Below are positions 1-62,036 of a stretch of DNA of 62,036 nucleotides, piece by piece. The DNA lies in the NCBI GenBank assembly GCA_019912425.1, contig JAIOIU010000136.1, positions 1-62,036 of the forward strand. Direction: 5' to 3'. How positions within the stretch are numbered: position 1 is the stretch's first letter; each line of letters opens with the position of its first letter. Below the pieces are notes generated by a model. The model worked only from the letters and a program-made list of their open reading frames with translations. It was not told the origin of the DNA and did no database searches. Source of the DNA: Candidatus Methylomirabilis tolerans (lineage in GTDB: Bacteria; Methylomirabilota; Methylomirabilia; Methylomirabilales; Methylomirabilaceae). The position numbers and the translations under genes are program-made.

Positions 1-1340
1 TCGCCCATGACCCCCACCGTTTTGATCGGCAACAGGACCGCAAACGCCTGCCACAATTCGCGGCCCACCTCCGCCTTTGCCACCTCCGCCTCGACGATGG
101 CATCGGCCTCTCTGAGCAAGTCCAGCCGGGCCTTCGTCACCTCGCCGATGATCCGGACGGCCAGGCCTGGTCCTGGGAACGGCTGCCGCCAGAGAATAGC
201 ATCCGGCAGGCCGAGTTCCCTTCCAAGCTCTCGCACCTCATCCTTAAACAGCTCCCGTAGCGGCTCGAGCAACTCAAAATCGAACTGCTCCGGTAGCCCT
301 CCTACGTTGTGGTGGGATTTGATCGTAGCCGAAGGCCCCTGGACCGACACGCTTTCGATCACATCCGGATATAATGTACCCTGAGCAAGAAAATCGAACC
401 GTCCCAACCTCCGTGATTCTTCCTCAAAGACGGCGATGAACTCAGCGCCGATGATCTTCCGTTTCTCTTCTGGGTCGATGACCCCTTTGAGCCGGGTGAG
501 GAATCGCTCCGCCGCATCGACCGAGATCAGGTGCAGACCCAGGTGCTCACCCATGGCCTGAAGAACTTGAGCCTCTTCGTCTTTCCGAAGCAGGCCGTTA
601 TCGACGAAGACACAGGTGAGCTTCGGACCGATCGCCTGATGGACCAGCAGCGCGGCGACCGAAGAATCGACCCCCCCACTCAGCGCACAGAGGACATGCC
701 GATCTCCAACTTGACGCTGAATCTTATCGATGGCCATCTCGGCAAAGGAATGCATCTCCCAATCCGGCGTGCAGCCGCAGACCCTGAACAGGAAGTTGCC
801 GAGGATCGCCTTCCCGTTGTCAGTGTGGGCAACTTCAGGGTGAAACTGGACCGCAAAGAGCGGTTGCTGCCGATGGCGGATCGCGGCAAACGGCGCATTG
901 GCCGTGTGGGCGAGACGACGGAACGTGTCGGGGATCTCCTCAAGCTTATCCCCATGGCTCATCCAGACAGTTAACCCGCCTTCAAGGCCGGAGAAGAGAT
1001 CGGAGTCATCATCGATCGTAAGGAATGCCCGGCCATATTCCCGATAGACCGATCGAGTCGTGATAGCGCCATGAAAGTGCCCGATAACCCCCATCCCGTA
1101 GCAGATCCCCAGGACCGGCACATCCTGTTCGATCACCTCGCGCCGGCAGAGGGGAGCATCCGGTTGGTAGACGCTAGCCGGACTACCGGAGAGGATGATC
1201 CCTTTTGGATTAAAAGACTTGATGCCGTCTAGAGGCAGGTTGAACGGGTGGATCTCACAGTAGACACCCAATTCACGGACGCGGCGGGCGATCAACTGCG
1301 TGTACTGCGAGCCGAAGTCAAGGATCAGGATTTTATGCAT
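1..1340 (-). CDS. guaA: GMP synthase (glutamine-hydrolysing), C-terminus cut by window start
   Basis: GMP synthase converts XMP to GMP using ATP and ammonia from glutamine, the last step of guanine nucleotide synthesis. My translation from the ATG at 1340 begins [15 protein letters not shown], typical of the class I glutamine amidotransferase domain, with nucleophile Cys80 in GICYGM and the later FHPEV histidine. The ATP pyrophosphatase P-loop SGGVDSS follows near residue 230. About 446 codons are present, and the family is usually near 515, so roughly 70 residues of the dimerisation domain lie outside the window. It follows guaB in the same direction, 142 bases downstream, so the two steps from IMP to GMP are probably co-transcribed. 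Confidence 0.97.
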
Positions 1341-1348
1341 GCACTCAC

Positions 1349-2955
<1,607 letters not shown>

Positions 2956-2964
2956 TCAAAAAAT

Positions 2965-3034
2965 GTTCACGGTTCAAGGTTCGACGTTCAAGGTTAGGTA
3001 CTTAACGTTGAACATTGAACTTTGCACGTTGAAC
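2965..3034. repeat. Inverted word array (GTTCAA family) between trpS and guaB
   Basis: The left arm 2965-2995 is built from GTTCAAGG-like words and the right arm 3003-3034 from AACGTTGAAC-like words. The arms are reverse complements in kind, separated by about seven bases, so they form an imperfect hairpin. The same word family recurs at 16563-16643 between pilT and pilC. No promoter or protein is apparent inside it. Confidence 0.65.
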
Positions 3035-3040
3035 GCGGTA

Positions 3041-4027
3041 CTACATATGCATTGCAGTCTTGACCTCTAACAGGGTCTCACCTGCAACCTTCTTGGCCCT
3101 GGCCCATCCGTCCTCAAGAACCTCCTGAACAATCTCCGGGCTCTTCGCCAGATCCTGACGCCGATCGTAAATGGGCTGGAGGACCGGAAGCATGTGCTGC
3201 AGGAGAACCCCTTTACAGTCCAGACAACCGATCCCGGCTGTCCGGCATCCGGGATCGATGACGGTGTCCCGCTCCGCCTTGGGTGTGAAGATCTTATGCA
3301 GGTCGAACACCGGGCAAACATCGGGATTACCGGGATCGCGCCGGCGCACCCTGGCTGGATCCGTCACCATCGGTCTAATCTTTGCGATTACCTGCTCGGG
3401 GGAATCGGACAGATAAACGGCATTGCCGTAACTTTTGCTCATCTTGCGGCCATCGGTGCCCGGAACCTTTGGAAACTCGGTCAGGAGCGCCTCGGGTATA
3501 GCAAGGACTTCCCCATACAGATAGTTGAATCGACGCGCGATCTCCCTGGCCAATTCCAAATGTGGCACCTGATCGATGCCGACCGGCACGTGATCGGCCT
3601 TGTAGATCAGAATGTCCGAGGCCATCAGGACCGGGTACCCCAAAAACCCATAAGTGCTGAGGTCTTTCGTGGTCAGCTCCTGCTGCTGCTCCTTGTATGT
3701 TGGGTTACGCTCCAGCCATGGGACCGGCGTGATCATCGACAGCAACAGGTACAACTCCGCATGTTCATGAAGCCGAGACTGCAGGAAGAGAGTCGCCTTT
3801 GCGGGGTCGATCCCGGCCGCCAACATATCCAGGACCATCTCGCGAATATTCTCCCGGATACCCTTCGTTTCTGCGTACTCGGTCGTGAGCGCATGCCAGT
3901 CGGCCACAAAGAAGTAGCACTCATACGCTTCCTGTAGCCGGCGCCAGTTATCCAGGGCCCCGAACAGGTGGCCAAGGTGAAGGCGCCCCGTCGGTCTCAT
4001 CCCACTCAAGACTCGGCCCTTCGACAT
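3041..4027 (-). CDS. trpS: Tryptophanyl-tRNA synthetase
   Basis: A class I aminoacyl-tRNA synthetase that charges tRNA-Trp. The HIGH-type signature appears as HLGH in RPTGRLHLGHLFGAL near residue 20, and KMSKSYGNAVYL supplies the KMSKS loop near residue 195. The length, about 328 residues, is normal. I place the start at the ATG at 4027 (MSKGRVLSGMRPTG). An in-frame GTG twelve bases earlier lies almost on top of the AGGAGG ribosome binding site and is less likely. The C-terminus ends at the GTTCAA word array. The upstream neighbour is the M50 protease, 23 bases away. Confidence 0.97.
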   Translation of the reverse strand: MSKGRVLSGMRPTGRLHLGHLFGALDNWRRLQEAYECYFFVADWHALTTEYAETKGIRENIREMVLDMLAAGIDPAKATLFLQSRLHEHAELYLLLSMITPVPWLERNPTYKEQQQELTTKDLSTYGFLGYPVLMASDILIYKADHVPVGIDQVPHLELAREIARRFNYLYGEVLAIPEALLTEFPKVPGTDGRKMSKSYGNAVYLSDSPEQVIAKIRPMVTDPARVRRRDPGNPDVCPVFDLHKIFTPKAERDTVIDPGCRTAGIGCLDCKGVLLQHMLPVLQPIYDRRQDLAKSPEIVQEVLEDGWARAKKVAGETLLEVKTAMHM

Positions 4028-4050
4028 CGACTGTCGCACTCCTCCTGTAC

Positions 4051-4692
4051 TTACGCGCCGAGCAACAGACCGGCAACAAGCGCGATGGGCGGCCAGATCA
4101 GCTGATCGACCGCCCCACTGAAGATCAGAACCATCAGAATGACAAAGCCATACCGCTCAAGTCTGCCATACGAGGCAGCCTGACGCGGCGGCAGGAGGCC
4201 GGTCATGACGCGGCCGCCATCGAGTGGCAGCAGGGGAATTAGGTTAAAGACGGCCAGCGCCACGTTGATCAGTACGCTCCAGTGCAACATATGATAGACC
4301 GGCGTGAGCCACGAAAGCCACCAGGCGGGCTCATCTACCCCGGCCGTCCCGTCAAACAGCCGAAGCGACCAGGCGCACACGGAGGCAAGGATGAGGTTCG
4401 CGCCAGGCCCGGCAGCCGCCACCAGGACCATGTCGCGCCTCGGATGTCGGAGGTTATCGAAATTCACCGGAATCGGCTTGGCCCAGCCCACTGGCGTGAA
4501 GATCAGGGCCAGGGTTCCGACCGGATCGAGGTGGGCGATGGGGTTAAAGGTGAGGCGACCTGACAATCGCGCAGTCGGATCACCCCGCTTGTCGGCAACC
4601 CATCCGTGGGCATACTCGTGAAACGTCAAAGCTGCCAGGATAGCCGGCAGCCTCACGCTTAAACTTAGTATGAACTGCGTCACATCGAACAT
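4051..4692 (-). CDS. Site-2 protease family (M50) integral membrane metalloprotease
   Basis: A 213-residue polytopic membrane protein with the zinc motif HEYAH at residues 25-29 inside a transmembrane helix, and the second metal motif LIPLLPLDGGRV near residue 155, both diagnostic of peptidase family M50. There is no PDZ domain or C-terminal CBS pair, so it belongs to the short S2P group also annotated as YwhC/Rip-like, not RseP. Substrate is unknown. Such proteases cleave membrane-anchored regulators or remnant peptides within the bilayer. It lies between cca and trpS on the same strand, an arrangement that suggests a housekeeping context and no dedicated anti-sigma partner. Confidence 0.9.
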   Translation of the reverse strand: MFDVTQFILSLSVRLPAILAALTFHEYAHGWVADKRGDPTARLSGRLTFNPIAHLDPVGTLALIFTPVGWAKPIPVNFDNLRHPRRDMVLVAAAGPGANLILASVCAWSLRLFDGTAGVDEPAWWLSWLTPVYHMLHWSVLINVALAVFNLIPLLPLDGGRVMTGLLPPRQAASYGRLERYGFVILMVLIFSGAVDQLIWPPIALVAGLLLGA

Positions 4693-4764
4693 TTTTTCAC
4701 GAGATACTTTCCACCCGGTAACCGGCCTTGACAGGGTTTACCGTAACAAAGGCAACCCTCCTTG

Positions 4765-6048
4765 TCAATGCTGAAGGCGCCCCCTGACGAAGCGATGAAG
4801 GACAAACGAGGCCTCATCCTCCTTGGTGGGGAGGCGCCCATCCAGCTTGGCCGTGCGCAGGGCGGCCAGGGCCCGCCGGTAGATGGGGCCCGGCTTCAAC
4901 CCCAATCGATGTAAGTCCCCCCCTTTTAGCAACGGGACAATACTCCATGAAGTCGTGAGGTATTTGGAGACCGCCTCTCGCGACGGCCCCTTCACAAGCC
5001 AAGCCAGGAGCACGATCCTGGCCTCGGGTGAGAGTGGATCGAGAAGCCTGGCGATCCGGCTTTGGCGAAGATCGACGGCGCGTGTCAGCTTTCGCGCAAC
5101 GTGTCGACATGCCGTGTAATCGGTCGCAAGCTTTTCGGCAACTCGGTGGGGCGGGGTAAGCCTTTTAAGGACAGCAACAACCGTCTTTGGATGCAGAAGA
5201 TAGAGCGTTCCCAGAAGCAATGCCTCACCTCCTGCTGCTCCCTCCAGCGACGGCATAGATGGAGCCCGAGCAAGAATCTGCCACACGCGATCGAGTAGAC
5301 CGAGGGCAGCAGCAGGGAGAGTACACTTTGGATGAATGGCCGTCAACACGCCCAGGTTCCTGAGACGTCTGATAATGCGGGGTGCGGATGGCTCCTTCGC
5401 AATCAGGTGGAGCTCCCTGAAGATTCTCAAGCCGGCTAGATTTCTGATCGCCCCCCCTTGCACTGCGGCCTTCATCAACCCCAAGCTACTCCGAGCAATA
5501 ACAAACCGGTATCGGCCCTCAAATCGCGCGGTCCTGAAAAGCCGGGTGGGGTCGTCGATAAAGCTCCGCTCGTGCAAGACTCTGATCCGGCCACATTCCA
5601 GATCTCGCAGCCCTCCCAGTGGATCGATCAATGGCCCGAACCGATGATGGTCGATGCGGGCAGCCATGGCATTGATGCTGAAATCTCGCCGAAGCAGATC
5701 GGCAAGGAGTGGGGCAGGTTGAACCTCCGGCAGTGCGGCAGCATGCGGGTATTGCTCCGACCTGGCGGTGGCAAGATCGAGCGTTCTCCCTTCAGGAAGG
5801 CGCAGATGGGCGGTCCCGAATCTGGGGTGAGGCGCCACCACCGCCTTGAGGGAGTGCGCCAGACGCTTGGCGACAGCAATGGCATCGCCCTCAACTACCA
5901 GATCGATATCAACATTGCCCTGGCCAAGAAGGAGATCCCGCACATAGCCGCCGACCGCATAGATCGGCGAAGGGGCGGCCGCCACACGCGCCGCCTCAAG
6001 CGCGTCTCTGCTGGCAGTGTCCAGATCTCGGAAGTGAGGAAGCCTCAT
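4765..6048 (-). CDS. cca: tRNA nucleotidyltransferase / poly(A) polymerase family protein
   Basis: A class II nucleotidyltransferase that adds or repairs the 3' CCA of tRNA, or only its C or A portion in species with split enzymes. The N-terminal catalytic head has YAVGGYVRDLLLG followed by the metal motif DIDLVVEG near residue 55. The RNA-binding segment has DPTRLFRTARFEGRY near residue 180. At about 427 residues it lacks the long HD or DHH extensions of some relatives. I chose the ATG at 6048 because GAGG lies five bases before it. An upstream TTG (6075) is possible but has no better signal. It is 81 bases from xerD across a single-arm word array. Confidence 0.93.
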   Translation of the reverse strand: MRLPHFRDLDTASRDALEAARVAAAPSPIYAVGGYVRDLLLGQGNVDIDLVVEGDAIAVAKRLAHSLKAVVAPHPRFGTAHLRLPEGRTLDLATARSEQYPHAAALPEVQPAPLLADLLRRDFSINAMAARIDHHRFGPLIDPLGGLRDLECGRIRVLHERSFIDDPTRLFRTARFEGRYRFVIARSSLGLMKAAVQGGAIRNLAGLRIFRELHLIAKEPSAPRIIRRLRNLGVLTAIHPKCTLPAAALGLLDRVWQILARAPSMPSLEGAAGGEALLLGTLYLLHPKTVVAVLKRLTPPHRVAEKLATDYTACRHVARKLTRAVDLRQSRIARLLDPLSPEARIVLLAWLVKGPSREAVSKYLTTSWSIVPLLKGGDLHRLGLKPGPIYRRALAALRTAKLDGRLPTKEDEASFVLHRFVRGRLQH

Positions 6049-6097
6049 GGATACCTCGCGCACTGGGCGCAGCAAGCAGCGCCCCTACGCACTTCGC

Positions 6098-6126
6098 ACC
6101 CCTCAAACCCTATACCCTAAATCCTG
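6098..6126. repeat. Single-arm word array (ACCCTA words)
   Basis: The xerD-cca gap holds repeated ACCCCTCAA / ACCCTATA / ACCCTAAA words. The same words occur at 16642-16669, overlapping the end of pilT, and in reverse at 44806-44832 before the acyl-CoA dehydrogenase. No opposite arm is visible here. Confidence 0.4.
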
Positions 6127-6129
6127 CCT

Positions 6130-7017
6130 TTACGCCCGGGGGTGATAGCGATCATAAATCGACTTCAGGTGCGCCCTGGAGACGTGCGTGTAGATCTGTG
6201 TCGTGGAGATATCGGCATGGCCCAACATCGCCTGGACCGCTCGCAAGTCGGCACCGCCCTCAAGGAGGTGCGTGGCAAAAGAATGGCGAAGCGTGTGAGG
6301 AGTCACTCGTCGGTCGATTCCCGCCGCTGTCGCATACGCGCGCAGGAGCTTCCAGAAACCTTGGCGCGTCAGCGGCCACCCAAGGCGGCTCAAGAACAGC
6401 ACAGGGCTTGACCGTCCTCTTTGAAGGTGCGGTCTTGAGTCGGCAAGGTACCCGCGAACAGCCGTCTGGGCATCGCGCCCTAACGGAACCACCCGGTCCT
6501 TCCCACCCTTTCCTTGGCAGCGTACGTAGCCTACCTCCAGGTCCACATCAGACAATCGGAGGGTTACCAACTCCGACACGCGAAGACCGGCCGCGTACAG
6601 CAGCTCCAGCATCGCTTTGTCACGAAGACCCAGCGTGTTACTGGTAGGCGGCGCCGCCAGCAGCCGCTTCACCTCCTCTTGACTCAGCACTCCGGGGAGA
6701 CGCACCCATGGGCTCGGGGATTCCAGATGCGCTGTGGGATCCTCTTTCGCATAACCCTGCGCCAGCAGGTACCGGTACAGACCGCGCAGCGACGAGGTAT
6801 GGCGCGAGACTGTACGAGGCGCTAGCCCCTCTTCTCGGAGCGTCAAGAGTAGACGCGCGACGTGCCCGCGGCTGACCTCCTGGAAAGAGCCGGCCCCGGC
6901 CTGCTTGAAGTAGCCGGCTGTCCGGCGCAGATCCCTTCCATACGCGGCCAGGCTGTTTTCTGCCAGCCCACGCTCGACCGCCAGAAACCTCAAATATTCC
7001 TCGATCAACTGCTCCAT
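6130..7017 (-). CDS. xerD: Tyrosine recombinase XerD-like, chromosome dimer resolution
   Basis: A 295-residue tyrosine recombinase of XerC/XerD length. The N-terminal SAM-like core-binding domain (LAVERGLAENSLAAYGRDL) occupies about residues 1-95. The catalytic domain shows the first arginine in GLRVSELVTLRL, the HTLRHSFATHLLEGG box with HxxR near residue 243, and the tyrosine nucleophile in STTQIYTHV near residue 277. XerC/D act at dif near the terminus to resolve chromosome dimers. The housekeeping context and lack of flanking attachment sites argue against a phage or integron integrase. There is no strong ribosome binding site before the ATG, since that stretch holds ATCAGC words. Confidence 0.93.
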   Translation of the reverse strand: MEQLIEEYLRFLAVERGLAENSLAAYGRDLRRTAGYFKQAGAGSFQEVSRGHVARLLLTLREEGLAPRTVSRHTSSLRGLYRYLLAQGYAKEDPTAHLESPSPWVRLPGVLSQEEVKRLLAAPPTSNTLGLRDKAMLELLYAAGLRVSELVTLRLSDVDLEVGYVRCQGKGGKDRVVPLGRDAQTAVRGYLADSRPHLQRGRSSPVLFLSRLGWPLTRQGFWKLLRAYATAAGIDRRVTPHTLRHSFATHLLEGGADLRAVQAMLGHADISTTQIYTHVSRAHLKSIYDRYHPRA

Positions 7018-7139
7018 GATCAGCGATCAGCCACTAGGGACCTGTTTCTGAAATTCGTTGTATATGTCCTGACGTCGTTCCGGCCAAGCCCGCATAGCGG
7101 ACGCGAGCCGGAATCCAGGAAATAACAGGGACAGGCGCA

Positions 7140-7928
7140 TCATCTGAACAGTCTGACGTACCAGTCGATCAACTGATTTCCACCAAACAGGGCAACGACC
7201 GCGCCGAGGGCCAAAAACGGTCCGAATGGGATCCGGTCTTTCCGCGACAACACTCCGGCTGCGATCAGTCCCAGCGACAGACAGGCGCCGGAGACGACCG
7301 CGAAGCCAAACGATACAAGCATGAGGCGCCAACCAAGGAAGGCGCCAATCATGCTGAGAAGATTCACATCGCCGCCACCCATGCTCTCCTGCTGAAAGGC
7401 CGCCTCCGCATACACTGCAACCAGGTACACCAGTCCGGCGCCGACAAACGCTCCCGTTACGGCTTCAAGCGGAGGCGGATCGTAGGTCAGGATACTTGCG
7501 ACGAGACCAATCGGTATGGCGGGAAGGCTGAGGATATGAGGAATGATACCATGATCCAAATCAATAAAAGTGATTACCACCAGTACCGAGAGGAAAAGAA
7601 GGAGGAATACTGTTCGGATATTGAAGCCGAAGTGTAATACCGTAATAAGGTAAAGACCGGCGGTCAGTCCCTCTACAAGTGGATACCGCCAGTGGATTGA
7701 CGCCTTGCACCTGCGGCATCTGCCACCAAGCAACATAAAACTAAAAAGCGGTATGTTGTCATACCACCCGATCGAACCATTACACGCGGGACAATGCGAC
7801 CCAGGAAAGACGAGGCTTTCGTCGCGCGGGATACGCCATATACAGACATTCAAGAAACTTCCGACTACGAGCCCCAGGGGGATGCTCAAGATGGCCAATA
7901 AGCTTTCCAGTGAGAGATTGCCCGGCAA
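7140..7928 (-). CDS. pilD: Prepilin peptidase / N-methyltransferase (type IV leader peptidase)
   Basis: An inner-membrane aspartyl protease of family A24 that removes the leader of type IV prepilins and methylates the new N-terminus. The N-terminal domain has GSFLNVCIWRIPRDES and two CxxC pairs (CPACNG, CRRCKA) that bind zinc. The catalytic aspartates sit in FIDLDHGIIP near residue 123 and in the GGGDVNLLSMIGA motif near residue 185, where the usual lysine after GxGD-x is asparagine. The predicted start is TTG at 7928 with a G-rich stretch about ten bases upstream. No better ATG precedes the conserved GSFLN. It closes the pilin gene cluster, so its substrates are encoded immediately upstream. 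Confidence 0.95.
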   Translation of the reverse strand: MPGNLSLESLLAILSIPLGLVVGSFLNVCIWRIPRDESLVFPGSHCPACNGSIGWYDNIPLFSFMLLGGRCRRCKASIHWRYPLVEGLTAGLYLITVLHFGFNIRTVFLLLFLSVLVVITFIDLDHGIIPHILSLPAIPIGLVASILTYDPPPLEAVTGAFVGAGLVYLVAVYAEAAFQQESMGGGDVNLLSMIGAFLGWRLMLVSFGFAVVSGACLSLGLIAAGVLSRKDRIPFGPFLALGAVVALFGGNQLIDWYVRLFR

Positions 7929-8038
7929 TGGCGGCTGACCCCCCTATTGTGTGGTCATAAAAGTTCCGACTATCGGCACACTCTGTAGGATAGCAGTTCC
8001 TCGGCTGGTTACCAACCCTAAAGCTGTAACGACAGGGC

Positions 8039-9304
8039 CTACAGTCCCCAGGACAGGATCTGGAGCGGACTTTGAAGAGGCGGATTGAGACCGCAATTGT
8101 AGTTGATCGTTGGATTGCCGCTGACGGTGTTGGATGTCACGGTGCTGCTGATCGCACTTTTGTCTTCACCAATGATGAATCCGTTAATGGTCGGAGTGCC
8201 GCTTATCGCGAACTGCTCATGGGCCGCGATCAGCCCGTTGTACGCATTGCTTGGGGTGCCGCTGATTTTGGCATCACGGCCCGCAACAAACAGGGTATCT
8301 TGCACGGTATAGGCAGCGTCGGCCCCTATGGTCGGATTGCCCGAGACGATCACATCACCGGTTGCAATAATGGTGGTTTTCCACGGCGTGGAGGTAGAAC
8401 CCGGACTGCTTGTCACCGTCGCGTTTCCCTCGAAATAGAATGTACCGTTGCAGGGTGTGCCGCTGCCGCTACGCACTTCCCACTCAGCGGAGGGACCAGC
8501 GGTGTACTTCCATCCACAATACGTGTCTCCGAAGTCCGGGTCTGCGAGGTCTGCGATCTGGCCGCCGCTACCGTCGAGCACCTGACCGTTCGCCTTCATC
8601 TGAAATAGGTGGTCTGCCGACAGCGTCGCCGTCGCGGTGTTCAGGAAATCAGTCGGATTGATGGCCGGTATCGTCTCTTTCGGTTTGGCGCCTCCGCTGC
8701 CGGGACCAACACTTGGGCTGCCGGTAACCGTATAGGCGCCGTTGGCGGTAGCGGAGCCGGTAATTGTAACCTTGCTGCCGTCCAGCTCAAGATTGCTATT
8801 GGTATGAACGCTCCCGCATTGCCCGTTCAATTCCGTCGTGCCTTCGACCTCTGTGCTACCCTGAATAGTCAGCGGGCCGTTGGTCCTGATGGCGTTATCG
8901 GAGTGAAAAAAAGTGCTCATGATGGCCCTCCGAATCTGTTGGGCCCCTCCAATAGTGGTGCCGGTTGAAACCACTCTGACAGTGTTCGTTCCCGCCGCCT
9001 GGTACAAAACATTGTAGTTTCCTGTGGCTAACTGCCCGCTAATGGGGGTGGGGTTTGTCATGCGCCCCGTGTCAGCCAGCAACCAGTTAAAGGCATGCTC
9101 CAGTCCGGCCTCGGCCAGAAAGTCGGCCTGGATAGCGCGCAGGTGGTTTGACGCAATCTGCGCTTCCGAGCCTCCGATAGACAGAATGGCAGCCGCCAAT
9201 ATGCCAAGGATGACCGTTACCAAAAGCGCAAGCGGCAGGATAAGCCCTCGGTCATCTCCAACCTTTAGACGCCGCCTTGTTGTCACGATCTTCCACTTCA
9301 CCAT
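8039..9304 (-). CDS. pilX: PilX-like type IV pilus assembly protein with beta-repeat C-terminus
   Basis: A 421-residue protein beginning at the ATG at 9304, which overlaps the pilW stop codon as ATGGTGA and so is translationally coupled. The N-terminus has a short basic segment, then DRGLILPLALLVTVILGILA, a class III pilin-like hydrophobic helix typical of PilX N-terminal domains. The remainder is Thr/Ser/Gly-rich with repeated SGNPTI / SGTPTI / SGSPSV motifs, suggesting a stacked beta (bactofilin-like) region, longer than classical PilX (about 150-200 residues). Cysteine pairs are scattered. PilX-type minor pilins prime pilus assembly. No PilY1 gene accompanies it here. The longer ORF start at 9430 lies inside pilW and is rejected. 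Confidence 0.75.
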   Translation of the reverse strand: MVKWKIVTTRRRLKVGDDRGLILPLALLVTVILGILAAAILSIGGSEAQIASNHLRAIQADFLAEAGLEHAFNWLLADTGRMTNPTPISGQLATGNYNVLYQAAGTNTVRVVSTGTTIGGAQQIRRAIMSTFFHSDNAIRTNGPLTIQGSTEVEGTTELNGQCGSVHTNSNLELDGSKVTITGSATANGAYTVTGSPSVGPGSGGAKPKETIPAINPTDFLNTATATLSADHLFQMKANGQVLDGSGGQIADLADPDFGDTYCGWKYTAGPSAEWEVRSGSGTPCNGTFYFEGNATVTSSPGSTSTPWKTTIIATGDVIVSGNPTIGADAAYTVQDTLFVAGRDAKISGTPSNAYNGLIAAHEQFAISGTPTINGFIIGEDKSAISSTVTSNTVSGNPTINYNCGLNPPLQSPLQILSWGL

Positions 9305-10203
9305 GGCAGGCTCCTTGGCCTGACCCTGGTGATCATGCAGCGTGGGCTGCCATCTGCGCCCCGAACTTTGAGGTCGATCCGGATCTCCCTGATAAGGTTC
9401 GGATCTGGATTGGGGCCAGGTGCGGGACAAGGAGGAGGATTCTGATCCTGACCGAGGGGAAGTCTCGATCCAGTGGTACCGTAATAGGTGAAGGTCAGGC
9501 CCGACACATTACTAACAATAGGATCGGCGTTGTCTCCGCCCTGCTTCCTGGTGAGACAGGTCAAAGCGGGGCACGTAGAAGTGGCAGTCGCATTTCTGGC
9601 GTAGGTAATGGTCTTGATGTCACGGACAAGAACGTTCTGGACATTAGTATCTGGCGGCACGGGATAGGGTGAGCGGAGGGCCGATGCAAGGGTAAGAGTA
9701 CTACCGCTTATAGACTCTATCTGCTTGACCTCCCGCATGCCGGCGTTGGCGATATAGATCCAATCGTTCAGGGCCGAACCTGAACCTGTATAGACCTTGA
9801 AGGCATCGGCGGTATCCGATGCCGATATGCTTAACGGCACAGACGTCCCGCTCGCTGTGGTGCTGACTTTCACCTCAGTGCCATTACTTACGGACAGGGC
9901 GTCTACGTTATCAACGTTCGCCATAAAGGTGATGCTGGTAGAGGTGGCGGCCGTGATCGCGTTACCCGCGTCATCCGCCCCAACCCAGTATGAGCCGATC
10001 AGTCTGAGCTCGTTTGCCATACGATCCAGGCCGGCCCTCGCTCCCACCTGCGCGGCCTCCAGGGAGCTGGCCCTGGTATAGGTCTGCTGGGAGACCTGAT
10101 ACACGCCTGCGACGGCGGACGCCACAAGACCGAGGATGGCCATGGTAACAAGCAGTTCGACCAGGGTATAACCCGGTTGGCTGCCACGCTTCAGCATGAT
10201 CAT
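9298..10203 (-). CDS. pilW: PilW-like minor pilin
   Basis: A 301-residue prepilin with the class III leader motif: a short basic leader, then GYTLVELLVTMAILGLVASA, with cleavage expected after the glycine and Glu at mature position 5. After the helix comes SLEAAQVGARAGLDRMANELRL, the usual PilW layout, and a beta-rich C-terminal half with two cysteines around PALTCLTR. PilW is one of the minor pilins that start pilus assembly. It sits nine bases after pilV and overlaps the pilX-like gene. Start codons at 10203 and 10197 are both possible. Confidence 0.88.
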   Translation of the reverse strand: MIMLKRGSQPGYTLVELLVTMAILGLVASAVAGVYQVSQQTYTRASSLEAAQVGARAGLDRMANELRLIGSYWVGADDAGNAITAATSTSITFMANVDNVDALSVSNGTEVKVSTTASGTSVPLSISASDTADAFKVYTGSGSALNDWIYIANAGMREVKQIESISGSTLTLASALRSPYPVPPDTNVQNVLVRDIKTITYARNATATSTCPALTCLTRKQGGDNADPIVSNVSGLTFTYYGTTGSRLPLGQDQNPPPCPAPGPNPDPNLIREIRIDLKVRGADGSPRCMITRVRPRSLPW

Positions 10204-10212
10204 GATTTTTAC

Positions 10213-10686
10213 TCAAGACTCAGGAGGTCTGGCCGCAATCAACGTACTGACCGTCACGCTCTCCTGGTGAAGGCCATTATCGCCGGGAGCATTGAAGAAG
10301 ACGGTGACTGTCACCAGCTTGGTGTTGGAAGCCGGGGCTTGTGGTGGACCCGTCCAGAACCGTGCCTGCCGGCTGAAGTTCGGATACCCCGTCATCGTCC
10401 CAAACCCTTCATCCGAAAAGCCTGTCGGATATTGACCGGCCCCAAACTGATCGTTTGACAGTGTGTACTTCAGCCTTTTGATCTGCTCCAGCCGCTCCTG
10501 AGCAAGAAATGCCGCGGTTGATAGAAGGCCGGCACGACTGACCGCCCCAAGGCCGGATGAAAGGCTCGTCGCCGTACCGCCGCTCTGCACTCCGATAGCG
10601 ACGCCAACCCCGAGTACGGCAATCGTCAGGACAGCCAGGGCTACCAGCACCTCAACAAGGCTGAAGCCGTGGCATCTATTTTTCAT
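10213..10686 (-). CDS. pilV: PilV-like minor pilin
   Basis: A 157-residue prepilin. The start at 10686 overlaps the fimT stop as ATGA. A longer frame reading back to 10704 is less likely. The leader MKNRCHG precedes FSLVEVLVALAVLTIAVLGV, a canonical type IV pilin cleavage and helix segment with Glu5. The rest has FLAQERLEQIKRLKY, common in PilV/GspI proteins. It belongs to the minor pilin complex with FimT, PilW and the PilX-like protein. Confidence 0.87.
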   Translation of the reverse strand: MKNRCHGFSLVEVLVALAVLTIAVLGVGVAIGVQSGGTATSLSSGLGAVSRAGLLSTAAFLAQERLEQIKRLKYTLSNDQFGAGQYPTGFSDEGFGTMTGYPNFSRQARFWTGPPQAPASNTKLVTVTVFFNAPGDNGLHQESVTVSTLIAARPPES

Positions 10687-11204
10687 GGGCAGTCTGGTGG
10701 GCATATTCGTATCCGTCCCATACTGCTTATCACAACGTTGAGGCTGGAACTGCTCCTTGAATCCTCAACCATAATCGTACCGTTGTCGCCGGTGCCGAGA
10801 TGGTTAAACGTAGGATTGACATTGGTGCTGGAGAGCCTGGCCTGGTTCTCAAGCCTTCTATAGCCTTCGGCATCCGTTCCAGGCCCGATACATACCGGAT
10901 TGGCTGGATTACCCGGATTGCATCCCGGCGCAGCATCGCCGCTGGTTCTGACAAAACGGAGTCGATTGTTATCGATATCGATCTCAACCTGGTATTTTCC
11001 GTTGGCGGTAATGGCCAGTTGCCGTGCCTGATTCAGCAGAGTCACCAACTCCTGTGCCGCTCCCCTTGCTTGCTGGGTCTGAAGCACATTGACGAAGACC
11101 GGTAAGGTAATCACGGCCAGTATGCCAATAATCCCAATGACGACCAACAGCTCAGCCAGGCTGAAGCCATGGGCGTGGATCAGGTTGGACCGTGACGATC
11201 TCAT
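10683..11204 (-). CDS. fimT: FimT/GspH-like minor pilin
   Basis: A 173-residue pseudopilin. The prepilin leader ends at HAHG, followed by FSLAELLVVIGIIGILAVIT with Glu5. The helix then reads QARGAAQELVTLLNQARQLAI, the GspH/FimT signature where minor pilins bind or tip the filament. The C-terminal part is short and beta-rich with cysteines (CNPGNPANPVC and CPPDCP). It is the first of four overlapping or closely spaced minor pilin genes. It lies after the pilA terminator, so it may be expressed by read-through or from a weak promoter not seen. Confidence 0.87.
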   Translation of the reverse strand: MRSSRSNLIHAHGFSLAELLVVIGIIGILAVITLPVFVNVLQTQQARGAAQELVTLLNQARQLAITANGKYQVEIDIDNNRLRFVRTSGDAAPGCNPGNPANPVCIGPGTDAEGYRRLENQARLSSTNVNPTFNHLGTGDNGTIMVEDSRSSSSLNVVISSMGRIRICPPDCP

Positions 11205-11255
11205 CGAAGTAAACCTTCAGGGTTCCCTATAGGCTCTGCAGTTATGCAGGGGCCT

Positions 11256-11300
11256 AAAAAGCAAAAGGAGGAGGGCCATAGAGAAGCCCTCCCCCCCTCC
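11256..11300 (-). terminator. Rho-independent terminator after pilA
   Basis: On the minus strand a GC-rich stem GGAGGGC/GCCCTCC, extendable by several pairs, encloses a loop of about nine bases. It is followed by a T-rich tail (CTCCTTTTGCTTTTT). It lies 24 bases after the pilA stop and would separate the abundant pilin message from the minor pilin genes, with partial read-through. Confidence 0.75.
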
Positions 11301-11323
11301 TGTAGCCAACCCCTACTATACTA

Positions 11324-11824
11324 TTAAGGAGCCGCACAGTTCACGGTACCATCGGTGCTGGCCCCGGTGTTGTCACCGGTCGCACACACTGTAAAGGTCG
11401 TTCCGCCGCCTGCAATGGTGTACCGATAGTTACCGTTCAGCGCAGAACCGGTCCAGCCTGTCGGTACATTCGGGTTGGCGGCGATGAAGGCACCGGCCAC
11501 CTGATTCTGAAGATTGGTTTGGGATTTGGCAAGGGCGCCAGGCGCAGCACCAGAGCCGTCAGCCGGAGCAACCCCGGCATTACAGTCTATCGCGACATTG
11601 GCGACAGGCGGCAGGACCCCGCAATGGGCCTGATAGGTCACGATGGCCGACGCAAGTGTCCTGATATCGGCTTGGGCCTTTCCCACCCGGGCCTTAGCCT
11701 GAATATTGGCATACACCGGCAGGGCGATCGCCGCCAGGATACCGATGATCGCCACAACCATCAACAGTTCAATCAACGTGAACCCACCCTTCCGCCCGAT
11801 CAGCTTCTTTCTTAGCTTTTCCAT
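11324..11824 (-). CDS. pilA: Major type IV pilin
   Basis: A 166-residue prepilin with a short basic leader ending RKGG and the mature N-terminus FTLIELLMVVAIIGILAAIA, the near-invariant type IVa pilin helix with Glu5. The helix continues KARVGKAQADIRTLASAI. Cysteines at CGVLPP, IDCNAG, VCATG and VNCAAP could form disulfide loops; the last pair encloses the D-region typical of pilins. It is preceded by a sigma-54 promoter and followed by a terminator. It is flanked upstream by the PilS/PilR regulators, so it is almost certainly the main PilR target. Confidence 0.95.
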   Translation of the reverse strand: MEKLRKKLIGRKGGFTLIELLMVVAIIGILAAIALPVYANIQAKARVGKAQADIRTLASAIVTYQAHCGVLPPVANVAIDCNAGVAPADGSGAAPGALAKSQTNLQNQVAGAFIAANPNVPTGWTGSALNGNYRYTIAGGGTTFTVCATGDNTGASTDGTVNCAAP

Positions 11825-11898
11825 CTCTCTTCTCCTTTTCCATGACCGTTACTGTTAAGGTTCACCGACCCCACAACAACCATGTGGTTTTTCTATTA

Positions 11899-11914
11899 TG
11901 CAGGCACCGTGCCA
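11899..11914 (-). promoter_or_regulatory. Sigma-54 promoter of pilA
   Basis: Read on the minus strand this is TGGCACGGTGCCTGCA: the -24 element TGGCACG and the -12 element TGCA with exactly ten bases between the GG and GC doublets, as sigma-54 requires. Transcription would start near 11888, about 64 bases before the pilA ATG. The adjacent pilR gene encodes the matching sigma-54 activator. Confidence 0.88.
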
Positions 11915-11966
11915 TCGTGACTTCGATACTGTTGTTGGTCACAAAGCCAAGGGAACTTGGCCGACA

Positions 11967-12063
11967 GGCCTATGCACATAACACCAGCAGCCCCACGATG
12001 TAGTATTCATGGACACCGATAGACCACAAGATATAGAGTCAACTGTTATCATGTGCATAGGCC
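11967..12063. promoter_or_regulatory. Long inverted repeat upstream of the pilA promoter, candidate PilR enhancer
   Basis: Arm one at 11967-11983 (GGCCTATGCACATAACA) matches arm two at 12044-12063 in reverse complement, with a three-base insertion in arm two. The arms are 60 bases apart and lie about 55-150 bases upstream of the -24 element, the usual place for activator sites of sigma-54 promoters. PilR binding is an inference. Confidence 0.6.
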
Positions 12064-12183
12064 GATTATGAGAGCATGAAATCAAGATCCGCCGGCAGTA
12101 TCAGGGCAGAGGAGACCGATAGAGGATTTATGAGCCAAGGAGAGGTGATAAAAAATGTCGGTTGACTGACGATTCTGGAAGGG

Positions 12184-13563
12184 TCAGCGGGCCTTAGATA
12201 TGCCGTACTTTTTGATCTTGTAGCGAAAAGCGCGAAAGGTGAGGTTGAGGAGTTCTGCAGCCCTGCTCTGAACCCATCCGGAGCGCTCGAGGGCCTGGAG
12301 CATCAGATCCTTCTCGATTCGAAAGACCGTATTTTCCATGTCGATCCCATCGGGCGGAAGGGTGAAGGTCCATAGTTCCTGCCGACCGTCGCCCTCGTAC
12401 TCCGTCTTCACTTGCATGGGGATACTAGTCGGGGTCAACCGATCGGCCGTCTCGAGGGCCACGGCTCGCTCGATGACATTTTCAAGCTCCCGCACATTGC
12501 CCGGCCAGCTATGCCGCATCAGGATCTCCATCGCCTCTGGAGAGATCGAGGTCGGACCTCTCCGCTGGTGAAGCACACACTGGGCCAGCAGGCTGTTGGC
12601 CAGTAAAGGAATATCCTCCGTTCGCTCGCGAAGCGGCGGCAGATGGATTGGGATCACATTCAGCCGATAGAACAGGTCTTCCCGAAACGCCCCATCGGCC
12701 ATCGCCTTCGTCAGATCCTTATTCGTCGCGGCGACAAGGCGGACATCTACCTCCAGATCCTCCGTCCCGCCCACCCGACGGAAGGTCCGTTCCTGCAAGA
12801 ATCGAAGGAGCTTGACTTGCAGTCCCGGGCTCATCTCGGCGATCTCATCCAACAAGACCGTGCCATGGTTGGCGACCTCAAACAGCCCGGTCTTGTGGGA
12901 GACCGCTCCGGTAAATGACCCTTTCACGTGACCGAACAGCTCGCTCTCCAACAGTTGCTCGGGTATGGCCCCACAGTTGATGGCCAGAAACGGGCGGTCG
13001 GATCGAGGGCTTGTACAGTGGATAGTTCTGGCCACCAGTTCCTTGCCTGTTCCACTCTCCCCGGTGATGAGGACCGTGCTGTCCAGGTCGGCGATGCGAG
13101 TGATCAGCTTATAGAGCTCGACCATCTTCGGGCTGCGGCCGATGATCCCCGCGGGCTGCGCCTCCTCCATGACTGCCGGTTGAGAGGCCTGACCATGCGG
13201 TCGGGCCCGGGCCAGCGCCTTTTCCACCACCAGCCGGATCTCATCAATTCGGAATGGCTTGGTGATATAGTCGTCAGCCCCGAGTCGCATAGCCTGAATC
13301 GTCGAATCCATGGAGGCGTACGCCGTAATCATGATGACCGGCAAATTCGGATGCGTTTCCCGTATGCCGGTCAAAAGGCCGATCCCATCTACCTTCGACA
13401 TTCGAACATCAGAGATCACCAGATCCGGCGGCTGATGCGCAACGATCTTCAGCGCCTGCTCGCCGTCAGAGGCAGCAATCACACGATGGTCCTTACTTTC
13501 CAGAAGGACGGTGAGGAACTCACGTATCGCCTGTTCGTCATCAACGACCAATATTGTAGCCAT
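12184..13563 (-). CDS. pilR: Sigma-54-dependent response regulator PilR/NtrC type
   Basis: A 459-residue activator. The receiver domain (about 1-120) has phospho-acceptor aspartate in LVISDVRMSKVDG. The AAA+ domain (about 145-380) has Walker A GESGTGKELVA, and the sigma-54 contact loop reads GSFTGA in place of the usual GAFTGA. Walker B follows in VLLDEIAEM. The C-terminal Fis-type helix-turn-helix includes ALERSGWVQSRAAELLNL. Start chosen at the ATG at 13563, seven bases after GAGGAG. The in-frame GTG one codon earlier is less likely. Its neighbours pilS and pilA, plus the sigma-54 site before pilA, fit the classic PilS-PilR circuit. Confidence 0.94.
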   Translation of the reverse strand: MATILVVDDEQAIREFLTVLLESKDHRVIAASDGEQALKIVAHQPPDLVISDVRMSKVDGIGLLTGIRETHPNLPVIMITAYASMDSTIQAMRLGADDYITKPFRIDEIRLVVEKALARARPHGQASQPAVMEEAQPAGIIGRSPKMVELYKLITRIADLDSTVLITGESGTGKELVARTIHCTSPRSDRPFLAINCGAIPEQLLESELFGHVKGSFTGAVSHKTGLFEVANHGTVLLDEIAEMSPGLQVKLLRFLQERTFRRVGGTEDLEVDVRLVAATNKDLTKAMADGAFREDLFYRLNVIPIHLPPLRERTEDIPLLANSLLAQCVLHQRRGPTSISPEAMEILMRHSWPGNVRELENVIERAVALETADRLTPTSIPMQVKTEYEGDGRQELWTFTLPPDGIDMENTVFRIEKDLMLQALERSGWVQSRAAELLNLTFRAFRYKIKKYGISKAR

Positions 13564-13590
13564 CACGTAACTCCTCAGCTCAGGTAGAAA

Positions 13591-13654
13591 GGCTACAGGC
13601 TGTTAGGCTGTAGGAACGCGCTAACAGCCTAATCCCCTACAACCTACAGTCTAC
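13591..13654. repeat. Inverted word array (GGCTGTAGG family) between pilS and pilR
   Basis: Left arm 13591-13614 reads as variants of GGCTACA / GGCTGTTA / GGCTGTAGG. Right arm 13621-13654 has CTAACAGCC / CTACAACC / CTACAGTCT, the reverse complements in kind. The centre is six bases. The array abuts the pilS stop codon. Confidence 0.65.
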
Positions 13655-15325
13655 TCATTCGGGAGCCTGTTTGAGCAAGACCCGAAAGGTGGACCCGCCA
13701 CCTTCCTGGCTGGTCACCTCGATCCGACCGCCGAGATTATCAATAATCTTCCGTGTAATGGCAAGTCCAAGGCCTGTGCCGCCCGGCTTCGTCGTATAGA
13801 AGGGATCAAAAATCCGTTCGACCTCTTCCGGCGGGATCCCCCGTCCTGTGTCAGTCAATTCTATCCCCACCCAGCCGTTGCCGTTTGTCGATCCATGCCG
13901 GCGAATGGCAAAGCTGATCTGTCCACCCTTCTGCATGGACTGGATCGCATTGAGTCCAAGGTTCCAGAGCGCCTGTTTCAACTGATCAGGGTCGCCTGCA
14001 GCCAGGACCTCCTCGGCCTCCCGCTGAATAGAAAAGGTCACCGGGTGGGCACTGTCGCAACTTATTTCCAGGAGCGAGACCGCCTCTGTGACCAGCGCCA
14101 CGAGATCGCACTGCTTTTGCGAGCGCAGCGGTGGCTTGGCGAAATCCAGAAACTGCCCCGTCACCAATTTCAATCGTTCGGCTTCGCGAAGGACAATGTC
14201 AAGCAGTCGAGGGCTGGCCGCGCCTTCTTCCTGCATCAGCTCAATGCAGCCGCTAATCGCAGCCAATGGGTTCCTCACCTCATGCGCCAGTCCGGCCGCC
14301 AGTTGTCCCGCCGCCCCAAGCCGGTCGACCTGACGGAGCCTGGCCTCCGTTATTTTCCGCTCCGTCAGGTCCTGAAAGATGCCGACAAGACCGACGAGTC
14401 TGCCATCAGACGACTGTAACGGTGTCAGGGTGATCCCGATCGGGACAGACCGACCATCCTGGCCTGGGATTGCAAGCTCTTGGGAGCATCCACGGAAGGT
14501 TGGTGTGGGCGCGGCGAAGAACTCCTCCAGCGTCTTGATCTCTCGAAAGGCTGTGTCTTTCCAGATCTGCCCTTGGATCTCATCCGCCGGGAGACCGACG
14601 ATCCGTTGCGCGCTCTGGTTGAATGATGCGATCTTGCCCTCGAGATCCAGCGTCACGATCCCGCTCGGAATATTCTCGACGATGTCTCGGTGAAGGGTCC
14701 GGAGGTTGCGGAGATCGATCCGTTGTTCTTCCAGCTCGCGGCGCGTCTCTTTGAGCCGCTCGGCAAGCTGACTGCCCAGGAGCGCCACAAGAAAAAGGGC
14801 TGCGCTGTTGACAAAAAGCTGGAGGAGCGCAGAAACGGGGTCGTGTGCGGTGCCTCCCGCGGAGGGGAACTGTACCCGCGTCGTGAACCCATAAAGCTGG
14901 AGATTGATCAGTATTCCGTAGAGAATGCTGCTTCCGCCGGCGAGCAGTAGGCTCGACCGTCTGGACAGGAGGATGGCCGCGGCCAGGACGGGAAAAATAT
15001 AGACAAACGCGAAGAGGCTTTCGATTCCTCCGGTATAGTGCACCAGGGCAGTAACCATGACGACGTCGATCCAGATTTGCAGATCACAGAGCCGTCTCAA
15101 CTGCGTGGTACGGTTCAGCGCAAGAAGATACAGAATGGTGAGAAGGCAGGTGCAAGCGATTAAGACGAAAAGGGGGGCGAGCGTGAAGAGGGGGTGTTCC
15201 CGGGTGGCGAGGATGCCTGCTGCGCCCAAAAACAGAAATGCAATAAGAAGTCGGAGGCCGATCAGCCACTTGATCTGTCGCCTCAGTGCGACCTCTTCCG
15301 TCGACAGCGTTTCTGTATTGACCAT
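13655..15325 (-). CDS. pilS: Sensor histidine kinase PilS
   Basis: A 556-residue membrane kinase. Residues about 15-185 form six hydrophobic helices, like the PilS sensor that monitors unassembled pilin in the inner membrane. A coiled-coil stretch leads into a PAS domain (about 215-325, IVENIPSGIVTLDLEGKI). The HisKA domain has the phospho-histidine in GLAHEVRNPLAAISG near residue 345. The ATPase domain has LWNLGLNAIQSM, DTGRGIPPEEV and GTGLGLAI. It phosphorylates PilR, encoded immediately downstream. It has no clear ribosome binding site, as ATCAGC words occupy that stretch. Confidence 0.93.
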   Translation of the reverse strand: MVNTETLSTEEVALRRQIKWLIGLRLLIAFLFLGAAGILATREHPLFTLAPLFVLIACTCLLTILYLLALNRTTQLRRLCDLQIWIDVVMVTALVHYTGGIESLFAFVYIFPVLAAAILLSRRSSLLLAGGSSILYGILINLQLYGFTTRVQFPSAGGTAHDPVSALLQLFVNSAALFLVALLGSQLAERLKETRRELEEQRIDLRNLRTLHRDIVENIPSGIVTLDLEGKIASFNQSAQRIVGLPADEIQGQIWKDTAFREIKTLEEFFAAPTPTFRGCSQELAIPGQDGRSVPIGITLTPLQSSDGRLVGLVGIFQDLTERKITEARLRQVDRLGAAGQLAAGLAHEVRNPLAAISGCIELMQEEGAASPRLLDIVLREAERLKLVTGQFLDFAKPPLRSQKQCDLVALVTEAVSLLEISCDSAHPVTFSIQREAEEVLAAGDPDQLKQALWNLGLNAIQSMQKGGQISFAIRRHGSTNGNGWVGIELTDTGRGIPPEEVERIFDPFYTTKPGGTGLGLAITRKIIDNLGGRIEVTSQEGGGSTFRVLLKQAPE

Positions 15326-15341
15326 CAGTTATCAGCAGTCC

Positions 15342-16553
15342 TCATTTCGCAATCACCGTCACCAACTTGAAGATAGGCAAGTACATCGCTATGACGATGC
15401 CGCCCACGACGACCCCGAGGAACACCATCAGTATCGGCTCAAGCATGGCGGTCAGATTTGCGACCGCTTGATCGACCTCGGCATCGTAAAAATCGGCGAT
15501 CTTCTCCAGCATCGAGTCCAGCGCTCCTGTCTGCTCTCCGACGCTGATCATCTGGACGACCATAGGTGGAAAGACTCTGGACGTCTTCAACGGGTCGGCG
15601 ATGGTCTTCCCTTCGGCGATGCTCTCACGGGTCTTCATAATTGCCTCTTCCACAACCTTGTTGCCGGCAGTTTTCGCCGTGATATCCAGTCCGTCAAGGA
15701 TGGGGACCCCGCTCGCGATCAATGTCCCCAGGGTCCGCGTGAACCGCGCAACGGCCACTTTCCGGAGCATCGCTCCGAATATCGGGGTCCGCAGAAATAA
15801 CCCATCGATGGCCCTCCTGCCCTTCTCTGTCTTATAACTGAACCGGATGCCGACGATCCCTGCGATGAAGAGGCCGAGGCCGGCCAGGAGATAGGTCCGA
15901 ACGAAGCGACTCGCTGCCATGACAATTTGAGTCGGCAGGGGAAGCGGGACCTTCTGCCCCTCGAAGAACGATGCAAAGGTTGGAATCACGAAGGTCAGCA
16001 AAAAGATGACGACGGCGATGGCCACCGTCACAATAGTGCTGGGGTAAATCAGGGCGCCTTTGACCTTCCGCCGAAGGGTCATCGCCTTCTCGATGTACAC
16101 CGCAAGACGGCTCAGAATGGTGTCAAGCAGCCCCCCGGCCTCACCCGCCTCGACCATGTTGACATACAACGAATTAAATGCCGTCGGATGGCGTTTGAGA
16201 GCTGTCGCAAAGGTCGAACCCCCTTCCACCTCCGCCCTGATTTCGGTGAGGGTGTTTTTGAACCGTTTATTTGGCTGTTGGGAGGCCAAGGTCTCCAGAC
16301 ACTGCACCAGGGGGAGTCCGGCGTCGATCATGGTGGCAAGCTGGCGGGTGAACACAGTCAGGTCTTTCTCCTTCACCCTCCTGCCGAATCCGGGAAGCTT
16401 CAACTCAATCGACTTCGGTTGGAGCTTGACGGACATTGGAAAGATGTGTTGTTGGCGGAGCGCCGCAACCACAGCCTCCGTGGTATTGGCCTCCATCCGC
16501 CCGGCAACCACCCGGCCCATTTGACTTCGTCCGCGATAGGCAAAGGTCGGCAT
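15342..16553 (-). CDS. pilC: Type IV pilus inner-membrane platform protein PilC
   Basis: A 403-residue member of the GspF/PilC family. Two copies of the T2SSF domain are visible: one starting FTRQLATMIDAGLPLVQCLETL near residue 68, the second FTRTLGTLIASGVPILDGL near residue 270. Each is followed by hydrophobic helices. PilC couples the motor ATPases PilB and PilT to pilin insertion or removal. Start chosen at the ATG at 16553 with GAGG six bases upstream. It lies between pilT and pilS in the same direction. Confidence 0.96.
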   Translation of the reverse strand: MPTFAYRGRSQMGRVVAGRMEANTTEAVVAALRQQHIFPMSVKLQPKSIELKLPGFGRRVKEKDLTVFTRQLATMIDAGLPLVQCLETLASQQPNKRFKNTLTEIRAEVEGGSTFATALKRHPTAFNSLYVNMVEAGEAGGLLDTILSRLAVYIEKAMTLRRKVKGALIYPSTIVTVAIAVVIFLLTFVIPTFASFFEGQKVPLPLPTQIVMAASRFVRTYLLAGLGLFIAGIVGIRFSYKTEKGRRAIDGLFLRTPIFGAMLRKVAVARFTRTLGTLIASGVPILDGLDITAKTAGNKVVEEAIMKTRESIAEGKTIADPLKTSRVFPPMVVQMISVGEQTGALDSMLEKIADFYDAEVDQAVANLTAMLEPILMVFLGVVVGGIVIAMYLPIFKLVTVIAK

Positions 16554-16562
16554 AAGCAACCT

Positions 16563-16669
16563 CGTTCAAGGTTCAAAGTTCAAAGTTGAGAGCCTCGACA
16601 CGTTGAACGTTGCACCTTGAATCTCGAACCGTGCACTTTGAACCCTACCCCCTGCACCCTATACCCTGT
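16563..16669. repeat. Inverted GTTCAA word array plus ACCCTA words between pilT and pilC
   Basis: Left arm 16563-16589 has GTTCAAGG / GTTCAAA words. Right arm 16600-16643 has CGTTGAACGTTG / CACCTTGAA / CACTTTGAACC. Then ACCCTA words (16642-16669) continue into the end of pilT, so the pilT codons for Arg-Val and the TAG stop are formed by the repeat itself. The GTTCAA family is shared with 2965-3034. Confidence 0.65.
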
Positions 16670-17735
16670 TTTTCTGTGCCCGCTGGACCATCTGGGCCAG
16701 TTCGTCGGGCATCAGGCTCCTGAACATCGCCTCTCCCAGGGTGATGTTCCGCCTCAAATAATGCCCAAGGAGCGACTGATTCATTGTCTGCATCCCGAAT
16801 TTTTCCTGGCCGGTTTGCATCGTAGAGTAGATCTGGTGGATCTTGTCTTCCCGAATCAGATTGCGGATAGCAGGGTTCGGGATCATGATCTCCAACGCGA
16901 GTACACGCCCTCGGCCGTTACTCCTTGGGATAAGCGCCTGGCAGAGCACTCCTTCCAGAACGAAGGAGAGCTGGGCGCGGATTTGCGGCTGCTGATGTGC
17001 GGGAAAGACGTCGATAATGCGGTTGATGGATTCTACTGCAGAGTTGGTGTGCAACGTCGCGAACGTCAGGTGCCCGGTCTCTGCGATGGTGAGAGCTGCG
17101 GCAATCGTTTCCTGGTCCCGCATCTCTCCGATGAGGACCTTGTCAGGGTCCTGCCTCAGAATCCTTCTCAGCGCCTCCGTAAACGATCGGGTGTCGGAGT
17201 GAACCTCGCGCTGGTTCACGATGCAGCTTTTATGCGGGTGCAGAAATTCGATGGGGTCTTCGATGGTCATGATATGCTCATGGCGCTCGGAGTTGATCTT
17301 ATCAATCATGGTGGCCAGCGTCGTCGATTTTCCCGAACCGGTCGGTCCGGTGATAAGGATAAGCCCCTTTGGCTTCTCACAGAGATCGGCCACAACCTTC
17401 GGGAGGCCCAACTCTTCGAAGGGGTGAATGGTGCATGGGATGGTCCGGATCGCCATCCCCACGACTCCTCGCTGCATATAGACATTGGCCCGGAACCTGC
17501 TTAAGTCCTTGATGCCGAAAGAAAAATCGAGCTCTTGCTCTTCTTCAAACTGCTGTTTCTGGGCGTCGGTCAGGACGCTATATACCAGGCTTTTCGTTTC
17601 TGCCGGGACAAGCGGCACATCTCCGAGAGGCGAGATCCGGCCATCCAGGCGCAACATCGGCGGGACGCCGGCGGTCAGGTGCAGATCGGAGGCGCCGCGA
17701 TCAACCACCTCCCGCAACATCTCGTGCAGATTCAT
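16659..17735 (-). CDS. pilT: Type IV pilus retraction ATPase PilT
   Basis: A 358-residue AAA+ motor that depolymerises the pilus. N-terminal PAS-like part has DRGASDLHLTAGVPPMLRLDG. Walker A is GPTGSGKSTTLATMID near residue 130. The Asp box and Walker B include LIGEMRDQETI, and the His box contains LTFATLHTNSA. The C-terminal AIRNLIREDKIHQIYS is the PilT retraction motif region. This separates it from PilB, which lacks it and carries a zinc knuckle. It follows pilB with the usual spacing. The final two or three codons lie in repeat words. Confidence 0.97.
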   Translation of the reverse strand: MNLHEMLREVVDRGASDLHLTAGVPPMLRLDGRISPLGDVPLVPAETKSLVYSVLTDAQKQQFEEEQELDFSFGIKDLSRFRANVYMQRGVVGMAIRTIPCTIHPFEELGLPKVVADLCEKPKGLILITGPTGSGKSTTLATMIDKINSERHEHIMTIEDPIEFLHPHKSCIVNQREVHSDTRSFTEALRRILRQDPDKVLIGEMRDQETIAAALTIAETGHLTFATLHTNSAVESINRIIDVFPAHQQPQIRAQLSFVLEGVLCQALIPRSNGRGRVLALEIMIPNPAIRNLIREDKIHQIYSTMQTGQEKFGMQTMNQSLLGHYLRRNITLGEAMFRSLMPDELAQMVQRAQKNRV

Positions 17736-17753
17736 GACTCACGCCCTCAGCGT

Positions 17754-17811
17754 TGAGCTATCAGCAGCTAGCCAGGAAGTTGATGGCTGACAGGTAATAG
17801 CTGTCAGCCGC
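17754..17811. repeat. Inverted word array (ATCAGC family) between pilB and pilT
   Basis: Left arm 17754-17773 (GAGCTATCAGCAGCTAGCC) and right arm 17781-17811 (GATGGCTGACAG, ATAGCTGTCAGCC) are opposite-sense copies of related words. The array fills most of the gap and ends at the pilB stop. Confidence 0.6.
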
Positions 17812-17813
17812 TC

Positions 17814-19511
17814 TTAGAACAAACTCGTGACCCGAACGACCTCCTCGACGGTGGTGACACCTTCCCGAATCTTTTGCAGGCCGCTCTCCCCCAGGCTCTT
17901 CATCCCGTACTTGGCTTGAAGCATACGAAGCTCACTGACGGAGGCGCCAACCAGGATCGCCTCCCGCATCTGTTCGTTGAGCAGCACCACCTCGTACAGC
18001 CCGATCCTGCCCCGATAGCCGGTGTCACGACAGGCGTTGCACCCCTTCCCCCGATAGCAGGTCACAGTCGTCGCCTCCTGCGGACTGAAGCCGATGTCCA
18101 CGAGGGTGGAGACGGGCATTGAGACCTCCTCCCGGCACTCCGCGCAGAGCCGTCGGACCAGACGCTGGGCGAGCAGCAGGTTGAGCGAGGCGCTCACCAG
18201 ATACGGCGGCACGCCCATACTGACCAGTCGCCCCACCGTACTGATCGCGTCGTTGGTATGGATAGTGCTTAGCACCAGGTGGCCGGTCAGGGCGGCCTTG
18301 ATCGCGATCTCGGCCGTCTCGAAATCGCGGATCTCTCCTACCATGATGATGTCCGGGTCTTGTCGGAGAAATGACCTGAGCAAGGCGGCAAAGGTCAGGC
18401 CGATATCCGACTTGGCCTGAGTCTGGTTGATCCCGGTCAGGTTGTACTCGATCGGGTCTTCCGCCGTCATAATGTTGGTACCGATACTGTTGAGCCGGCT
18501 GAGCGCCGAATACAGCGTGGTCGTCTTCCCGCTCCCGGTCGGGCCGGTCACCAGGATCATACCGTACGGGGCCATGATAGCCTTCTTGAACATGGCGAGT
18601 GCCTCAGAATCGAATCCGAGCTTGCTCATGTCCAACTCGAGACTCGCGCGGTCCAATAGTCGCATAACCACCTTCTCGCCGAACAGCGTCGGAACTGTAG
18701 AGATCCGAAGGTCCAGTTCCCGATCCCGCATCTTGACCTTGATCCGCCCGTCCTGAGGCATGCGTCGTTCAGCAATATCCAATCGCGCCATGATCTTAAT
18801 ACGAGAGGTCACCGCAGCGCGCAGTGTTGGGGGCGGCGACATGACCTCATAGAGGATGCCATCGAGTCTGAAGCGAATTCGGAACGCCTTTTCGTAGGGC
18901 TCCAGGTGAATATCCGAGGCGCCCTTGTTGATCGCATCGGTCAGGATAAGGTTGACCAGCTTCACCACCGGGGCCTCTTCGGTGGCTCGATACAGCTCGG
19001 CCAGCTCAATTCCCCCTTGATCCGGCTCGGCGACGTTCAGATCCCCTTGCTCAAAGTCTCTCACCAGGCTTCGAGCGAAACCGGCAGTCTCGTAGTACCT
19101 GTTGAGCGCATTCTGGATGGATGTGTCCAGAGCGACCATCGGTTGTACGTTGTGGCCGGTAATAAATCTGACTTCATCGATGGCAACGATGTCGGATGGA
19201 TCTGCCATAGCAACTGTGAGGATATTTCCGGACCGACTCAGAGGGATAAGCAGGTGCTTCCGAGCGACTTCGGCAGGAACAAGCTGCAGGATAGCGGGAT
19301 TGATCGTACCCTTGCTCAGATCAACGGGCGGCACCCCATATTGGCGTGCCAGATAAGACGCGATCTGCTCCTCGCTGACATACCCGAGCTTGACAAGAAT
19401 CGATCCAATCCGCCGGCCGGTAGTCTTCTGCAGCGCAAAGGCCTCATCCAACTGCTCAGACGTGATCAGGTTGGCTCTCACCAGCATCTCGCCCAATCGT
19501 CCAGGTGGCAT
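17814..19511 (-). CDS. pilB: Type IV pilus extension ATPase PilB
   Basis: A 565-residue GspE/PilB motor that drives pilus polymerisation. The N-terminal MshEN domain (LGEMLVRANLITSEQLDEA) occupies about residues 1-150. The ATPase core has SDIHLEPYEKAFRIRFRLDG, Walker A GPTGSGKTTTLYSAL near residue 325, and Walker B with IIMVGEIRDFETAE. The zinc knuckle is visible as CAEC followed by CYRGKGCNACRDTGYRGR near residue 500. AAGGATAGG precedes the ATG. It is the first pil gene of the run and lies 69 bases after aroE. Confidence 0.97.
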   Translation of the reverse strand: MPPGRLGEMLVRANLITSEQLDEAFALQKTTGRRIGSILVKLGYVSEEQIASYLARQYGVPPVDLSKGTINPAILQLVPAEVARKHLLIPLSRSGNILTVAMADPSDIVAIDEVRFITGHNVQPMVALDTSIQNALNRYYETAGFARSLVRDFEQGDLNVAEPDQGGIELAELYRATEEAPVVKLVNLILTDAINKGASDIHLEPYEKAFRIRFRLDGILYEVMSPPPTLRAAVTSRIKIMARLDIAERRMPQDGRIKVKMRDRELDLRISTVPTLFGEKVVMRLLDRASLELDMSKLGFDSEALAMFKKAIMAPYGMILVTGPTGSGKTTTLYSALSRLNSIGTNIMTAEDPIEYNLTGINQTQAKSDIGLTFAALLRSFLRQDPDIIMVGEIRDFETAEIAIKAALTGHLVLSTIHTNDAISTVGRLVSMGVPPYLVSASLNLLLAQRLVRRLCAECREEVSMPVSTLVDIGFSPQEATTVTCYRGKGCNACRDTGYRGRIGLYEVVLLNEQMREAILVGASVSELRMLQAKYGMKSLGESGLQKIREGVTTVEEVVRVTSLF

Positions 19512-19580
19512 GCACCTATCCTTTCTTGTCTAGGGCTGGCGCATCACGGCCAACGTGGTCATCCGCACTAAAACATTAGT

Positions 19581-20456
19581 TTAACATACCTCTGATAAGT
19601 TAGCAATCGCAGCAACGAGGGCTTGCCGCATAACCTCCTCTGAAGGCTTTTGCCCGGTCCACAGCTCGAAGGCCAGGGCGCCCTGATATAGCAACATGCC
19701 TAGCCCGCCCAGGACTCGACAGCCCCGCTTCTTTGCCTCTCGCAGCAACGCAGTCTCTCGTGGCCGGTAGATCAGATCGTACACCAGTGCCCCGGGCCGA
19801 AGGAGGGTCGGATTGATCGGTGGAGGATCTGAAGGGGTAAGACCAACCGATGTGGTATTGACCACCAGAGCACAGTCTCTCACCTTGGCTAAAATTCGGG
19901 GATCATCAAGCCCCAGTCCGATGGCCGAGGCCCTGATTTTTCGATTCACAAACTCTGCCAACGACTGCGCGCGCTCGATGGTCCGGTTGACAATCACGAT
20001 CTCTTCAGCGCCGGCCTCCGCTAGGCTAACGGCTATAGCCCGCGCCGCGCCACCCGCTCCAAGGATCACAGCGGACTTCCCGTGCGGGAGAAAGGCCGCC
20101 TCATCATGAAGCGATCGGAGAAATCCCTGTCCGTCGGTATTAGCTCCAAGAAGATGTCCGCCTCTGGCAACGACCGTGTTGACCGCACCCACCAAGGCGG
20201 CCTCTTGTGTCAGGGTATCGACCAACGCGGCGGCCTGCTCCTTATGAGGAAGCGTAACATTCGCGCCACCGAAGTTTTCCATCCCGCGAAGCGACTCGAA
20301 CGCGGTCGGCAAATCGGCGCCCTTCACCCGCCATGGAATATAGAGGCCATCGATTCCAGCCGCCTGGAGTGCGGCATTCTGCATGGCCGGCGAGAGGCTA
20401 TGCCCGACAGGATCACCGAAGAGGATGAACAGTTTTGCTGCGGCCGTGAACTTCAT
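19581..20456 (-). CDS. aroE: Shikimate dehydrogenase
   Basis: NADP-dependent reduction of 3-dehydroshikimate to shikimate in aromatic amino acid synthesis. The N-terminal substrate domain has LFGDPVGHSLSPAMQN with the shikimate-binding serines and NVTLPHKE with the catalytic lysine near residue 67. The nucleotide domain has VILGAGGAARAIAVSLAEAG near residue 130 and NRTIERA. The length of 291 residues is full. It lies between glnD and pilB on the same strand. Confidence 0.96.
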   Translation of the reverse strand: MKFTAAAKLFILFGDPVGHSLSPAMQNAALQAAGIDGLYIPWRVKGADLPTAFESLRGMENFGGANVTLPHKEQAAALVDTLTQEAALVGAVNTVVARGGHLLGANTDGQGFLRSLHDEAAFLPHGKSAVILGAGGAARAIAVSLAEAGAEEIVIVNRTIERAQSLAEFVNRKIRASAIGLGLDDPRILAKVRDCALVVNTTSVGLTPSDPPPINPTLLRPGALVYDLIYRPRETALLREAKKRGCRVLGGLGMLLYQGALAFELWTGQKPSEEVMRQALVAAIANLSEVC

Positions 20457-20522
20457 ATCAGCGATCAGCTATCAGCTATCAGCCTTTTCCTTACCTTACT
20501 GATGGCTGATCCCTGAGGGCTG
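20456..20522. repeat. Inverted word array (ATCAGC family) between glnD and aroE
   Basis: Left arm 20456-20484 is four tandem seven-base variants: ATCAGCG, ATCAGCT, ATCAGCT, ATCAGCC. Right arm 20497-20522 (ACTGATGGCTGATCCCTGAGGGCTG) is the reverse complement in kind. The array fills the gap and abuts both genes. Confidence 0.7.
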
Positions 20523-20525
20523 CCC

Positions 20526-23324
20526 TTAATTCAATCCCTCCGACAGCGCGCACTCCAGCGCCAGCCTGATCTGTTCTCTCCGCCCTTCATCCATCAGCTT
20601 GCTTCCGTCCTTATTGGTAACATAGAAGACGTCCACGACCTGTTCGGCCTCGGTCGTGATTTTGGCAGAGCGCAGATCTACGCCGAGATCCGAGAGCGTG
20701 CTGGAAATAAGGTACAGGAGCCCCAGCCTATCCCGCGTCCGAACATCCAGGACGGTATAGGTATCCGCAACCAGGTTGTCAAACTCCACCTTAATCGGGG
20801 GCACCGCGCCTGCCTGGATCGGCCGGATCAGAACCTCTTTCCGGCGGCTCTTAATCAGATCACGAACAACCACCCTGCCCGCAAGGATTTCCCGCAGATC
20901 CGCGACGACCCGATCCCAGGCGGCAGAGTCCTCAATGGCCGCGCCACCCCCATTGTCGACCCTGAAGTGTCGGATCACCATCCCGCTTGTCAGGGTAAAA
21001 ATCTGCGCGCTCAGAATGTTAATCCCGTTTGCGGTGAGTGTCCCCACGACGTGGGCAAACCGTCCGTGGCGGCCGTAGGCGCAGAGGGTAAACTCGGAGT
21101 AGCCGGCCAACGGGAATGCCGTCCATTGGCTGGCCGCCTCTTCACCCCGTTGCACGCGCTGGATCAAGCGCATCTGCGAAGCGACCTTGTGAAGTGAGGT
21201 TGTCAACAGGTACCGCACGGGCGCCTCCTGCAAGTGCCTTCTCACCGCCTCCACGCCGAACTCCGGCGACAGTTCCTGGGTGATCTGGGATTTGACCCGC
21301 TCGGCGCGAGCCAGATCATCCTCATCCTCCGGGATGCCCCTGATGAGGATGGTGTGGGTCTTGATGTACAGCTCCCACAGCAACGTCCCTTTCCATTCGG
21401 TCCAGACACCGGGCCCAACCGCCTTGATGTCGGCGTAGGTGAGCAGGTACAGCATCTTCAGGCGATCGAGCGTCTGCACTTTTTTGGCAAAGTCAATCAC
21501 GATGGCCTCATCGTCGAGGTCCAGGTGCTGAGCGATATGCGACATCTCCAGATGGCGCACCACCAAGAAGCGGATAGCTTCAGCATCCGGCTCCGGGATG
21601 CCCATCCGCGCCAGGATCGCCTCGACCAAAGAGGTCCCCTTGGAGGCATGGTCAGGCCCTTCCCCTTTACCGATGTCATGAAGCAAGAGCGCCAACCGGA
21701 GGATTTCCAATCGCTTCTCATCAGACGCGATCGAACGAAACTCTTCACCGTAAAATCTTGAGATCTCATCCAGGTGTTCGAGGGTTTCAACGGCCAGGAA
21801 GGTGTGCTCATCCACCGTGTACCTGTGATAGAAATCGAATTGGACCAGACGGGTGAGCTTGGCGAATTCCGGGATGTAGGTCCCGAGCACCCCAAGTTCA
21901 TGCATGCTCCGAAGCGTCGCGGCCACCCCCTTCGGCGCTCGAAGGATGGCCAGCAAGAAGCCCAGGGCTCGGCTCGATCGCCGCACCCCATCATCGATGA
22001 GATGCGTCTCAGCTCTGATGTGGTCCTTCATCTCCTGGCTCAACGTGTATCCCATCTGCTGCGCATACCAGAAGACCTTCAACAACCGGACAGGGTCCTC
22101 CCGAAACAGGCCTCGATTCTTCGGCATCACATGGATGCAGCGATCGATCTCCGTCAGATCGTCGCCGATGTCGCGAGCCCTCAGCTTCCGCATCACCATC
22201 TCCACCTGAGACCTCCCTTGCGTGCAGCGCACGATCAATTGCTGCGACAACTGCAAGATATCCTTTGCGGCCAGATAGTACCGCTGCATGAACTGTTCAA
22301 CACCGTAAGATCCGGCCGTGCCCAGGAACCCCAGGTTGGCCGCTACCTGTTCCTGCGTGGACAGCGAGAGCACGTCGTTCTTGCCTCGAGAGAGGTAATG
22401 GAGTTCATTGCGCAAGCGGAGCATGAAATCCAAGGCGAGGTCCCACCGTTCTCTCTCCTCCTGGCCGAGAAGTCTCCTCTGCGTCAATTCGGCCGACGTG
22501 CCCACGCGCTGGGTAATCCGGGCAATCCAGATGGCGGCGTGAAGATCTCTCAGGCCCCCGGGACCTTCCTTGATGTGCGGCTCTTGCACGTAGATAGACG
22601 CGCCGTACCGGTAGTGGCGTTCACGCAATTCCTGAAGCTTTCGCTTGACGAAGGCGGCAGATTGCTTATAGAAGACCGACCGCTCCAACTTGGCGCTGAA
22701 CGCCTGATAGATCTCCGGCTTGCCGGCAAGGTACCGGGCCTCCATCATGGAGGTGCGGGAGGTCAGATCCGTCCTGGCCATTCGCACGCAGTCATCGATG
22801 GAGCGGCAGCAATGCCCCACAACGAACCCGACATCCCAGAGGGTGCTTAACACCGGGTGGAGGATCGCGTTCAGATAGGTATCGGCCCTGCGAGGGTAGA
22901 CAAACATGAGGTCCACGTCGGAGGCCGGGTTCATCTCCCGGCGGCCATAGCCGCCCAGCGCAATCAGCGCGCACCCGTCACTGCCACGTCGGAGGCCCGG
23001 ATCGCAGGCCGCCTCCGCCAGTTGAAACAGTGTGGTCACCACCGCATCCGTCAGTGTGGCGATGGATCGAACTACCTCCTGCCCGGTTCCCCCATTCCGG
23101 TGAATCTGAAGAATCCTGGCCTGCTCATCGGCGATGAACCCCCTGAGGGCTGGGATCAGATCGGAGGCCGCATGGCTCTCTTGCAGTACGGACTGCAGGC
23201 TACCGGTCAGTGCTGAGCACTCAACAGAAATAGGGGATATGTCGCCGGCAAGAGCGACGATATCCGCCCGTCGGTTTCGCAGCAGCGCAAAACGACTCTT
23301 CGCAATGGCTTGAAATCGCTTCAT
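20526..23324 (-). CDS. glnD: PII uridylyltransferase / uridylyl-removing enzyme
   Basis: GlnD senses glutamine and modifies PII, setting nitrogen control. The 932 residues carry all expected domains. The nucleotidyltransferase core has GGYGRREMNPASDVDLMFVY near residue 133 and the GlnD linker NELHYLSRGK near 310. An HD domain with LLLHDIGKGEGPDHASKG lies near residue 555. Two C-terminal ACT domains (about 735-810 and 855-925) bind glutamine. A good sigma-70 promoter lies immediately upstream, making glnD the likely head of the long leftward run. No glnB or ammonium transporter gene is in the window. Confidence 0.97.
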   Translation of the reverse strand: MKRFQAIAKSRFALLRNRRADIVALAGDISPISVECSALTGSLQSVLQESHAASDLIPALRGFIADEQARILQIHRNGGTGQEVVRSIATLTDAVVTTLFQLAEAACDPGLRRGSDGCALIALGGYGRREMNPASDVDLMFVYPRRADTYLNAILHPVLSTLWDVGFVVGHCCRSIDDCVRMARTDLTSRTSMMEARYLAGKPEIYQAFSAKLERSVFYKQSAAFVKRKLQELRERHYRYGASIYVQEPHIKEGPGGLRDLHAAIWIARITQRVGTSAELTQRRLLGQEERERWDLALDFMLRLRNELHYLSRGKNDVLSLSTQEQVAANLGFLGTAGSYGVEQFMQRYYLAAKDILQLSQQLIVRCTQGRSQVEMVMRKLRARDIGDDLTEIDRCIHVMPKNRGLFREDPVRLLKVFWYAQQMGYTLSQEMKDHIRAETHLIDDGVRRSSRALGFLLAILRAPKGVAATLRSMHELGVLGTYIPEFAKLTRLVQFDFYHRYTVDEHTFLAVETLEHLDEISRFYGEEFRSIASDEKRLEILRLALLLHDIGKGEGPDHASKGTSLVEAILARMGIPEPDAEAIRFLVVRHLEMSHIAQHLDLDDEAIVIDFAKKVQTLDRLKMLYLLTYADIKAVGPGVWTEWKGTLLWELYIKTHTILIRGIPEDEDDLARAERVKSQITQELSPEFGVEAVRRHLQEAPVRYLLTTSLHKVASQMRLIQRVQRGEEAASQWTAFPLAGYSEFTLCAYGRHGRFAHVVGTLTANGINILSAQIFTLTSGMVIRHFRVDNGGGAAIEDSAAWDRVVADLREILAGRVVVRDLIKSRRKEVLIRPIQAGAVPPIKVEFDNLVADTYTVLDVRTRDRLGLLYLISSTLSDLGVDLRSAKITTEAEQVVDVFYVTNKDGSKLMDEGRREQIRLALECALSEGLN

Positions 23325-23347
23325 CTTTCACCCCGTCGGTTGCAACT

Positions 23348-23377
23348 AGTATAGGCGGGCCTATCGGACTGGGTCAA
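23348..23377 (-). promoter_or_regulatory. Sigma-70 promoter of glnD
   Basis: On the minus strand TTGACC (23377-23372) and TATACT (23353-23348) are separated by 18 bases. The -10 box ends 23 bases before the glnD ATG, giving a leader of about 17 bases that includes GGGTGAAAG. Confidence 0.65.
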
Positions 23378-23407
23378 GGTGTATGTAAAGCCGTCAGCGG
23401 TGAGGGG

Positions 23408-23461
23408 TTTAGACTGAAGGCTGTTTAGGTATAGCCCATTCCTTCAGCCCTCAGTCTAACT
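23408..23461. repeat. Inverted word array upstream of glnD
   Basis: Left arm 23408-23423 (TTTAGACTGAAGGCTG) and right arm 23441-23461 (CTTCAGCCCTCAGTCTAAC) pair imperfectly around a 17-base centre. The remaining gap up to 23649 shows no convincing gene; a leftward frame at 23451-23714 overlaps the next gene and has no family features. Confidence 0.55.
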
Positions 23462-23649
23462 GTCCATCCTTTTCTTCTTCTTCCGAGCTGAGATCTGCCG
23501 GCTTCCTTATGGGGCGTAACTGTGCTAAATTAGGGCTGGCGTGAGAATCCATGGACCTATCCTGTGGAGTCATCAATGCCACTGAGATTATCACCAACGA
23601 CGTAATAACAGGCGAGGCAGCATCACGAAGCGCGTGAAAGGGGATGACT

Positions 23650-24066
23650 ATGTTTGGATTCCAGATTGCGGTAACCCTCCATCTCGTTGGGATTATCTTC
23701 TGGATCGGCGGCATAGCGGCTAGACTGATCCTCCTCGATGCTGCTCCGTCCGGTGCCGAGGTTGGCGTACGATCCCAGCTCTACCAGATCCAGCGAAGGA
23801 TCCATTTCATAATGGAGATCCCCGGCTCTGTCATGACCCTGCTGGCCGGAGGGTTCCTGATCCATGCCGCCCAAGTCAACTTCCACCTGCCCTGGTTTAG
23901 AGCCAAGATCGCGTTAGTCATCGGCCTGATCGTCATTGAGCTGCTCGCCTCGCGCCGGATCAAGGCCTTCAATGCGAGCGGCCGGATGGGGCAGGCCATG
24001 GGGCTCTTTGCGGGCCTGGTCGTGTTTACCCTGCTGACGCTGGTCGCCGTCGTGACCAAATTTTGA
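23650..24066 (+). CDS. Small four-helix membrane protein, CopD/HemJ-like fold
   Basis: A protein of about 138 residues with four hydrophobic helices: IAVTLHLVGIIFWIGGIAAR, SVMTLLAGGFLI, KIALVIGLIVIELLAS and LFAGLVVFTLLTLVAVV. The layout, with a short amphipathic QIQRRIHFIMEIPG segment, resembles CopD/DUF2269 and HemJ-type heme-handling proteins. The diagnostic HemJ lysine-tryptophan-histidine cluster is not evident, so no activity is assigned. AAAGGGG lies six bases before the ATG at 23650, so I prefer that start over the ATG six bases earlier at 23644. The stop overlaps the start of the following hydrolase as TTGA, implying coupled translation. Confidence 0.7.
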   Translation: MFGFQIAVTLHLVGIIFWIGGIAARLILLDAAPSGAEVGVRSQLYQIQRRIHFIMEIPGSVMTLLAGGFLIHAAQVNFHLPWFRAKIALVIGLIVIELLASRRIKAFNASGRMGQAMGLFAGLVVFTLLTLVAVVTKF

Positions 24067-24926
24067 AGAAGGCGTGGTCACACCCGGGCTCCGCGACAAC
24101 GCGATTGGCGCCGGCTGTGATGCTGACCCTCTTCCTCGCCGGGGGATGTGTGGAGACGCTGGAAAACAGGTTTGTCTTCTTCCCTGACAAGCGGATCGAG
24201 GCAACGCCGCGCGACCGAGGTCTGGCCTATGAGGAGATCTACTTTCAGACAACAGACGGGTTCAATCTGAATGGTTGGTGGATTCCCGGAACCGGATCGC
24301 CCCTCACGATTCTCTGGTTACACGGTAACGGCGGCAATATCAGTTATCGACTGGATAACATCACGCTCCGCCACAATCTGCTGGGAACCAATATTTTTAT
24401 CTTCGACTACCGCGAATATGGCCGGAGTGAAGGTCGGGCATCGGAGGAGGGCACCTATCGGGACGCTGAGGCGGCGATCCGGTATCTGCGCGGCCGAAAG
24501 GACGTAGACCCGACCAAAATTGTCTTCCTCGGCGAATCGCTCGGAAGCGCCGTCGCAGTCGAGATGGCGACCCGGCATGACTGCGCCGCTCTGATTTTAG
24601 AATCGCCCTTCCTCTCTATTCCCGAGATGGCAAAGGTCAGTCTCCCCTTCCTCCCGATCAGTTCGTTCCTGCAGACCAGATACGACACCCTCTCAAAAAT
24701 CGAGCAGGTCAGGGCTCCTCTTCTCATCGTCCACGGTGAGAACGATGAGATCGTTCCGTTCCAGCATGGGCAACGCCTCTTTGAAGCCGCGAGAGAGCCG
24801 AAGGAGTTTTACGGCATCAAGGGCGCCCGCCACAACGACCTCTACCTGGTCGGCGGTCTGGCCTATCTGGAGACCCTCAACCGTTTCCTCGGCAGGGTAA
24901 CCCGCAACACAACACCTTCACCGTAA
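24063..24926 (+). CDS. Alpha/beta hydrolase lipoprotein, BEM46/ABHD13-like
   Basis: A predicted lipoprotein of 287 residues. The signal peptide ends with lipobox LAGGC, cysteine near residue 29. The hydrolase fold is complete: HGNGGN oxyanion loop near residue 85, nucleophile elbow GESLGSA near 160, acid aspartate in HGENDEIVP near 225, and histidine in KGARHNDLY near 258. This matches the serine esterase/thioesterase group related to BEM46. The substrate is unknown. The start is TTG at 24063 overlapping the stop of the small membrane protein. An ATG at 24120 would leave a leader too short for a good signal peptide. Confidence 0.85.
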   Translation: MKKAWSHPGSATTRLAPAVMLTLFLAGGCVETLENRFVFFPDKRIEATPRDRGLAYEEIYFQTTDGFNLNGWWIPGTGSPLTILWLHGNGGNISYRLDNITLRHNLLGTNIFIFDYREYGRSEGRASEEGTYRDAEAAIRYLRGRKDVDPTKIVFLGESLGSAVAVEMATRHDCAALILESPFLSIPEMAKVSLPFLPISSFLQTRYDTLSKIEQVRAPLLIVHGENDEIVPFQHGQRLFEAAREPKEFYGIKGARHNDLYLVGGLAYLETLNRFLGRVTRNTTPSP

Positions 24927-24987
24927 GAACGATACGGCAGGTTGCGCGCTTCGTACGTGGGCGATGCCCTCTCGCCAGATCGTGCGC

Positions 24988-25359
24988 TCAGTGGTCCAGT
25001 AGGCGCGCGACGGTCTTCAGAAGAGTCTGGACATCAAGAGGTTTGGTGAGGTAGCCAACGCACCCGGCCTCCAGAGCCTTTATCTCTTGCTCCGGCTGGG
25101 CATAGGCAGTTGCCGCCAGAACCGGGATCTGACACGTCTCAGCATCGGCCTTGATCTGCCGGGTGAGGGTAAAGCCGTCGATGTGGGGGAGTTGAAGGTC
25201 CATGAGGATAAGGCTGGGGCGCTCGCGCTTGACCCTATCGAGCAGGCCGCGACCGTCCTCGGCCTCCAGAACGGTATAGCCGGCCGCGGTTAAGAGCGCT
25301 ACCGCCAGCTCGCGACTCACCTCGTGGTCCTCCACGATCAGGATCGCATCCCGTGTCAT
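24988..25359 (-). CDS. Single-domain response regulator
   Basis: A 123-residue CheY-like receiver with no output domain. The acidic pocket is in ILIVEDHEVSRE, the phospho-acceptor in LILMDLQLPHIDGF near residue 55, the threonine/alanine switch in VLAATAYAQ and the lysine in YLTKPLDV near residue 105. Its ATG overlaps the stop of the upstream kinase as ATGA, so the kinase is its obvious phosphate donor. It resembles DivK-like or polar signalling regulators. The output is not visible. Confidence 0.92.
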   Translation of the reverse strand: MTRDAILIVEDHEVSRELAVALLTAAGYTVLEAEDGRGLLDRVKRERPSLILMDLQLPHIDGFTLTRQIKADAETCQIPVLAATAYAQPEQEIKALEAGCVGYLTKPLDVQTLLKTVARLLDH

Positions 25360-27281
25360 CTACCCTCCATCGCCGGTCTCGCGTGCGGTACCAGTGGAAA
25401 GCGCACCGTGAACGTGCTCCCACGGCCTACGCCATCTGAAGCAGTCCAGATACTGCCCCCGTGCAGTTCGACGAGCTGCTTCGTAAGCGCAAGACCAAGG
25501 CCTGTCCCATGGTGCTGCCTGGCGAGGGTAGCGTTCAGTTGGGTAAAAGGGTGAAAGAGCTTGCGCATATCCTCTGCCGTAATCCCAATTCCGGTATCCG
25601 CAACAGAAATCTCCACGTAATCAGGAGATCTCGGGGTTTCGGGTTTCGAGGTTCGGGTTTCGGATCCTAAGCTCGGCACTTGGTGTTCGACACTTGGCGC
25701 GGCCCTTGCGGTGACCTTGACCAGGCCGCCTTCCGGGGTGAACTTGATAGCGTTGGAGAGGAGGTTATAGACGATCTGTTTGAATCGGATGGGGTCAGCG
25801 GTGAGGGTAATCGGAGTAGATTGCGTGTGTAGTGTAAGGGTCAAATGCTTTTGGTCGGCCATCGGCCGGATATCGGCGATGGCGGTCGTCAGCGCGTCGC
25901 CGATGGCGAAGGGCTCCGGGTGCAGCTCAAGCTTGCCCGCTTCGACCTTCGCGAGGTCGAGGAGGCCGTTGATAAGGACGAGCAGGTGCTTGCCGCTTGA
26001 GTGGATGTGGTCCATATAGCGGGCTTGCTTCTCGTTGAGCGGCCCGAAGAACGGATTTTGTAAGAGCTCCGAGAAGCCGAGGATCGCGTTCAGCGGAGTC
26101 CGTAGCTCGTGGGACATATGGGCCAGGAACTCTGACTTATGGCGGGAGGCCGCCTCGAGCTGCACGTTGACCGTACGTAGCTCTCGCGTCCGCTCATCGA
26201 CGACGCCTTCGAGCTCGCCGGCGTGGCGTCGCTGCGCCTCCTCACTCTGTTGCAGCGTGGCGATATCTTGTTTGATCGCGCGAACGATCACGATCCCAAG
26301 CCACACCGCGAAGGCGATCACCAGTGCAATGAAACCGATCGTCATATCCTGTCCATTCCGCAACGCGCCAATGCGCGCCCGTAGCGCCCCTTCCAGGTCT
26401 ATCATCGCTTGATCGAGCAGCGCGAACTGCCCGTCAATCGCCTGGGTGAATATCGCAAAGTAATCGGTCGGCGAATAGCTCAGCTTCTCGGCTTCCACCA
26501 CCTGGGTTCTGGCCACATATGCCGCCCTCTGCGCGAGTATCATGCTTCCCTGTGCGATATGGCTCAGACGGGTCTTCATCTGAGGGTTCAGCGCCATCGC
26601 CTTGTCTAACTCGCGCTCCATGTACTCGTGTTGCCTCTCGACATTGCTGATAAGACCGATCAACGCGGTGCGATCCGCCAGGGTAATGCGCTTCTCCGCT
26701 AAAAGGAGCATACCGCGCGCCCGCGCCTGGCCGAGGAATTCGGTGAGGGTCGGCATGTGAACCAATAGTGCCATGGTGAGGTGGTAGTCATGACCGGTTG
26801 GGTCGTACGAGAGGCCGAAGTAATCCAACATCAGATCGAGCAGCTTCAGATTGTCGTTGATGAGTGCCGTATGGGCGGCAAAACTCTCCTCACCGGAGAT
26901 CGAGCACGAGGAGACGCCGTTCGCAAGCCGCATCCAGGCATCAAACGCCCTGCGCCAGGCGGCGGTGAGTCCGGGATCATGGATATCGGACGTGACGATC
27001 GCATCAAACGCCTCAACCGCCTTGTCGGTTTCGGTTTGCTTGGCGGCGCGTTGTGCCTCCATCATCGTGTCGCCGCCCAGAACACCGGCTGAGAGCCCCC
27101 GGTGCTGTTGCTGTAATTGCACCATCCTCAGCAGCGTCTTCGACGGTGCAATCCCGATATGCTTCAGGCCGGCCGATCGCAGCGCTCTGCTGCTTTGTAC
27201 CATGTACATGGTCAGCGGCGCCACCACCAGGGCAAGGCACACCAGCCCGAATCCGAGCATCAGCCTGGTGCGTATTGTCAT
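25356..27281 (-). CDS. Membrane sensor histidine kinase with NIT-like periplasmic domain
   Basis: A 641-residue kinase. A transmembrane helix near residues 8-28 and a second near 318-340 enclose a helical periplasmic region. Its QQQHRGLSAGVLGGD and later DYFGLSYDPTGHDYHLT resemble nitrate/nitrite-sensing (NIT) and related four-helix sensor domains. HisKA has FLAHMSHELRTPLNAILGF near residue 390. The ATPase domain has VYNLLSNAIKFTPEGG, DTGIGI and GTGLGLALTKQLVE. Between VKVTAR and VEISVADTG lies an unusual insertion of about 29 residues rich in Ser, Pro and Thr. It is encoded by quasi-tandem GGGTTTCG and CACTTGG words at 25629-25700. The gene overlaps the response regulator downstream. Confidence 0.93.
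   Translation of the reverse strand: MTIRTRLMLGFGLVCLALVVAPLTMYMVQSSRALRSAGLKHIGIAPSKTLLRMVQLQQQHRGLSAGVLGGDTMMEAQRAAKQTETDKAVEAFDAIVTSDIHDPGLTAAWRRAFDAWMRLANGVSSCSISGEESFAAHTALINDNLKLLDLMLDYFGLSYDPTGHDYHLTMALLVHMPTLTEFLGQARARGMLLLAEKRITLADRTALIGLISNVERQHEYMERELDKAMALNPQMKTRLSHIAQGSMILAQRAAYVARTQVVEAEKLSYSPTDYFAIFTQAIDGQFALLDQAMIDLEGALRARIGALRNGQDMTIGFIALVIAFAVWLGIVIVRAIKQDIATLQQSEEAQRRHAGELEGVVDERTRELRTVNVQLEAASRHKSEFLAHMSHELRTPLNAILGFSELLQNPFFGPLNEKQARYMDHIHSSGKHLLVLINGLLDLAKVEAGKLELHPEPFAIGDALTTAIADIRPMADQKHLTLTLHTQSTPITLTADPIRFKQIVYNLLSNAIKFTPEGGLVKVTARAAPSVEHQVPSLGSETRTSKPETPRSPDYVEISVADTGIGITAEDMRKLFHPFTQLNATLARQHHGTGLGLALTKQLVELHGGSIWTASDGVGRGSTFTVRFPLVPHARPAMEGR
25629..25700. repeat. 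Word array inside the histidine kinase gene
   Basis: GGGTTTCGGGTTTCGAGG-type words at 25632-25661 and CACTTGGTGTTCGACACTTGG at 25677-25697 repeat within the coding region. They keep the reading frame and encode a Ser/Pro/Thr-rich loop in the ATPase domain. The make-up resembles the intergenic arrays, which makes a captured repeat likely. Confidence 0.55.
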
Positions 27282-27369
27282 ACGGTCATTGAACCACTGT
27301 AGCCGCTTGTCACAGTCTCAATCTGCTCCATCCGTTGAAAGACCACCGGAGATCAAGCCTGCACCTGGG

Positions 27370-28224
27370 CTATGTGACTGTCACCCGAAGATAGAGATCA
27401 CCGCACGTCCCATCCCGACATTCAAGCCCTTTCCCTTTCAGTCGTAATCTGATCCCGGATCGGGTGCCGGGAGGGATCGCCACCATCAGCTCTTCGATCT
27501 GGTCGCCCCGCATGAAGCTGACGCGCTTGCGCACGCCGGAGGCGGCCTCTTGAGCGGTAATGGTCAGATGATACCGCAGATTCGGACCTCCATCGGCAGA
27601 CTCTGAAGAGTCCGAATCTCCGGCGCTCCACCGTTTCATCAGGTTAAAGCCCGCTTTAAGCCCGCGACCGATCGCGGAAAACAAGCTTCCTGACCGTATT
27701 CGCTGAGAGCTGTCCGCTGGCTGCTGAGAGCCGACCTTCTCAACCGCCATACGCGAGGCGCGTCGTCTGAGCACCCCGATCGGCGCACCCATAAAGATGC
27801 CGCCAAAGACAAATCCGCGGCTACCGAAAAAGACCTGACGAACGAAGGCGTCGTCGAATCGGATACCGGCCCTGGCGAACTCACGGTTCATTTCCTGAAA
27901 GATCGACGACATGGCAGGATTGGAGAAGAGATCCCGGAAGATCTCTTCCTGAGAGTACTGAAATCCGCTGCCGCCGGCGCCGGCCCCAGCCTGGGCCTGG
28001 CGGAAGGCATCGTACTGCCGCCGCTTGCCCTGATCCATCAGGACGGCATACGCCTCGCTGATCGCTTTGAACCGCTCCCCCGCCCCGGGATCTCCCGAAT
28101 TCTTGTCGGGATGGTGCTGGAGCGCGAGCCGCCGGTACGCCTTTCGCAGCTCCTCTTCCGTGGCCTGCTCCGTGACGCCGAGAGTAGCGTAATAGTCTTT
28201 TCCATTATCGCGCATGCGGGCCAT
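27370..28224 (-). CDS. DnaJ-class co-chaperone, CbpA/DnaJ-like without zinc finger
   Basis: A 284-residue J-domain protein. The J domain spans about residues 8-75 with [20 protein letters not shown] and the HPD motif in [12 protein letters not shown] Gly-rich stretch ([10 protein letters not shown]) follows. The C-terminal peptide-binding domain is visible as [20 protein letters not shown] and [17 protein letters not shown]. The four CxxCxGxG zinc repeats of true DnaJ are absent, so it is closest to CbpA or short DnaJ-class proteins. A linker segment ([10 protein letters not shown]) is encoded by GCTGAGAGCTG-like words at 27702-27734. AAGGAA lies five bases before the ATG at 28224. No dnaK or grpE is adjacent. 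Confidence 0.9.
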
Positions 28225-28272
28225 GCTTATTCCTTAGAAAATAGCAATCAGCACTCAGCCGTCAGCCTCAGA

Positions 28273-28396
28273 CAAACCCCCTTCGATCCCTCTTTCCTAA
28301 AGGGGGAAAGGGGAACATCTGGTCCCCCCGTTGCTGACGGGGGACAGGAGAAGTATCTGCCCCCCTTTGCTAAAAAGGGGGGGGTGGGGGGTTTTC
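28273..28396. repeat. GC-rich palindromic repeat block (CCCCCTTT / AAAGGGGG)
   Basis: Three adjacent imperfect palindromes: CCCTCTTTCCTAAAGGGGG, TCCCCCCGTTGCTGACGGGGGA and CCCCCCTTTGCTAAAAAGGGGGG. A related pair lies at 48599-48680. They sit between the CbiX-Nudix gene and dnaJ. They look like a dispersed short palindromic element, not a classical terminator, because no T-run follows on the transcribed strand. Confidence 0.7.
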
Positions 28397-28427
28397 GTAT
28401 GCTGGTGTGGTCGTACCGCATGGGGTG

Positions 28428-29384
28428 TTACTCCGGCTTCGGGTACAGCGCGAGATAATCCTTTATGGCGTCGTGGGCGCTGCGGAACGCCAGATCCTCC
28501 CACGGAATCCTGGTCGGAGGGAAGACCTGCGCATCGAGCGCTTCGTCCTTCGCGGCAAGCTCGCCACCAATCACGCGCGCCGCGTAGGCGACGATCACGA
28601 CCCCTGAGTCTTCATAGGAGTAGACATTCAGGAGCCGGTCGATCTCGACATCGAGGTTGACCTCTTCCCGGGTTTCGCGAACGGCCGCCGCCTCGACCCG
28701 CTCGCCCTTATCGACGAAGCCGCCGGGAAAGACCCATTTGCCGTATGCCGGGGAGATCGCCCGTCGGACCAGTACGATCCCACCGTCAAGCGTAAACAGG
28801 GTGCCTGCCGCCACCTTTGGGTCAGGATACTGGATGAATGAGCAGCTCTGACAGGCCGGCAGTTCCGGCCCGTCCAGCTTCAGCCGTCTGGGTTTAAGCG
28901 TCATCCCACACCGCGGGCAATATCGGAACGAGTCGTCAGAGCGGTGCGTATGGCCATGAGCGCGCTTGCCCTCGCCGGACACCTCGCGTTCCGATTGCGC
29001 TGCGCCCATCGGCCCATCGCCATCCGATTCGGCGATCCGTTCCAGGATCACCTCGCCGATCTTCGGGTGGACGCCCAGCGGCTGGGTAATCCGGTAGGTG
29101 ATGCCGGGGTGCCGGCCGGCCGCCTGCCTGACAAGGTCGGGAATGCCGACGGCGACATGATGGCCCGATGCAAGAAAGTACGGGTGGACGATCACCTCTT
29201 CCGCCCCATCGGCGACGCAGGCGTCAAACCCCTGGTGGATGGTCGGCTCCCCAAGCTCCATGTGGGCGTAGTGAACGATGCGCAGGCCGAACTGCTCCCC
29301 CATCAGGCCGGCGACCTTACGGAGCAGGTCGTTTGATCCTTCGCGGCGACTACCGTGATCAACGATAAGAAGGGCTTGTCTCAT
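28428..29384 (-). CDS. Fusion of a CbiX/SirB-like chelatase domain and a Nudix hydrolase
   Basis: About 318 residues. Residues 1-120 are a single CbiX/SirB domain: ALLIVDHGSRREGSND, HYAHMELGEPTIHQGFD and VHPYFLASGHHV supply the histidines used by class II cobalt/iron chelatases. A charged linker with HGHTH follows. The C-terminal half is a Nudix enzyme with a zinc ribbon (CPRCG and CQSC), WVFPGGFVDKGE and the box ETREEVNLDV, where the usual glycine after EE-x is asparagine. The short chelatase type acts as a dimer in siroheme or cobalamin synthesis. What links it to a nucleotide pyrophosphatase is unknown. The ATG at 29384 sits eight bases from a -10 box, so a longer start at 29465 is rejected. 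Confidence 0.88.
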   Translation of the reverse strand: MRQALLIVDHGSRREGSNDLLRKVAGLMGEQFGLRIVHYAHMELGEPTIHQGFDACVADGAEEVIVHPYFLASGHHVAVGIPDLVRQAAGRHPGITYRITQPLGVHPKIGEVILERIAESDGDGPMGAAQSEREVSGEGKRAHGHTHRSDDSFRYCPRCGMTLKPRRLKLDGPELPACQSCSFIQYPDPKVAAGTLFTLDGGIVLVRRAISPAYGKWVFPGGFVDKGERVEAAAVRETREEVNLDVEIDRLLNVYSYEDSGVVIVAYAARVIGGELAAKDEALDAQVFPPTRIPWEDLAFRSAHDAIKDYLALYPKPE

Positions 29385-29392
29385 ATAGCCAT

Positions 29393-29421
29393 AGTATACT
29401 ACGCAGGATCGCAGGTGACAA
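29393..29421 (-). promoter_or_regulatory. Sigma-70 promoter of the CbiX-Nudix gene, near-leaderless
   Basis: On the minus strand TTGTCA (29421-29416), 17-base spacer, TATACT (29398-29393). Only eight bases separate the -10 box from the ATG at 29384, so transcription would start at or within a few bases of the start codon. Confidence 0.7.
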
Positions 29422-29458
29422 TCTTGCCCGCTAAGTGGACCTGCTCCAGCGCCGGAGT

Positions 29459-29487
29459 TTGACACGCCTGCAACGATTCCTTAGAAT
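29459..29487 (+). promoter_or_regulatory. Sigma-70 promoter of pgeF, near-leaderless
   Basis: TTGACA (29459-29464), 17-base spacer, TAGAAT (29482-29487), then nine bases to the pgeF ATG. There is no room for a ribosome binding site in the predicted transcript. Confidence 0.75.
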
Positions 29488-29496
29488 AGCACCACC

Positions 29497-30267
29497 ATGA
29501 AAATTCTTCGTCTGGAGGTCCCGCACTGGGAGCGATTCGACGGCCTGATCCACGGCTTTCTTGGCCGCGTCAGCAGCCAGGGCCGGCCGTCAAACGCCGC
29601 CTTTCGCCTGTCATCCGATAACGGCGACGATGCGGCCGTCGTCAAGTCCAACTGGTGTGAATTAAAGCTGGGGCTTGGCCTGCGCGACATCAGCATTATC
29701 ACGGCCAGGCAGGTCCACGGGAATACCGTTCTAAAGGTGTCACGCGGCGACGGCAAACTGACTGGGGTTGGGGATGGGCTGATGACCGATGCGCCCAACC
29801 TCTGCGTGGGGGTGATGGCGGCCGACTGCGTCCCGATCCTGTTCGTAGAGCCTGCTCGAAAGATTGCCGCCGCGGTCCATGCCGGCTGGCGAGGGACGGC
29901 TGCGGGCATCGCCCAACGGACGGTCGCGTCGATGAAAGAGGCCTATGGGATCGATCCCGCCGCGCTTCATGTGGCGATGGGGCCATCCATCGGTCCTTGC
30001 TGCTACGAGGTGGGACCAGAGGTCGCGGCGCAGATCGCAGCGAACTGGAAAGAGGAACTCAAGGGCGCCTGGAGGCCCAACCATGAGGGCAAGGGTCGCC
30101 TTGATCTCAGGACGCTGAACGAGATCCAGCTTCTCGGCGCAGGCATTCCTGGAGCGCAGATCAGCAAGATCGGTCCCTGCACGGCCTGCTCCGTCGCGGA
30201 TTTCTTTTCCTACCGGAAAGAAGGGAAGAGCGGCCACCAGTTAAGCTTCGTCGGCTGGCGACGATAG
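29497..30267 (+). CDS. pgeF: Peptidoglycan editing factor / YfiH-type multicopper (laccase-domain) protein
   Basis: A 256-residue member of the YfiH/DUF152 family. In E. coli PgeF removes wrongly placed L-Ser from UDP-MurNAc peptides. Other members act as polyphenol oxidases or purine nucleosidases. Conserved metal residues appear in ITARQVHGN near residue 73, VMAADCVPILF near 108, AAVHAGWRGTAAGI near 127 and MGPSIGPCCYEVG near 165. The end has CTACSVADFFSYRKEG. It is followed by yjbQ after six bases and presumably co-transcribed from the promoter at 29459. Confidence 0.94.
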   Translation: MKILRLEVPHWERFDGLIHGFLGRVSSQGRPSNAAFRLSSDNGDDAAVVKSNWCELKLGLGLRDISIITARQVHGNTVLKVSRGDGKLTGVGDGLMTDAPNLCVGVMAADCVPILFVEPARKIAAAVHAGWRGTAAGIAQRTVASMKEAYGIDPAALHVAMGPSIGPCCYEVGPEVAAQIAANWKEELKGAWRPNHEGKGRLDLRTLNEIQLLGAGIPGAQISKIGPCTACSVADFFSYRKEGKSGHQLSFVGWRR

Positions 30268-30273
30268 ATCGCG

Positions 30274-30687
30274 ATGAGATTTCTCACCGAGTACCTGACT
30301 TTTAATACCGAGAGGGAACGCGACTATATCAACATTACCGGACAGATCGAGGCCGCACTGAAGAAGAGCGGGATCCGAGAGGGGATGATTCTGGTCTCGG
30401 CGATGCACATTACCGCCTCCGTCTATGTCAACGACGCCGAGGATGGGCTGATCCAGGATATCGACGAGTGGCTCGAACGGCTGGCTCCTTATCGGGACGA
30501 CTACCGGCATCATCGGACAGGTGAGACGAACGGCGACGCCCATCTGAAGAATCTTCTTCTGCACCACCAGGTCATCGTCCCCGTGACCGACGGCCAGTTG
30601 GATCTTGGTCCGTGGCAGCAGATCTACTACGCAGAGTTCGATGGGCAGCGCAGGAAGCGGGTCATCGTAAAGGTCATGGGCGAGTAG
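30274..30687 (+). CDS. yjbQ: YjbQ family (UPF0047) protein
   Basis: A 137-residue protein of the conserved YjbQ fold, some members of which have thiamin phosphate synthase side activity. Signatures are [19 protein letters not shown] near residue 45, the [17 protein letters not shown] segment near 75 and the C-terminal [20 protein letters not shown]. Length is standard. The gap to pgeF is six bases, so both share an mRNA. The function remains uncertain in the family generally. Confidence 0.93.
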
Positions 30688-30711
30688 AAGACTCGACGGT
30701 CCTGATGGATA

Positions 30712-31455
30712 TTACTTCGATGGAGCGGCCCGGTACCCTCGAATCGTGAAGTCATCGAAAGCGGTGACAGAATCAGCCTTGGTCCACAGGCCGACCTCAC
30801 CCTCCTCCAAACGCGGATCTGTACGTACCAAAGAACGCATATCTTCATAATCGATGAGGAGCTGGCCATCAAGCCATCCCTGAATCTGATCGCCGACGGC
30901 CACGACCCTTATGGTGTGCCACCTCCGAAGGGCGAGAGGCTGCGCATTCGCCGTGACGAGCATGTGCGGCTCGTTGCCATCGTAGTAGTACAGCCGGACG
31001 TTGTTCTCACGGGCGTGTGCGCGGACCACGTAGTACTTCCCTTCTGCAAAGCGAAAGACGATGCCGCCTGATGCGTCTTCGCTTCCGGACAACGGCTTGA
31101 ACTTCACCGAGATGTCGATAGCTACTCTGTAAAAAGCGCCGGCGGGCGTGATGATAACGTTGAAGACATTGCGGTCAGCGCGCTGGATCAGCGCCCGCTT
31201 GCCGCTGGGAGCGTCTGGCATCTCTTCAACCGCCCACTGACCCTCGAGGACCCTCCACTTCCCCAGATCCCCCTTTTCGAAATCAAAGCTGGTAACGGGT
31301 GTGCCCTCGTGGACCGTGAGCTCGGCGGCATCCGCCATCGGTCCGCCGCCATGGCGCGCTTGAATCAAGTCGGTCAGCAACAACAGCCCGAACCATCCGA
31401 ACCCACTCAGGATGAGCCCACACACGTGACGACGTAATGGCATAATCCCTTTCAT
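30712..31455 (-). CDS. Secreted or anchored LamG/concanavalin-like domain protein
   Basis: A 247-residue protein of unknown function. An N-terminal hydrophobic segment (GLILSGFGWFGLLLLTDL) is a signal peptide or anchor. Residues about 55-240 form a beta-sandwich-like sequence with FEKGDLGKWRVLEGQW, SGGIVFRFAEGKYYVVRAH, RWHTIRVVAVGDQIQGWLDG and GEVGLWTKADSVTAFDDF. This is the pattern of concanavalin-like/DUF1080-type domains that bind or cut sugars. No catalytic residues are assigned. A strong AAAGGAGG precedes the ATG, and that site lies within the last codons of the ChrB-like fragment. It converges on yjbQ. Confidence 0.8.
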   Translation of the reverse strand: MKGIMPLRRHVCGLILSGFGWFGLLLLTDLIQARHGGGPMADAAELTVHEGTPVTSFDFEKGDLGKWRVLEGQWAVEEMPDAPSGKRALIQRADRNVFNVIITPAGAFYRVAIDISVKFKPLSGSEDASGGIVFRFAEGKYYVVRAHARENNVRLYYYDGNEPHMLVTANAQPLALRRWHTIRVVAVGDQIQGWLDGQLLIDYEDMRSLVRTDPRLEEGEVGLWTKADSVTAFDDFTIRGYRAAPSK

Positions 31456-31462
31456 GTTTCGC

Positions 31463-31609
31463 CTCCTTTAGGACTGCGTCTATCCCCTTGGCCTCATCTC
31501 GACCGAACTTCGCATCCTTCAGATCAGCGTCGTGGACGATCTCCGCCAGCGCCCGCAAAGCCTTGTTCTGGGGGTCAACACGTTTGAGCGAGGTGTCGAA
31601 TGAGGCGTG
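31463..31609 (-). pseudogene. Remnant of a ChrB-type chromate resistance C-terminal domain
   Basis: One frame on the minus strand, running from the kdsB stop into the next ribosome binding site, reads SFDTSLKRVDPQNKALRALA and then EIVHDADLKDAKFGRDEAKG. This matches, from memory, the ChrB C-terminal domain (IVHD-DLKD-KFGR-E-GI). Only about 45 residues remain; there is no start codon with a ribosome site, and the frame continues into unrelated sequence. It looks like debris of a gene overwritten by its neighbours. It could instead be the 3' end of a gene disrupted when kdsB was placed here. Confidence 0.55.
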
Positions 31610-31617
31610 GCGGCTAT

Positions 31618-32379
31618 TCAGAGCTGCTCTGAGAGATCGAGACCTCGAAAATACGCCTCGACGCGAGCGAGATCTTCTTCGGTGTCCACCCCTATGGTGT
31701 CGTACGGGGTCTCGACGACAGAGATCGGTATGCCATGCTCCAGGAACCGAAGCTGTTCGAGCTTCTCTGTCTGCTCCAACGGTGACGGCAGAAGCTGGTG
31801 AAAGCGTTCGAGCGCCGATCCGGTATACGCATAGATGCCGAGATGCTTAAAGTAAGCGGCGTCTGCGGCCAGGTCCCGGTTGTAGGGGATGGCATGGCGA
31901 GAGAAATAGAGCGCTCTTCCGTCGAGATCCGTTACGACCTTGACGCAGTTGGGGTTGTGCGCCTCCTCCGCCGTGATAGGGGTTTTTACCGTGCCGACCT
32001 GGACAGAAGGATCTTTCAGGAACGGCTGCAACAGGACCTCAAGGTGCGCCGGCCTGATCATCGGCTCATCACCCTGGATATTGACATAGATATCGGCCGA
32101 TAATGTCTGCATGACCTCGTGAATCCTGTCGGTCCCGGATGCATGGCGATCAGAGGTCATACGGACCTTCATTTGATTCACAACGCAGTAGTCATACACC
32201 TCTTGCGAATCGGTCGCCACCACCAGGTCATTCAACAACCCGCATCGACTCGCGCGCGCAAAGACGTGATAGAGCATCGGCCGGCCCCAGATCGGCCGAA
32301 GGACTTTACCCGGCAGCCTCGTCGAGGCTAGCCGTGCCGGGATAACGCCGACAATCGTTCGCTTTGCGTGATGCTGCAT
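31618..32379 (-). CDS. kdsB: 3-deoxy-manno-octulosonate cytidylyltransferase (CMP-KDO synthetase)
   Basis: Activates KDO with CTP for lipopolysaccharide inner core, so the cell has a Gram-negative envelope. About 253 residues from the ATG at 32379. The N-terminal signature is VIPARLASTRLPGKVL, followed by VVATDSQEV, RMTSDRHASGTDRIHEV, VNIQGDEPMI with the metal-binding aspartate region, and the C-terminal GVDTEEDLARVEAYF. The ORF extends to 32568 but that part overlaps the ABM gene and lacks family sequence. No other lipid A or KDO gene is in the window. Confidence 0.96.
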   Translation of the reverse strand: MQHHAKRTIVGVIPARLASTRLPGKVLRPIWGRPMLYHVFARASRCGLLNDLVVATDSQEVYDYCVVNQMKVRMTSDRHASGTDRIHEVMQTLSADIYVNIQGDEPMIRPAHLEVLLQPFLKDPSVQVGTVKTPITAEEAHNPNCVKVVTDLDGRALYFSRHAIPYNRDLAADAAYFKHLGIYAYTGSALERFHQLLPSPLEQTEKLEQLRFLEHGIPISVVETPYDTIGVDTEEDLARVEAYFRGLDLSEQL

Positions 32380-32399
32380 CGTGTCTCGGCTGCCACCCG

Positions 32400-32708
32400 C
32401 TATGATTTTTTCTCCGATACCTGGATAACCTCGTGCATCTCGAAGACGCTTCGACCTGCGAACATCTCCTTGGGCGCCGGGTTGGCATGGGCCTGCTTGA
32501 ACGATTCGCTCTGCATCCATGCCTCGAACGCCGCCTCGCTCTCCCAATAGGTTAGGACCACGTAGCAATCACCCTGAAGAGGCCGGAGGACCTCGTTTCG
32601 GATGAATCCCGGCATTCGGTCAACCGCTCCAAGGCGCTGTTCGAACCGCTTCTCAAACTCCTGCTCATATCCCTTCGTAATCGATACCCTGTTGGCCGTG
32701 ACAATCAT
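32400..32708 (-). CDS. ABM-domain protein, heme-degrading monooxygenase-like
   Basis: A 102-residue single-domain protein starting MIVTANRVSITKGYEQEF, with FEKRFEQRLGAVDRMPGFI, CYVVLTYWESEAAFEAWMQS and FKQAHANP. This is the antibiotic biosynthesis monooxygenase (ABM) dimeric alpha-beta fold, and the order fits HmoB/IsdG-type heme-degrading relatives. The asparagine near residue 6 and histidine in the QAHAN segment match positions used for heme by IsdG. Activity is an inference. The chosen ATG at 32708 is 57 bases inside the longest frame. kdsB begins 20 bases after its stop. Confidence 0.82.
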   Translation of the reverse strand: MIVTANRVSITKGYEQEFEKRFEQRLGAVDRMPGFIRNEVLRPLQGDCYVVLTYWESEAAFEAWMQSESFKQAHANPAPKEMFAGRSVFEMHEVIQVSEKKS

Positions 32709-32776
32709 TGTGCCCTCCAGTGCAGGACGGTTCCACGTTTCATGGGATCGGATAGTTACCATCATAATCTGTCCGA

Positions 32777-34270
32777 CTACAAATCGTCAACGCGCCCCGC
32801 TCCATTTTCCCGCACCGTTGCCACCCGCGACAGCGCATAGGCCGGTACTTCGCGGCCCGATTTCGTGATATAGGCGACTTGCAGTGCCCCGCCCATGACC
32901 GCCTCCACTCGCACTCGCTCAACTTCTTCACCCTGGGCAAAGACAGGGCCAACGCCGGGAAGAGCGGCCAGCGTGAACGTCGCCGAGGCGCTGATCACGC
33001 TCGATTGATTGGTAGGAATCGTGAGGGTCGCCGTTGCCATGGACGCCTCCAGCGTCCCGGTCAGGGGAGTGCTGGTCGTTGAGCTCGCGGCGCCATTCAT
33101 CGGTTTTTCCACTACTGTCACTGTCGTACCCAGCGGGATGTTGGACGCTGCCAAGGCGACCGTCATCGGATTCGTCGTGCCCAAAGGGATCGCGATATCC
33201 GGATTCGTAAACGAGCCGGTTGGCGAGGTTGGCGCCGTCACCCCTGCGACCGATGTAATCGTCAAGCTCGGCACATTGGGTAGCGCGAGCACCCCAGGCT
33301 GATCAATAGACGGTACCCCCACCAAGTTGATCGTCGCCGTGCTGGTGTACGACTCGATGCGAATGCGGCCCGCGCCACCACTCCCACCATTTCCTCCTGT
33401 ACCACCAGAGACGTTGATCGAGCCTTCATTCCCACCGATGCTCGTGGCAACTAAACGAATGGCCCCACCGCTTCCGCCTCCACCCGCATAGCCGGGGCCA
33501 GGGCCATTTCCTCCTCGAGCCAAGAGCGTACCCGTGAATGTAATCGTCCCTGATGATGCAATCAATAAGGCACCACCCCCTCCACCGCCACCGGCACCCG
33601 TCACCCCAAAGGACGCGCTCCCTCCACCACCTCCGGATCCGCCGATGAGGGGAACGAGAGAATTAGTCCCGTACGTGGGGCCGGAAGTCGCCGAGACGCA
33701 TCCGGCGGCGTAAGAGCCACCGCCACCAGCGCTGCCGAAGCTTCCGCCACCCGCGCTGAGATAATAAGGGCTGCATAACCTGCCACCTTCCCCACCACCG
33801 GGCCCCAGTCCTGTTCCGCCTGTGGTTGAGTTGATCCCATCCGCGCCATCACCGCCGTCGAAGCCGCCTGGCCCACTCAGCCCGCCATTAGGGGCAATGG
33901 TGGTCCCATTTCCCACACTCGCTCCAGCCCCACCACTCCCATCGATGGTTCCAGCGATCGTCACAGTGCCGCTGGCCAGCATCGTGACTGACGTATTGGT
34001 TGCGTTTCGGATGAACTTGACGGTGACGCCAGTCGGAATGTTGATCGTGGTAAAGTTAAAGGTCCCACTTAAGGGCAAGGGGACCATCACCGTGCACGGG
34101 GTGGGGGTACAAGTTGGGTTGAAGACCCCATCGGCGCCTGTGCTCCCGCTATCGAACGTCTGCGCGATCGCTGATGCACCCCAAAAGACAATCGCTGTCA
34201 CCACAGCACTGATCGCCAGCTTCGCCCCACAACGGCCTCGTATTCGATGGACTCCCATCAACTCAGTCAT
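32777..34270 (-). CDS. Secreted glycine-rich repeat protein
   Basis: A 497-residue protein with a signal peptide (AISAVVTAIVFWGASAIAQ, cleavage after AQ). Residues about 60-110 look like a beta-solenoid strand set (GTFNFTTINIPTGVTVKFI). Residues 110-310 are extremely Gly-rich (GGGSFGSAGGGGSYAAG, GGSGGGGGSASFG), as in adhesin-like low-complexity proteins. The C-terminal part has two Ser/Thr-rich stretches and ends VREVP-like SGREVPAYALSRVATVRENG. No enzyme motif is seen. AGAGGAGG lies eight bases before the ATG at 34270. It is the last gene of the leftward secreted block. Confidence 0.75.
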   Translation of the reverse strand: MTELMGVHRIRGRCGAKLAISAVVTAIVFWGASAIAQTFDSGSTGADGVFNPTCTPTPCTVMVPLPLSGTFNFTTINIPTGVTVKFIRNATNTSVTMLASGTVTIAGTIDGSGGAGASVGNGTTIAPNGGLSGPGGFDGGDGADGINSTTGGTGLGPGGGEGGRLCSPYYLSAGGGSFGSAGGGGSYAAGCVSATSGPTYGTNSLVPLIGGSGGGGGSASFGVTGAGGGGGGGALLIASSGTITFTGTLLARGGNGPGPGYAGGGGSGGAIRLVATSIGGNEGSINVSGGTGGNGGSGGAGRIRIESYTSTATINLVGVPSIDQPGVLALPNVPSLTITSVAGVTAPTSPTGSFTNPDIAIPLGTTNPMTVALAASNIPLGTTVTVVEKPMNGAASSTTSTPLTGTLEASMATATLTIPTNQSSVISASATFTLAALPGVGPVFAQGEEVERVRVEAVMGGALQVAYITKSGREVPAYALSRVATVRENGAGRVDDL

Positions 34271-34350
34271 CGCTATTGCCTCCTCTCTTGCAGCTTATCG
34301 ATCTTCGCTCTATGACTTTACAAACCCGAACCCCAAAACTTGAAACTTCG

Positions 34351-35664
34351 TTACTCCACCGTAAACATATTCCAGCCCGTCCCCGTCGCCGTAGAGGTAT
34401 CAGTCGGCGTCGTAATGCGTACCGCTCTCGGCCCGGGTACAGCACCTGAGGTGATCGCGAGGGTAAACATCGCCTCAGTGCCATCGGGGCTCACGGCAAG
34501 GTTCGTCACTGACAGATTCGGGTCAGTCGCTCCATTCAACTCGAAGGTCACTCCGGTTGCACCCGAGAACCCAGCGCCACTAATCAGCACCGAGAGCCCG
34601 GCGACCCCACGTGCGCCGACGGATGGCAAGACCGCGGCGATGAACGGCTCAAGCGCGATCGCGACAAGTGACGACTGAACAAAGACTGTCTGCCCGATCA
34701 GCGGCGCGAAGCCGACACTGACGTTGGGTGCGGCAAGAGTACTCGGAGTGGAGAGGGGTGGTGTGACAAATCCTACGCTCACTGGTGGCGCAGTGAGTGT
34801 GTTGATCACACTTGACCCTTGAGCGATAAATCCCACGCTTACGGGCCGCGCCATCAGGTTGTTCACGATTGCGGACGTCAGGGCCGCAGGGGCAACACTC
34901 ACGGGTCTGGCAAAGATCTCTGGCGCCTGAACGATTACCACCGTGGCCGAATCGAAGAGGGACGGATCGTCGGTGCGCGTCGCCATGACCGTGATGGTGG
35001 CGGGCGACGGGGCCACCGCCGGTGCTGTATATAGCCCAGTCGGTGAGATCGTTCCGACAGTCATATTGCCGCTCACGACTCCATTCACGTTCCAGGTAAT
35101 AACGGCCGCAATCGTACCGCTCATCGTTGCCGTAAACTGCTGCGCCTGCTTCGTGAACAGCACGGCATTCGAAGGGCTGATCGTGATGGCGCTCAGCACC
35201 ATAAAAGGCTCCGGAGAAGTTGCAGTGCCGAGCGGTGTGGTTACCGTGATCGGCCCCGTGAGCGCCCCCAGCGGGACCGATGTGGCGATGCTGTTCGCCG
35301 TGGCCGCGCTGACGGTCGCGATGGCCCCACTGAAGAACACGGTATTTTGTGCGGAGTCCGGGCTAAAGCCTCCGCCGAAGATCGAGACCTCCGTCCCGAC
35401 TTTCCCCCTATCGGGACTCACCAGCGTGATAGCCACCGGTCCCGCGGTGTCAGCAACATTGTGGCGACTGATGGCGAGGATGTTGCCGACCCCATCGTAG
35501 GTATAGGTCGCCGCGTTCCCCCCCTGATCCACTACCCCCACCAGCCTCCCCAGGTCGTCATAGACGTAATGGACCGCGGACTCCTGCGCCCGCGCGCCGC
35601 CCGCCAGGCCCAGCATCAACTGGAGCGTCAAGAGAACTGCAAACGGTCTCAATCTTCGCTTCAT
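34351..35664 (-). CDS. Secreted protein with YD repeat, IPT/TIG domains and 20-residue repeats
   Basis: A 437-residue protein. Signal peptide residues 1-26 (LTLQLMLGLAGGARAQ). One RHS/YD-type pair, YVYDDLGRLVGVVDQGG and YTYDGVGNILAISR, occupies residues 30-68. An IPT/TIG domain follows (LVSPDRGKVGTEVSIFGGGF, 80-155), then a bacterial Ig-like stretch (ITISPSNAVLF) and four exact-length 20-residue repeats at 252-331. A second IPT/TIG domain (VLPSVGARGVAGLSVLISGA) ends the protein. It resembles a shortened RHS-related surface protein. The ATG at 35664 has AAGGA seven bases upstream. The RHS effector and its immunity candidate lie directly upstream. Confidence 0.8.
   Translation of the reverse strand: MKRRLRPFAVLLTLQLMLGLAGGARAQESAVHYVYDDLGRLVGVVDQGGNAATYTYDGVGNILAISRHNVADTAGPVAITLVSPDRGKVGTEVSIFGGGFSPDSAQNTVFFSGAIATVSAATANSIATSVPLGALTGPITVTTPLGTATSPEPFMVLSAITISPSNAVLFTKQAQQFTATMSGTIAAVITWNVNGVVSGNMTVGTISPTGLYTAPAVAPSPATITVMATRTDDPSLFDSATVVIVQAPEIFARPVSVAPAALTSAIVNNLMARPVSVGFIAQGSSVINTLTAPPVSVGFVTPPLSTPSTLAAPNVSVGFAPLIGQTVFVQSSLVAIALEPFIAAVLPSVGARGVAGLSVLISGAGFSGATGVTFELNGATDPNLSVTNLAVSPDGTEAMFTLAITSGAVPGPRAVRITTPTDTSTATGTGWNMFTVE
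34672..34911 (-). repeat. Four 60-base in-frame repeats (VSVGF module)
   Basis: The protein segment consists of four back-to-back 20-residue units beginning ARPVSVAP, ARPVSVGF, APPVSVGF and APNVSVGF. The unit length is identical each time while the second half diverges, which suggests old tandem duplication with selection on the VSV core. Confidence 0.75.
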
Positions 35665-35687
35665 GAGCTTGTCCTTACTACTTCTTA

Positions 35688-35975
35688 CTATTTGAATAGC
35701 CGACCGAGCAGTCGCCAGAGCAACCACAACACACCGCCAACCGTCGAGTACAGAACCACATTACTCCCAACAGAGATCGCAACGACCACAATCGGCTCCC
35801 ACCATCGTTGGTGAATCGTCTCAAGCGCCATCAACATAATAGAACTTGGCCAGAGAACAACCCCAAGGTACGGCCAGTCAAAAATGTCCCACAAATACCG
35901 AGCGATGATGAATATAACCACAGGAATAAGTAGGCCCGCCAAGGTCCAATACATCACAAATCGAGTCATCTTCAT
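35688..35975 (-). CDS. Small membrane protein, candidate immunity protein of the RHS effector
   Basis: A 95-residue protein of three to four hydrophobic helices (WTLAGLLIPVVIFIIARYL, VVLWPSSIMLMAL, PIVVVAISVGSNVVLY, GGVLWLLWRLLG). Its ATG overlaps the stop codon of the RHS gene as ATGA, so it is translated together with it. Its GC is about 49 percent, below the roughly 63 percent of the RHS core. Position, coupling and composition are those of an immunity gene in polymorphic toxin loci. No known immunity family is recognised, and membrane localisation would suit an effector acting at the envelope. Confidence 0.7.
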   Translation of the reverse strand: MKMTRFVMYWTLAGLLIPVVIFIIARYLWDIFDWPYLGVVLWPSSIMLMALETIHQRWWEPIVVVAISVGSNVVLYSTVGGVLWLLWRLLGRLFK

Positions 35976-38900
35976 GGCCTGGGCTCACCATAGGTTTCTC
36001 TGAGCTGACGGAACAGTTGCTTCGGAAGTATCGTGTTAGGTACTTGCAATCCCCCCGCCCGCAAGACCTCCTCTACGAAGATCGCGCAATTTCGGGAGAA
36101 CAAATTATAGGGACGGGGCTGGCCGAGTGCGTTGCTAAGAATCTGCTGCATTATGGCGTCCTGAGATGGGCTTGTCGGAATCATAATCGTCTGGATCGCC
36201 TGTCGCGGATCAAGACGAACGGTACCAAGTACATCCTGTCCCGCCAACACCGCTATAGAACGTTCTAAGGGATAGTGACCCACTGTCTGCGGCGTATTGA
36301 TGCCCACCCCGATGTGGCCGAATCCTCTTCTGCCGAGGGCGTCAGGAACTCCAGGGTATAAGGCAACTATTGCATCTAGTCCTAAGGGGTCGGTAAATGA
36401 GATTGGGTTGTTCAGAACATACCGATAAAGGTTTATGCCCCCGAAGAGCCCGACTGGATCCTCACCGAGGAAGCGATGAAGCAGTGGTAAGTAGTAGCGT
36501 GCCCGGTACGAATAGAGGCCGACCACGCTATCATTTTCTCGGCTCGTGTATTGGAATGGGTTTGGGAAGGTTGGATTTGTAGAAGACGTAGCGCCAAAAG
36601 GGTCGTAGGAATACCGGACTATGGGCGACGCGGTAGAATCTGTAACCGCTAAGGTACTCCCCAATGGGTCGTAAATGGAGAAGTAGGTGCCGTCCCGATT
36701 GGTGAAGCTGAAAGCCTCGTCGATCGCGAGCGACCGAAAGTAGTTCGTTGTGCCGCTTGGGTCTAGTTGCTGGATGATATCGAGGCCGTCGTAGAGGTAT
36801 TGGGTGGGCTGGCCATTGATCTGTTTGGTCGCCCGACGACCGAAGGCATCGTACCCAAAGTCGGCGCTCGTGGTAGGACCGCTGAGGGCCACCAGCCGAT
36901 TCCGCGCATCCCACGTGAAGGTCGTCACGCCGGCAGCATCGGTGACGCTCGTGAGATTCCCATTCGCGTCGTAGGTCATGGACTTGTCGCTGAAGGTCTG
37001 CTGGCGATTGGCGGCATCATAGGCAGCGCTCGGCACCGGATCAGGCAACAGCGTCCGTGCGAAGGAGCCGCCTACGCCGGTGCGGTTGCCGGCGCGGTCG
37101 TAAGTGTAAGTGAGATCGCCAAGCACACCTGTCGCGTTCTGGTAGATCAGGGCGGTAAACCGAGAGGCCGCATCGTACTGGTAGTCGGTGGAGACGCCGT
37201 TGGGCAGCGCGAGCTTCGTTCGCCGACCGACAGCATCGTAGTCAATCGCCACCGGGTTCAGGGGCGCCTGGGTGATGCTGCGCAGCCGAGACGCGGCGTC
37301 GTAAGTGTAGGTGACTGGGTTGAGATCATTGACCTGCATCTCGGTCCGGCGGCCCAGGGGATCGTAGTCGTAGGCCAGCGTGCCGAGGCCGGTGGTCTCC
37401 GACACGAGCCGATCCAGCGGGTCGTAGGCGAGCGTGATCGGCCGGTGCGGATCGGCGCTGTCGTCGGCCTGCACCAAGCGACCGACCGTATCGTAGACGA
37501 AGCCGGTTGTGGTGCCATCGGCGAAGGCGGATGTCGTGCGCCGGTTCAGCGCGTCATAGCTGAAGGTCGCGGTGTGCCCCGTGCGATCGGTGGTCCTCAC
37601 CAGGTTGCCATTACCGTCATAGGTGAAGGTCTCGACAGCGCCCATGGGATCGGTCCGGGAGGCCAGGTGGTCCATGCTGTCGTAGGTGTGGGTGATTGTG
37701 TGGTTCAGCGCGTCCGTCACGGTGAGGAGGTTTCCGTTGCCGTCGTAGGTGAAGCGGGTTACGCCGCCCCGGGGATCGGCAAGGCTGCTAAGCCGGTTCA
37801 GGGGATCGTAGGTGAAGGTCGTGGCCTTCCCACGTGGGTCAGTCTGGGTCAGGAGGCGCGAGACGGCATCGTACGTCCGGGTCGAGACGTTGCCGAGCGG
37901 GTCAGTGATCGTGCTCAGGTTCCCGCTCGCATCGTACTCGAAGCGGGTCGTGTGGCCGAGGGCATCGGTCGTCGCAGTCGGCTGACCGAAGGCATTAGAG
38001 GTCATCGTGGTCGTCTGCCCGAGGGGGTCCGCGAGACTCGTGAGGTTCCCCGTGGCGTTGTAGGCGAAGGTCGTGACGTTGCCCATCGGATCGGTCAGGC
38101 GCGTGAGCCGGTTGAAGGTCGGCTCATAGGTGAAAGTGCGGACGTGGCCCTGCGGGTCGGTAATGGAGGTGACGTTGCCCGCATCGTAGGTGAATCGGGT
38201 GACGCGCCCCAGCGGATCGGTGGTGGCGGTCAGGAGATTGGACAAGGGCTCGTACTCGAACAGGGTCGTCTGGCCGAGGGCGTCGCTGATGGCGGTGCGG
38301 AGACCGGCGCCGTTGAACCGGTGCGTGGTGGGATGGCCGCGGGGATCGACCAGGACGGTGGCGACGACTTGGCTGCTCGAGGGGGTGGCGCTGCAGGGTG
38401 CCTGAGTGATCGGGCCGCCGGCCGCTGCCTCAGTCAAGAGCTGCTGCGCAGGTGCGGTCGTCGCCAGGTCGGCCGTGACGTAGTAGATCGTGAAGAGGCC
38501 ACCATCGGCCAGTTGCTGGCGGCAGACGCGGCCGTTCGCATCGTAGGTGTTGCGGAGGAAGGTGATGCCGCGTGGGTCGGTGATGGAGGTCATGCGGCTG
38601 CTCGCGTCGTAGGTGTAGGTGGTGCGCCCGCCCGCCGGATCGGTGATGGCTGTGAGACGGTTCGAGCCGTCATACTCGTACCGGACCGTGCGCCCGAGAG
38701 GATCCGTGGCGGCGTTGACGCGGTCGCGAGCCAGTATCACCCAACTGATCGAGATGGCACGTCCTCCGGGATCGCGGATGGCGGTCGGGTTGTACTCGAC
38801 TTGGCGCTCGATAGAGACCGCGTTGCCGCTGCGGTCTCTGACCTCAATCAGCAGGCCGAAGCTGTCGAAGCGGAGGGTTTGACCGTCCCGATAGCGCAGT

Positions 38901-41900
38901 GATCTGCTGCCGTCCGGGTTGGTCGTGATGCGGGCCCCACGAAAGGCGGGGATCGTGGTATTGATGTAGCTGCCGTCGGGCTGTTTGAAGAACTGGGTCC
39001 GAGCGTTCCCCTCATAGGCGTAGGTCAACACCGTCGAGGCCGTCTGGAGAAGGACGTCGTCGAACGTCAGGGTGGTACCGATACCGAAGGACCCAGGGGC
39101 CGTGTCGCCCGAGCGATAGGTTCGGGTCAGGCTGACGGGAATCCGACCAGGGAGCACCAGGTCGGTCTGGGTGAGGATGAAGATGCCGGTGGAGAGGTCC
39201 ACGGGGTCGGCGCCAGGGGTACCGAGGCCTTTCTGAGGGGTGGGGCCGCCTTGGGGGTCACCGACGCGCGAGGAACTCCAGACCGCCGCACCGCAGCAGA
39301 ACTTGGGGATGCCGACGCCGGGGTCCGTGGCGATACTCGTCCCGTTCTCGCTCACCGTCCCGGTCCCGGCCAGGCGCCACGCGTTCGGCGCCTCGCCCAG
39401 GTTCGACGACTCGTCGAAGTACCACAGTTCGGCCTTCTCGCCCGGTGCGAGCCCCAGGTCATTGGGGGCCTCGAACGGAATGGGTTGGGTGGGGGTGCCC
39501 CCACCCTGCTTGCCGAAGTAGAACATGTAGACGGTTCGCGCGTTCACCTCTGGCGGAAGGGGCGGCACCGGCAACCGATCGATCGGGACGGTACGGATCG
39601 AGACCTGCTCGTTGGGCTGTCCGTCCCAGCCGACGATCCGAGTTCCGGCAGGGATGCGGAGCCTGACGCCTGGCAGGTCCGGGTCGGTAGCGACCGTCTC
39701 CCGTGTCGGATCGATCAGCGTGAAGTTGGAGTTTTTCTGGGCGTGCAGGTGGGGGAGATACGGGAGGTGATTGAGCTGCCAGGCCGCGATGGTCAGGGAG
39801 ACGGTGATGGTTGGATAATGCTGGGTCGGGGTGCTGGCCGGCCCGCCGTCGATCAGGACCACCTGGTCACCGGCAGGCGGGTCGAGGAGCAGGAAGTTAC
39901 CGTTAGCGTCGGTGGAGGCCGTCGTGCCGCCGACGGCGATCGTGACGCCCTGAAGCGGGCGTTCGTCGGTATCCACGACGCGGCCGCTGAGCGCCGTGCG
40001 GCCAGCGGCGAGGACCTGTACCATCAGCGTGGCTGAACGGCTCCGCATGACACCGTCAATCATGGCGGTCCCGGTGACGGTCAGGGTGAAGGTACCGGCA
40101 GGGACGGAGCCGGCCGCGGCGACGGTGAGGGTGGCGACTCCTCCCGGCGCGATCTGCGGCGGGCTGAGTATCGTGGTTACGCCTACCGGTGCCCCGCTCA
40201 GCGCGAGGGCGATGGAGCCGATAAAGCCCTCTGACACTGCGGCCGTGATCCGGTAGCTCACCTGGTCGCCCGCCAGGACCGCCCCGGTTGTGGGCGCGAT
40301 GGTCAGGGTGAAGTCCGGGCCGCCGACGACGGTAAAGGTGGCAGTTGCGCTGCTCATGTTGCTGGCCTGGTCGGCAATGCTCGCCTGCAGGGTGTGGGGA
40401 CCATTCGCGAGGGGCGTCGCCAGCGTGGCGGTACCGCCGGTAGGTGAGAGCGCGAATGCCGCTGAAATGTCGCTCCCATCGAGCGTAACGCGGAAGGTGC
40501 CTAATGCAACCCCCGAGGCAGCGTCGCTGTAGGCAAGCGTGATGGTGAGCGTCGGCGTGGAGACGCTGCTACCATTGGCTGGGGCGGTGATGGCAAGGAC
40601 AGGCGGGGTGTTGTCGGTCGTGATGGGGATCATAGCACTCACCTCACTGCCTGCTTTGTCGCGCGCAAACGCCGAAAGGGTGTGTGCGCCGTTGGCAAGA
40701 AGCGTCGTGTCGAGTGGGGTGGTGAAGGGTGGCGTATTGGTGGCCGCGAGGGTCAGGTCGTCGGCTTTTAACGTCACGAGGCCGATGCCGTTGCTGTCAC
40801 TCGCCGTGGCCGTGAAGGGAATGGTTCCGCTCAGCTTGGCAGACGCGGCCGGATTGGTGATCGAGACAGCAGGCGGCAGATCGTCGTGGACAACGGTGAT
40901 GCTAGTCGGCGCAGAGGTAAGCCCATTGCCTGCCGCCACTGTAGCAAAGGTCTGGAGGGAGTTGCTTGTGTTTTTGGCGAGGAGGACACTGATAGCGAAG
41001 GCGCCGGCCGCATCGGCAAAGCCGGCGACGGGCGCTGAGCCTCCGTGAACGGTTACGAGGGCGCCTGGCTCCGTAGTCCCATGGAGCAGGAGGGTGGGCT
41101 GGTTCGTAAAAGCGGGTGCGGCGGGGTCGAGCGTCGGCGCCGCGGGGGCGAGGAATTTGAGGACCCGCTTCTGCCCGGCCTCGACGACGTAGAGATTTCC
41201 CTGACTGTCGAGGGCGAGGCCACGGGGCTTGCGAAGCCCTTGTGCAAAGGTTACTACCTGACCATCCGGCCGGCGTGTCAGGATGACGCCGTATTCAGGT
41301 CCTGGCTCTTTGGTCAGGGTTCCCGTGAGGAAGAGTCCCTCGACACGATCGCGGACGACGCCGAAGGGGTCTTTGAGGGGCTGGGTAATCACCGCGGTGA
41401 CCTGCCCGTCGGCATCGACATGGAAGAGGCTGCCCTTGATGGCGGCGTTGCCCCGCTCGAAGCGCTCGGCCGCGACAAGGAGACTGCCGTCGGGTACGGT
41501 GAGGACCCCCTGCGGGTCCTTGAATTCGTCGATCAACGGCGCGACGACGCCGCTCGTATCGATCGAGTAGAGCGCCCCTTTTTCATCGCGCTCACCCCTT
41601 CGCCCTTGTGCGGAGACGACGAGATCGCCGGTAAGCCCGAGGGCGAGCCCTTTCGGATGCTTGAACCCGTCGATCACTACGGTGAGGGTCTGGGTCGTGG
41701 GGTCGCGGCGGAGAATCACCCCCTTCTGCTCTTTTCCAGCTATTCCCCGCTGGTGCTTGGCAGCAAGGAATAGTACGCCGTCCTCATCGAGGGTGATCCC
41801 CTCGGGTTTCTCCAGGTTATCAATCACGACGGTGACCGTACGGTCGGGGGCGATCTGCAGGATCCAGCCGGGCTCGGCCTCGGAGAGCAGAAGCTGATCT

Positions 41901-42073
41901 TGAGGGTCGAGCGTAAGGTACTGCGGGGACTTCAGGTCATTGATGACGATCTCAAACGGGGCAAGTGCTTGCAAGGACGGGTTGGGATCGAGGGCGGAGG
42001 CCTGACCGGCCAGGGCGAGGAGGCCAACTAGACCAAGTAAAACGAGAGTACAGTTGCTACTGGAACGTAGCAT
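35972..42073 (-). CDS. Giant secreted RHS repeat protein with C-terminal NlpC/P60-LRAT-like tip
   Basis: A 2033-residue protein with a signal peptide (LVLLGLVGLLALAGQASA). Residues about 35-310 form an NHL/SMP-30-like propeller (KGLALGLTGDLVVSAQG). Residues 315-590 are Ig-like repeats, and about 690-745 a carboxypeptidase-regulatory-like domain (SGRVVDTDERPLQGV). About 970 to 1050 is the DUF6531-type entry (DPVDLSTGIFILTQTDLVL). RHS/YD repeats follow to about 1760. The RHS-associated core ends NPISFTDPLGL near 1899. The last 134 residues are a distinct tip with GHIGVGI, a GHYP histidine and NCAIFVEEVLRAGG. That His-then-Cys order is typical of permuted papain-like (LRAT/NlpC-P60) hydrolases. 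GC falls from about 63 percent in the core to about 53 percent in the tip. Confidence 0.85.
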   Translation of the reverse strand: MLRSSSNCTLVLLGLVGLLALAGQASALDPNPSLQALAPFEIVINDLKSPQYLTLDPQDQLLLSEAEPGWILQIAPDRTVTVVIDNLEKPEGITLDEDGVLFLAAKHQRGIAGKEQKGVILRRDPTTQTLTVVIDGFKHPKGLALGLTGDLVVSAQGRRGERDEKGALYSIDTSGVVAPLIDEFKDPQGVLTVPDGSLLVAAERFERGNAAIKGSLFHVDADGQVTAVITQPLKDPFGVVRDRVEGLFLTGTLTKEPGPEYGVILTRRPDGQVVTFAQGLRKPRGLALDSQGNLYVVEAGQKRVLKFLAPAAPTLDPAAPAFTNQPTLLLHGTTEPGALVTVHGGSAPVAGFADAAGAFAISVLLAKNTSNSLQTFATVAAGNGLTSAPTSITVVHDDLPPAVSITNPAASAKLSGTIPFTATASDSNGIGLVTLKADDLTLAATNTPPFTTPLDTTLLANGAHTLSAFARDKAGSEVSAMIPITTDNTPPVLAITAPANGSSVSTPTLTITLAYSDAASGVALGTFRVTLDGSDISAAFALSPTGGTATLATPLANGPHTLQASIADQASNMSSATATFTVVGGPDFTLTIAPTTGAVLAGDQVSYRITAAVSEGFIGSIALALSGAPVGVTTILSPPQIAPGGVATLTVAAAGSVPAGTFTLTVTGTAMIDGVMRSRSATLMVQVLAAGRTALSGRVVDTDERPLQGVTIAVGGTTASTDANGNFLLLDPPAGDQVVLIDGGPASTPTQHYPTITVSLTIAAWQLNHLPYLPHLHAQKNSNFTLIDPTRETVATDPDLPGVRLRIPAGTRIVGWDGQPNEQVSIRTVPIDRLPVPPLPPEVNARTVYMFYFGKQGGGTPTQPIPFEAPNDLGLAPGEKAELWYFDESSNLGEAPNAWRLAGTGTVSENGTSIATDPGVGIPKFCCGAAVWSSSRVGDPQGGPTPQKGLGTPGADPVDLSTGIFILTQTDLVLPGRIPVSLTRTYRSGDTAPGSFGIGTTLTFDDVLLQTASTVLTYAYEGNARTQFFKQPDGSYINTTIPAFRGARITTNPDGSRSLRYRDGQTLRFDSFGLLIEVRDRSGNAVSIERQVEYNPTAIRDPGGRAISISWVILARDRVNAATDPLGRTVRYEYDGSNRLTAITDPAGGRTTYTYDASSRMTSITDPRGITFLRNTYDANGRVCRQQLADGGLFTIYYVTADLATTAPAQQLLTEAAAGGPITQAPCSATPSSSQVVATVLVDPRGHPTTHRFNGAGLRTAISDALGQTTLFEYEPLSNLLTATTDPLGRVTRFTYDAGNVTSITDPQGHVRTFTYEPTFNRLTRLTDPMGNVTTFAYNATGNLTSLADPLGQTTTMTSNAFGQPTATTDALGHTTRFEYDASGNLSTITDPLGNVSTRTYDAVSRLLTQTDPRGKATTFTYDPLNRLSSLADPRGGVTRFTYDGNGNLLTVTDALNHTITHTYDSMDHLASRTDPMGAVETFTYDGNGNLVRTTDRTGHTATFSYDALNRRTTSAFADGTTTGFVYDTVGRLVQADDSADPHRPITLAYDPLDRLVSETTGLGTLAYDYDPLGRRTEMQVNDLNPVTYTYDAASRLRSITQAPLNPVAIDYDAVGRRTKLALPNGVSTDYQYDAASRFTALIYQNATGVLGDLTYTYDRAGNRTGVGGSFARTLLPDPVPSAAYDAANRQQTFSDKSMTYDANGNLTSVTDAAGVTTFTWDARNRLVALSGPTTSADFGYDAFGRRATKQINGQPTQYLYDGLDIIQQLDPSGTTNYFRSLAIDEAFSFTNRDGTYFSIYDPLGSTLAVTDSTASPIVRYSYDPFGATSSTNPTFPNPFQYTSRENDSVVGLYSYRARYYLPLLHRFLGEDPVGLFGGINLYRYVLNNPISFTDPLGLDAIVALYPGVPDALGRRGFGHIGVGINTPQTVGHYPLERSIAVLAGQDVLGTVRLDPRQAIQTIMIPTSPSQDAIMQQILSNALGQPRPYNLFSRNCAIFVEEVLRAGGLQVPNTILPKQLFRQLRETYGEPRP

Positions 42074-42190
42074 AATAGGATGAGTTATGTCTCATTATAT
42101 ATAAATCAGTCAAGATAAAAGTTATAGCATGTAAAAGAAGTAAACTATATTATTCGATATAACATAGTAGAGAACTATTGGTGAGGGGGC
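42074..42190 (-). promoter_or_regulatory. AT-rich promoter region of the RHS operon
   Basis: About 117 bases with very low GC in a GC-rich window. On the minus strand TATAAT lies at 42099-42094, 20 bases before the RHS start; no good -35 is seen at 17 bases. A perfect ATGAG/CTCAT inverted repeat at 42080-42095 overlaps the -10 box and could be an operator. No ribosome binding site is obvious. AT-rich islands like this often bind silencing proteins; that is an inference. Confidence 0.5.
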
Positions 42191-43219
42191 TTAGCCGGGG
42201 TGCGCTTGCATGAAGCGGTCGAGTTCAGCAATGAGGCGTTGTTTCTCGTCGGCGCCCAGGAAGCTCGCCTCAAACGCGTTCCTTGTGAGCGTGTAGATAT
42301 CATGCCGGGTCAACCCAAGCGCCTTCTGCGAAGCCAGCAGATTCTCGGTGATATAGCCGCCGAAGTAGGCGGGATCGTCAGAATTGATAGTCACGCACAA
42401 CCCGAGATCCAGCAGTTGCTTGAGATTATGATCCTCCAGCGACTTGAAGACGCACAGCTTCACATTCGAGAGAGGACACGCGGTGAGGGGAATCCTTTCC
42501 CGGGCCAGTCGTTGGACCAGCGATGGATCCTCAAGACACCGGACGCCATGGTCTAACCGCGACACGTGGAGCAGGTCGAGCGCCTGCCGGATATAGTCTG
42601 GTGGACCCTCTTCCCCCGCGTGGGCGACGGTCAAATACCCTTCCGCTCTGGCCCGCTGAAACACCTCAACGAACTTGCTGGGGGGATGATTCAGCTCTGA
42701 CGAGTCTAATCCGACGGCCACAATCCAGTCCTTGAATCGGAGGGACGCCTCGAGCGTCTGCATAGCTGCCTCTGCGCTCAGGTGGCGAAGAAAGCACATG
42801 ATCAGCCCTGATGAGATGTTCAGTCGCGGGATGGCCTCTTCGAGGGCGCGATGGATGCCCCTGATAACCGTTTCAAGTGGGACGCCCCGATCGGTGTGGG
42901 CCTGGGGATCGAAGAAGATTTCCACGTGGCGAACATTCTGTTGCGCGGCACGCTCAAGATAGGCCCAGGTCAAATCAAAGAAATCCTGCTCGGAGAGAAG
43001 CGCGCGGGTTCCTTCATAATAGATATCCAGGAACGACTGGAGATTGTGAAAGCTATACGCCTTGCGAAGCTCCTCGACCGTTTGAACTCGAAGGGTCAGG
43101 TGATTGCGCCTGGCCATCTCGCACAGCAGTTCAGGCTCCAATGTGCCCTCAATATGCACATGCAGCTCTGCTTTTGGAAGATCGCGAATGAACTGGACCA
43201 GATTGTAAGAGGTTATCAT
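42191..43219 (-). CDS. Adenine deaminase, adenosine deaminase-like family
   Basis: A 342-residue amidohydrolase that converts adenine to hypoxanthine. Zinc ligands HVH are in [17 protein letters not shown] near residue 17. [15 protein letters not shown] supplies His and Glu near 195-200, [12 protein letters not shown] follows near 218, and [13 protein letters not shown] has the aspartates near 275. The sequence [11 protein letters not shown] and AHAGEEGP distinguish the adenine deaminase (Aah1-type) branch from true adenosine deaminases. I chose the ATG at 43219. The frame extends to 43405, but that part lacks family sequence and overlaps the divergent egtB promoter. It supplies purine salvage alongside guaA and guaB. 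Confidence 0.9.
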
Positions 43220-43321
43220 CTCTTTTTCTCTTCGCCCGATGAGCGTGCTCAACTGAGAGCATACACCACCCGTCTCCCGTGTCCATACTTTTTGGGCGCC
43301 TTCAGATGATTCAAAGAACCC

Positions 43322-43350
43322 TTGCCCGCTTCCCAATGCGGACTTATAAT
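43322..43350 (+). promoter_or_regulatory. Sigma-70 promoter of the EgtB-like gene
   Basis: TTGCCC (43322-43327), 17-base spacer, TATAAT (43345-43350). The predicted start near 43357 gives a leader of about 120 bases before the ATG at 43478. Confidence 0.65.
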
Positions 43351-43477
43351 TCGCGAAGTATGGTCCCTCCTGCAGGGTGGAGGCAGGGCTTGCCGCCGAA
43401 TCCATAGTGATAGCCGGTATTGCGGCCAGGCAGTGGAGGGATCGGGCGCGGTTATTTTATTTAACAGGGAGGATCAG

Positions 43478-44794
43478 ATGCCAACCACCATTCCCGCGTC
43501 TCAGCTTGCCCGTATGGTTACTGACGCCCACGAGCGAACCATTGGGCTGGTTCAAGATTTGGCGGAGACGCAACTGGTTGTTCCCCAAACGGAGACCGTC
43601 AATCCTTTCCTCTGGGAGCTTGGGCATACGGCCTTTTTTTATGATGTCTTTCTGCTGCCGGTTCTTGGTTCCACTAAGTTCCTGCTGGAGGGGGCGGAGA
43701 GTTTTTACGACTCGTTCAAGATAGATCACTGTGACCGCTGGGGCCTGCCCCTGCCTTCGAGAGAGGCTACCCTTGATTACAAGAACAGGGTACTCGACTC
43801 TGTTCTCACGCGTCTGGCTTCCGACCAGCCCGGCGCTGAGGAGACCTACCTGTATCTGCTCTCCGTACTGCACGAAGACATGCACGAGGAGGCATTCACC
43901 TACATGAGGCAGACCCTGGAATACCCCGCTCCAGGGCTTAGTATCACCGAGGATGGATCAAGTCTCTGCAAGATCGATGGCGGGCCACTACCAGGGGACG
44001 CCGCTATACCCGGGGGAGTGTTTCAGCTTGGTGCTACGACCGATCTGCCCTTTGTGTTCGATAATGAGAAATGGGCCCATCCGGTCGACATCTCTCCATT
44101 CAAGATCGCCAGAGCTCCGGTAACCAACGCGCAGTTCGCCGAGTTCGTCGGGGATCGGGGTTACCTTCAGCGTGAGTTATGGAGTCCTCAAGGGTGGATC
44201 TGGCGCACCAAGACGGGAGCGCAACGGCCGATCTATTGGCACCGTGGACAGAACGGCTGGCTGCGCAGGCATTTCGACCAACTCGTTCTACTTGAAGCGC
44301 ATGCCCCCGTCCTCCACGTGAACTGGTACGAGGCGGATGCGTACTGTCATTGGGCGGGCAGACGGCTTCCCACCGAGGCAGAGTGGGAGATGGCGGCCAG
44401 CGCGGAGCCCACCCCTGACGGCACACGCATCACCGGGCACAAGCGACGCTACCCCTGGGGAGATGAGCCGCCTACGCCCGAACACGCCAACATGGATTCA
44501 CGCATGTTGGGCTGCGTTGATGTAGGAGCCCTTGCAGCCGGAGACAGCGCCTTCGGCTGCCGCCAGATGGTCGGCAATATTTGGGAGTGGACCGCGTCCC
44601 CCTTCTTTCCATTCCCCGGATTTACGGTCGATTCGCCATATAGGGAATACTCGGCGCCCTGGTTCGGCTATCGCAAGGTCTTGAGAGGAGGGGCGTGGGC
44701 TACCCGATCTCGCCTGGTCCGCAACTCGTTTCGTAATTTCTTCCTGCCGGACCGACGTGACGTCTTTGCGGGATTTCGTACCTGCGCCCTGTAA
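43478..44794 (+). CDS. EgtB-like sulfoxide synthase (DinB plus formylglycine-generating-type domains)
   Basis: A 438-residue non-heme iron enzyme related to EgtB, which joins a thiol to hercynine in ergothioneine synthesis. The N-terminal DinB-like domain carries the iron triad pattern HxxxHxE as LHEDMHEEAFTYMRQTL near residue 135. The C-terminal FGE-sulfatase domain has PGGVFQLGATTDLPFVFDNE, ARAPVTNAQFAEF, WAGRRLPTEAEWEMA, MVGNIWEWTASPFFPFPGF and RGGAWATRSRLVRNSFRNFF. AGGGAGGA lies seven bases before the ATG. No EgtD methyltransferase is adjacent, so the product could be ergothioneine or another sulfur or selenium histidine derivative. Confidence 0.87.
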   Translation: MPTTIPASQLARMVTDAHERTIGLVQDLAETQLVVPQTETVNPFLWELGHTAFFYDVFLLPVLGSTKFLLEGAESFYDSFKIDHCDRWGLPLPSREATLDYKNRVLDSVLTRLASDQPGAEETYLYLLSVLHEDMHEEAFTYMRQTLEYPAPGLSITEDGSSLCKIDGGPLPGDAAIPGGVFQLGATTDLPFVFDNEKWAHPVDISPFKIARAPVTNAQFAEFVGDRGYLQRELWSPQGWIWRTKTGAQRPIYWHRGQNGWLRRHFDQLVLLEAHAPVLHVNWYEADAYCHWAGRRLPTEAEWEMAASAEPTPDGTRITGHKRRYPWGDEPPTPEHANMDSRMLGCVDVGALAAGDSAFGCRQMVGNIWEWTASPFFPFPGFTVDSPYREYSAPWFGYRKVLRGGAWATRSRLVRNSFRNFFLPDRRDVFAGFRTCAL

Positions 44795-44805
44795 CATCAA
44801 CACAG

Positions 44806-44832
44806 GGTATAGGGTCTAGGGTCGAGGGTATG
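44806..44832. repeat. Single-arm word array (AGGGTATAGGG words)
   Basis: Variants AGGGTATA, GGGTCTA, GGGTCGA and GGGTAT fill the gap before the acyl-CoA dehydrogenase and occupy the usual ribosome-binding position of its ATG. The same words occur in reverse at 6098-6126 and 16642-16669. Confidence 0.5.
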
Positions 44833-46029
44833 GACTTTAACCTGACGTCAGAGCACGAGGCGGTCCGCGACGCCACGCGCGAGTTCTGCCGCCACGAGAT
44901 CCTGCCGCATCTGCGCGACTGGGAGCGGGTCGAGCAGATCCCAGCCGACATCGTGCCCAAGATGGCGGCCCAGGGCCTGCTGGGTCTCTGCATTCCCCGT
45001 CGCTATGGCGGGTTGGGCCTGGACTACCTGAGCCTTGGCATCGCGTGCGAAGAACTGGAGCGCGCCGATACCGCCTTTCGCGTCCTGATCGCTGTGCACC
45101 TTGCCCTCAACTCGCTGGCCCTGTTGCAGTGGGGAAGCGAAGGGCAAAAGCGCAAGTATCTCGTCCCGCAGGCTCGCGGCGAGAAGCTGGCGGCCTTTGC
45201 CTTAACCGAGCCGGACGCCGGAAGCGATGTCGCGGGCATCCGCGCAACCGCCAGGCGCGACGGCGCGAGCTACATCCTCAACGGCGAGAAGACCTGGATC
45301 AGCTTGGCCGATGTCGCCGATCATTTCCTGATCTTTGCCTACACCGACCGTGGAGCCGGCCATCGGGGTGTCTCGGCGTTCATCGTCGAGCGTGGCTTTG
45401 ACGGCGTGAGCAGTTCCAGCCTCCACCACAAGTTGGGCGGGCGCATCGGCAACACCGGCAGCATCGCTTTGCAAGAGGTGCGCGTGCCCGCTGATAACCG
45501 TATCGGCGCGGAAGGCGAAGGGCTCACGATCGCTCTGAGCGCGCTGGACAACGGCCGCTATGCGGTCGCAGCCGGCGCGGTCGGTTTGATGGAGGCCTGT
45601 CTTGAGGCCAGCGTCTCTTACGCCGAGCAGCGGCAGAGCTTCGGACAACCCATCGGGAAGCACCAGCTCATTCAGCAAAAGATCGCCCGCATGGTCGCTG
45701 GGCGTGACATCGGACGATTGTTGTACTATCAGGTCGGCCGGCTGAAGAATCGGGGGATGCGCTGCACACGTGAGGTCAGTCTGGCCAAGTGGATGAACTG
45801 CGACAACGCCTTCCGGGCCGCCGACGATGCGGTGCAGATTCATGGGGCGTATGGCTACAGCGACGAGTTCCCGGTTGAACGCTACTTCCGTAACGCCCGC
45901 GGATCACTGATCTATGAAGGCACGCAGGAGATTCACCAGTTGATTCAGGCGGAGTATGCGCTGGGCTACCGCACCGATAAGCCGCTCTCGCGATCGCTCC
46001 CCCCTTATCCATTTGAGGAGTCCGCGTAA
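44830..46029 (+). CDS. Acyl-CoA dehydrogenase
   Basis: A 399-residue flavoprotein dehydrogenase. The three domains are clear: N-terminal helical part (REFCRHEILPHLRDWERV), the beta domain with FALTEPDAGSDVAGIRATA near residue 125 and WISLADVADHFLIFA, and the C-terminal helical part. That last part has YAEQRQSFGQPIGKHQLIQ and VQIHGAYGYSDEFPVERYFR. The catalytic glutamate is the E in YEGTQEIHQLI near residue 373. Strong pairing with a class III CoA-transferase, overlapping by one base, is reminiscent of glutaryl-CoA or similar dicarboxylate-CoA oxidation. The specific substrate cannot be read from sequence. The AGGGTATA words lie in place of a clear ribosome site. Confidence 0.92.
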   Translation: MDFNLTSEHEAVRDATREFCRHEILPHLRDWERVEQIPADIVPKMAAQGLLGLCIPRRYGGLGLDYLSLGIACEELERADTAFRVLIAVHLALNSLALLQWGSEGQKRKYLVPQARGEKLAAFALTEPDAGSDVAGIRATARRDGASYILNGEKTWISLADVADHFLIFAYTDRGAGHRGVSAFIVERGFDGVSSSSLHHKLGGRIGNTGSIALQEVRVPADNRIGAEGEGLTIALSALDNGRYAVAAGAVGLMEACLEASVSYAEQRQSFGQPIGKHQLIQQKIARMVAGRDIGRLLYYQVGRLKNRGMRCTREVSLAKWMNCDNAFRAADDAVQIHGAYGYSDEFPVERYFRNARGSLIYEGTQEIHQLIQAEYALGYRTDKPLSRSLPPYPFEESA

Positions 46030-47219
46030 TGGCCGGCGCACTGGACGGTGTGCGGGTCCTGGACCTGTCCCGGCATCTGGCGGGACCCTACTGCGCGATG
46101 ATGCTGGGTGACCTGGGCGCTGAGGTTATCAAGGTCGAGCGCCCAGGCGTTGGTGACGAGTCACGCCACTGGGGGCCGCCGTTTTTTAGCGGAGAGTCGG
46201 CCTATTACTTGTGCTGCAACCGGAATAAGCAGAGCCTCACGCTCAACTTCAAACACGAACGCGGTCTTGCCCTTGCCCGTGAACTTGCGCGAGGCAGCGA
46301 TGTGCTCATCGAGAACTTTCGCGTCGGCGTCCTGGACAAACTCGGTCTGGGTTACGCGGATCTGAAGGCCATCAACCCGCGCCTCGTGTACTGCTCTATC
46401 AGCGGGTTCGGGCATACCGGCCCCGACCGCAAGTTGGGGAGCTACGACTTTCTGATTCAGGGTCGCAGCGGTCTGATGTCGATCACCGGCGAGCCCGACG
46501 GCCCGCCCATGAAGGTCGGGGTGGCCATCGCGGACGTGGCCGCCGGTCTGTTCGCGTGCAACGCTGTCCTTTCGGCTCTTTTTGCCCGGGAGCGAACGGG
46601 CATTGGACAGCATCTTGACATCGCGCTCTACGATTCGCAGATCGCGGTACTGGCAAACGTGGCGAGCAACTACCTCTGTTCTAGCGAGATACCCGGGCGT
46701 TGGGGCAACGCGCACAAGAGCATCGTGCCGTACGAAGCGTTCCAAGCGGCGGATGACTACCTGATCCTGGCCATAGGCAACGATGAACAGTGGCAGCGGT
46801 TCTGCACCGCGGCGGGTGTCGCCGCATGGGCACAGGATGCGCGCTTTGCGACCAATCCGCAGCGCGTTGCCCACCGAGAGACGTTGATCCCCCTACTATA
46901 TAGTCTGCTCAGTAGCAAGACGGTTGCCGAGTGGCTGAAGCTGTGCGCCGAGGCCGATGTGCCGGCCGGACCGGTCAACGCGATCGACAAGGTCTTCGCG
47001 GACCCGCAGGTGGGTGCGCGAGGGATGCTCGTCCAGATGCCGCACCCAACGTTAGGGACCGTACAGTTGGCCGGCACGCCCCTCAACCTCTCCGCAACCC
47101 CAGCCGAGATGCGCCTGCCGCCCCCGCTGCTGGGCGAGCACACCGACGCAATCCTCTCCCGTCTGTGTGCGTTGGATGAGGGTGCTATTGCAGAGTTGCG
47201 CCGGGATGGGGTTGTGTGA
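46029..47219 (+). CDS. Class III CoA-transferase, CaiB/BaiF family
   Basis: A 396-residue transferase. The family start GVRVLDLSRHLAGPYCAMML is followed by LGAEVIKVERPGVGD. The catalytic aspartate lies in LGSYDFLIQGRSGLMS near residue 140-145, and the C-terminal half has ALYDSQIAVLANVASNYL and LAIGNDEQWQRFC. Class III enzymes move CoA between carboxylic acids and their thioesters. The TAATG overlap with the acyl-CoA dehydrogenase stop means coupled translation, so the transferase probably activates the acid the dehydrogenase oxidises. Converges on the GlcF-like gene seven bases away. Confidence 0.93.
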   Translation: MAGALDGVRVLDLSRHLAGPYCAMMLGDLGAEVIKVERPGVGDESRHWGPPFFSGESAYYLCCNRNKQSLTLNFKHERGLALARELARGSDVLIENFRVGVLDKLGLGYADLKAINPRLVYCSISGFGHTGPDRKLGSYDFLIQGRSGLMSITGEPDGPPMKVGVAIADVAAGLFACNAVLSALFARERTGIGQHLDIALYDSQIAVLANVASNYLCSSEIPGRWGNAHKSIVPYEAFQAADDYLILAIGNDEQWQRFCTAAGVAAWAQDARFATNPQRVAHRETLIPLLYSLLSSKTVAEWLKLCAEADVPAGPVNAIDKVFADPQVGARGMLVQMPHPTLGTVQLAGTPLNLSATPAEMRLPPPLLGEHTDAILSRLCALDEGAIAELRRDGVV

Positions 47220-47226
47220 ATACGTA

Positions 47227-48540
47227 TCACTCCATACCTCGGTACGACCAGGCTAGAAGCTCGACGGGATGCACGACCCGGATCTGAAGTCCCCGCTCCT
47301 TGAGGCCCTTCTCGATCTGGAGTGAGCAGCCAGGATTACCGCTGACCACTACCTCAACCCCCGTCTCTTTGATCCGCTCGATCTTTCGATCCAGCAACTG
47401 CTGAGCCGCGTCGGGATGCAAGAGGTTATAGATTCCCGCGCTGCCGCAGCAGAAGTCGGATTCTTTCAGCTCGACGAACCGGAGACCGGGGATCTGTTTC
47501 AGGAGTGCCCTTGGCTCCTGCCGAATCTTCTGGCCGTGCGCTAAGTGGCCGGCGTCGTGATAGGTGACGGTCAGGTTCAGCGGCTGGAGTTGACCGTATA
47601 GCGGGAGCCCAGCCAGCAACTCTGAGACATCCCGCACCTTCTTACTAAAGACCTCCGCTCGCTTGGCGTAGGTTGGGTCAGTTTGGAACAGCTCCCAATA
47701 CTCCTTCATGGCCGAGCCGCACCCGGCAGCGTTCACGACGATGTAATCAACGTTGGCCGACTCGAAACAGTCGATAATCCGCCTTGCCTTTATCTTTCCC
47801 TGCTCTCGCTCCCCCTCATGAACCAGGAGCGAGCCGCAGCAGCTTTGATCTTTCGGCGCGATCACCTCGTAGCCGTTCTCGCTCAGGACCCGGACCGTGG
47901 CGGCATTCACGTGGGCAAAGAAGAACCGTTGGACGCAGCCGAGCAGGAGCCCAACCCGCCAACGCCTCTGACCTTTGGCTGGCGTGACCTCGGGGAGCAC
48001 GTACAGACGAGGGTCCGGGATGGAAGGAAGAAGAGCCTCCATCCGGCCCAGACGACCAAAGAAGCTCAAGAGTCCTGAAGCCCGGATGAGCCGCTGCAGG
48101 CCCGACCTCTGATACAACCGCAGGAGGCTGGTGAGCGTCCGTAGGCGACCGAGATCGGTGAAGGTGCGCAGGATGACATCGCGGAAACGCCGCTCGGCGG
48201 CGGGGTGCTGGTAGCGCCGCCCGACCTGGCCCCTGGCCGTTTCCATCAGGGAGCCAAACTTCACGCCCGAAGGGCAGGCCGTCTCGCAGGCCCGGCAAAG
48301 GAGGCAGAGGTCCATGTGCTTGACGAAGCTGTCGGAGATGCCGATCTTCCCTTCCGAAGCAGTCCTGATGAGGGAAAGGCGACCGCGTGGGCTATCCATC
48401 TCGTTGCCGAGGACGAGGTAGGTGGGACAGGTGGGAAGGCAGAACCCGCAGTGGATGCAGTCGAGATACAGTTTCGGGTCAGGCGGATCGATCCGGTCGA
48501 AGGCGCCTGCACTGACCTTCTCTTGCGGTTGGATCATCAT
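47227..48540 (-). CDS. Fe-S oxidoreductase, glycolate oxidase subunit GlcF-like
   Basis: A 438-residue protein with two [4Fe-4S] binding motifs near the N-terminus, CIHCGFCLPTCPTY and CLLCRACETACPSG, and two CCG (cysteine-rich) domains. The first includes CCGSLLVHEGE and AAGCGSAMKEYW; the second has YHDAGHLAHG and SDFCCGSAGIYNLLHP. That is the GlcF / HdrD-like layout that passes electrons from glycolate or lactate oxidases to quinones. No glcD or glcE neighbour is present. Start chosen at the ATG at 48540; the longer frame (48699) is formed by repeats. It sits tail to tail with the CoA-transferase gene. Confidence 0.88.
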   Translation of the reverse strand: MMIQPQEKVSAGAFDRIDPPDPKLYLDCIHCGFCLPTCPTYLVLGNEMDSPRGRLSLIRTASEGKIGISDSFVKHMDLCLLCRACETACPSGVKFGSLMETARGQVGRRYQHPAAERRFRDVILRTFTDLGRLRTLTSLLRLYQRSGLQRLIRASGLLSFFGRLGRMEALLPSIPDPRLYVLPEVTPAKGQRRWRVGLLLGCVQRFFFAHVNAATVRVLSENGYEVIAPKDQSCCGSLLVHEGEREQGKIKARRIIDCFESANVDYIVVNAAGCGSAMKEYWELFQTDPTYAKRAEVFSKKVRDVSELLAGLPLYGQLQPLNLTVTYHDAGHLAHGQKIRQEPRALLKQIPGLRFVELKESDFCCGSAGIYNLLHPDAAQQLLDRKIERIKETGVEVVVSGNPGCSLQIEKGLKERGLQIRVVHPVELLAWSYRGME

Positions 48541-48598
48541 CTGTTCAATAGATTTCGCCTCTTGCAGTATATTATTACTCAGAGCATAAAATAGCTTG

Positions 48599-48680
48599 TC
48601 TCCCCCTTTAGCAAAGGGGGTAAGGGGGGTTTTGAACGATCGGGGAAACCCCCTTGTCCCCCTTTTGTAAAGGGGGAAGT
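48599..48680. repeat. GC-rich palindromic repeats (CCCCCTTT / AAAGGGGG)
   Basis: Two palindromes: CCCCCTTTAGCAAAGGGGG at 48602-48620 and CCCCCTTTTGTAAAGGGGG at 48659-48677, with GGGGAAACCCCC between. The same element type occupies 28273-28396. Translated in the frame of the GlcF-like gene it gives a false N-terminal extension. Confidence 0.7.
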
Positions 48681-48744
48681 TGCTGGAGATGTTGTGCAAG
48701 GGTGCAATCTAGTTAGTGCTCCCCGTAATGACAGCGCATTCCAA

Positions 48745-49497
48745 TCAGTTGTCAGCCTCGCCGACGTAGGCTTCGTGCAGCTTCACCGGCTCGGCGCGAA
48801 CCTTTCTCAGCCGTAAGTTAAGCAGTTCTACAACGATCGAGAACGCCATCGCAAAGTAGATGTACCCTTTGGGAATATGCTGATGCAGGCCCTCGACGAT
48901 GAGGGTAAAGCCGATGAGCAGGAGAAAACTCAACGCCAGCATTTTAATGGTGGGATGGCGATCCACAAAACCGGCGATTGGCCCGGCGGACACGATCATC
49001 ACTCCTGCCGCAATGATGACGGCGGCGATCATGATCGCCAGTTGGTCAACCATGCCGACGGCGGTGATCACCGAATCGAGAGAAAAGATGACGTCCAGCA
49101 GGAGGATCTGCACAATGACGCCGGCAAACGAGGGACCGACGTGGGCTGAGGCATGTCCCTCGGCGCCTTCCAGTTTTTGGTGAATTTCATGCGTGCTTTT
49201 TCCCAGCAAAAACAGGCCGCCGAGGATGAGGATGATGTCGCGCCCGGATATCTCATACGTGAGCACAGAGAACAGCGGTTCGGTGAGGCTGATGATCCAT
49301 GAGAGCGAGAGCAGAAGCAGGACGCGCGAGACGATTGCCAATCCCAGGCCTAGAGTGCGCGCCCGGCCCTGCTCATGAGCAGGAAGTTTTCCGGCCAGAA
49401 TCGAAATGAAGATGACGTTGTCAACGCCGAGAACGAGTTCAAGCACGACGAGCGTAGTAAATGCGATCCATGCTTGGGGATCAGCTAACCAATCCAT
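48745..49497 (-). CDS. TerC family integral membrane protein
   Basis: A 250-residue membrane protein. The family pattern is evident as LELVLGVDNVIFISILAGKLP near residue 18, LGLGLAIVSRVLLLLSLSW, GRDIILILGGLFLLGKSTHE and LLDVIFSLDSVITAVGMVD near residue 138, with conserved aspartates inside helices. TerC/Alx-type proteins are manganese exporters or support co-translational metal loading. Start chosen at the ATG at 49497, where the conserved MDWLADPQAWIAF begins. It follows the cytochrome c gene by 123 bases in the same direction. Confidence 0.92.
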   Translation of the reverse strand: MDWLADPQAWIAFTTLVVLELVLGVDNVIFISILAGKLPAHEQGRARTLGLGLAIVSRVLLLLSLSWIISLTEPLFSVLTYEISGRDIILILGGLFLLGKSTHEIHQKLEGAEGHASAHVGPSFAGVIVQILLLDVIFSLDSVITAVGMVDQLAIMIAAVIIAAGVMIVSAGPIAGFVDRHPTIKMLALSFLLLIGFTLIVEGLHQHIPKGYIYFAMAFSIVVELLNLRLRKVRAEPVKLHEAYVGEADN

Positions 49498-49620
49498 ATG
49501 TGAATTCTCCGACTGTTTGGCGCCCGCCTTCGGAGCGGTGCCGCCTGCCGACACTGGTCTCCACCGTTTGGTTGGGTATCGTTGCTCCGGCAGGTTGGAG
49601 TCGACTGCGCGGAATGCGCA

Positions 49621-50043
49621 CTACTCCTGCTGAATCGAACGCAAATAGTCAGTGAGGGCTCGTGCGTGCAGAAGGGAGATGTAGCCAGGATAGCCTTCGG
49701 GCCGGTGCTCGCTCTCGAACACCGCCCCCCAGACGGGCATCTCCCTGGTGCCATGCTCGGCTACTGCGAGCCTGCCGTCGATGATGTGCATCACATAGGC
49801 CTCATCAAATCGCCCATCGTGGCGCTTTGCGATCAGCCGAAGGTCGGACGGGAACCGCCGCAGGGATGCTGCCAACGAACCGTTGCCGTCCCCGGACTCG
49901 CCGTGACACGAGGCGCAGTACCGGCGATAGAGGGCCTGCCCGGTAGGCGGCTCCGAAGCGCTACCGCACGAGACGAGAATCAGACTGACAGCGAACGCGA
50001 GGACAGCGATTCCCTGAGTGATTCTAGTGGGCCCCCCAATCAT
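49621..50043 (-). CDS. Cytochrome c lipoprotein, class I
   Basis: A 140-residue mono-heme cytochrome. The signal peptide ends in lipobox LVSC, so it is anchored to a membrane. The heme site is CASCH in YRRYCASCHGESGDGNG near residue 42, and the distal methionine is in GTREMPVWGAVFE near residue 103. It is a typical small electron-transfer or oxidase-associated cytochrome. The ATG at 50043 is preferred over a longer frame to 50082. It has a good promoter 75 bases upstream in repeat copy 1, which is duplicated before the next gene upstream. The redox context includes the thioredoxin/CcdA-type protein. Confidence 0.9.
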   Translation of the reverse strand: MIGGPTRITQGIAVLAFAVSLILVSCGSASEPPTGQALYRRYCASCHGESGDGNGSLAASLRRFPSDLRLIAKRHDGRFDEAYVMHIIDGRLAVAEHGTREMPVWGAVFESEHRPEGYPGYISLLHARALTDYLRSIQQE

Positions 50044-50117
50044 TTCGAGCCTTCCTGATATCGTAGCCGTCCTTGAGTCCATGAAGCAGCTCCCCGCTGC
50101 CCGATACGCGATTCCAT

Positions 50118-50162
50118 CTGTTGATTGTCGTCACTATAATCTTACCCTCTGATCGGGTCAAG
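50118..50162 (-). promoter_or_regulatory. 45-bp promoter module, copy 1 (cytochrome c gene)
   Basis: On the minus strand TTGACC (50161-50156), 17-base spacer CGATCAGAGGGTAAGAT, TATAGT (50138-50133), 90 bases before the cytochrome c ATG. The 45-base sequence matches 51617-51661 at 43 of 45 positions. Confidence 0.85.
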
Positions 50163-50216
50163 GTTTCATGTAGCTTCAGGAATAGCAATAACCGCGAGGC
50201 TACGGGGTAGATTGGG

Positions 50217-51536
50217 TCAGGCGCCGGCGCCGCGATCCGGCCACAGCCGGGCGACGAGCGCGGTCAGCATAATCGCCGCGGCCAAAAGCAATACCGCCAC
50301 CAGTCCGTTGCTCAGCAGGACCGGGGCGACCAGCAGGAGGATCCCTAGACCCAGCATCATGAGACCCGAGAGGAGTTTCAGCGCCCGGCCCTCGCGCACG
50401 GAAAGCTTGCGCGTGCCGAGCGTAAAGACACACACTGCCGTGACAGCGGCGAGCGGTAGCACGTAGATGAGGTTGTACAGGGCAAGATAGAGGTAATACG
50501 TCGTTATCGGCAACGGCGCAAGCGTCAGCAGACGCGTGAAGATCATAGGAAAGCCGGCGGTACAAAGCAGCTCATAGGCATTTGCTGTAAGCGCCAGCAT
50601 CACCGTGCCGACAAGCATCACGGCGAGATTTTGCGCGCCGACGAGCCCGCGCATGCGTGCAAACAGGCCTGGCTGGGCGCGCTCGGGAATCGACAGCGTG
50701 ACGCCGCGCTTAAACCAGAAGAAGTCCTTGATGTTGATCACCGCCATAGCCACTGCGAGCGCTCCCGCGATCAGCGTCACCAGCCGAAGCTCGCCGGCGA
50801 CGAGAAATACGTTGAGCCAGGCGGCCATGAAGATGAAATAGACCAGCCCCGAGCACAGCACGAACACGCCGCCGACAAGTGCCATGCGGCGGCGGCTGGC
50901 CGCATGCGCCATGAGGGAGAGCAGGAACAGCAGCACGAAGAACGCGCACGGATTGAAGGCGTCCAGGCCGGCAAGCGTCACCGTCGCGAGCGGCAGCGAC
51001 CACGCGCGCAGGTCGATGGCACCGAGCAGCGGCAGCGTAACGCTCGTGACAGGCGGCGCGGCCGCCGCTCCACCGCTTTCGAGTCGCGCGCGGCAGGCAA
51101 GTAACCGTCTGCGAAGCATCGCCCCAGTCGTGCCGGCCGAGTCGTAGCCGACGTGCATCTCCCCGCAGAAGAGAAATCCCGGTACCGACCTGGCGTCCTC
51201 GCCAAGCATTCCCGCCAGCTTCATGTAGAGGCGCGCATTCTCTACGCTGGCGCTGACCTCAGCGCTGTGCACTCGCAACCACGGGAACTCCTTTGGGAGG
51301 TTCTCAACAAACGGATGCGCTTCGACGCAATGCGGGCACTGGCGCGACCAGAAGAAATAGAACTCGACCTGCCACTCGCCGGAATCGGCTTGGTGGTACC
51401 AGATCGAGTCGTCCGACGTACCACCGGCGGCATCCGTCAGCAGGAACAAACAGAGCAAAAGCGCCGCAATAAAACCCCAGCGATGGGAGCTGGTGGTCAC
51501 AGATATCCTATGGCGGTCCCAGTCACTGCAACCCAT
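50217..51536 (-). CDS. Thioredoxin-like plus CcdA/DsbD-type transmembrane thiol-disulfide protein
   Basis: A 439-residue fusion. A signal peptide (WGFIAALLLCLFLLTDAAGG) leads to a periplasmic thioredoxin-fold domain, residues about 45-150, with redox motif CPHC in FFWSRQCPHCVEAHPFVENL and SVPGFLFCGE. Residues 185-439 form about seven helices with the two CcdA/DsbD cysteines: DAFNPCAFFVLLFLLSL in the first helix and ELLCTAGFPM in the fourth. Such proteins pass electrons from cytoplasmic thioredoxin to the periplasm for cytochrome c maturation or disulfide repair. Its promoter duplicates that of the neighbouring cytochrome c gene, supporting a shared role. Confidence 0.88.
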   Translation of the reverse strand: MGCSDWDRHRISVTTSSHRWGFIAALLLCLFLLTDAAGGTSDDSIWYHQADSGEWQVEFYFFWSRQCPHCVEAHPFVENLPKEFPWLRVHSAEVSASVENARLYMKLAGMLGEDARSVPGFLFCGEMHVGYDSAGTTGAMLRRRLLACRARLESGGAAAAPPVTSVTLPLLGAIDLRAWSLPLATVTLAGLDAFNPCAFFVLLFLLSLMAHAASRRRMALVGGVFVLCSGLVYFIFMAAWLNVFLVAGELRLVTLIAGALAVAMAVINIKDFFWFKRGVTLSIPERAQPGLFARMRGLVGAQNLAVMLVGTVMLALTANAYELLCTAGFPMIFTRLLTLAPLPITTYYLYLALYNLIYVLPLAAVTAVCVFTLGTRKLSVREGRALKLLSGLMMLGLGILLLVAPVLLSNGLVAVLLLAAAIMLTALVARLWPDRGAGA

Positions 51537-51616
51537 TCAGTCGCCACGCCTGACGTCACGATTGAGCCGCTGAGCCGGCCGGCGAAGCACGCTCGCGAAG
51601 GTCGGTCTCAAATAGT

Positions 51617-51661
51617 CTGTTGATTGTTGTCACTATAATCTCACCCTCTGATCGGGTCAAG
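51617..51661 (-). promoter_or_regulatory. 45-bp promoter module, copy 2 (thioredoxin/CcdA-type gene)
   Basis: On the minus strand TTGACC (51660-51655), 17-base spacer CGATCAGAGGGTGAGAT, TATAGT (51637-51632), about 96 bases before the ATG at 51536. It differs from copy 1 (50118-50162) at two positions. The flanks outside the 45 bases are unrelated. Confidence 0.85.
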
Positions 51662-51793
51662 CATGCATACGGCATCTTTTTTGCTCTGGCGCTTTTTAGC
51701 CGCCGACCGTATACTACAACTTAATTCAATGGTTATGCGGGACGTTGGTAACAACCCGCTCACCTTGGCATCTGCCCTGTGAACTCTAGGTTG

Positions 51794-51820
51794 CCCTTCG
51801 ACAAGCTCAAGGCGAACGGT
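51794..51820. repeat. TTCGACAAGCTCA-type dispersed repeat
   Basis: CCCTTCGACAAGCTCAAGG followed by CGAACGGT matches a short repeat found, from memory, in many bacterial genomes. It is a single, slightly degenerate copy in the hemDE upstream region. Confidence 0.5.
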
Positions 51821-51898
51821 CGCGACTTAGGAAACGTTGATGTTTCCCATTCGGATCGAGCCTGTCAAAATATGATCAAGGGAGAGAAACCTTACGCC

Positions 51899-53839
51899 AT
51901 GAACCATGTTGCTGCTTCCCGGCTTAGCGACTTGACCGGCCTCAAAGTCATTTCCTTTGAGAGTCGCCTGGCTGGCGCGATGGCTGACCTGATCAGTCGC
52001 CAAGGGGGGACCCCGATCTGCGCGCCGGCTGTTCAAGAGATTCCGCTTGCAGAAAACCGAGAAGCGTTAGAGTTCGCAAGAGAGTTATTGGCCGGGCGGA
52101 TTGACCTGGTCATACTGCTGACCGGCGTGGGTATCCGCGCCCTGCTTGCCGCAGTTGAAGACACCTACCCGCGCGCAGAGATTCTTACAGCTCTGAGCCG
52201 AATCCCGACCATTGTCCGCGGTCTCAAGCCTCAGGTGGTGTTACGCGAGTTGGGCGTCCCGATTACGCTGGCCGTCCCGGACCCGAATACCTGGCGTGAA
52301 ATTCTAAGCGCTGTCGATGATGCCGCAATCCCCCTGCAGGGTCGGCGGGTGGCAGTACAGGAGTACGGACGGAGTAACCCGGAGCTGATTGCAGGATTAG
52401 AAACACGAGGGGCCGTCGTGATGCGGGTCTCCGTCTACCGATGGGCATTGCCGGAGGACTGCGGTCCTTTGCGGCGCGCCATCAAGGCCATCATTGAGCG
52501 GCAGGTCGATCTGGTCCTCTTTACTACCGCGGTACAGGTGGATCATCTGCTGCAGGTTGCTGCGGAGGAGGGTCTGGAAGAGCCGCTGCGAGCAGGATTG
52601 AGAGATACGGTCGTCGCGTCGATTGGCCCTACGTGCAGCGGCGCCCTGCGTGAGCATGGCCTGGTTGTGGATCTGGAACCGGAACATCCGAAGATGGGGT
52701 ATCTCGTCCAGACTGCTGCGCGCCATGCGCAAGTGCTGCGACGGATCAAACAGGTCAGATCGATACAAGGCGTAGGGCGTGATGCTCAAGTGGACCGAGG
52801 CGCAGCACTGTTGCAGGAGAGTCCCTTCCTGAAGGCCTGCCGCCTGGAGCCGACTCCCTATACGCCGATCTGGATCATGCGGCAAGCCGGCCGCTACATG
52901 CTGGAGTACCGGGAGATTCGGGGTAAACTCTCATTTCTGGAGCTGTGTCACCGGCCGGATCTGGCGGCTGAGGTGACGGTGACGGCTGCCCAACGACTGG
53001 GGGTGGATGCGGCGATCATCTTCGGGGACATCTTGCTGGTAGTACAACCGATGGGCGTTGGCCTCGAGTTCACCAAGGGCGGTGGCCCGGTGATCCACAA
53101 CCCGGTGAGATCCGGGGCTGACCTGAAGAGGCTGCAGCCGGTCGATGTGCAGGAATCGCTCTCATTTGTCTTTGACGCGGTGCGTCTGGCGCGGGCGACT
53201 CTTCCACCGAACATTCCCCTCATCGGGTTCGCCGGGGCGCCGTTTACCCTGGCCTCATATCTGATCGAGGGTCGCGGATCGCGTCAGTATCAACATACCA
53301 AGGCGCTCATGTACCGCGATCCCTGGGCCTGGCACGCGCTGATGGAGCGGCTGGCGGATATCGTATCGGGCTACCTGAACGGCCAGATCGCTGCCGGCGC
53401 CCAGGTCGTGCAATTATTCGATAGTTGGGTCGGCTGTCTCAGCCCGGATGATTACCGCGAGTTTGTTCTGCCCCATACGAAGCGCGCAATCGCTGCCCTC
53501 ACGCCGGGCGTACCGGTCATTCACTTTGGGACCGATACTGCCACACTGCTCTCATTGATGCGGGAGGCCGGCGGGAATGTGATCGGACTGGATTGGCGAG
53601 TGGATTTAGGCGAAACCTGGTCGCGTCTCGGGCATGATGTCGGAGTACAGGGCAACCTGGACCCGATGGTGCTCCTCGCCGAGCTTGGCGAGATTCGCCG
53701 TCAGGCCGGCCGGATTCTTGAGCGTGCTGCGAAACGCCCAGGCCACATCTTTAATCTTGGTCACGGGGTGTTGCCGCAAACCCCTGTGGACCACCTGCGC
53801 GCGCTCATCGATTACGTTCACGAATCGACGGCGAGATGA
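51899..53839 (+). CDS. hemDE: Fused uroporphyrinogen-III synthase and uroporphyrinogen decarboxylase
   Basis: About 646 residues in one protein. Residues 1-275 are HemD: VISFESRLAGAMADLISRQGG, ILLTGVGIRALLA, VQEYGRSNPELIAGLETRGA, FTTAVQVDHLLQ and ASIGPTCSGALREHGL. Residues about 300-646 are HemE: TPIWIMRQAGRYMLEYREIR with the catalytic arginine region, IIFGDILLVVQPMGVGLEF, GFAGAPFTLASYLIEG, DSWVGCLSP and HFGTDTATLL. The two steps close hydroxymethylbilane and then decarboxylate the product. I prefer the ATG at 51899. AGGGAGAG is 12 bases upstream, and an earlier ATG at 51872 is possible. hemH follows after one base and hemG after that. Confidence 0.92.
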   Translation: MNHVAASRLSDLTGLKVISFESRLAGAMADLISRQGGTPICAPAVQEIPLAENREALEFARELLAGRIDLVILLTGVGIRALLAAVEDTYPRAEILTALSRIPTIVRGLKPQVVLRELGVPITLAVPDPNTWREILSAVDDAAIPLQGRRVAVQEYGRSNPELIAGLETRGAVVMRVSVYRWALPEDCGPLRRAIKAIIERQVDLVLFTTAVQVDHLLQVAAEEGLEEPLRAGLRDTVVASIGPTCSGALREHGLVVDLEPEHPKMGYLVQTAARHAQVLRRIKQVRSIQGVGRDAQVDRGAALLQESPFLKACRLEPTPYTPIWIMRQAGRYMLEYREIRGKLSFLELCHRPDLAAEVTVTAAQRLGVDAAIIFGDILLVVQPMGVGLEFTKGGGPVIHNPVRSGADLKRLQPVDVQESLSFVFDAVRLARATLPPNIPLIGFAGAPFTLASYLIEGRGSRQYQHTKALMYRDPWAWHALMERLADIVSGYLNGQIAAGAQVVQLFDSWVGCLSPDDYREFVLPHTKRAIAALTPGVPVIHFGTDTATLLSLMREAGGNVIGLDWRVDLGETWSRLGHDVGVQGNLDPMVLLAELGEIRRQAGRILERAAKRPGHIFNLGHGVLPQTPVDHLRALIDYVHESTAR

Positions 53840-53840
53840 C

Positions 53841-54782
53841 GTGGTTCCAGTTCTGTCATTCGATGCCGTCCTGATGATCGCCTTTGGAGGCCCCACACAA
53901 CCTGAGGAGATTCGCCCGTTTCTCAGCAATGTGCTGCGGGGCGTGCCGGTGCCGCCGGGACGCCTGGAAGAGGTCGCCCGACACTACGAACAGCTTGGCG
54001 GTCGGTCGCCGATTACCGAGCTGACTTTCCGACAGGCAAAGAGTCTGGCGGCACTGCTGGAGAAGGAGGGGCCGGGCCTTCCCGTCTACGTAGGGATGCG
54101 ATACTGGCACCCGATGATAGGCGAGACAGTCGAACGGATGGTCCGTGATAAGGTGAACCGCGCCGTCGGGCTCATCATGGCCGCTCACGATTCCGGGACC
54201 GCGAGCTGGGGGAAATCTGTGAGGGCGGTCACTGACGCACTGTCTGCCGCTGGGCCCATGGCGCCACAGGTGGACTTCGCCCAGCCCTGTTACAATCACC
54301 CGGATTTTATCGCGGCAGTGGCCGAGCAGGTTCGCCTGCAACTGCAAGCGATCCCACCCGCTCTTCGTTGCAATGCGTCGCTGCTCTTCACGGCCCATAG
54401 TATTCCAATCTCCGTAGCCGCATTGTCGTCTTACGTTCAGCAATTAGAGGAATCGTGCCGACTTGTCGCGGCAGCCGTGGGATATCCGGACTGGTTACTC
54501 GCCTATCAGAGCCGCAGCGGCGATCTACGGCAGCCGTGGCTGACGCCTGACGTACGCGATGTCCTGCGACAGCTTAAGGCCGAGGGGCGTCGATCGGTGG
54601 TACTGGTCCCCATCGGATTTGTGTGCGATAACGTCGAGGTGCTGTTCGATCTGGACGTAGAAGCCAAGGCAGAGGCCGATGCGCTGGGGCTCGATCTCAA
54701 ACGGGCCAGCACGGTGAACGATCATCCGCTCTACATCCGGGCGCTGGCAGACCTGGTGCGGCAACGCGTAAACCAGGATTAG
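53841..54782 (+). CDS. hemH: Ferrochelatase
   Basis: A 313-residue class II chelatase that inserts iron into protoporphyrin IX (or coproporphyrin in some lineages). The start is GTG at 53841, one base after the hemDE stop. A longer frame from 53634 runs inside hemE. Family sequence begins VLMIAFGGPTQPEEIRPFL. Then come HYEQLGGRSPITELT, VYVGMRYWHPMIGETV, the metal-binding histidine in LLFTAHSIPISV near residue 185, YQSRSGDLRQPWLTPDV and VLVPIGFVCDNVEVLFDLD with the glutamate near 255. Confidence 0.95.
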   Translation: MVPVLSFDAVLMIAFGGPTQPEEIRPFLSNVLRGVPVPPGRLEEVARHYEQLGGRSPITELTFRQAKSLAALLEKEGPGLPVYVGMRYWHPMIGETVERMVRDKVNRAVGLIMAAHDSGTASWGKSVRAVTDALSAAGPMAPQVDFAQPCYNHPDFIAAVAEQVRLQLQAIPPALRCNASLLFTAHSIPISVAALSSYVQQLEESCRLVAAAVGYPDWLLAYQSRSGDLRQPWLTPDVRDVLRQLKAEGRRSVVLVPIGFVCDNVEVLFDLDVEAKAEADALGLDLKRASTVNDHPLYIRALADLVRQRVNQD

Positions 54783-54800
54783 ATCCTTAAAGGCCGGGGG

Positions 54801-56321
54801 ATGGCGAGCGATCGGAGTAACGACCAGAAGCGCATTGTCGTGGTCGGAGGCGGCATCGCAGGTCTCGCCGCTGCGCACCGTCTGCGCGAGAAATGCCAAG
54901 CTGAACGGCTCTCGTACGCGGTGCTGCTCCTGGAAGCGAACTCGCGCCCAGGCGGCGTGATCGGTACGACCTATCGGGACGGCTTCATTCTCGAATCGGG
55001 ACCGGACACCTTATTCACGGATAAGCCGTGGGCGGTAGATCTCATCAAGCGTCTCGGCCTGGGCGATCGGCTTATCGGGACCAGTGGGGTCCATCGCCGG
55101 ACGTTCGTTGCCCTGGGCGGCACGCTTCATCCTTTGCCCGAAGGGTTCAGTTTGCTTGCGCCGACGCGATTCCGACCGTTTGTGCAATCGGAGCTGCTCA
55201 CCTGGCGCGGCAAGGCAAGAATGGCTCTGGACCTGATCTTGCCACGCGGGCAGCCCGGTTCCGACGAAAGTCTTGCCTCGTTCGTTCGGCGTCGTCTGGG
55301 AGCGGAAGCGCTCGAACGGCTGGCTCAACCGATGATTGGAGGCATTTACTCCGCCGACCCGGAACGGTTAAGCCTGCAGGCCACCTTCCCGCAGTTACTG
55401 CAGATGGAAGCGCAGCATCGCAGTCTCATCCTTGGCCTGCGACGGAGACGGTTGAGCGTTCCCGGTAAAGGTCACGCCCCGGCCGACAGCGGCCCGCGGT
55501 ACAGTCTGTTTGCCACGCTGGACAATGGACTGCAAACGCTGGTTGATGCCCTGGTGCAGCAATTACCGGCAGGCACGGTGCGGCTTGGCTGTCCGGTCGC
55601 CGGAATTGCGCGGAAGAAGGAATGCTGGACTATCCGACTGAAGGATGGTGCTGACATCGAAGCCGATGGGGTCATCCTCGCCGTCCCCGCCTTCCAGGCC
55701 GCAGCGCTGACTCATGACCTTGACGACGACCTCGCCATGGAGCTGGAGGCTATCCCCTATGCCTCCTCAGTCACGATCAACCTGGCCTATCGAAGAGAGG
55801 CGATTCCCCATCCGCTCGATGGGTTTGGATTTGTTGTGCCGGCCTGCGAGGGGCGCACCATCATCGCCTGTTCCTTTAGTAGCGTGAAGTTCGCCAATCG
55901 CGCGCCGGCGGGCTACGCCCTGCTGCGCGCCTTTGCGGGCGGGGCACTGCAGCCCGAACCGTTCGAGTGGGATGATGAGCGGCTCCTCACTGCGGTTCGT
56001 CACGATCTGGAGGATCTCTTGGGAATTGAATCTGCTCCGTTGTGGAGTCAGCTTATACGGCATCCTCGGTCGATGCCGCAGTACCATGTGGGCCACCTGG
56101 CACGACTGGCAACGCTGGAACATCGGCTGTGCCGATGGCCGACCCTCAAATTAGCCGGTAACGCCTACCGCGGCGTCGGTATCCCCGACGGGATTCGTAG
56201 CGGCGAAGCGGCTGCTGACGCCCTGCTGGCGGGATTGACCTCGGCACAGAGAGACACGTACGGCGGGGTGACGCTGGCTGAGCCGGCCCGTACTTGTGCC
56301 GAAGGAGATTCTCTCCTATAA
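54801..56321 (+). CDS. hemG: Protoporphyrinogen oxidase, HemG/HemY FAD type
   Basis: A 506-residue flavoprotein that oxidises protoporphyrinogen IX or coproporphyrinogen III. The dinucleotide-binding motif is VVVGGGIAGLAAAHRL near residue 13, followed by LLLEANSRPGGVIGT and GFILESGPDTLFTDKPWAVD. The middle has LAQPMIGGIYSADPERLSL, and the C-terminal FAD motif is KLAGNAYRGVGIPDGIRSGE near residue 460. It is 18 bases after hemH and completes the hemDE-hemH-hemG operon. The hemF/hemN step is not in this window. GGGGG precedes the ATG. Confidence 0.95.
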   Translation: MASDRSNDQKRIVVVGGGIAGLAAAHRLREKCQAERLSYAVLLLEANSRPGGVIGTTYRDGFILESGPDTLFTDKPWAVDLIKRLGLGDRLIGTSGVHRRTFVALGGTLHPLPEGFSLLAPTRFRPFVQSELLTWRGKARMALDLILPRGQPGSDESLASFVRRRLGAEALERLAQPMIGGIYSADPERLSLQATFPQLLQMEAQHRSLILGLRRRRLSVPGKGHAPADSGPRYSLFATLDNGLQTLVDALVQQLPAGTVRLGCPVAGIARKKECWTIRLKDGADIEADGVILAVPAFQAAALTHDLDDDLAMELEAIPYASSVTINLAYRREAIPHPLDGFGFVVPACEGRTIIACSFSSVKFANRAPAGYALLRAFAGGALQPEPFEWDDERLLTAVRHDLEDLLGIESAPLWSQLIRHPRSMPQYHVGHLARLATLEHRLCRWPTLKLAGNAYRGVGIPDGIRSGEAAADALLAGLTSAQRDTYGGVTLAEPARTCAEGDSLL

Positions 56322-56403
56322 TCCTGTACCAGGAACTTGAAGATAAAGAGGCGGATCGACCCGGTAAATCATAATTATTGCGAGCGCGAGAAGGAGAACG
56401 CTG

Positions 56404-57672
56404 ATGCAAGCAAGGAAGGTCGTTGCCCTGTGCGGGCTCATGGCCGTTTTAATCTTCAATGCGGGTTGCGCAACCACGATGTCGAAGGTCGCCTACATTG
56501 TCTCAGGAGACCAGGGCACAACCTCAGTCCAGGTTCAAAACGCAGACGGCAGCAAACCTGTCCGCGTCCCAGATCTGTCAGGGACAATCTCGGAGGTCGC
56601 TATATCACCGAGTGGCCAGCGGCTGGTCTACGTGATCACCGGAACCACGACGGCTCTTGAGCAGGTGTACGTCGCCGATCTGGATGAAAATAATAACATC
56701 ACGGGATCCAGACGTAACGTCTCGGATGCGCTGCCGACGGCGAGAAGCTTCTCGCCGAAGTTCCTTGACGACGATCACCTCCTCTATCTTTCGGAAAACC
56801 AAGGCGATCGGATCCTCATCCTGGCGGATTTGCTGACCGGAGGCAAACAGAAGATCTCTGCAGTCAGCGGATCGATCGATACGGTGACCCGGTACAAGGT
56901 TGACGGAAAGGACGCTCTTTTCTTTGGGCTGAATAAGGAGTTGCGACGGTACGACCTCCCGACTGGGCCGCTCCAGTCGGTCGTGGCTAACACAGGAAGC
57001 GTCTCTGGGCTGGCTTACGAGAAGATGGGGCTCTTTAAGAATATTGCCGTCTTTAGTACCCAGGTCACTCCTGAGGAGCGGGTCCTATCGCACATGCGAC
57101 TGGACGGAACAGAGCTCAAGGCTGTGCCTACAGTCGCTGCTGATCTGATCTTTTCGATCACTAGGCTGGCATCGGATCCGACGTCACGGATCCAGCGATT
57201 CCGTCTGTTTGACTTTGCTTTGGTCGCAAAGCCGGAGGACCAGGCAGATCTTATCACATTGGAGGGATACGAGGTGGCGACACAGAAGGCCACTGAACGG
57301 CACCTTGTCTGGGTTGTACGAGATCTGCGAAACCCGGACCTTGTGCGTGAGTTTTACGCGGCAAAAGGTTTCGATGGCCTCAGAACAGGCGCCCAAGGGA
57401 AATTGGTCTACCTCGCATCAACGGGGGCTCAACTGGTCTGGTATAATCCAGCCAACAAAAAGATATGGAGTGTCCCGCTCGACCAGATCGGGGCTGATCC
57501 GGTCGATCTTTCGGCCGGCATAACCGGCGTAGCAAACCGTCCCTTCTCGGTCTCACCAAAAAGTATCGGTGTAATGACTGAAGAGGGAAAGCTCTATGTG
57601 CTTTCAACCAATCGCACATCGCCGCCCCGCTTGCTGGGGCAGGGTATTCAGGTCAGTATCACCCGCCCATGA
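56404..57672 (+). CDS. Beta-propeller-like lipoprotein of unknown function
   Basis: A 422-residue predicted lipoprotein: leader [20 protein letters not shown] with lipobox NAGC, cysteine near residue 22. The rest has repeating beta strands with TolB/WD40-like features such as [37 protein letters not shown] and [19 protein letters not shown], suggesting a propeller. No catalytic motif is visible. AGAAGGAG lies before the ATG. It sits between hemG and ilvD on the same strand with 82 bases to hemG. An ORF reading into ilvD in another frame overlaps its end; that part is ilvD upstream sequence. Confidence 0.8.
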
Positions 57673-57697
57673 CTCGTTCCTGGATGAGGAGAAAGTA

Positions 57698-59371
57698 ATG
57701 ACTTTTGACCCTAGACACAATAGCCGCATCTTACTCGATGGCCCGGACCGCGCGCCGGCGCGGGCGATGCTCAAGGCCATCGGTTTCAAGGATGAGGATC
57801 TGGCTCGACCGCTCGTCGGCGTTGCCCACTGCTGGATCGAGGTGATGCCCTGTAACATTAACCACCGGGCGCTGGCCGAGCGGGTCAAGGCAGGCATTCG
57901 GGCGGCTGGTGGAACGCCGATCGAGTACAACACGATCGGGATCTCCGATGGGATCTCCATGGGCACCGAAGGGATGAAGACGTCCCTGGTGAGCCGGGAG
58001 GTTGTAGCCGACTCCGTCGAATTGGTGGCCAGAGGACACCTGTTTGACGGCTTAGTCGCCATTTCCGGCTGCGATAAAACGATTCCTGGTACGGTCATGG
58101 CGCTGGCCCGCCTGAATATACCAGGACTTATGCTCTATAGCGGCTCCACCGCCTTCGGCGAGTACGAGGGCCGCCATCTCACGATCCAGGATGTCTTTGA
58201 GGCGGTGGGCGCCTACAATGTCGGTAAGATGCCGTCCGAGGAGCTTCGCGTCATTGAGAACTGCGCCTGCCCCGGTGCGGGCGCCTGCGGCGGCCAGTTC
58301 ACCGCCAACACCATGTCTACCGCCTTTGAGATGCTGGGTATCTCGCCGATGGGCTGGAATGGCGTCCCGGCGACGGATGCCCGGAAGGAAGCGGTTGCCT
58401 TCGAGAGCGGTAAGCTGGTCATGGAGCTGCTGCGGCACGGTATCACACCCAGGCAGATCCTTACCCGCAACGCCTTTCGCAACGCCATCGCTGGTGTCAT
58501 GGCCACAGGAGGATCTACTAACGCTGTGCTTCACCTGATCGCGGTAGCCAAGGTCGTCGGTGTCAAGCTGTCGTTGGACGATTTCGATCGAATCTCAAGA
58601 AAGACCCCGCTTCTGGCTGACCTGAAGCCGTGGGGACGCTTTACTGCTCCAGACATGTACATGGCGGGCGGTATGCCGGTGGTGGCTAAACGCCTGCTTG
58701 ATGCCGGCCTCCTGTATGCCGACGAGCTGACGGTCACCGGTAAGACGATCGGTAAGGAGGCGCGGGCTGCTCGCGAGACTCCGCGGCAGGAAGTGATCAT
58801 GCCGCTGAATCGGCCACTCAAGCCGACCGGGGGTATGGTGATCCTCAGGGGTAATCTTGCGCCGGACGGGTGTGTGGCAAAGGTCGCCGGTCACGAGCGG
58901 ATGCTCCATCGTGGCCCGGCGCGGGTCTTTAATCGGGAAGAGGATGCCTTCACCGCCGTCAAGGCCGGTAAGATCAAGGCGGGCGACGTGGTCGTGATTC
59001 GCTACGAGGGGCCCAAGGGCGGGCCCGGAATGCGAGAGATGCTTGGCGTCACCGGGGCTCTTGCCGGTGCGGGACTTCTGGACTCGGTGGCGCTCATGAC
59101 CGATGGACGATTTTCGGGTGCGACGCATGGCCTGATGATCGGTCACATTGCCCCTGAAGCGGCGGTAGGCGGACCGGTTGCGGCGCTGCGCAACGGCGAC
59201 ATCGTGGCCTTGGACATCAAAAAGCGGCGGCTCGACGTAGAGCTGTCAGCCACCGAACTCAAGCGGCGGCTCCGGCAGTGGAAGCCGCCTGCCCCTCGGT
59301 ACAAGAGTGGCGTCATGGCCAAGTACGCCCGCGTGGTCTCATCGGCCTCGGAAGGCGCGGTTACCGATTGA
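57698..59371 (+). CDS. ilvD: Dihydroxyacid dehydratase
   Basis: A 557-residue Fe-S dehydratase that forms the keto acids of valine and isoleucine (and pantothenate). Cluster ligands are in [12 protein letters not shown] near residue 50, [15 protein letters not shown] near 121 and [15 protein letters not shown] near 195. [13 protein letters not shown] and the C-terminal [20 protein letters not shown] and [15 protein letters not shown] complete the family pattern. The ATG at 57698 is preceded by GGATGAGGAG. Upstream of it the frame runs through the lipoprotein gene and is not part of ilvD. No other branched-chain gene is in the window. Confidence 0.97.
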
Positions 59372-59387
59372 GAGGCTGCTCGCGTTC

Positions 59388-59535
59388 CGCTACCCCTCAC
59401 CCTCGCCCTCTCCCACAAATGGGGGCGAGGGGTGCATGAAAGGGAACTGTCGTCCCGAGTATCCGAGAGCGGGGGCCATAGAAAATTTTCCTCTCCCCCA
59501 CGCCTGGGGGAGAGGATGAAGGTGAGGGGGCTCGG
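59388..59535. repeat. Two GC-rich hairpin repeats after ilvD
   Basis: One palindrome: CCCTCGCCCTCTCCC / GGGGGCGAGGGG at about 59397-59430. A second: CCTCTCCCCC / GGGGGAGAGG at 59490-59517, followed by GAGGGGG. These words are common in interspersed hairpin repeats of many genomes. They lie in the ilvD-dedA gap where no gene is seen and may act as a transcript 3' structure. Confidence 0.65.
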
Positions 59536-59595
59536 ACGCGCGGTGTGTATCGGTTCTTACTGAGAGCTGACGACTGGAAGCTGAGGGCTACTGAG

Positions 59596-60231
59596 ATGGA
59601 ATGGCTGTGGGATCTGTTCCATAGAGTGTACGATGTAGAGACCCTGGTTCGTGTCGGCGGCCTCACGGCCCTGGTCGCTATCGTTTTCGTGGAAACCGGC
59701 CTCTTTGTCGGCTTCTTCCTGCCAGGGGATTCCCTCCTTGTCACGGCTGGGCTGTTCGCCGCCAGCGGACACCTGGACCTGTGGAGCCTCTTTCTCTTCG
59801 TCAGCCTGGCCGCGATTGTCGGAGATACCGTCGGCTACACCATCGGAGCGAGTACCGGACCGAAAATCTTTAGCCGTGAAAACTCGCTGTTTTTTCACAA
59901 GAAGCACCTCACCACGACTAAAGAGTTTTACGATCGGTACGGTGGAATTACGATCATCATTGCCCGGTTCATGCCGATCGTCCGCACCTTTGCTCCCCTC
60001 GTAGCGGGAGTAGGCAACATGCAGTACGGTCGGTTTGCCCTCTACAACGTGATGGGGGGGATCGGCTGGGTTGTGAGCATGACATCGATCGGCTACGTCC
60101 TTGGCAGAACAATTCCAGATATCGACAGGTACATTCACATCGTCATCGTCATCGTTATTGGGCTTTCCCTCCTTCCAGGCATTGTCACATTTGCCAGAAG
60201 TCGTTGGAAACTTCGCAAGCCTTCTATGTAG
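59596..60231 (+). CDS. DedA family membrane protein
   Basis: A 211-residue membrane protein with the DedA/SNARE-associated pattern: VAIVFVETGLFVGFFLPGD near residue 25, LAAIVGDTVGYTIGAS, and the conserved FYDRYGGITIIIARFMPIVR near residue 115 with acidic and arginine residues needed for proton-coupled transport. DedA proteins flip undecaprenyl phosphate or phospholipids and support envelope stress resistance. Start chosen at ATG 59596. The region before it holds ATCAGC-type words that make a longer frame unlikely. Confidence 0.9.
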   Translation: MEWLWDLFHRVYDVETLVRVGGLTALVAIVFVETGLFVGFFLPGDSLLVTAGLFAASGHLDLWSLFLFVSLAAIVGDTVGYTIGASTGPKIFSRENSLFFHKKHLTTTKEFYDRYGGITIIIARFMPIVRTFAPLVAGVGNMQYGRFALYNVMGGIGWVVSMTSIGYVLGRTIPDIDRYIHIVIVIVIGLSLLPGIVTFARSRWKLRKPSM

Positions 60232-60714
60232 TAGATCCAATCGATTAGCCTTCAACGATCAGCTATCAGCGCCAGGCGTAAGGGGTGAAACGGAAGGCGT
60301 AAGGGGGGAGTATCCCCCCACGTCTTACCCCTCACGCCCTTTCGGGGGGGCTGAATGCTGATTGCTAAACGCTACTTACTGAAATTTCTGCAGTTTTCTC
60401 CAATTTGGCTCCATCTTGCTGATCGGACAGGACTGCCGTTTTTTTGGGCTTGCCTCCCTCCAAGAGGCGGGTTATCTTTAAAAGCATACTTGGTAAGTCT
60501 GCCGGTCGATAAGGCTGCCTTAGCGAGAGCGAAACAATGTTCTCCAACGGGGGCTTAACCGGTTTTCCCTCTACGCGAACATATCTTCACAAACGATCAT
60601 CCGAAACGAAACCGAAGGTGACACGCTTCGCGTCAGTCACGGCGTCTCATTATCACGCTACCCCATCGCTGTGCAGCTAAGCGTGCCCTCTTCAGATAGT
60701 ACCGATGGTGATTG
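60232..60714. other. Gap between dedA and the JAMM gene
   Basis: The first part holds the large inverted word array at 60257-60366. Beyond it I see no convincing gene. A plus frame at 60355-60558 and a minus frame at 60365-60547 are 60-70 codons each with no family resemblance. The minus one starts at TTG. Confidence 0.5.
60257..60366. repeat. Long imperfect hairpin (ATCAGC plus GGCGTAAGGGG words)
   Basis: Left arm 60257-60308 begins with GATCAGCTATCAGC, then two GGCGTAAGGGG copies. Right arm 60312-60366 carries the reverse order: CTTACCCCTCACGCC, then GCTGAATGCTGATTGC. The loop is three or four bases. This is the largest and clearest member of the word-array family in the window. Confidence 0.75.
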
Positions 60715-61251
60715 ATGGCGATGGATCTATACCTGAGCGAGAATGCCTTTGTCGGGCTGTTGGTCTCGACTATTGAAGTCTATCGTAAGGAGTGCTTCGG
60801 AGTCCTGCTTGGCCAGAGTATGTCCGAACGAATCCTTGTCGATTTCGTGGTTCCGTACCAGACGGCGAACCGGAAGTTTCGCGAGGTGCACGTCGATCTG
60901 ATGCGGAGTCAGCGGGTCGAGGAGGCAGTGAGGAGCACCTCGCGCTGGGAGTGCGTGGGCGACTATCATTCGCATCCGATGTACGGTACCGTCCGGGCCA
61001 CCACGACGCTGAGTTCGGTCGATCGGAAGTTCTTCAAGGAAGGGAATGTCGCCGTTGTAGTCGCCATCAACGATTCGATGAGGCAGCAGCGATGGAGCTA
61101 CGTACAGGGCGGCGGTGTGTCCGGCAGCATTAACGGGTACAATATCCGGATTGCCGGATACCACAAGTCAAACGGGACCATCGAGCGAGCGCCGATCCAC
61201 TGCCCGTACGCCATCGGCTTTCAGGCAAAGGAGCTGAACTACAAGGAGTGA
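60715..61251 (+). CDS. JAMM/MPN-domain protein with extended metalloprotease motif
   Basis: A 178-residue MPN/Mov34-type protein. Residue E in YRKECFGVLLGQ (about 25) and the zinc motif HSHP in GDYHSHPMYG near residue 85 are canonical, and an S-S-V-D supplies the serine and aspartate. However the spacing between HSHP and SxxD is eleven residues, where seven is normal for JAMM peptidases. The protein may be a ubiquitin-like-protein hydrolase or a non-enzymatic MPN. No ThiS/MoaD-like gene is adjacent. Start chosen at the ATG at 60715, one codon after a TTG. It precedes the TIGR02757 gene by nine bases. Confidence 0.8.
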   Translation: MAMDLYLSENAFVGLLVSTIEVYRKECFGVLLGQSMSERILVDFVVPYQTANRKFREVHVDLMRSQRVEEAVRSTSRWECVGDYHSHPMYGTVRATTTLSSVDRKFFKEGNVAVVVAINDSMRQQRWSYVQGGGVSGSINGYNIRIAGYHKSNGTIERAPIHCPYAIGFQAKELNYKE

Positions 61252-61260
61252 GTCGCCGCC

Positions 61261-62036
61261 ATGGCCGTACGCTCCAAGGCACAGCTCAAGCAGCTCCTGG
61301 ATGAGCTGTATCACCGCTACAGCCGGCCCGTCTTTCTCTCGACCAGTGCCCTGAGTATTCCCCACCAGTATGTACGCCCGGAGGACCAAGAGATCGCTGC
61401 CTTTGTGGCCGCCTCTCTGGCCTATGGCAACGTCAAGCAGATCCACCGCAGCGCCAATGCCGCGTTGGAGGCGATGGGGAAGAGCCCAGCCAGGTTCATC
61501 CGGCGGTTCGATCCTGCCCGCGATTCGGCCCGCTTTCAGTACTTTGTTCACCGCTTCAACTCCGGCGTCGATCTCGCGCTCCTCTGCCATCTGCTCCGTC
61601 AGGCCATCGCGGCGGAGGGATCGCTGCAGGCCTTCTTTCTCGATGGGTACGATCCCGCTCACGAGGATATTGAGTCCGCCCTGGCTAGCTTTGTCGAGCG
61701 GATACTGTCGCTCGATGTCTCTGCCTTCTACCCCTCGGGCATACTTCCAGCAAGGGCTGGCGTCCGCTTCTTTTTTCCCTCGCCTGCCCAAGGGAGCGCC
61801 TGCAAGCGCCTCAATCTGTTCTTGCGCTGGATGGTGCGTCGCGGCGATGAGATCGATTTTGGCATCTGGACAGAGGTCTCGCCGGCGAAGCTGATCGTCC
61901 CCCTCGACACGCATGTCGCGCGGATCGCGCGGCAGCTCGGCCTGACCAGGATCAAACAGCCCAACTGGCGGATGGCCAAAGAGGTGACGCGGCGACTCCG
62001 CGCGTTCGATCCTGAGGATCCTGTGAAATACGACTT
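61261..62036 (+). CDS. TIGR02757 family protein, C-terminus cut by window end
   Basis: At least 258 residues, starting MAVRSKAQLKQLLDELYHRY after a good GGAGTGAG. The TIGR02757/DUF2400 family is about 250-280 residues and predicted to be a helical protein related to HhH-GPD-like folds. Its signatures include PEDQEIAAFVAASLAYGNVK and the end LDTHVARIARQLGLTRIKQP, where the aspartate and HhH-like residues sit. The function is unknown. It is co-directional with the JAMM gene nine bases away, so a shared mRNA is likely. The end of the gene lies just outside the window. Confidence 0.9.
   Translation, partial: MAVRSKAQLKQLLDELYHRYSRPVFLSTSALSIPHQYVRPEDQEIAAFVAASLAYGNVKQIHRSANAALEAMGKSPARFIRRFDPARDSARFQYFVHRFNSGVDLALLCHLLRQAIAAEGSLQAFFLDGYDPAHEDIESALASFVERILSLDVSAFYPSGILPARAGVRFFFPSPAQGSACKRLNLFLRWMVRRGDEIDFGIWTEVSPAKLIVPLDTHVARIARQLGLTRIKQPNWRMAKEVTRRLRAFDPEDPVKYD

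What the first reader, a model, noticed from the sequence alone, without database searches (positions are those of the whole stretch)
35688..36376. RHS effector tip with permuted papain-like (LRAT/NlpC-P60) signature and overlapping membrane-protein immunity candidate
Seen: after the RHS core ending in DPLGL, the last 134 residues carry GHIGVGI and NCAIFVEEVLRAGG, a His-then-Cys order typical of circularly permuted NlpC/P60-LRAT hydrolases. GC steps from about 63 percent (core) to about 53 percent (tip) to about 49 percent (next gene). The 95-residue multi-helix protein starts within the RHS stop as ATGA. Known: polymorphic toxins use this layout with a cognate immunity gene next. Inference: the tip is a cell-wall or lipid-acting enzyme and the small protein protects the producer. 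No matching effector-immunity pair is familiar to me.
Basis: partly seen in the sequence, partly recalled or inferred. Interest (0 to 1): 0.72.

Follow-up and report, generated by a model that had tools for sequence, protein, structure and literature searches.

The report
RHS toxin tip with immunity gene
A giant secreted protein of a Methylomirabilis bacterium ends in a swappable enzyme that looks like a lipid-cutting toxin, and the small membrane protein encoded right behind it is swapped along with it, as expected of an antidote; this is a new example of a known kind of bacterial weapon.

Summary
On the minus strand, a 2,033-residue Sec-exported RHS protein (42073-35972) ends in a 134-residue tip (36376-35975), followed by a 95-residue membrane protein (35975-35688) with an ATGA overlap. 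One detail needs correcting: G+C falls about 80 codons before the tip, inside the RHS core end, so the foreign-looking unit is core end + tip + small gene.

The tip folds confidently (pLDDT 86.8). Its nearest solved fold is H-REV107, and the only PDB chains its NC motif finds are PLAAT phospholipases/acyltransferases and DeSI-1, with Cys97 on their NC cysteine. His21 and Cys97 are invariant in six homologues. It is a permuted, LRAT-like papain fold, not a canonical NlpC/P60.

In 34 RHS tips, every pair of similar downstream partners (7/7) also has similar tips (0 of 10,000 shuffles). A sister species with a 56-82% identical core carries an alpha/beta-hydrolase tip with a lipoprotein partner. 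One homologous tip (G035) has a lipoprotein partner instead.

Best reading: a polymorphic toxin with a phospholipase/acyltransferase-type tip acting on the target membrane from the periplasm, and a cognate membrane immunity protein. It resembles Tox-Act1/Imm-Act1 but has a different carrier and no T6SS. Activity and immunity are untested.

The parts
35972..42073 (-). RHS polymorphic-toxin gene, 2,033 aa: Sec-type signal, NHL/ScyD-like propeller, Ig-like domains, DUF6531, 16 RHS repeats, Rhs_assc_core, toxin tip
   Evidence: ORF and translation; Pfam and NCBIfam domains
41993..42073 (-). Sec-type signal peptide, residues 1-27 (MLRSSSNCTLVLLGLVGLLALAGQASA)
   Evidence: hydrophobic segment 10-28 by hydropathy; cleavage site read by eye, not predicted by a program
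41144..41911 (-). NHL / SMP-30 / ScyD-like beta-propeller region, about residues 55-310
   Evidence: PF01436, PF08450, NF033206 matches
36377..36607 (-). Rhs_assc_core, residues 1823-1899: end of the RHS cage, with two Asp motifs DPVGL (D1872) and DPLGL (D1895) of the RHS/TcC aspartyl autoprotease
   Evidence: TIGR03696 E 9.2e-23; motif positions; catalytic role from PMC8636562
35975..36376 (-). Toxin tip, residues 1900-2033: permuted papain (LRAT-like) domain
   Evidence: AF2 pLDDT 86.8, pTM 0.85; Foldseek H-REV107 and picornavirus-polyprotein matches; NC-motif match to PLAAT/DeSI
36314..36316 (-). Predicted catalytic His (residue 1920, tip H21), start of strand 21-26
   Evidence: invariant in all six tip homologues; secondary structure
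36086..36088 (-). Predicted catalytic Cys (residue 1996, tip C97) at the N-terminus of helix 97-107, in an [NH]-C-x2-F motif
   Evidence: invariant; aligned with the NC cysteine of PLAAT4, HRASLS2 and DeSI-1
35972..35975 (-). ATGA overlap of the RHS stop codon and the start codon of the small gene
   Evidence: sequence
35688..35975 (-). Candidate immunity gene, 95 aa, three hydrophobic segments; family signature: invariant G14, P18, W42-P43, N72
   Evidence: translation; homologues behind three other tips; held-out HMM; hydropathy
35688..36616 (-). Low-G+C cassette: core end + tip + small gene (49-55% G+C against 65% upstream and 62% downstream), the probable exchanged unit
   Evidence: composition; core-end-only fragments in other genomes
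34351..35664 (-). Next gene: signal peptide + one YD repeat + TIG domain; residues 15-67 are 60% identical to the gene in the corresponding place of sister species G008
   Evidence: translation; Pfam; BLASTP

Best explanation
The locus is an RHS polymorphic toxin with its cognate immunity gene. The giant RHS protein is exported through Sec and forms a YD-repeat cage. Its C-terminal aspartyl-autoprotease motif (D1872/D1895) is expected to cut after Leu1899 and free the 134-residue tip. The tip is a circularly permuted NlpC/P60-LRAT-type thiol hydrolase (His1920, Cys1996) and most likely attacks acyl esters of membrane phospholipids (phospholipase A / acyltransferase chemistry) of a neighbouring cell from the periplasmic side. 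The 95-residue integral membrane protein, translationally coupled by ATGA, most likely protects the producer at the inner membrane by binding the tip or shielding its target. Shown here: the gene anatomy, the predicted fold, the invariant His/Cys, and the co-exchange of tip and partner. Inferred: toxicity, lipid as substrate, autocleavage, and immunity by the small protein.
For: Anatomy and domains. AF2 model of the tip, pLDDT 86.8 and pTM 0.85, with His at the start of a strand and Cys at the N-terminus of a later helix, the permuted order. Foldseek best PDB match is the H-REV107 N-terminal domain (prob 0.77, E 0.072); best viral matches include kobuvirus, parechovirus and fipivirus polyproteins (prob up to 1.0), some of whose 2A proteins are, from general knowledge, H-box/NC LRAT relatives. 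The only four PDB sequences found with the C-terminal half of the tip are PLAAT4 (two constructs), HRASLS2 and DeSI-1, each with its NC cysteine on Cys97 (E 0.7-1.4 each). His21 and Cys97 are invariant in six homologues. Homologous small membrane proteins follow the homologous tips of G092, G085 and G080 (held-out profile E 3.4e-6 for G085). Across 95 genomes the strong tip and strong small-gene matches coincide (Fisher p 1.6e-6 with the window's species counted once). Across 34 RHS tips, 7 of 7 similar partner pairs have similar tips, 0 of 10,000 shuffles. Sister species G008 has a 56-82% identical core over residues 1151-1900, then an unrelated alpha/beta-hydrolase tip and a lipoprotein beta-propeller partner, then a gene that begins like the window's downstream YD/TIG gene. 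Precedent: Tox-Act1 is a permuted NlpC/P60 phospholipase toxic only in the periplasm and neutralised by a two-TM immunity protein (PMC12994826).
Against: No Pfam family reaches its cut-off for the tip (best C97 E 0.0076, LRAT 0.05), and no PDB or viral Foldseek hit reaches E 0.001. Homologous tip G035 has a lipoprotein partner and no P0002 homologue. P0002 homologues occur without RHS or tip neighbours in three genomes of one genus. Substrate and toxicity are untested. How a Sec-exported RHS protein reaches the surface or a target cell in an organism without a detectable T6SS sheath gene is unknown.
Confidence: 0.72

Rival explanations
1. The tip is a cell-wall hydrolase (NlpC/P60-type peptidoglycan endopeptidase or amidase); the small membrane protein or, in G035, a lipoprotein protects the periplasm.
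For: The superfamily includes peptidoglycan peptidases; the G035 partner is a predicted lipoprotein, a common immunity form for periplasmic wall hydrolases.
Against: The His-before-Cys order and the Foldseek/NC-motif neighbours are permuted lipid or deubiquitinase-type enzymes, whereas canonical NlpC/P60 has Cys first. PMC12994826 argues that permuted members, TseH included, act on acyl groups. No NLPC_P60, CHAP or DUF6695 hit in Pfam.
Confidence: 0.1
2. The tip is a protein-cleaving or protein-modifying cysteine hydrolase (PPPDE/DeSI-like) that acts on a target-cell protein.
For: The best Pfam lead is Peptidase_C97 (E 0.0076), and DeSI-1 is among the four PDB NC-motif matches.
Against: Foldseek prefers H-REV107. 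Partners are membrane proteins or lipoproteins, which suggests a periplasmic or membrane site of action.
Confidence: 0.08
3. No toxin-immunity pair: the tip is a surface acyltransferase or lipid-handling enzyme used by the cell itself, and P0002 is its membrane partner or anchor.
For: P0002 homologues exist alone as ordinary small membrane proteins. The carrier is Sec-exported and no T6SS sheath gene is found.
Against: Tips and partners are exchanged together on related RHS cores. Tandem and orphan or decayed tip cassettes occur (G035, G084, G067), typical of polymorphic toxins. Presence is sporadic: only the window's species in its genus.
Confidence: 0.06
4. The tip is a toxin, but P0002 is not its immunity protein (for example it helps the tip to insert or to be exported).
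For: One tip-family member lacks a P0002 homologue (G035), and stand-alone homologues exist.
Against: Conserved position directly behind the tip in four genera; in G035 a different gene fills the same place, as expected when immunity families are replaced.
Confidence: 0.04

Closest known systems
Tox-Act1 / Imm-Act1 (Salmonella T6SS effector pair; PMC12994826)
   Same: Permuted NlpC/P60 core with His then Cys; an immunity gene for a membrane protein directly downstream; sister families act on lipids.
   Different: Tox-Act1 is a T6SS effector that was shown to be a phospholipase. Here the domain is an RHS tip on a Sec-exported NHL/Ig carrier in a genome with no T6SS sheath gene found. The small protein has three hydrophobic segments rather than two TM helices. 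Sequence homology of the two pairs was not tested.
LRAT / PLAAT (HRASLS, H-REV107) family, PF04970
   Same: Best structural match; His-then-NC order; the Y-x-[LI]-x-S-x-NC-x2-FV stretch aligns.
   Different: Below Pfam's cut-off (14.3 against 24.3 bits); eukaryotic members are membrane-anchored cell enzymes (general knowledge), this one is carried by an RHS protein.
RHS polymorphic toxins (Rhs1/Tre23, TseI, TcC; PMC8636562)
   Same: YD-repeat core, two DPxGL motifs before the variable tip, downstream immunity gene, tip swapping and orphan cassettes.
   Different: No PAAR or other T6SS adaptor domain in the family scan; Sec signal with propeller and Ig domains; spacing between the DPxGL motifs is 18 residues here against 17 in Rhs1.
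Bacterial teneurin-like proteins (PMC13018210)
   Same: Often Sec-exported, beta-propeller plus YD shell, variable toxic C-terminus with a downstream immunity gene.
   Different: The propeller here is N-terminal to Ig-like domains; teneurin shell score 34.7 bits against a cut-off of 50.
Tox-NLPC/P60 of Zhang et al. 2012 (PMC3482391)
   Same: Papain-like toxin tips, also on RHS carriers.
   Different: Catalogued there with order C, H, D (canonical); no LRAT-like class is named in the held text of that survey.

Membership tests
RHS polymorphic toxin with cognate immunity gene | RHS/YD core with Rhs_assc_core before a variable C-terminal tip | tested here: met
   PF05593 E 3.7e-108; TIGR03696 E 9.2e-23 ending at residue 1899
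RHS polymorphic toxin with cognate immunity gene | Related cores carry unrelated tips | tested here: met
   G008 core 56-82% identical over residues 1151-1900, unrelated tip; many tip types on related cores
RHS polymorphic toxin with cognate immunity gene | Downstream gene changes with the tip | tested here: met
   7/7 similar partner pairs have similar tips, 0 of 10,000 shuffles; exception in the other direction: G035
RHS polymorphic toxin with cognate immunity gene | Tip is toxic and the downstream protein neutralises it | not testable with these tools
   needs expression experiments
RHS polymorphic toxin with cognate immunity gene | Autoproteolytic release of the tip | not testable with these tools
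   motif present (D1872, D1895), cleavage not tested
Permuted NlpC/P60 (LRAT/YaeF/PPPDE) fold | Strand-borne His before a helix-borne Cys in sequence | tested here: met
   AF2 secondary structure, H21 at strand 21-26, C97 at helix 97-107; both invariant
Permuted NlpC/P60 (LRAT/YaeF/PPPDE) fold | Structural similarity to solved members | tested here: inconclusive
   best PDB match is 2kyt H-REV107, prob 0.77, TM 0.41-0.43, E 0.072: top-ranked and concordant, but below strict significance
Permuted NlpC/P60 (LRAT/YaeF/PPPDE) fold | Cys-His contact distance | not testable with these tools
   model coordinates are not exposed
Pfam LRAT (PF04970) as curated | Score above the curated cut-off | tested here: not met
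   14.3 bits against 24.3; hence 'LRAT-like', not a member of the Pfam family
Pfam Peptidase_C97 (PF05903) as curated | Score above the curated cut-off | tested here: not met
   16.5 bits against 29.2
Tox-Act1 clade | Phylogenetic placement in the Tox-Act1 clade | not tested
   Tox-Act1 sequences were not fetched; comparison rests on fold, residue order and gene layout described in PMC12994826
T6SS RHS effector | T6SS present / PAAR-type adaptor | tested here: not met
   no VipB/TssC sheath gene in the own genome while the E. coli control rings; no PAAR domain in the scan
Canonical NlpC/P60 peptidoglycan hydrolase | Cys before His, NLPC_P60/CHAP profile match | tested here: not met
   order reversed; no such profile match

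The most novel reading that the evidence does not exclude
A T6SS-independent, Sec-exported RHS toxin of NC10 bacteria whose tip is a membrane-phospholipid acyl hydrolase or transferase, with a new family of three-helix membrane immunity proteins. The inherited unit is core end + tip + immunity gene, and the same tip family can switch between membrane-protein and lipoprotein immunity.
Probability: 0.4. Interest if true: 0.55.

Novelty: new member of a known kind. Interest (0 to 1): 0.42.

Why it matters
[quoted passage not shown] This locus offers an independent, RHS-borne family that no Pfam or NCBIfam model reaches at its cut-off, with a defined candidate immunity family, in uncultured NC10 methane oxidisers and their Rokubacteria relatives, for which two literature searches found no paper on RHS or polymorphic toxins. 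It makes two questions testable: how Sec-exported RHS toxins act without a T6SS, and how one toxin family comes to use unrelated immunity proteins.

Tried and rejected
Plasmid tblastn with two tips: no match. Viral contigs: no relative. GTDB contigs with the tip profile: only the five Methylomirabilota loci. About 290 genomes from outside the class: only a truncated RHS tip in G277 and a doubtful match in G362. The phylum of G277 holds only two genomes. PDB by sequence with the whole tip or the tip profile: nothing relevant; only the NC-half fragment of the window's own tip was informative, and the same fragment of the G092 tip found nothing. The weak class hits L006-L009 (E 0.005-0.008) were set aside: the plus-strand ORFs read there do not resemble the tip, and the tip profile did not find them again. 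The P0002 model (pLDDT 74) was judged too weak for a fold search. The G+C step as evidence for a breakpoint exactly at the tip was rejected: the step lies upstream of the tip.

Full report
WHAT IS THERE. The finding lies on the minus strand. A 6.1-kb gene (42073-35972) encodes a 2,033-residue protein. It has a Sec-type N-terminus, an NHL/ScyD-like propeller region, bacterial Ig domains, DUF6531, sixteen RHS repeats and a complete Rhs_assc_core ending at residue 1899. The remaining 134 residues (window 36376-35975) are the tip. The next gene (35975-35688, 95 aa) starts in the ATGA overlap. The genome is a Candidatus Methylomirabilis: a near-identical locus is in a record titled so, and one other genome of the same species carries the pair.

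COMPOSITION. It actually begins about 80 codons earlier: GC3 is about 0.72 up to residue 1819 and 0.55 from residue 1820. The conserved core end (1823-1899) has 50.6% G+C, the tip 54.5%, the small gene 49.3%, and the following gene 61.6%. The foreign-looking unit is therefore core end + tip + small gene. This agrees with core-end-only fragments elsewhere in the class, for example in G083, G038 and G055.

THE TIP. No curated family accepts it; the leads are Peptidase_C97 (E 0.0076), LRAT (0.05) and Lnb_N (0.29), all papain-type families. Homologues were found as RHS tips in G092 (53% identity over the matched part), G080 (39%), G085 (31%) and G035 (32%), and a truncated one in another phylum (G277). 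His21 and Cys97 are invariant in all six. AlphaFold2 with the five-sequence alignment gives pLDDT 86.8 and pTM 0.85: a strand-rich first half, with His21 at the start of a strand, and a helical second half with Cys97 at the N-terminus of a helix. Foldseek's best solved structure is the H-REV107 domain (prob 0.77, E 0.072). Its best viral models are picornaviral polyproteins, including kobuvirus and parechovirus, whose 2A proteins are known LRAT relatives (general knowledge). A phmmer search of the PDB with residues 67-110 of the tip returns only four sequences out of 177,635, all permuted papain folds: PLAAT4 (two constructs), HRASLS2 and DeSI-1, each with its NC cysteine on Cys97. None is significant alone (E 0.7-1.4), but the agreement is specific.

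THE SMALL PROTEIN. P0002 has three hydrophobic segments. Homologues follow the tips of G092, G080 and G085. A profile from three of them, built without G085, still finds the G085 partner among 2,660 ORFs (E 3.4e-6). Over 95 genomes of the class, strong tip and strong small-gene matches coincide in four species and disagree in one (Fisher p 1.6e-6). The exception, G035, has a predicted lipoprotein in the same place, and a second, decayed copy of tip and lipoprotein further down. Stand-alone homologues of P0002 exist in three genomes of one genus, away from RHS genes, so the family is wider than immunity.

TIP SWAPPING. RHS core ends were found in 30 of 95 class genomes. In all, 34 tips could be read with their downstream region (33 from the class plus G277). 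They include alpha/beta-hydrolases, a deaminase-like tip (by motif), an M15-like tip (weak Pfam match, E 0.048), glycine-rich tips, and others. All seven pairs of loci with similar partners have similar tips; none of 10,000 shuffles reached seven. The clearest case is sister species G008: the core is 56-82% identical from residue 1151 to 1900, identity then drops to background, the tip is an alpha/beta-hydrolase, and the partner is a lipoprotein beta-propeller. The gene after that begins with the same YD-repeat region as the window's downstream gene (60% over 53 residues).

DELIVERY. The two DPxGL motifs associated with tip release in RHS proteins are present (DPVGL at 1872, DPLGL at 1895; PMC8636562); cleavage is inferred. 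No T6SS sheath gene is found in the genome, so delivery is probably not by T6SS. Sec export plus a propeller resembles surface-exposed RHS and teneurin-like toxins (PMC13018210), but the outer-membrane step is unknown.

MECHANISM. By analogy with LRAT/PLAAT enzymes, with the hydrophobic pocket of permuted NlpC/P60 proteins (PMC3142127), and with Tox-Act1, which cleaves PG and PE and is neutralised by a membrane-spanning immunity protein (PMC12994826), the tip most likely attacks membrane phospholipids and P0002 guards the producer's inner membrane. This is inference; peptidoglycan or protein substrates are less likely but not excluded.

VERDICT. The observation and its interpretation hold, with the G+C boundary corrected and the substrate narrowed towards lipid. 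It is a new toxin/immunity family pair of a known kind.

Noticed in passing
window 32777-34270 (-): 497-aa secreted protein, very glycine-rich, two genes downstream of the small gene on the same strand, with no Pfam match.
   Followed up: no
window 34351-35664 (-): Short secreted protein with one YD repeat and TIG domain directly after the small gene; its N-terminus is conserved in the corresponding place of G008, so it may be a fixed part of the locus.
   Followed up: partly
L039, L040, L041 (G069, G064, G050): Stand-alone P0002-like membrane proteins of about 100 aa directly after a conserved gene of about 420 aa, with no RHS nearby: the small-protein family has another role or these are orphan immunity genes.
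   Followed up: partly
L033 / L087 (G067), around L033 1411-1862: An isolated NCASFVEDVVRAGG fragment with no intact RHS gene upstream, followed through an ATGA overlap by a 70-aa membrane protein of different sequence: an orphan or decayed relative of the pair.
   Followed up: partly
L083-L086 (G055, G072, G083, G038): Rokubacteria RHS loci, several with more than one core-end fragment, carrying diverse tips and partner genes; the fragments look like orphan cassettes.
   Followed up: partly
L011 and L013, upstream of the RHS gene: The G092 and G080 RHS genes follow a gene with several CxxCH motifs (multihaem cytochrome-like) on the same strand.
   Followed up: no
L076, L077 (G053, G060): Closely similar tips of about 290 aa with similar Sel1-repeat-like lipoprotein partners (by eye), another consistent tip/partner family.
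   Followed up: no

What the first reader, a model, noticed from the sequence alone, without database searches (positions are those of the whole stretch)
50118..51661. Duplicated 45-bp promoter driving cytochrome c and a thioredoxin/CcdA-type gene
Seen: copies at 50118-50162 and 51617-51661 match at 43 of 45 bases; each contains TTGACC-N17-TATAGT on the minus strand and lies 75-81 bases before a start codon, while flanks differ. The spacer (CGATCAGAGGGT-AGAT) is nearly identical, more than a promoter needs. Inference: the module was copied so that both redox genes share one control, and the spacer may hold an operator. A short mobile repeat bearing a promoter is the alternative.
Basis: partly seen in the sequence, partly recalled or inferred. 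Interest (0 to 1): 0.55.

Follow-up and report, generated by a model that had tools for sequence, protein, structure and literature searches.

The report
Copied promoter before three redox genes
A short ordinary-looking bacterial promoter, originally placed beside a haem-synthesis gene in Candidatus Methylomirabilis, was found three times in this genome, each time ahead of an electron-transfer gene; this fits the known habit of bacteria to reuse promoters by copying them.

Summary
The repeat is real: 43 of 45 bases match, each copy has TTGACC-N17-TATAGT on the minus strand, and about 1e-13 such pairs are expected by chance. Three copies were found in the own genome, each before a redox gene: a cytochrome c gene, a thioredoxin/CcdA-like gene, and a cytochrome c paralogue on another contig. 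The copy at 51617-51661 is the ancestral one. Its orthologues sit in the hemDE intergenic region of four other species, where they face glcF, terC or the CcdA-like gene. The copy at 50118-50162 matches those loci over only 51-63 bp and is the derived one. The third copy's orthologue survives in G006, where the cytochrome c gene is reduced to its last six codons. The proposed spacer operator is not supported: across species spacer similarity does not follow the downstream gene, and G006's two copies differ at 7 of 17 spacer bases beside 20 identical upstream bases, although the copies within this genome do keep the spacer better than their upstream DNA. A mobile repeat is unlikely. Best reading: a sigma-70-type promoter propagated within the genome, a known kind of event. 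Transcription is untested.

The parts
50118..50162 (-). P1: derived copy of the promoter element, before cytochrome c; -35 TTGACC 50161-50156, -10 TATAGT 50138-50133; model match 50114-50178
51617..51661 (-). P2: ancestral copy, in the hemDE upstream region, before the CcdA-like gene; -35 51660-51655, -10 51637-51632; model match 51611-51679
49621..50043 (-). cytochrome c lipoprotein gene (140 aa; start at ATG 50043, after AGGAAGG)
   Evidence: Pfam Cytochrome_CBB3 1e-08; paralogue alignment at the start; lipobox by inspection
50217..51536 (-). thioredoxin-like plus membrane-helix protein, CcdA/DsbD-like (439 aa)
   Evidence: no Pfam or NCBIfam family at cut-off; weak thioredoxin matches to solved structures, best E 7e-4; CPHC and NPCAF motifs by inspection
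48745..49497 (-). terC; its orthologue faces the ancestral promoter in G006 and G009
   Evidence: Pfam TerC 2e-45
47227..48540 (-). glcF-like iron-sulfur protein gene (start inferred from relatives); its orthologue faces the promoter directly in G001
   Evidence: Pfam CCG/Fer4 on 47227-48558
51896..53839 (+). hemD-hemE fusion gene, divergent neighbour that anchors synteny of P2
   Evidence: Pfam HEM4 and URO-D; match at E up to 1e-100 in 13 of 15 genus genomes, own included

Best explanation
The repeat is a sigma-70-type promoter with about 20 bp of upstream DNA and about 12 bp of transcribed leader. It originated as the leftward promoter of the divergent glcF/hemDE intergenic region of Candidatus Methylomirabilis (P2 is that original). 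A copy of about 60 bp came to lie before a cytochrome c gene, giving P1 and the copy on contig C60, and has been kept as genes were gained and lost around it. Shown: copies found, synteny of P2, gene turnover beside it, invariant -35 box and fixed 17-base spacer in the 8 aligned copies. Inferred: that it is transcribed, that the captures served to express newly placed genes, and the order of events. The three redox genes would share a basal promoter strength, not a demonstrated regulator.
For: Three copies in the own genome and no further match there at E up to 1, with 150 of 238 candidates scored. P2 orthologues lie in the hemDE upstream region of G001, G006, G009 and G013, with homology continuing on the hemDE side only for P2: G001 aligns over 101 bp with P2 but 62 bp with P1. 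The minus-strand gene differs: glcF (G001), terC (G006, G009), CcdA-like (G013, G000). All 8 aligned copies keep TTGACC. In the five orthologues the hexamers are the most invariant part (10 of 12 positions, against 17 of 37 for spacer plus upstream; Fisher p 0.04). The C60 copy precedes a 78%-identical cytochrome c paralogue, and G006 keeps that copy. The third paralogue (G000:C31) has no copy in the 350 bases upstream.
Against: No expression data. Within G000 the spacer is far better kept than the upstream 20 bp (P1/P2: 1 of 17 against 11 of 20 differ; p 0.002), which could mean selection on more than the hexamers. G013's -10 is weak (TATTCT), so that copy may be dead. The donor of P1 is unresolved: P1 matches C60 at 51 and P2 at 48 of 57 columns. 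Nine of 15 genus genomes show no strong copy, so how old the element is within the genus is uncertain.
Confidence: 0.76

Rival explanations
1. A small redox regulon: a transcription factor binds the conserved spacer (dyad ACCC-N7-GGGT) of all three copies, and copying the module put both cytochrome c genes and the CcdA-like gene under it.
For: 3 of 3 own-genome copies found precede redox genes. Spacers of the three copies differ pairwise by 1-2 of 17 bases while upstream 20 bp differ by 7-11. The dyad is intact in all three and in G006-C60 and G009. Cytochrome c maturation plausibly needs a CcdA-type reductant (general knowledge).
Against: Spacer similarity does not follow the gene: G013 before the CcdA-like orthologue differs from P2 at 5 of 17, G009 before terC at 2 of 17. 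In G006 the two copies differ at 7 of 17 spacer bases beside 0 of 20 upstream. The dyad is broken in G001, G006-hem and G013. Spacer not more invariant than upstream in the five orthologues.
Confidence: 0.13
2. A short mobile repeat (MITE-like or REP-like) that happens to carry a promoter.
For: Copies lie at unrelated places with unrelated outer flanks.
Against: 1-3 copies per genome in 6 of 15 genus genomes at E up to 1e-13, and none at that level in 85 genomes outside the genus. No inverted repeats of 8 or more bases in or around four copies examined (P1, P2, G000-C60, G006-C60). A MITE-like family of the same genus looks quite different: 177 bp, inverted ends, 49 matches in G009.
Confidence: 0.06
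3. Simple segmental duplication of a gene with its promoter, followed by replacement of one gene, with no selection for promoter reuse.
For: P1 and C60 both precede cytochrome c paralogues and are the closest G000 pair (51 of 57 columns, against 48 for the other two pairs).
Against: Does not explain P2, which precedes an unrelated gene and is syntenic in other species; the two cytochrome c leaders show no clear similarity beyond about 12 bases past the -10 box.
Confidence: 0.05

Closest known systems
Intragenomic promoter propagation / 'mobile promoters' (Matus-Garcia, Nijveen and van Passel 2012; not held, content recalled; seen here only in reference lists and citing passages)
   Same: Short promoter-sized DNA repeated within one genome before non-homologous genes, few copies.
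   Different: Here the ancestral locus can be named, and the downstream gene has turned over at the same promoter across species.
Promoter copying to activate new or inactive genes (as described in the introduction of PMC5906472, passages read)
   Same: An existing promoter is copied upstream of a gene whose expression is needed.
   Different: Not shown experimentally here; no transposable element recognised at the copies in this genome.
MITEs
   Same: Short non-coding repeats in intergenic regions.
   Different: No inverted repeats of 8 or more bases in the four copies examined, one to three copies per genome.

Membership tests
Intragenomic promoter propagation | Promoter-sized repeat before non-homologous genes in one genome | tested here: met
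   P1 before cytochrome c, P2 before the CcdA-like gene, third before a cytochrome c paralogue
Intragenomic promoter propagation | Homology confined to the upstream region, flanks unrelated | tested here: met
   P1 against P2: outside offsets -10 to +49 from the -35 box, 10-base windows match at only 1-4 of 10
Intragenomic promoter propagation | Copies are active promoters | not testable with these tools
   Only consensus matches
MITE or REP element | Terminal inverted repeats or palindromic unit | tested here: not met
   No inverted repeat of 8 or more bases in 4 of 4 copies examined with flanks; only the short ACCC-N7-GGGT dyad, intact in 5 of 8 copies
MITE or REP element | Dispersed in many copies | tested here: not met
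   1-3 copies in each of 6 of 15 genus genomes
Regulon operator in the spacer | Spacer conserved beyond neighbouring non-promoter bases | tested here: inconclusive
   Across species not met: 8 of 17 invariant against 9 of 20 upstream in five orthologues, and opposite in G006 (7 of 17 against 0 of 20 differ). Among the G000 copies met for P1/P2 (p 0.002) and P1/C60 (p 0.048), not P2/C60 (p 0.14)

The most novel reading that the evidence does not exclude
In this lineage the 45-bp core, including the spacer, became a lineage-specific operator-promoter that ties two cytochrome c genes and a CcdA-like gene into one small redox circuit recruited from a haem-biosynthesis intergenic region, so that haem supply and cytochrome maturation respond together.
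Probability: 0.1. Interest if true: 0.45.

Novelty: new member of a known kind. Interest (0 to 1): 0.22.

Why it matters
It is a clean worked example, in an uncultured methane-oxidising genus, of a promoter that stays put while its gene is replaced, and that is also copied to serve new genes. If the shared control were real, it would give a handle on redox regulation in these methanotrophs (recalled to make their own oxygen from nitrite).

Tried and rejected
Operator dyad ACCC-N7-GGGT: rejected as a feature conserved across species. Architecture search TTGACC-N(3-8)-GGG-N(1-6)-TATANT in 10 genomes found, in the genus, only six copies already known (it missed the two divergent ones), and one match of the reversed control in G001; G097, a genome labelled only 'same domain', gave three matches, two of them copies of a look-alike of 27 bases with a spacer of 15. 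The look-alikes also reached E 0.006 with the model, where about 0.6 such matches are expected over 99 genomes, and their downstream DNA is shared as well, so I treat them as unrelated. ECF-sigma control of the C60 copy was considered because an ECF-type sigma gene and a zf-HC2 protein gene lie upstream; the hexamers are sigma-70-type, so it was not pursued. Structure prediction of the CcdA-like protein failed (mean pLDDT 39), so no fold search was made. Three paper searches were read as listings only; Methylomirabilis with 'transcription start site' and with 'miniature inverted-repeat' returned no papers. The 2012 promoter-propagation paper and three related ones were not held.

Full report
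Observation. Both carry TTGACC-N17-TATAGT on the minus strand; the scan finds one other promoter-like site in 49400-52000. Distances of 75 and 81 bases to the starts at 50043 and 51536 are right.

Source. The same pair occurs in contig NSJM01000070.1, titled Candidatus Methylomirabilis sp.; its length, 15019, equals that of contig C24 of G060, listed as the same species. G060 has all three copies. The locus carrying terC in G060 is cut off inside the end of the cytochrome c gene, with 169 of 169 bases equal to the window up to that point, so the absence of the window-type cytochrome c gene from G060 is probably an assembly break.

Copy number. A pattern search with up to 3 mismatches and a 72-position sequence model (R1) both give three copies in the own genome (2.65 Mb in 167 contigs). 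In 15 genus genomes the model gives 11 matches at E up to 8e-14 (G000 3, G060 3, G006 2, and G001, G009, G013 one each); the next is at 0.011, and seven such weak matches (0.011-0.22) are listed. In 99 relatives (14 of the genus, 85 outside) there is no strong match outside the genus; one outside genome (G097) has two at about 0.006. Weak copies may be missed: one search used stricter filters, and in most genomes both calls scored a capped number of candidates. A stricter pattern found nothing in 46 genomes outside the genus.

The third copy lies at G000:C60:13057-13098; its -10 box ends 120 bases before the start of a cytochrome c gene 78% identical to the window's. A third paralogue, on C31, 79% identical, and its relatives in four other species and in G060 have no copy in the 350 bases upstream that were checked (best 15-17 of 32 positions).

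Which copy is original. P2 (51617-51661) has orthologues between hemDE and its leftward neighbour in G001, G006, G009 and G013 (24-31 of 32 positions). Homology runs past P2 toward hemDE (101 bp with G001, 108 bp with G009, 102 bp with G006), while P1 matches the same loci over only 62, 51 and 63 bp. The leftward gene is glcF in G001, terC in G006 and G009, the CcdA-like gene in G013 and in the window. The other nine genus genomes have no strong copy; five of them are only 80-83% complete, and two of the nine (G007, G011) gave no hemDE match at 1e-100. Of the seven hemDE regions fetched from them, none holds a match above 20 of 32 positions; in the three of these that I aligned to the window (G003, G004, G010), what aligns between glcF and hemDE is a hemDE-proximal part beyond the promoter, apart from short weak matches. 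terC is found in 4 of 15 genomes and the CcdA-like gene in 3 of 15. So, where the promoter is present, it stays while genes beside it change.

At the C60-type locus, G006 keeps the promoter but the cytochrome c gene is gone except for its last six codons and stop, identical to the G000 gene's end and starting 22 bases after the -10 box.

Is there an operator? Against it: in five orthologues the hexamers are invariant at 10 of 12 positions, the spacer at 8 of 17, the upstream 20 bp at 9 of 20. The spacer before the CcdA-like orthologue in G013 differs from P2 at 5 of 17 bases, that before terC in G009 at 2 of 17. The two G006 copies differ at 7 of 17 spacer bases but 0 of 20 upstream (p 0.002). 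For it: among the three G000 copies the spacer is better kept than the upstream part (1 against 11, 1 against 7, 2 against 7 differences; p 0.002, 0.048, 0.14), and the ACCC-N7-GGGT dyad is intact in 5 of 8 copies. These tests are small and not independent, and no correction for their number was made. I read the G000 similarity mainly as shared descent plus constraint on the promoter core, and leave a lineage-specific operator at about 0.1.

Mobile repeat? Four copies examined with flanks have no inverted repeats of 8 or more bases. A MITE-like family of the genus has inverted ends and many copies, and in G009 one member lies right after the promoter.

The genes. Cytochrome c is supported by Pfam. 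The CcdA-like name is weaker: no Pfam or NCBIfam family at cut-off, weak thioredoxin matches to solved structures (best E 7e-4), and CPHC and NPCAF motifs by inspection; structure prediction failed.

Known kind. Copying of existing promoters to new genes is described in PMC5906472 (passages read), which cites 'Promoter propagation in prokaryotes' (2012; not held, content recalled). This case fits that kind. Whether any copy is transcribed is unknown.

Noticed in passing
L066:7690-7866 (G009:C30:75689-75865); partial match in window 13579-13621: A 177-bp MITE-like repeat with inverted ends ACTACTCAGGT: 49 matches in G009 from 40 of 130 candidates scored, and matches in 9 of 15 genus genomes, some of them, as in G000, only short end pieces. 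In G009 it lies directly after the promoter, between it and terC.
   Followed up: partly
G000:C60:1528-13628 (L068): Island with what look like TolC/MFP/CzcA-type efflux genes, a TerC/Alx-like gene split over two frames, a site-2-protease-like gene, ECF-type sigma and zf-HC2 genes, then the promoter copy and cytochrome c (sigma region 4 and zf-HC2 by Pfam, cytochrome c by its identity to the window's, the other names by inspection). One 1583-bp part is 97% identical to G006.
   Followed up: partly
window 50217-51536: A 439-aa thioredoxin-like/CcdA-like protein with no Pfam family at cut-off, found in 3 of 15 genus genomes and, as more distant matches at E up to 1e-10, in 3 of 85 genomes outside the genus.
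   Followed up: partly
L104 and L105 (G097): Two copies of TTGACCCCCCGAAGGGGGGATTATAGT in a genome labelled only 'same domain', with shared downstream DNA.
   Followed up: partly
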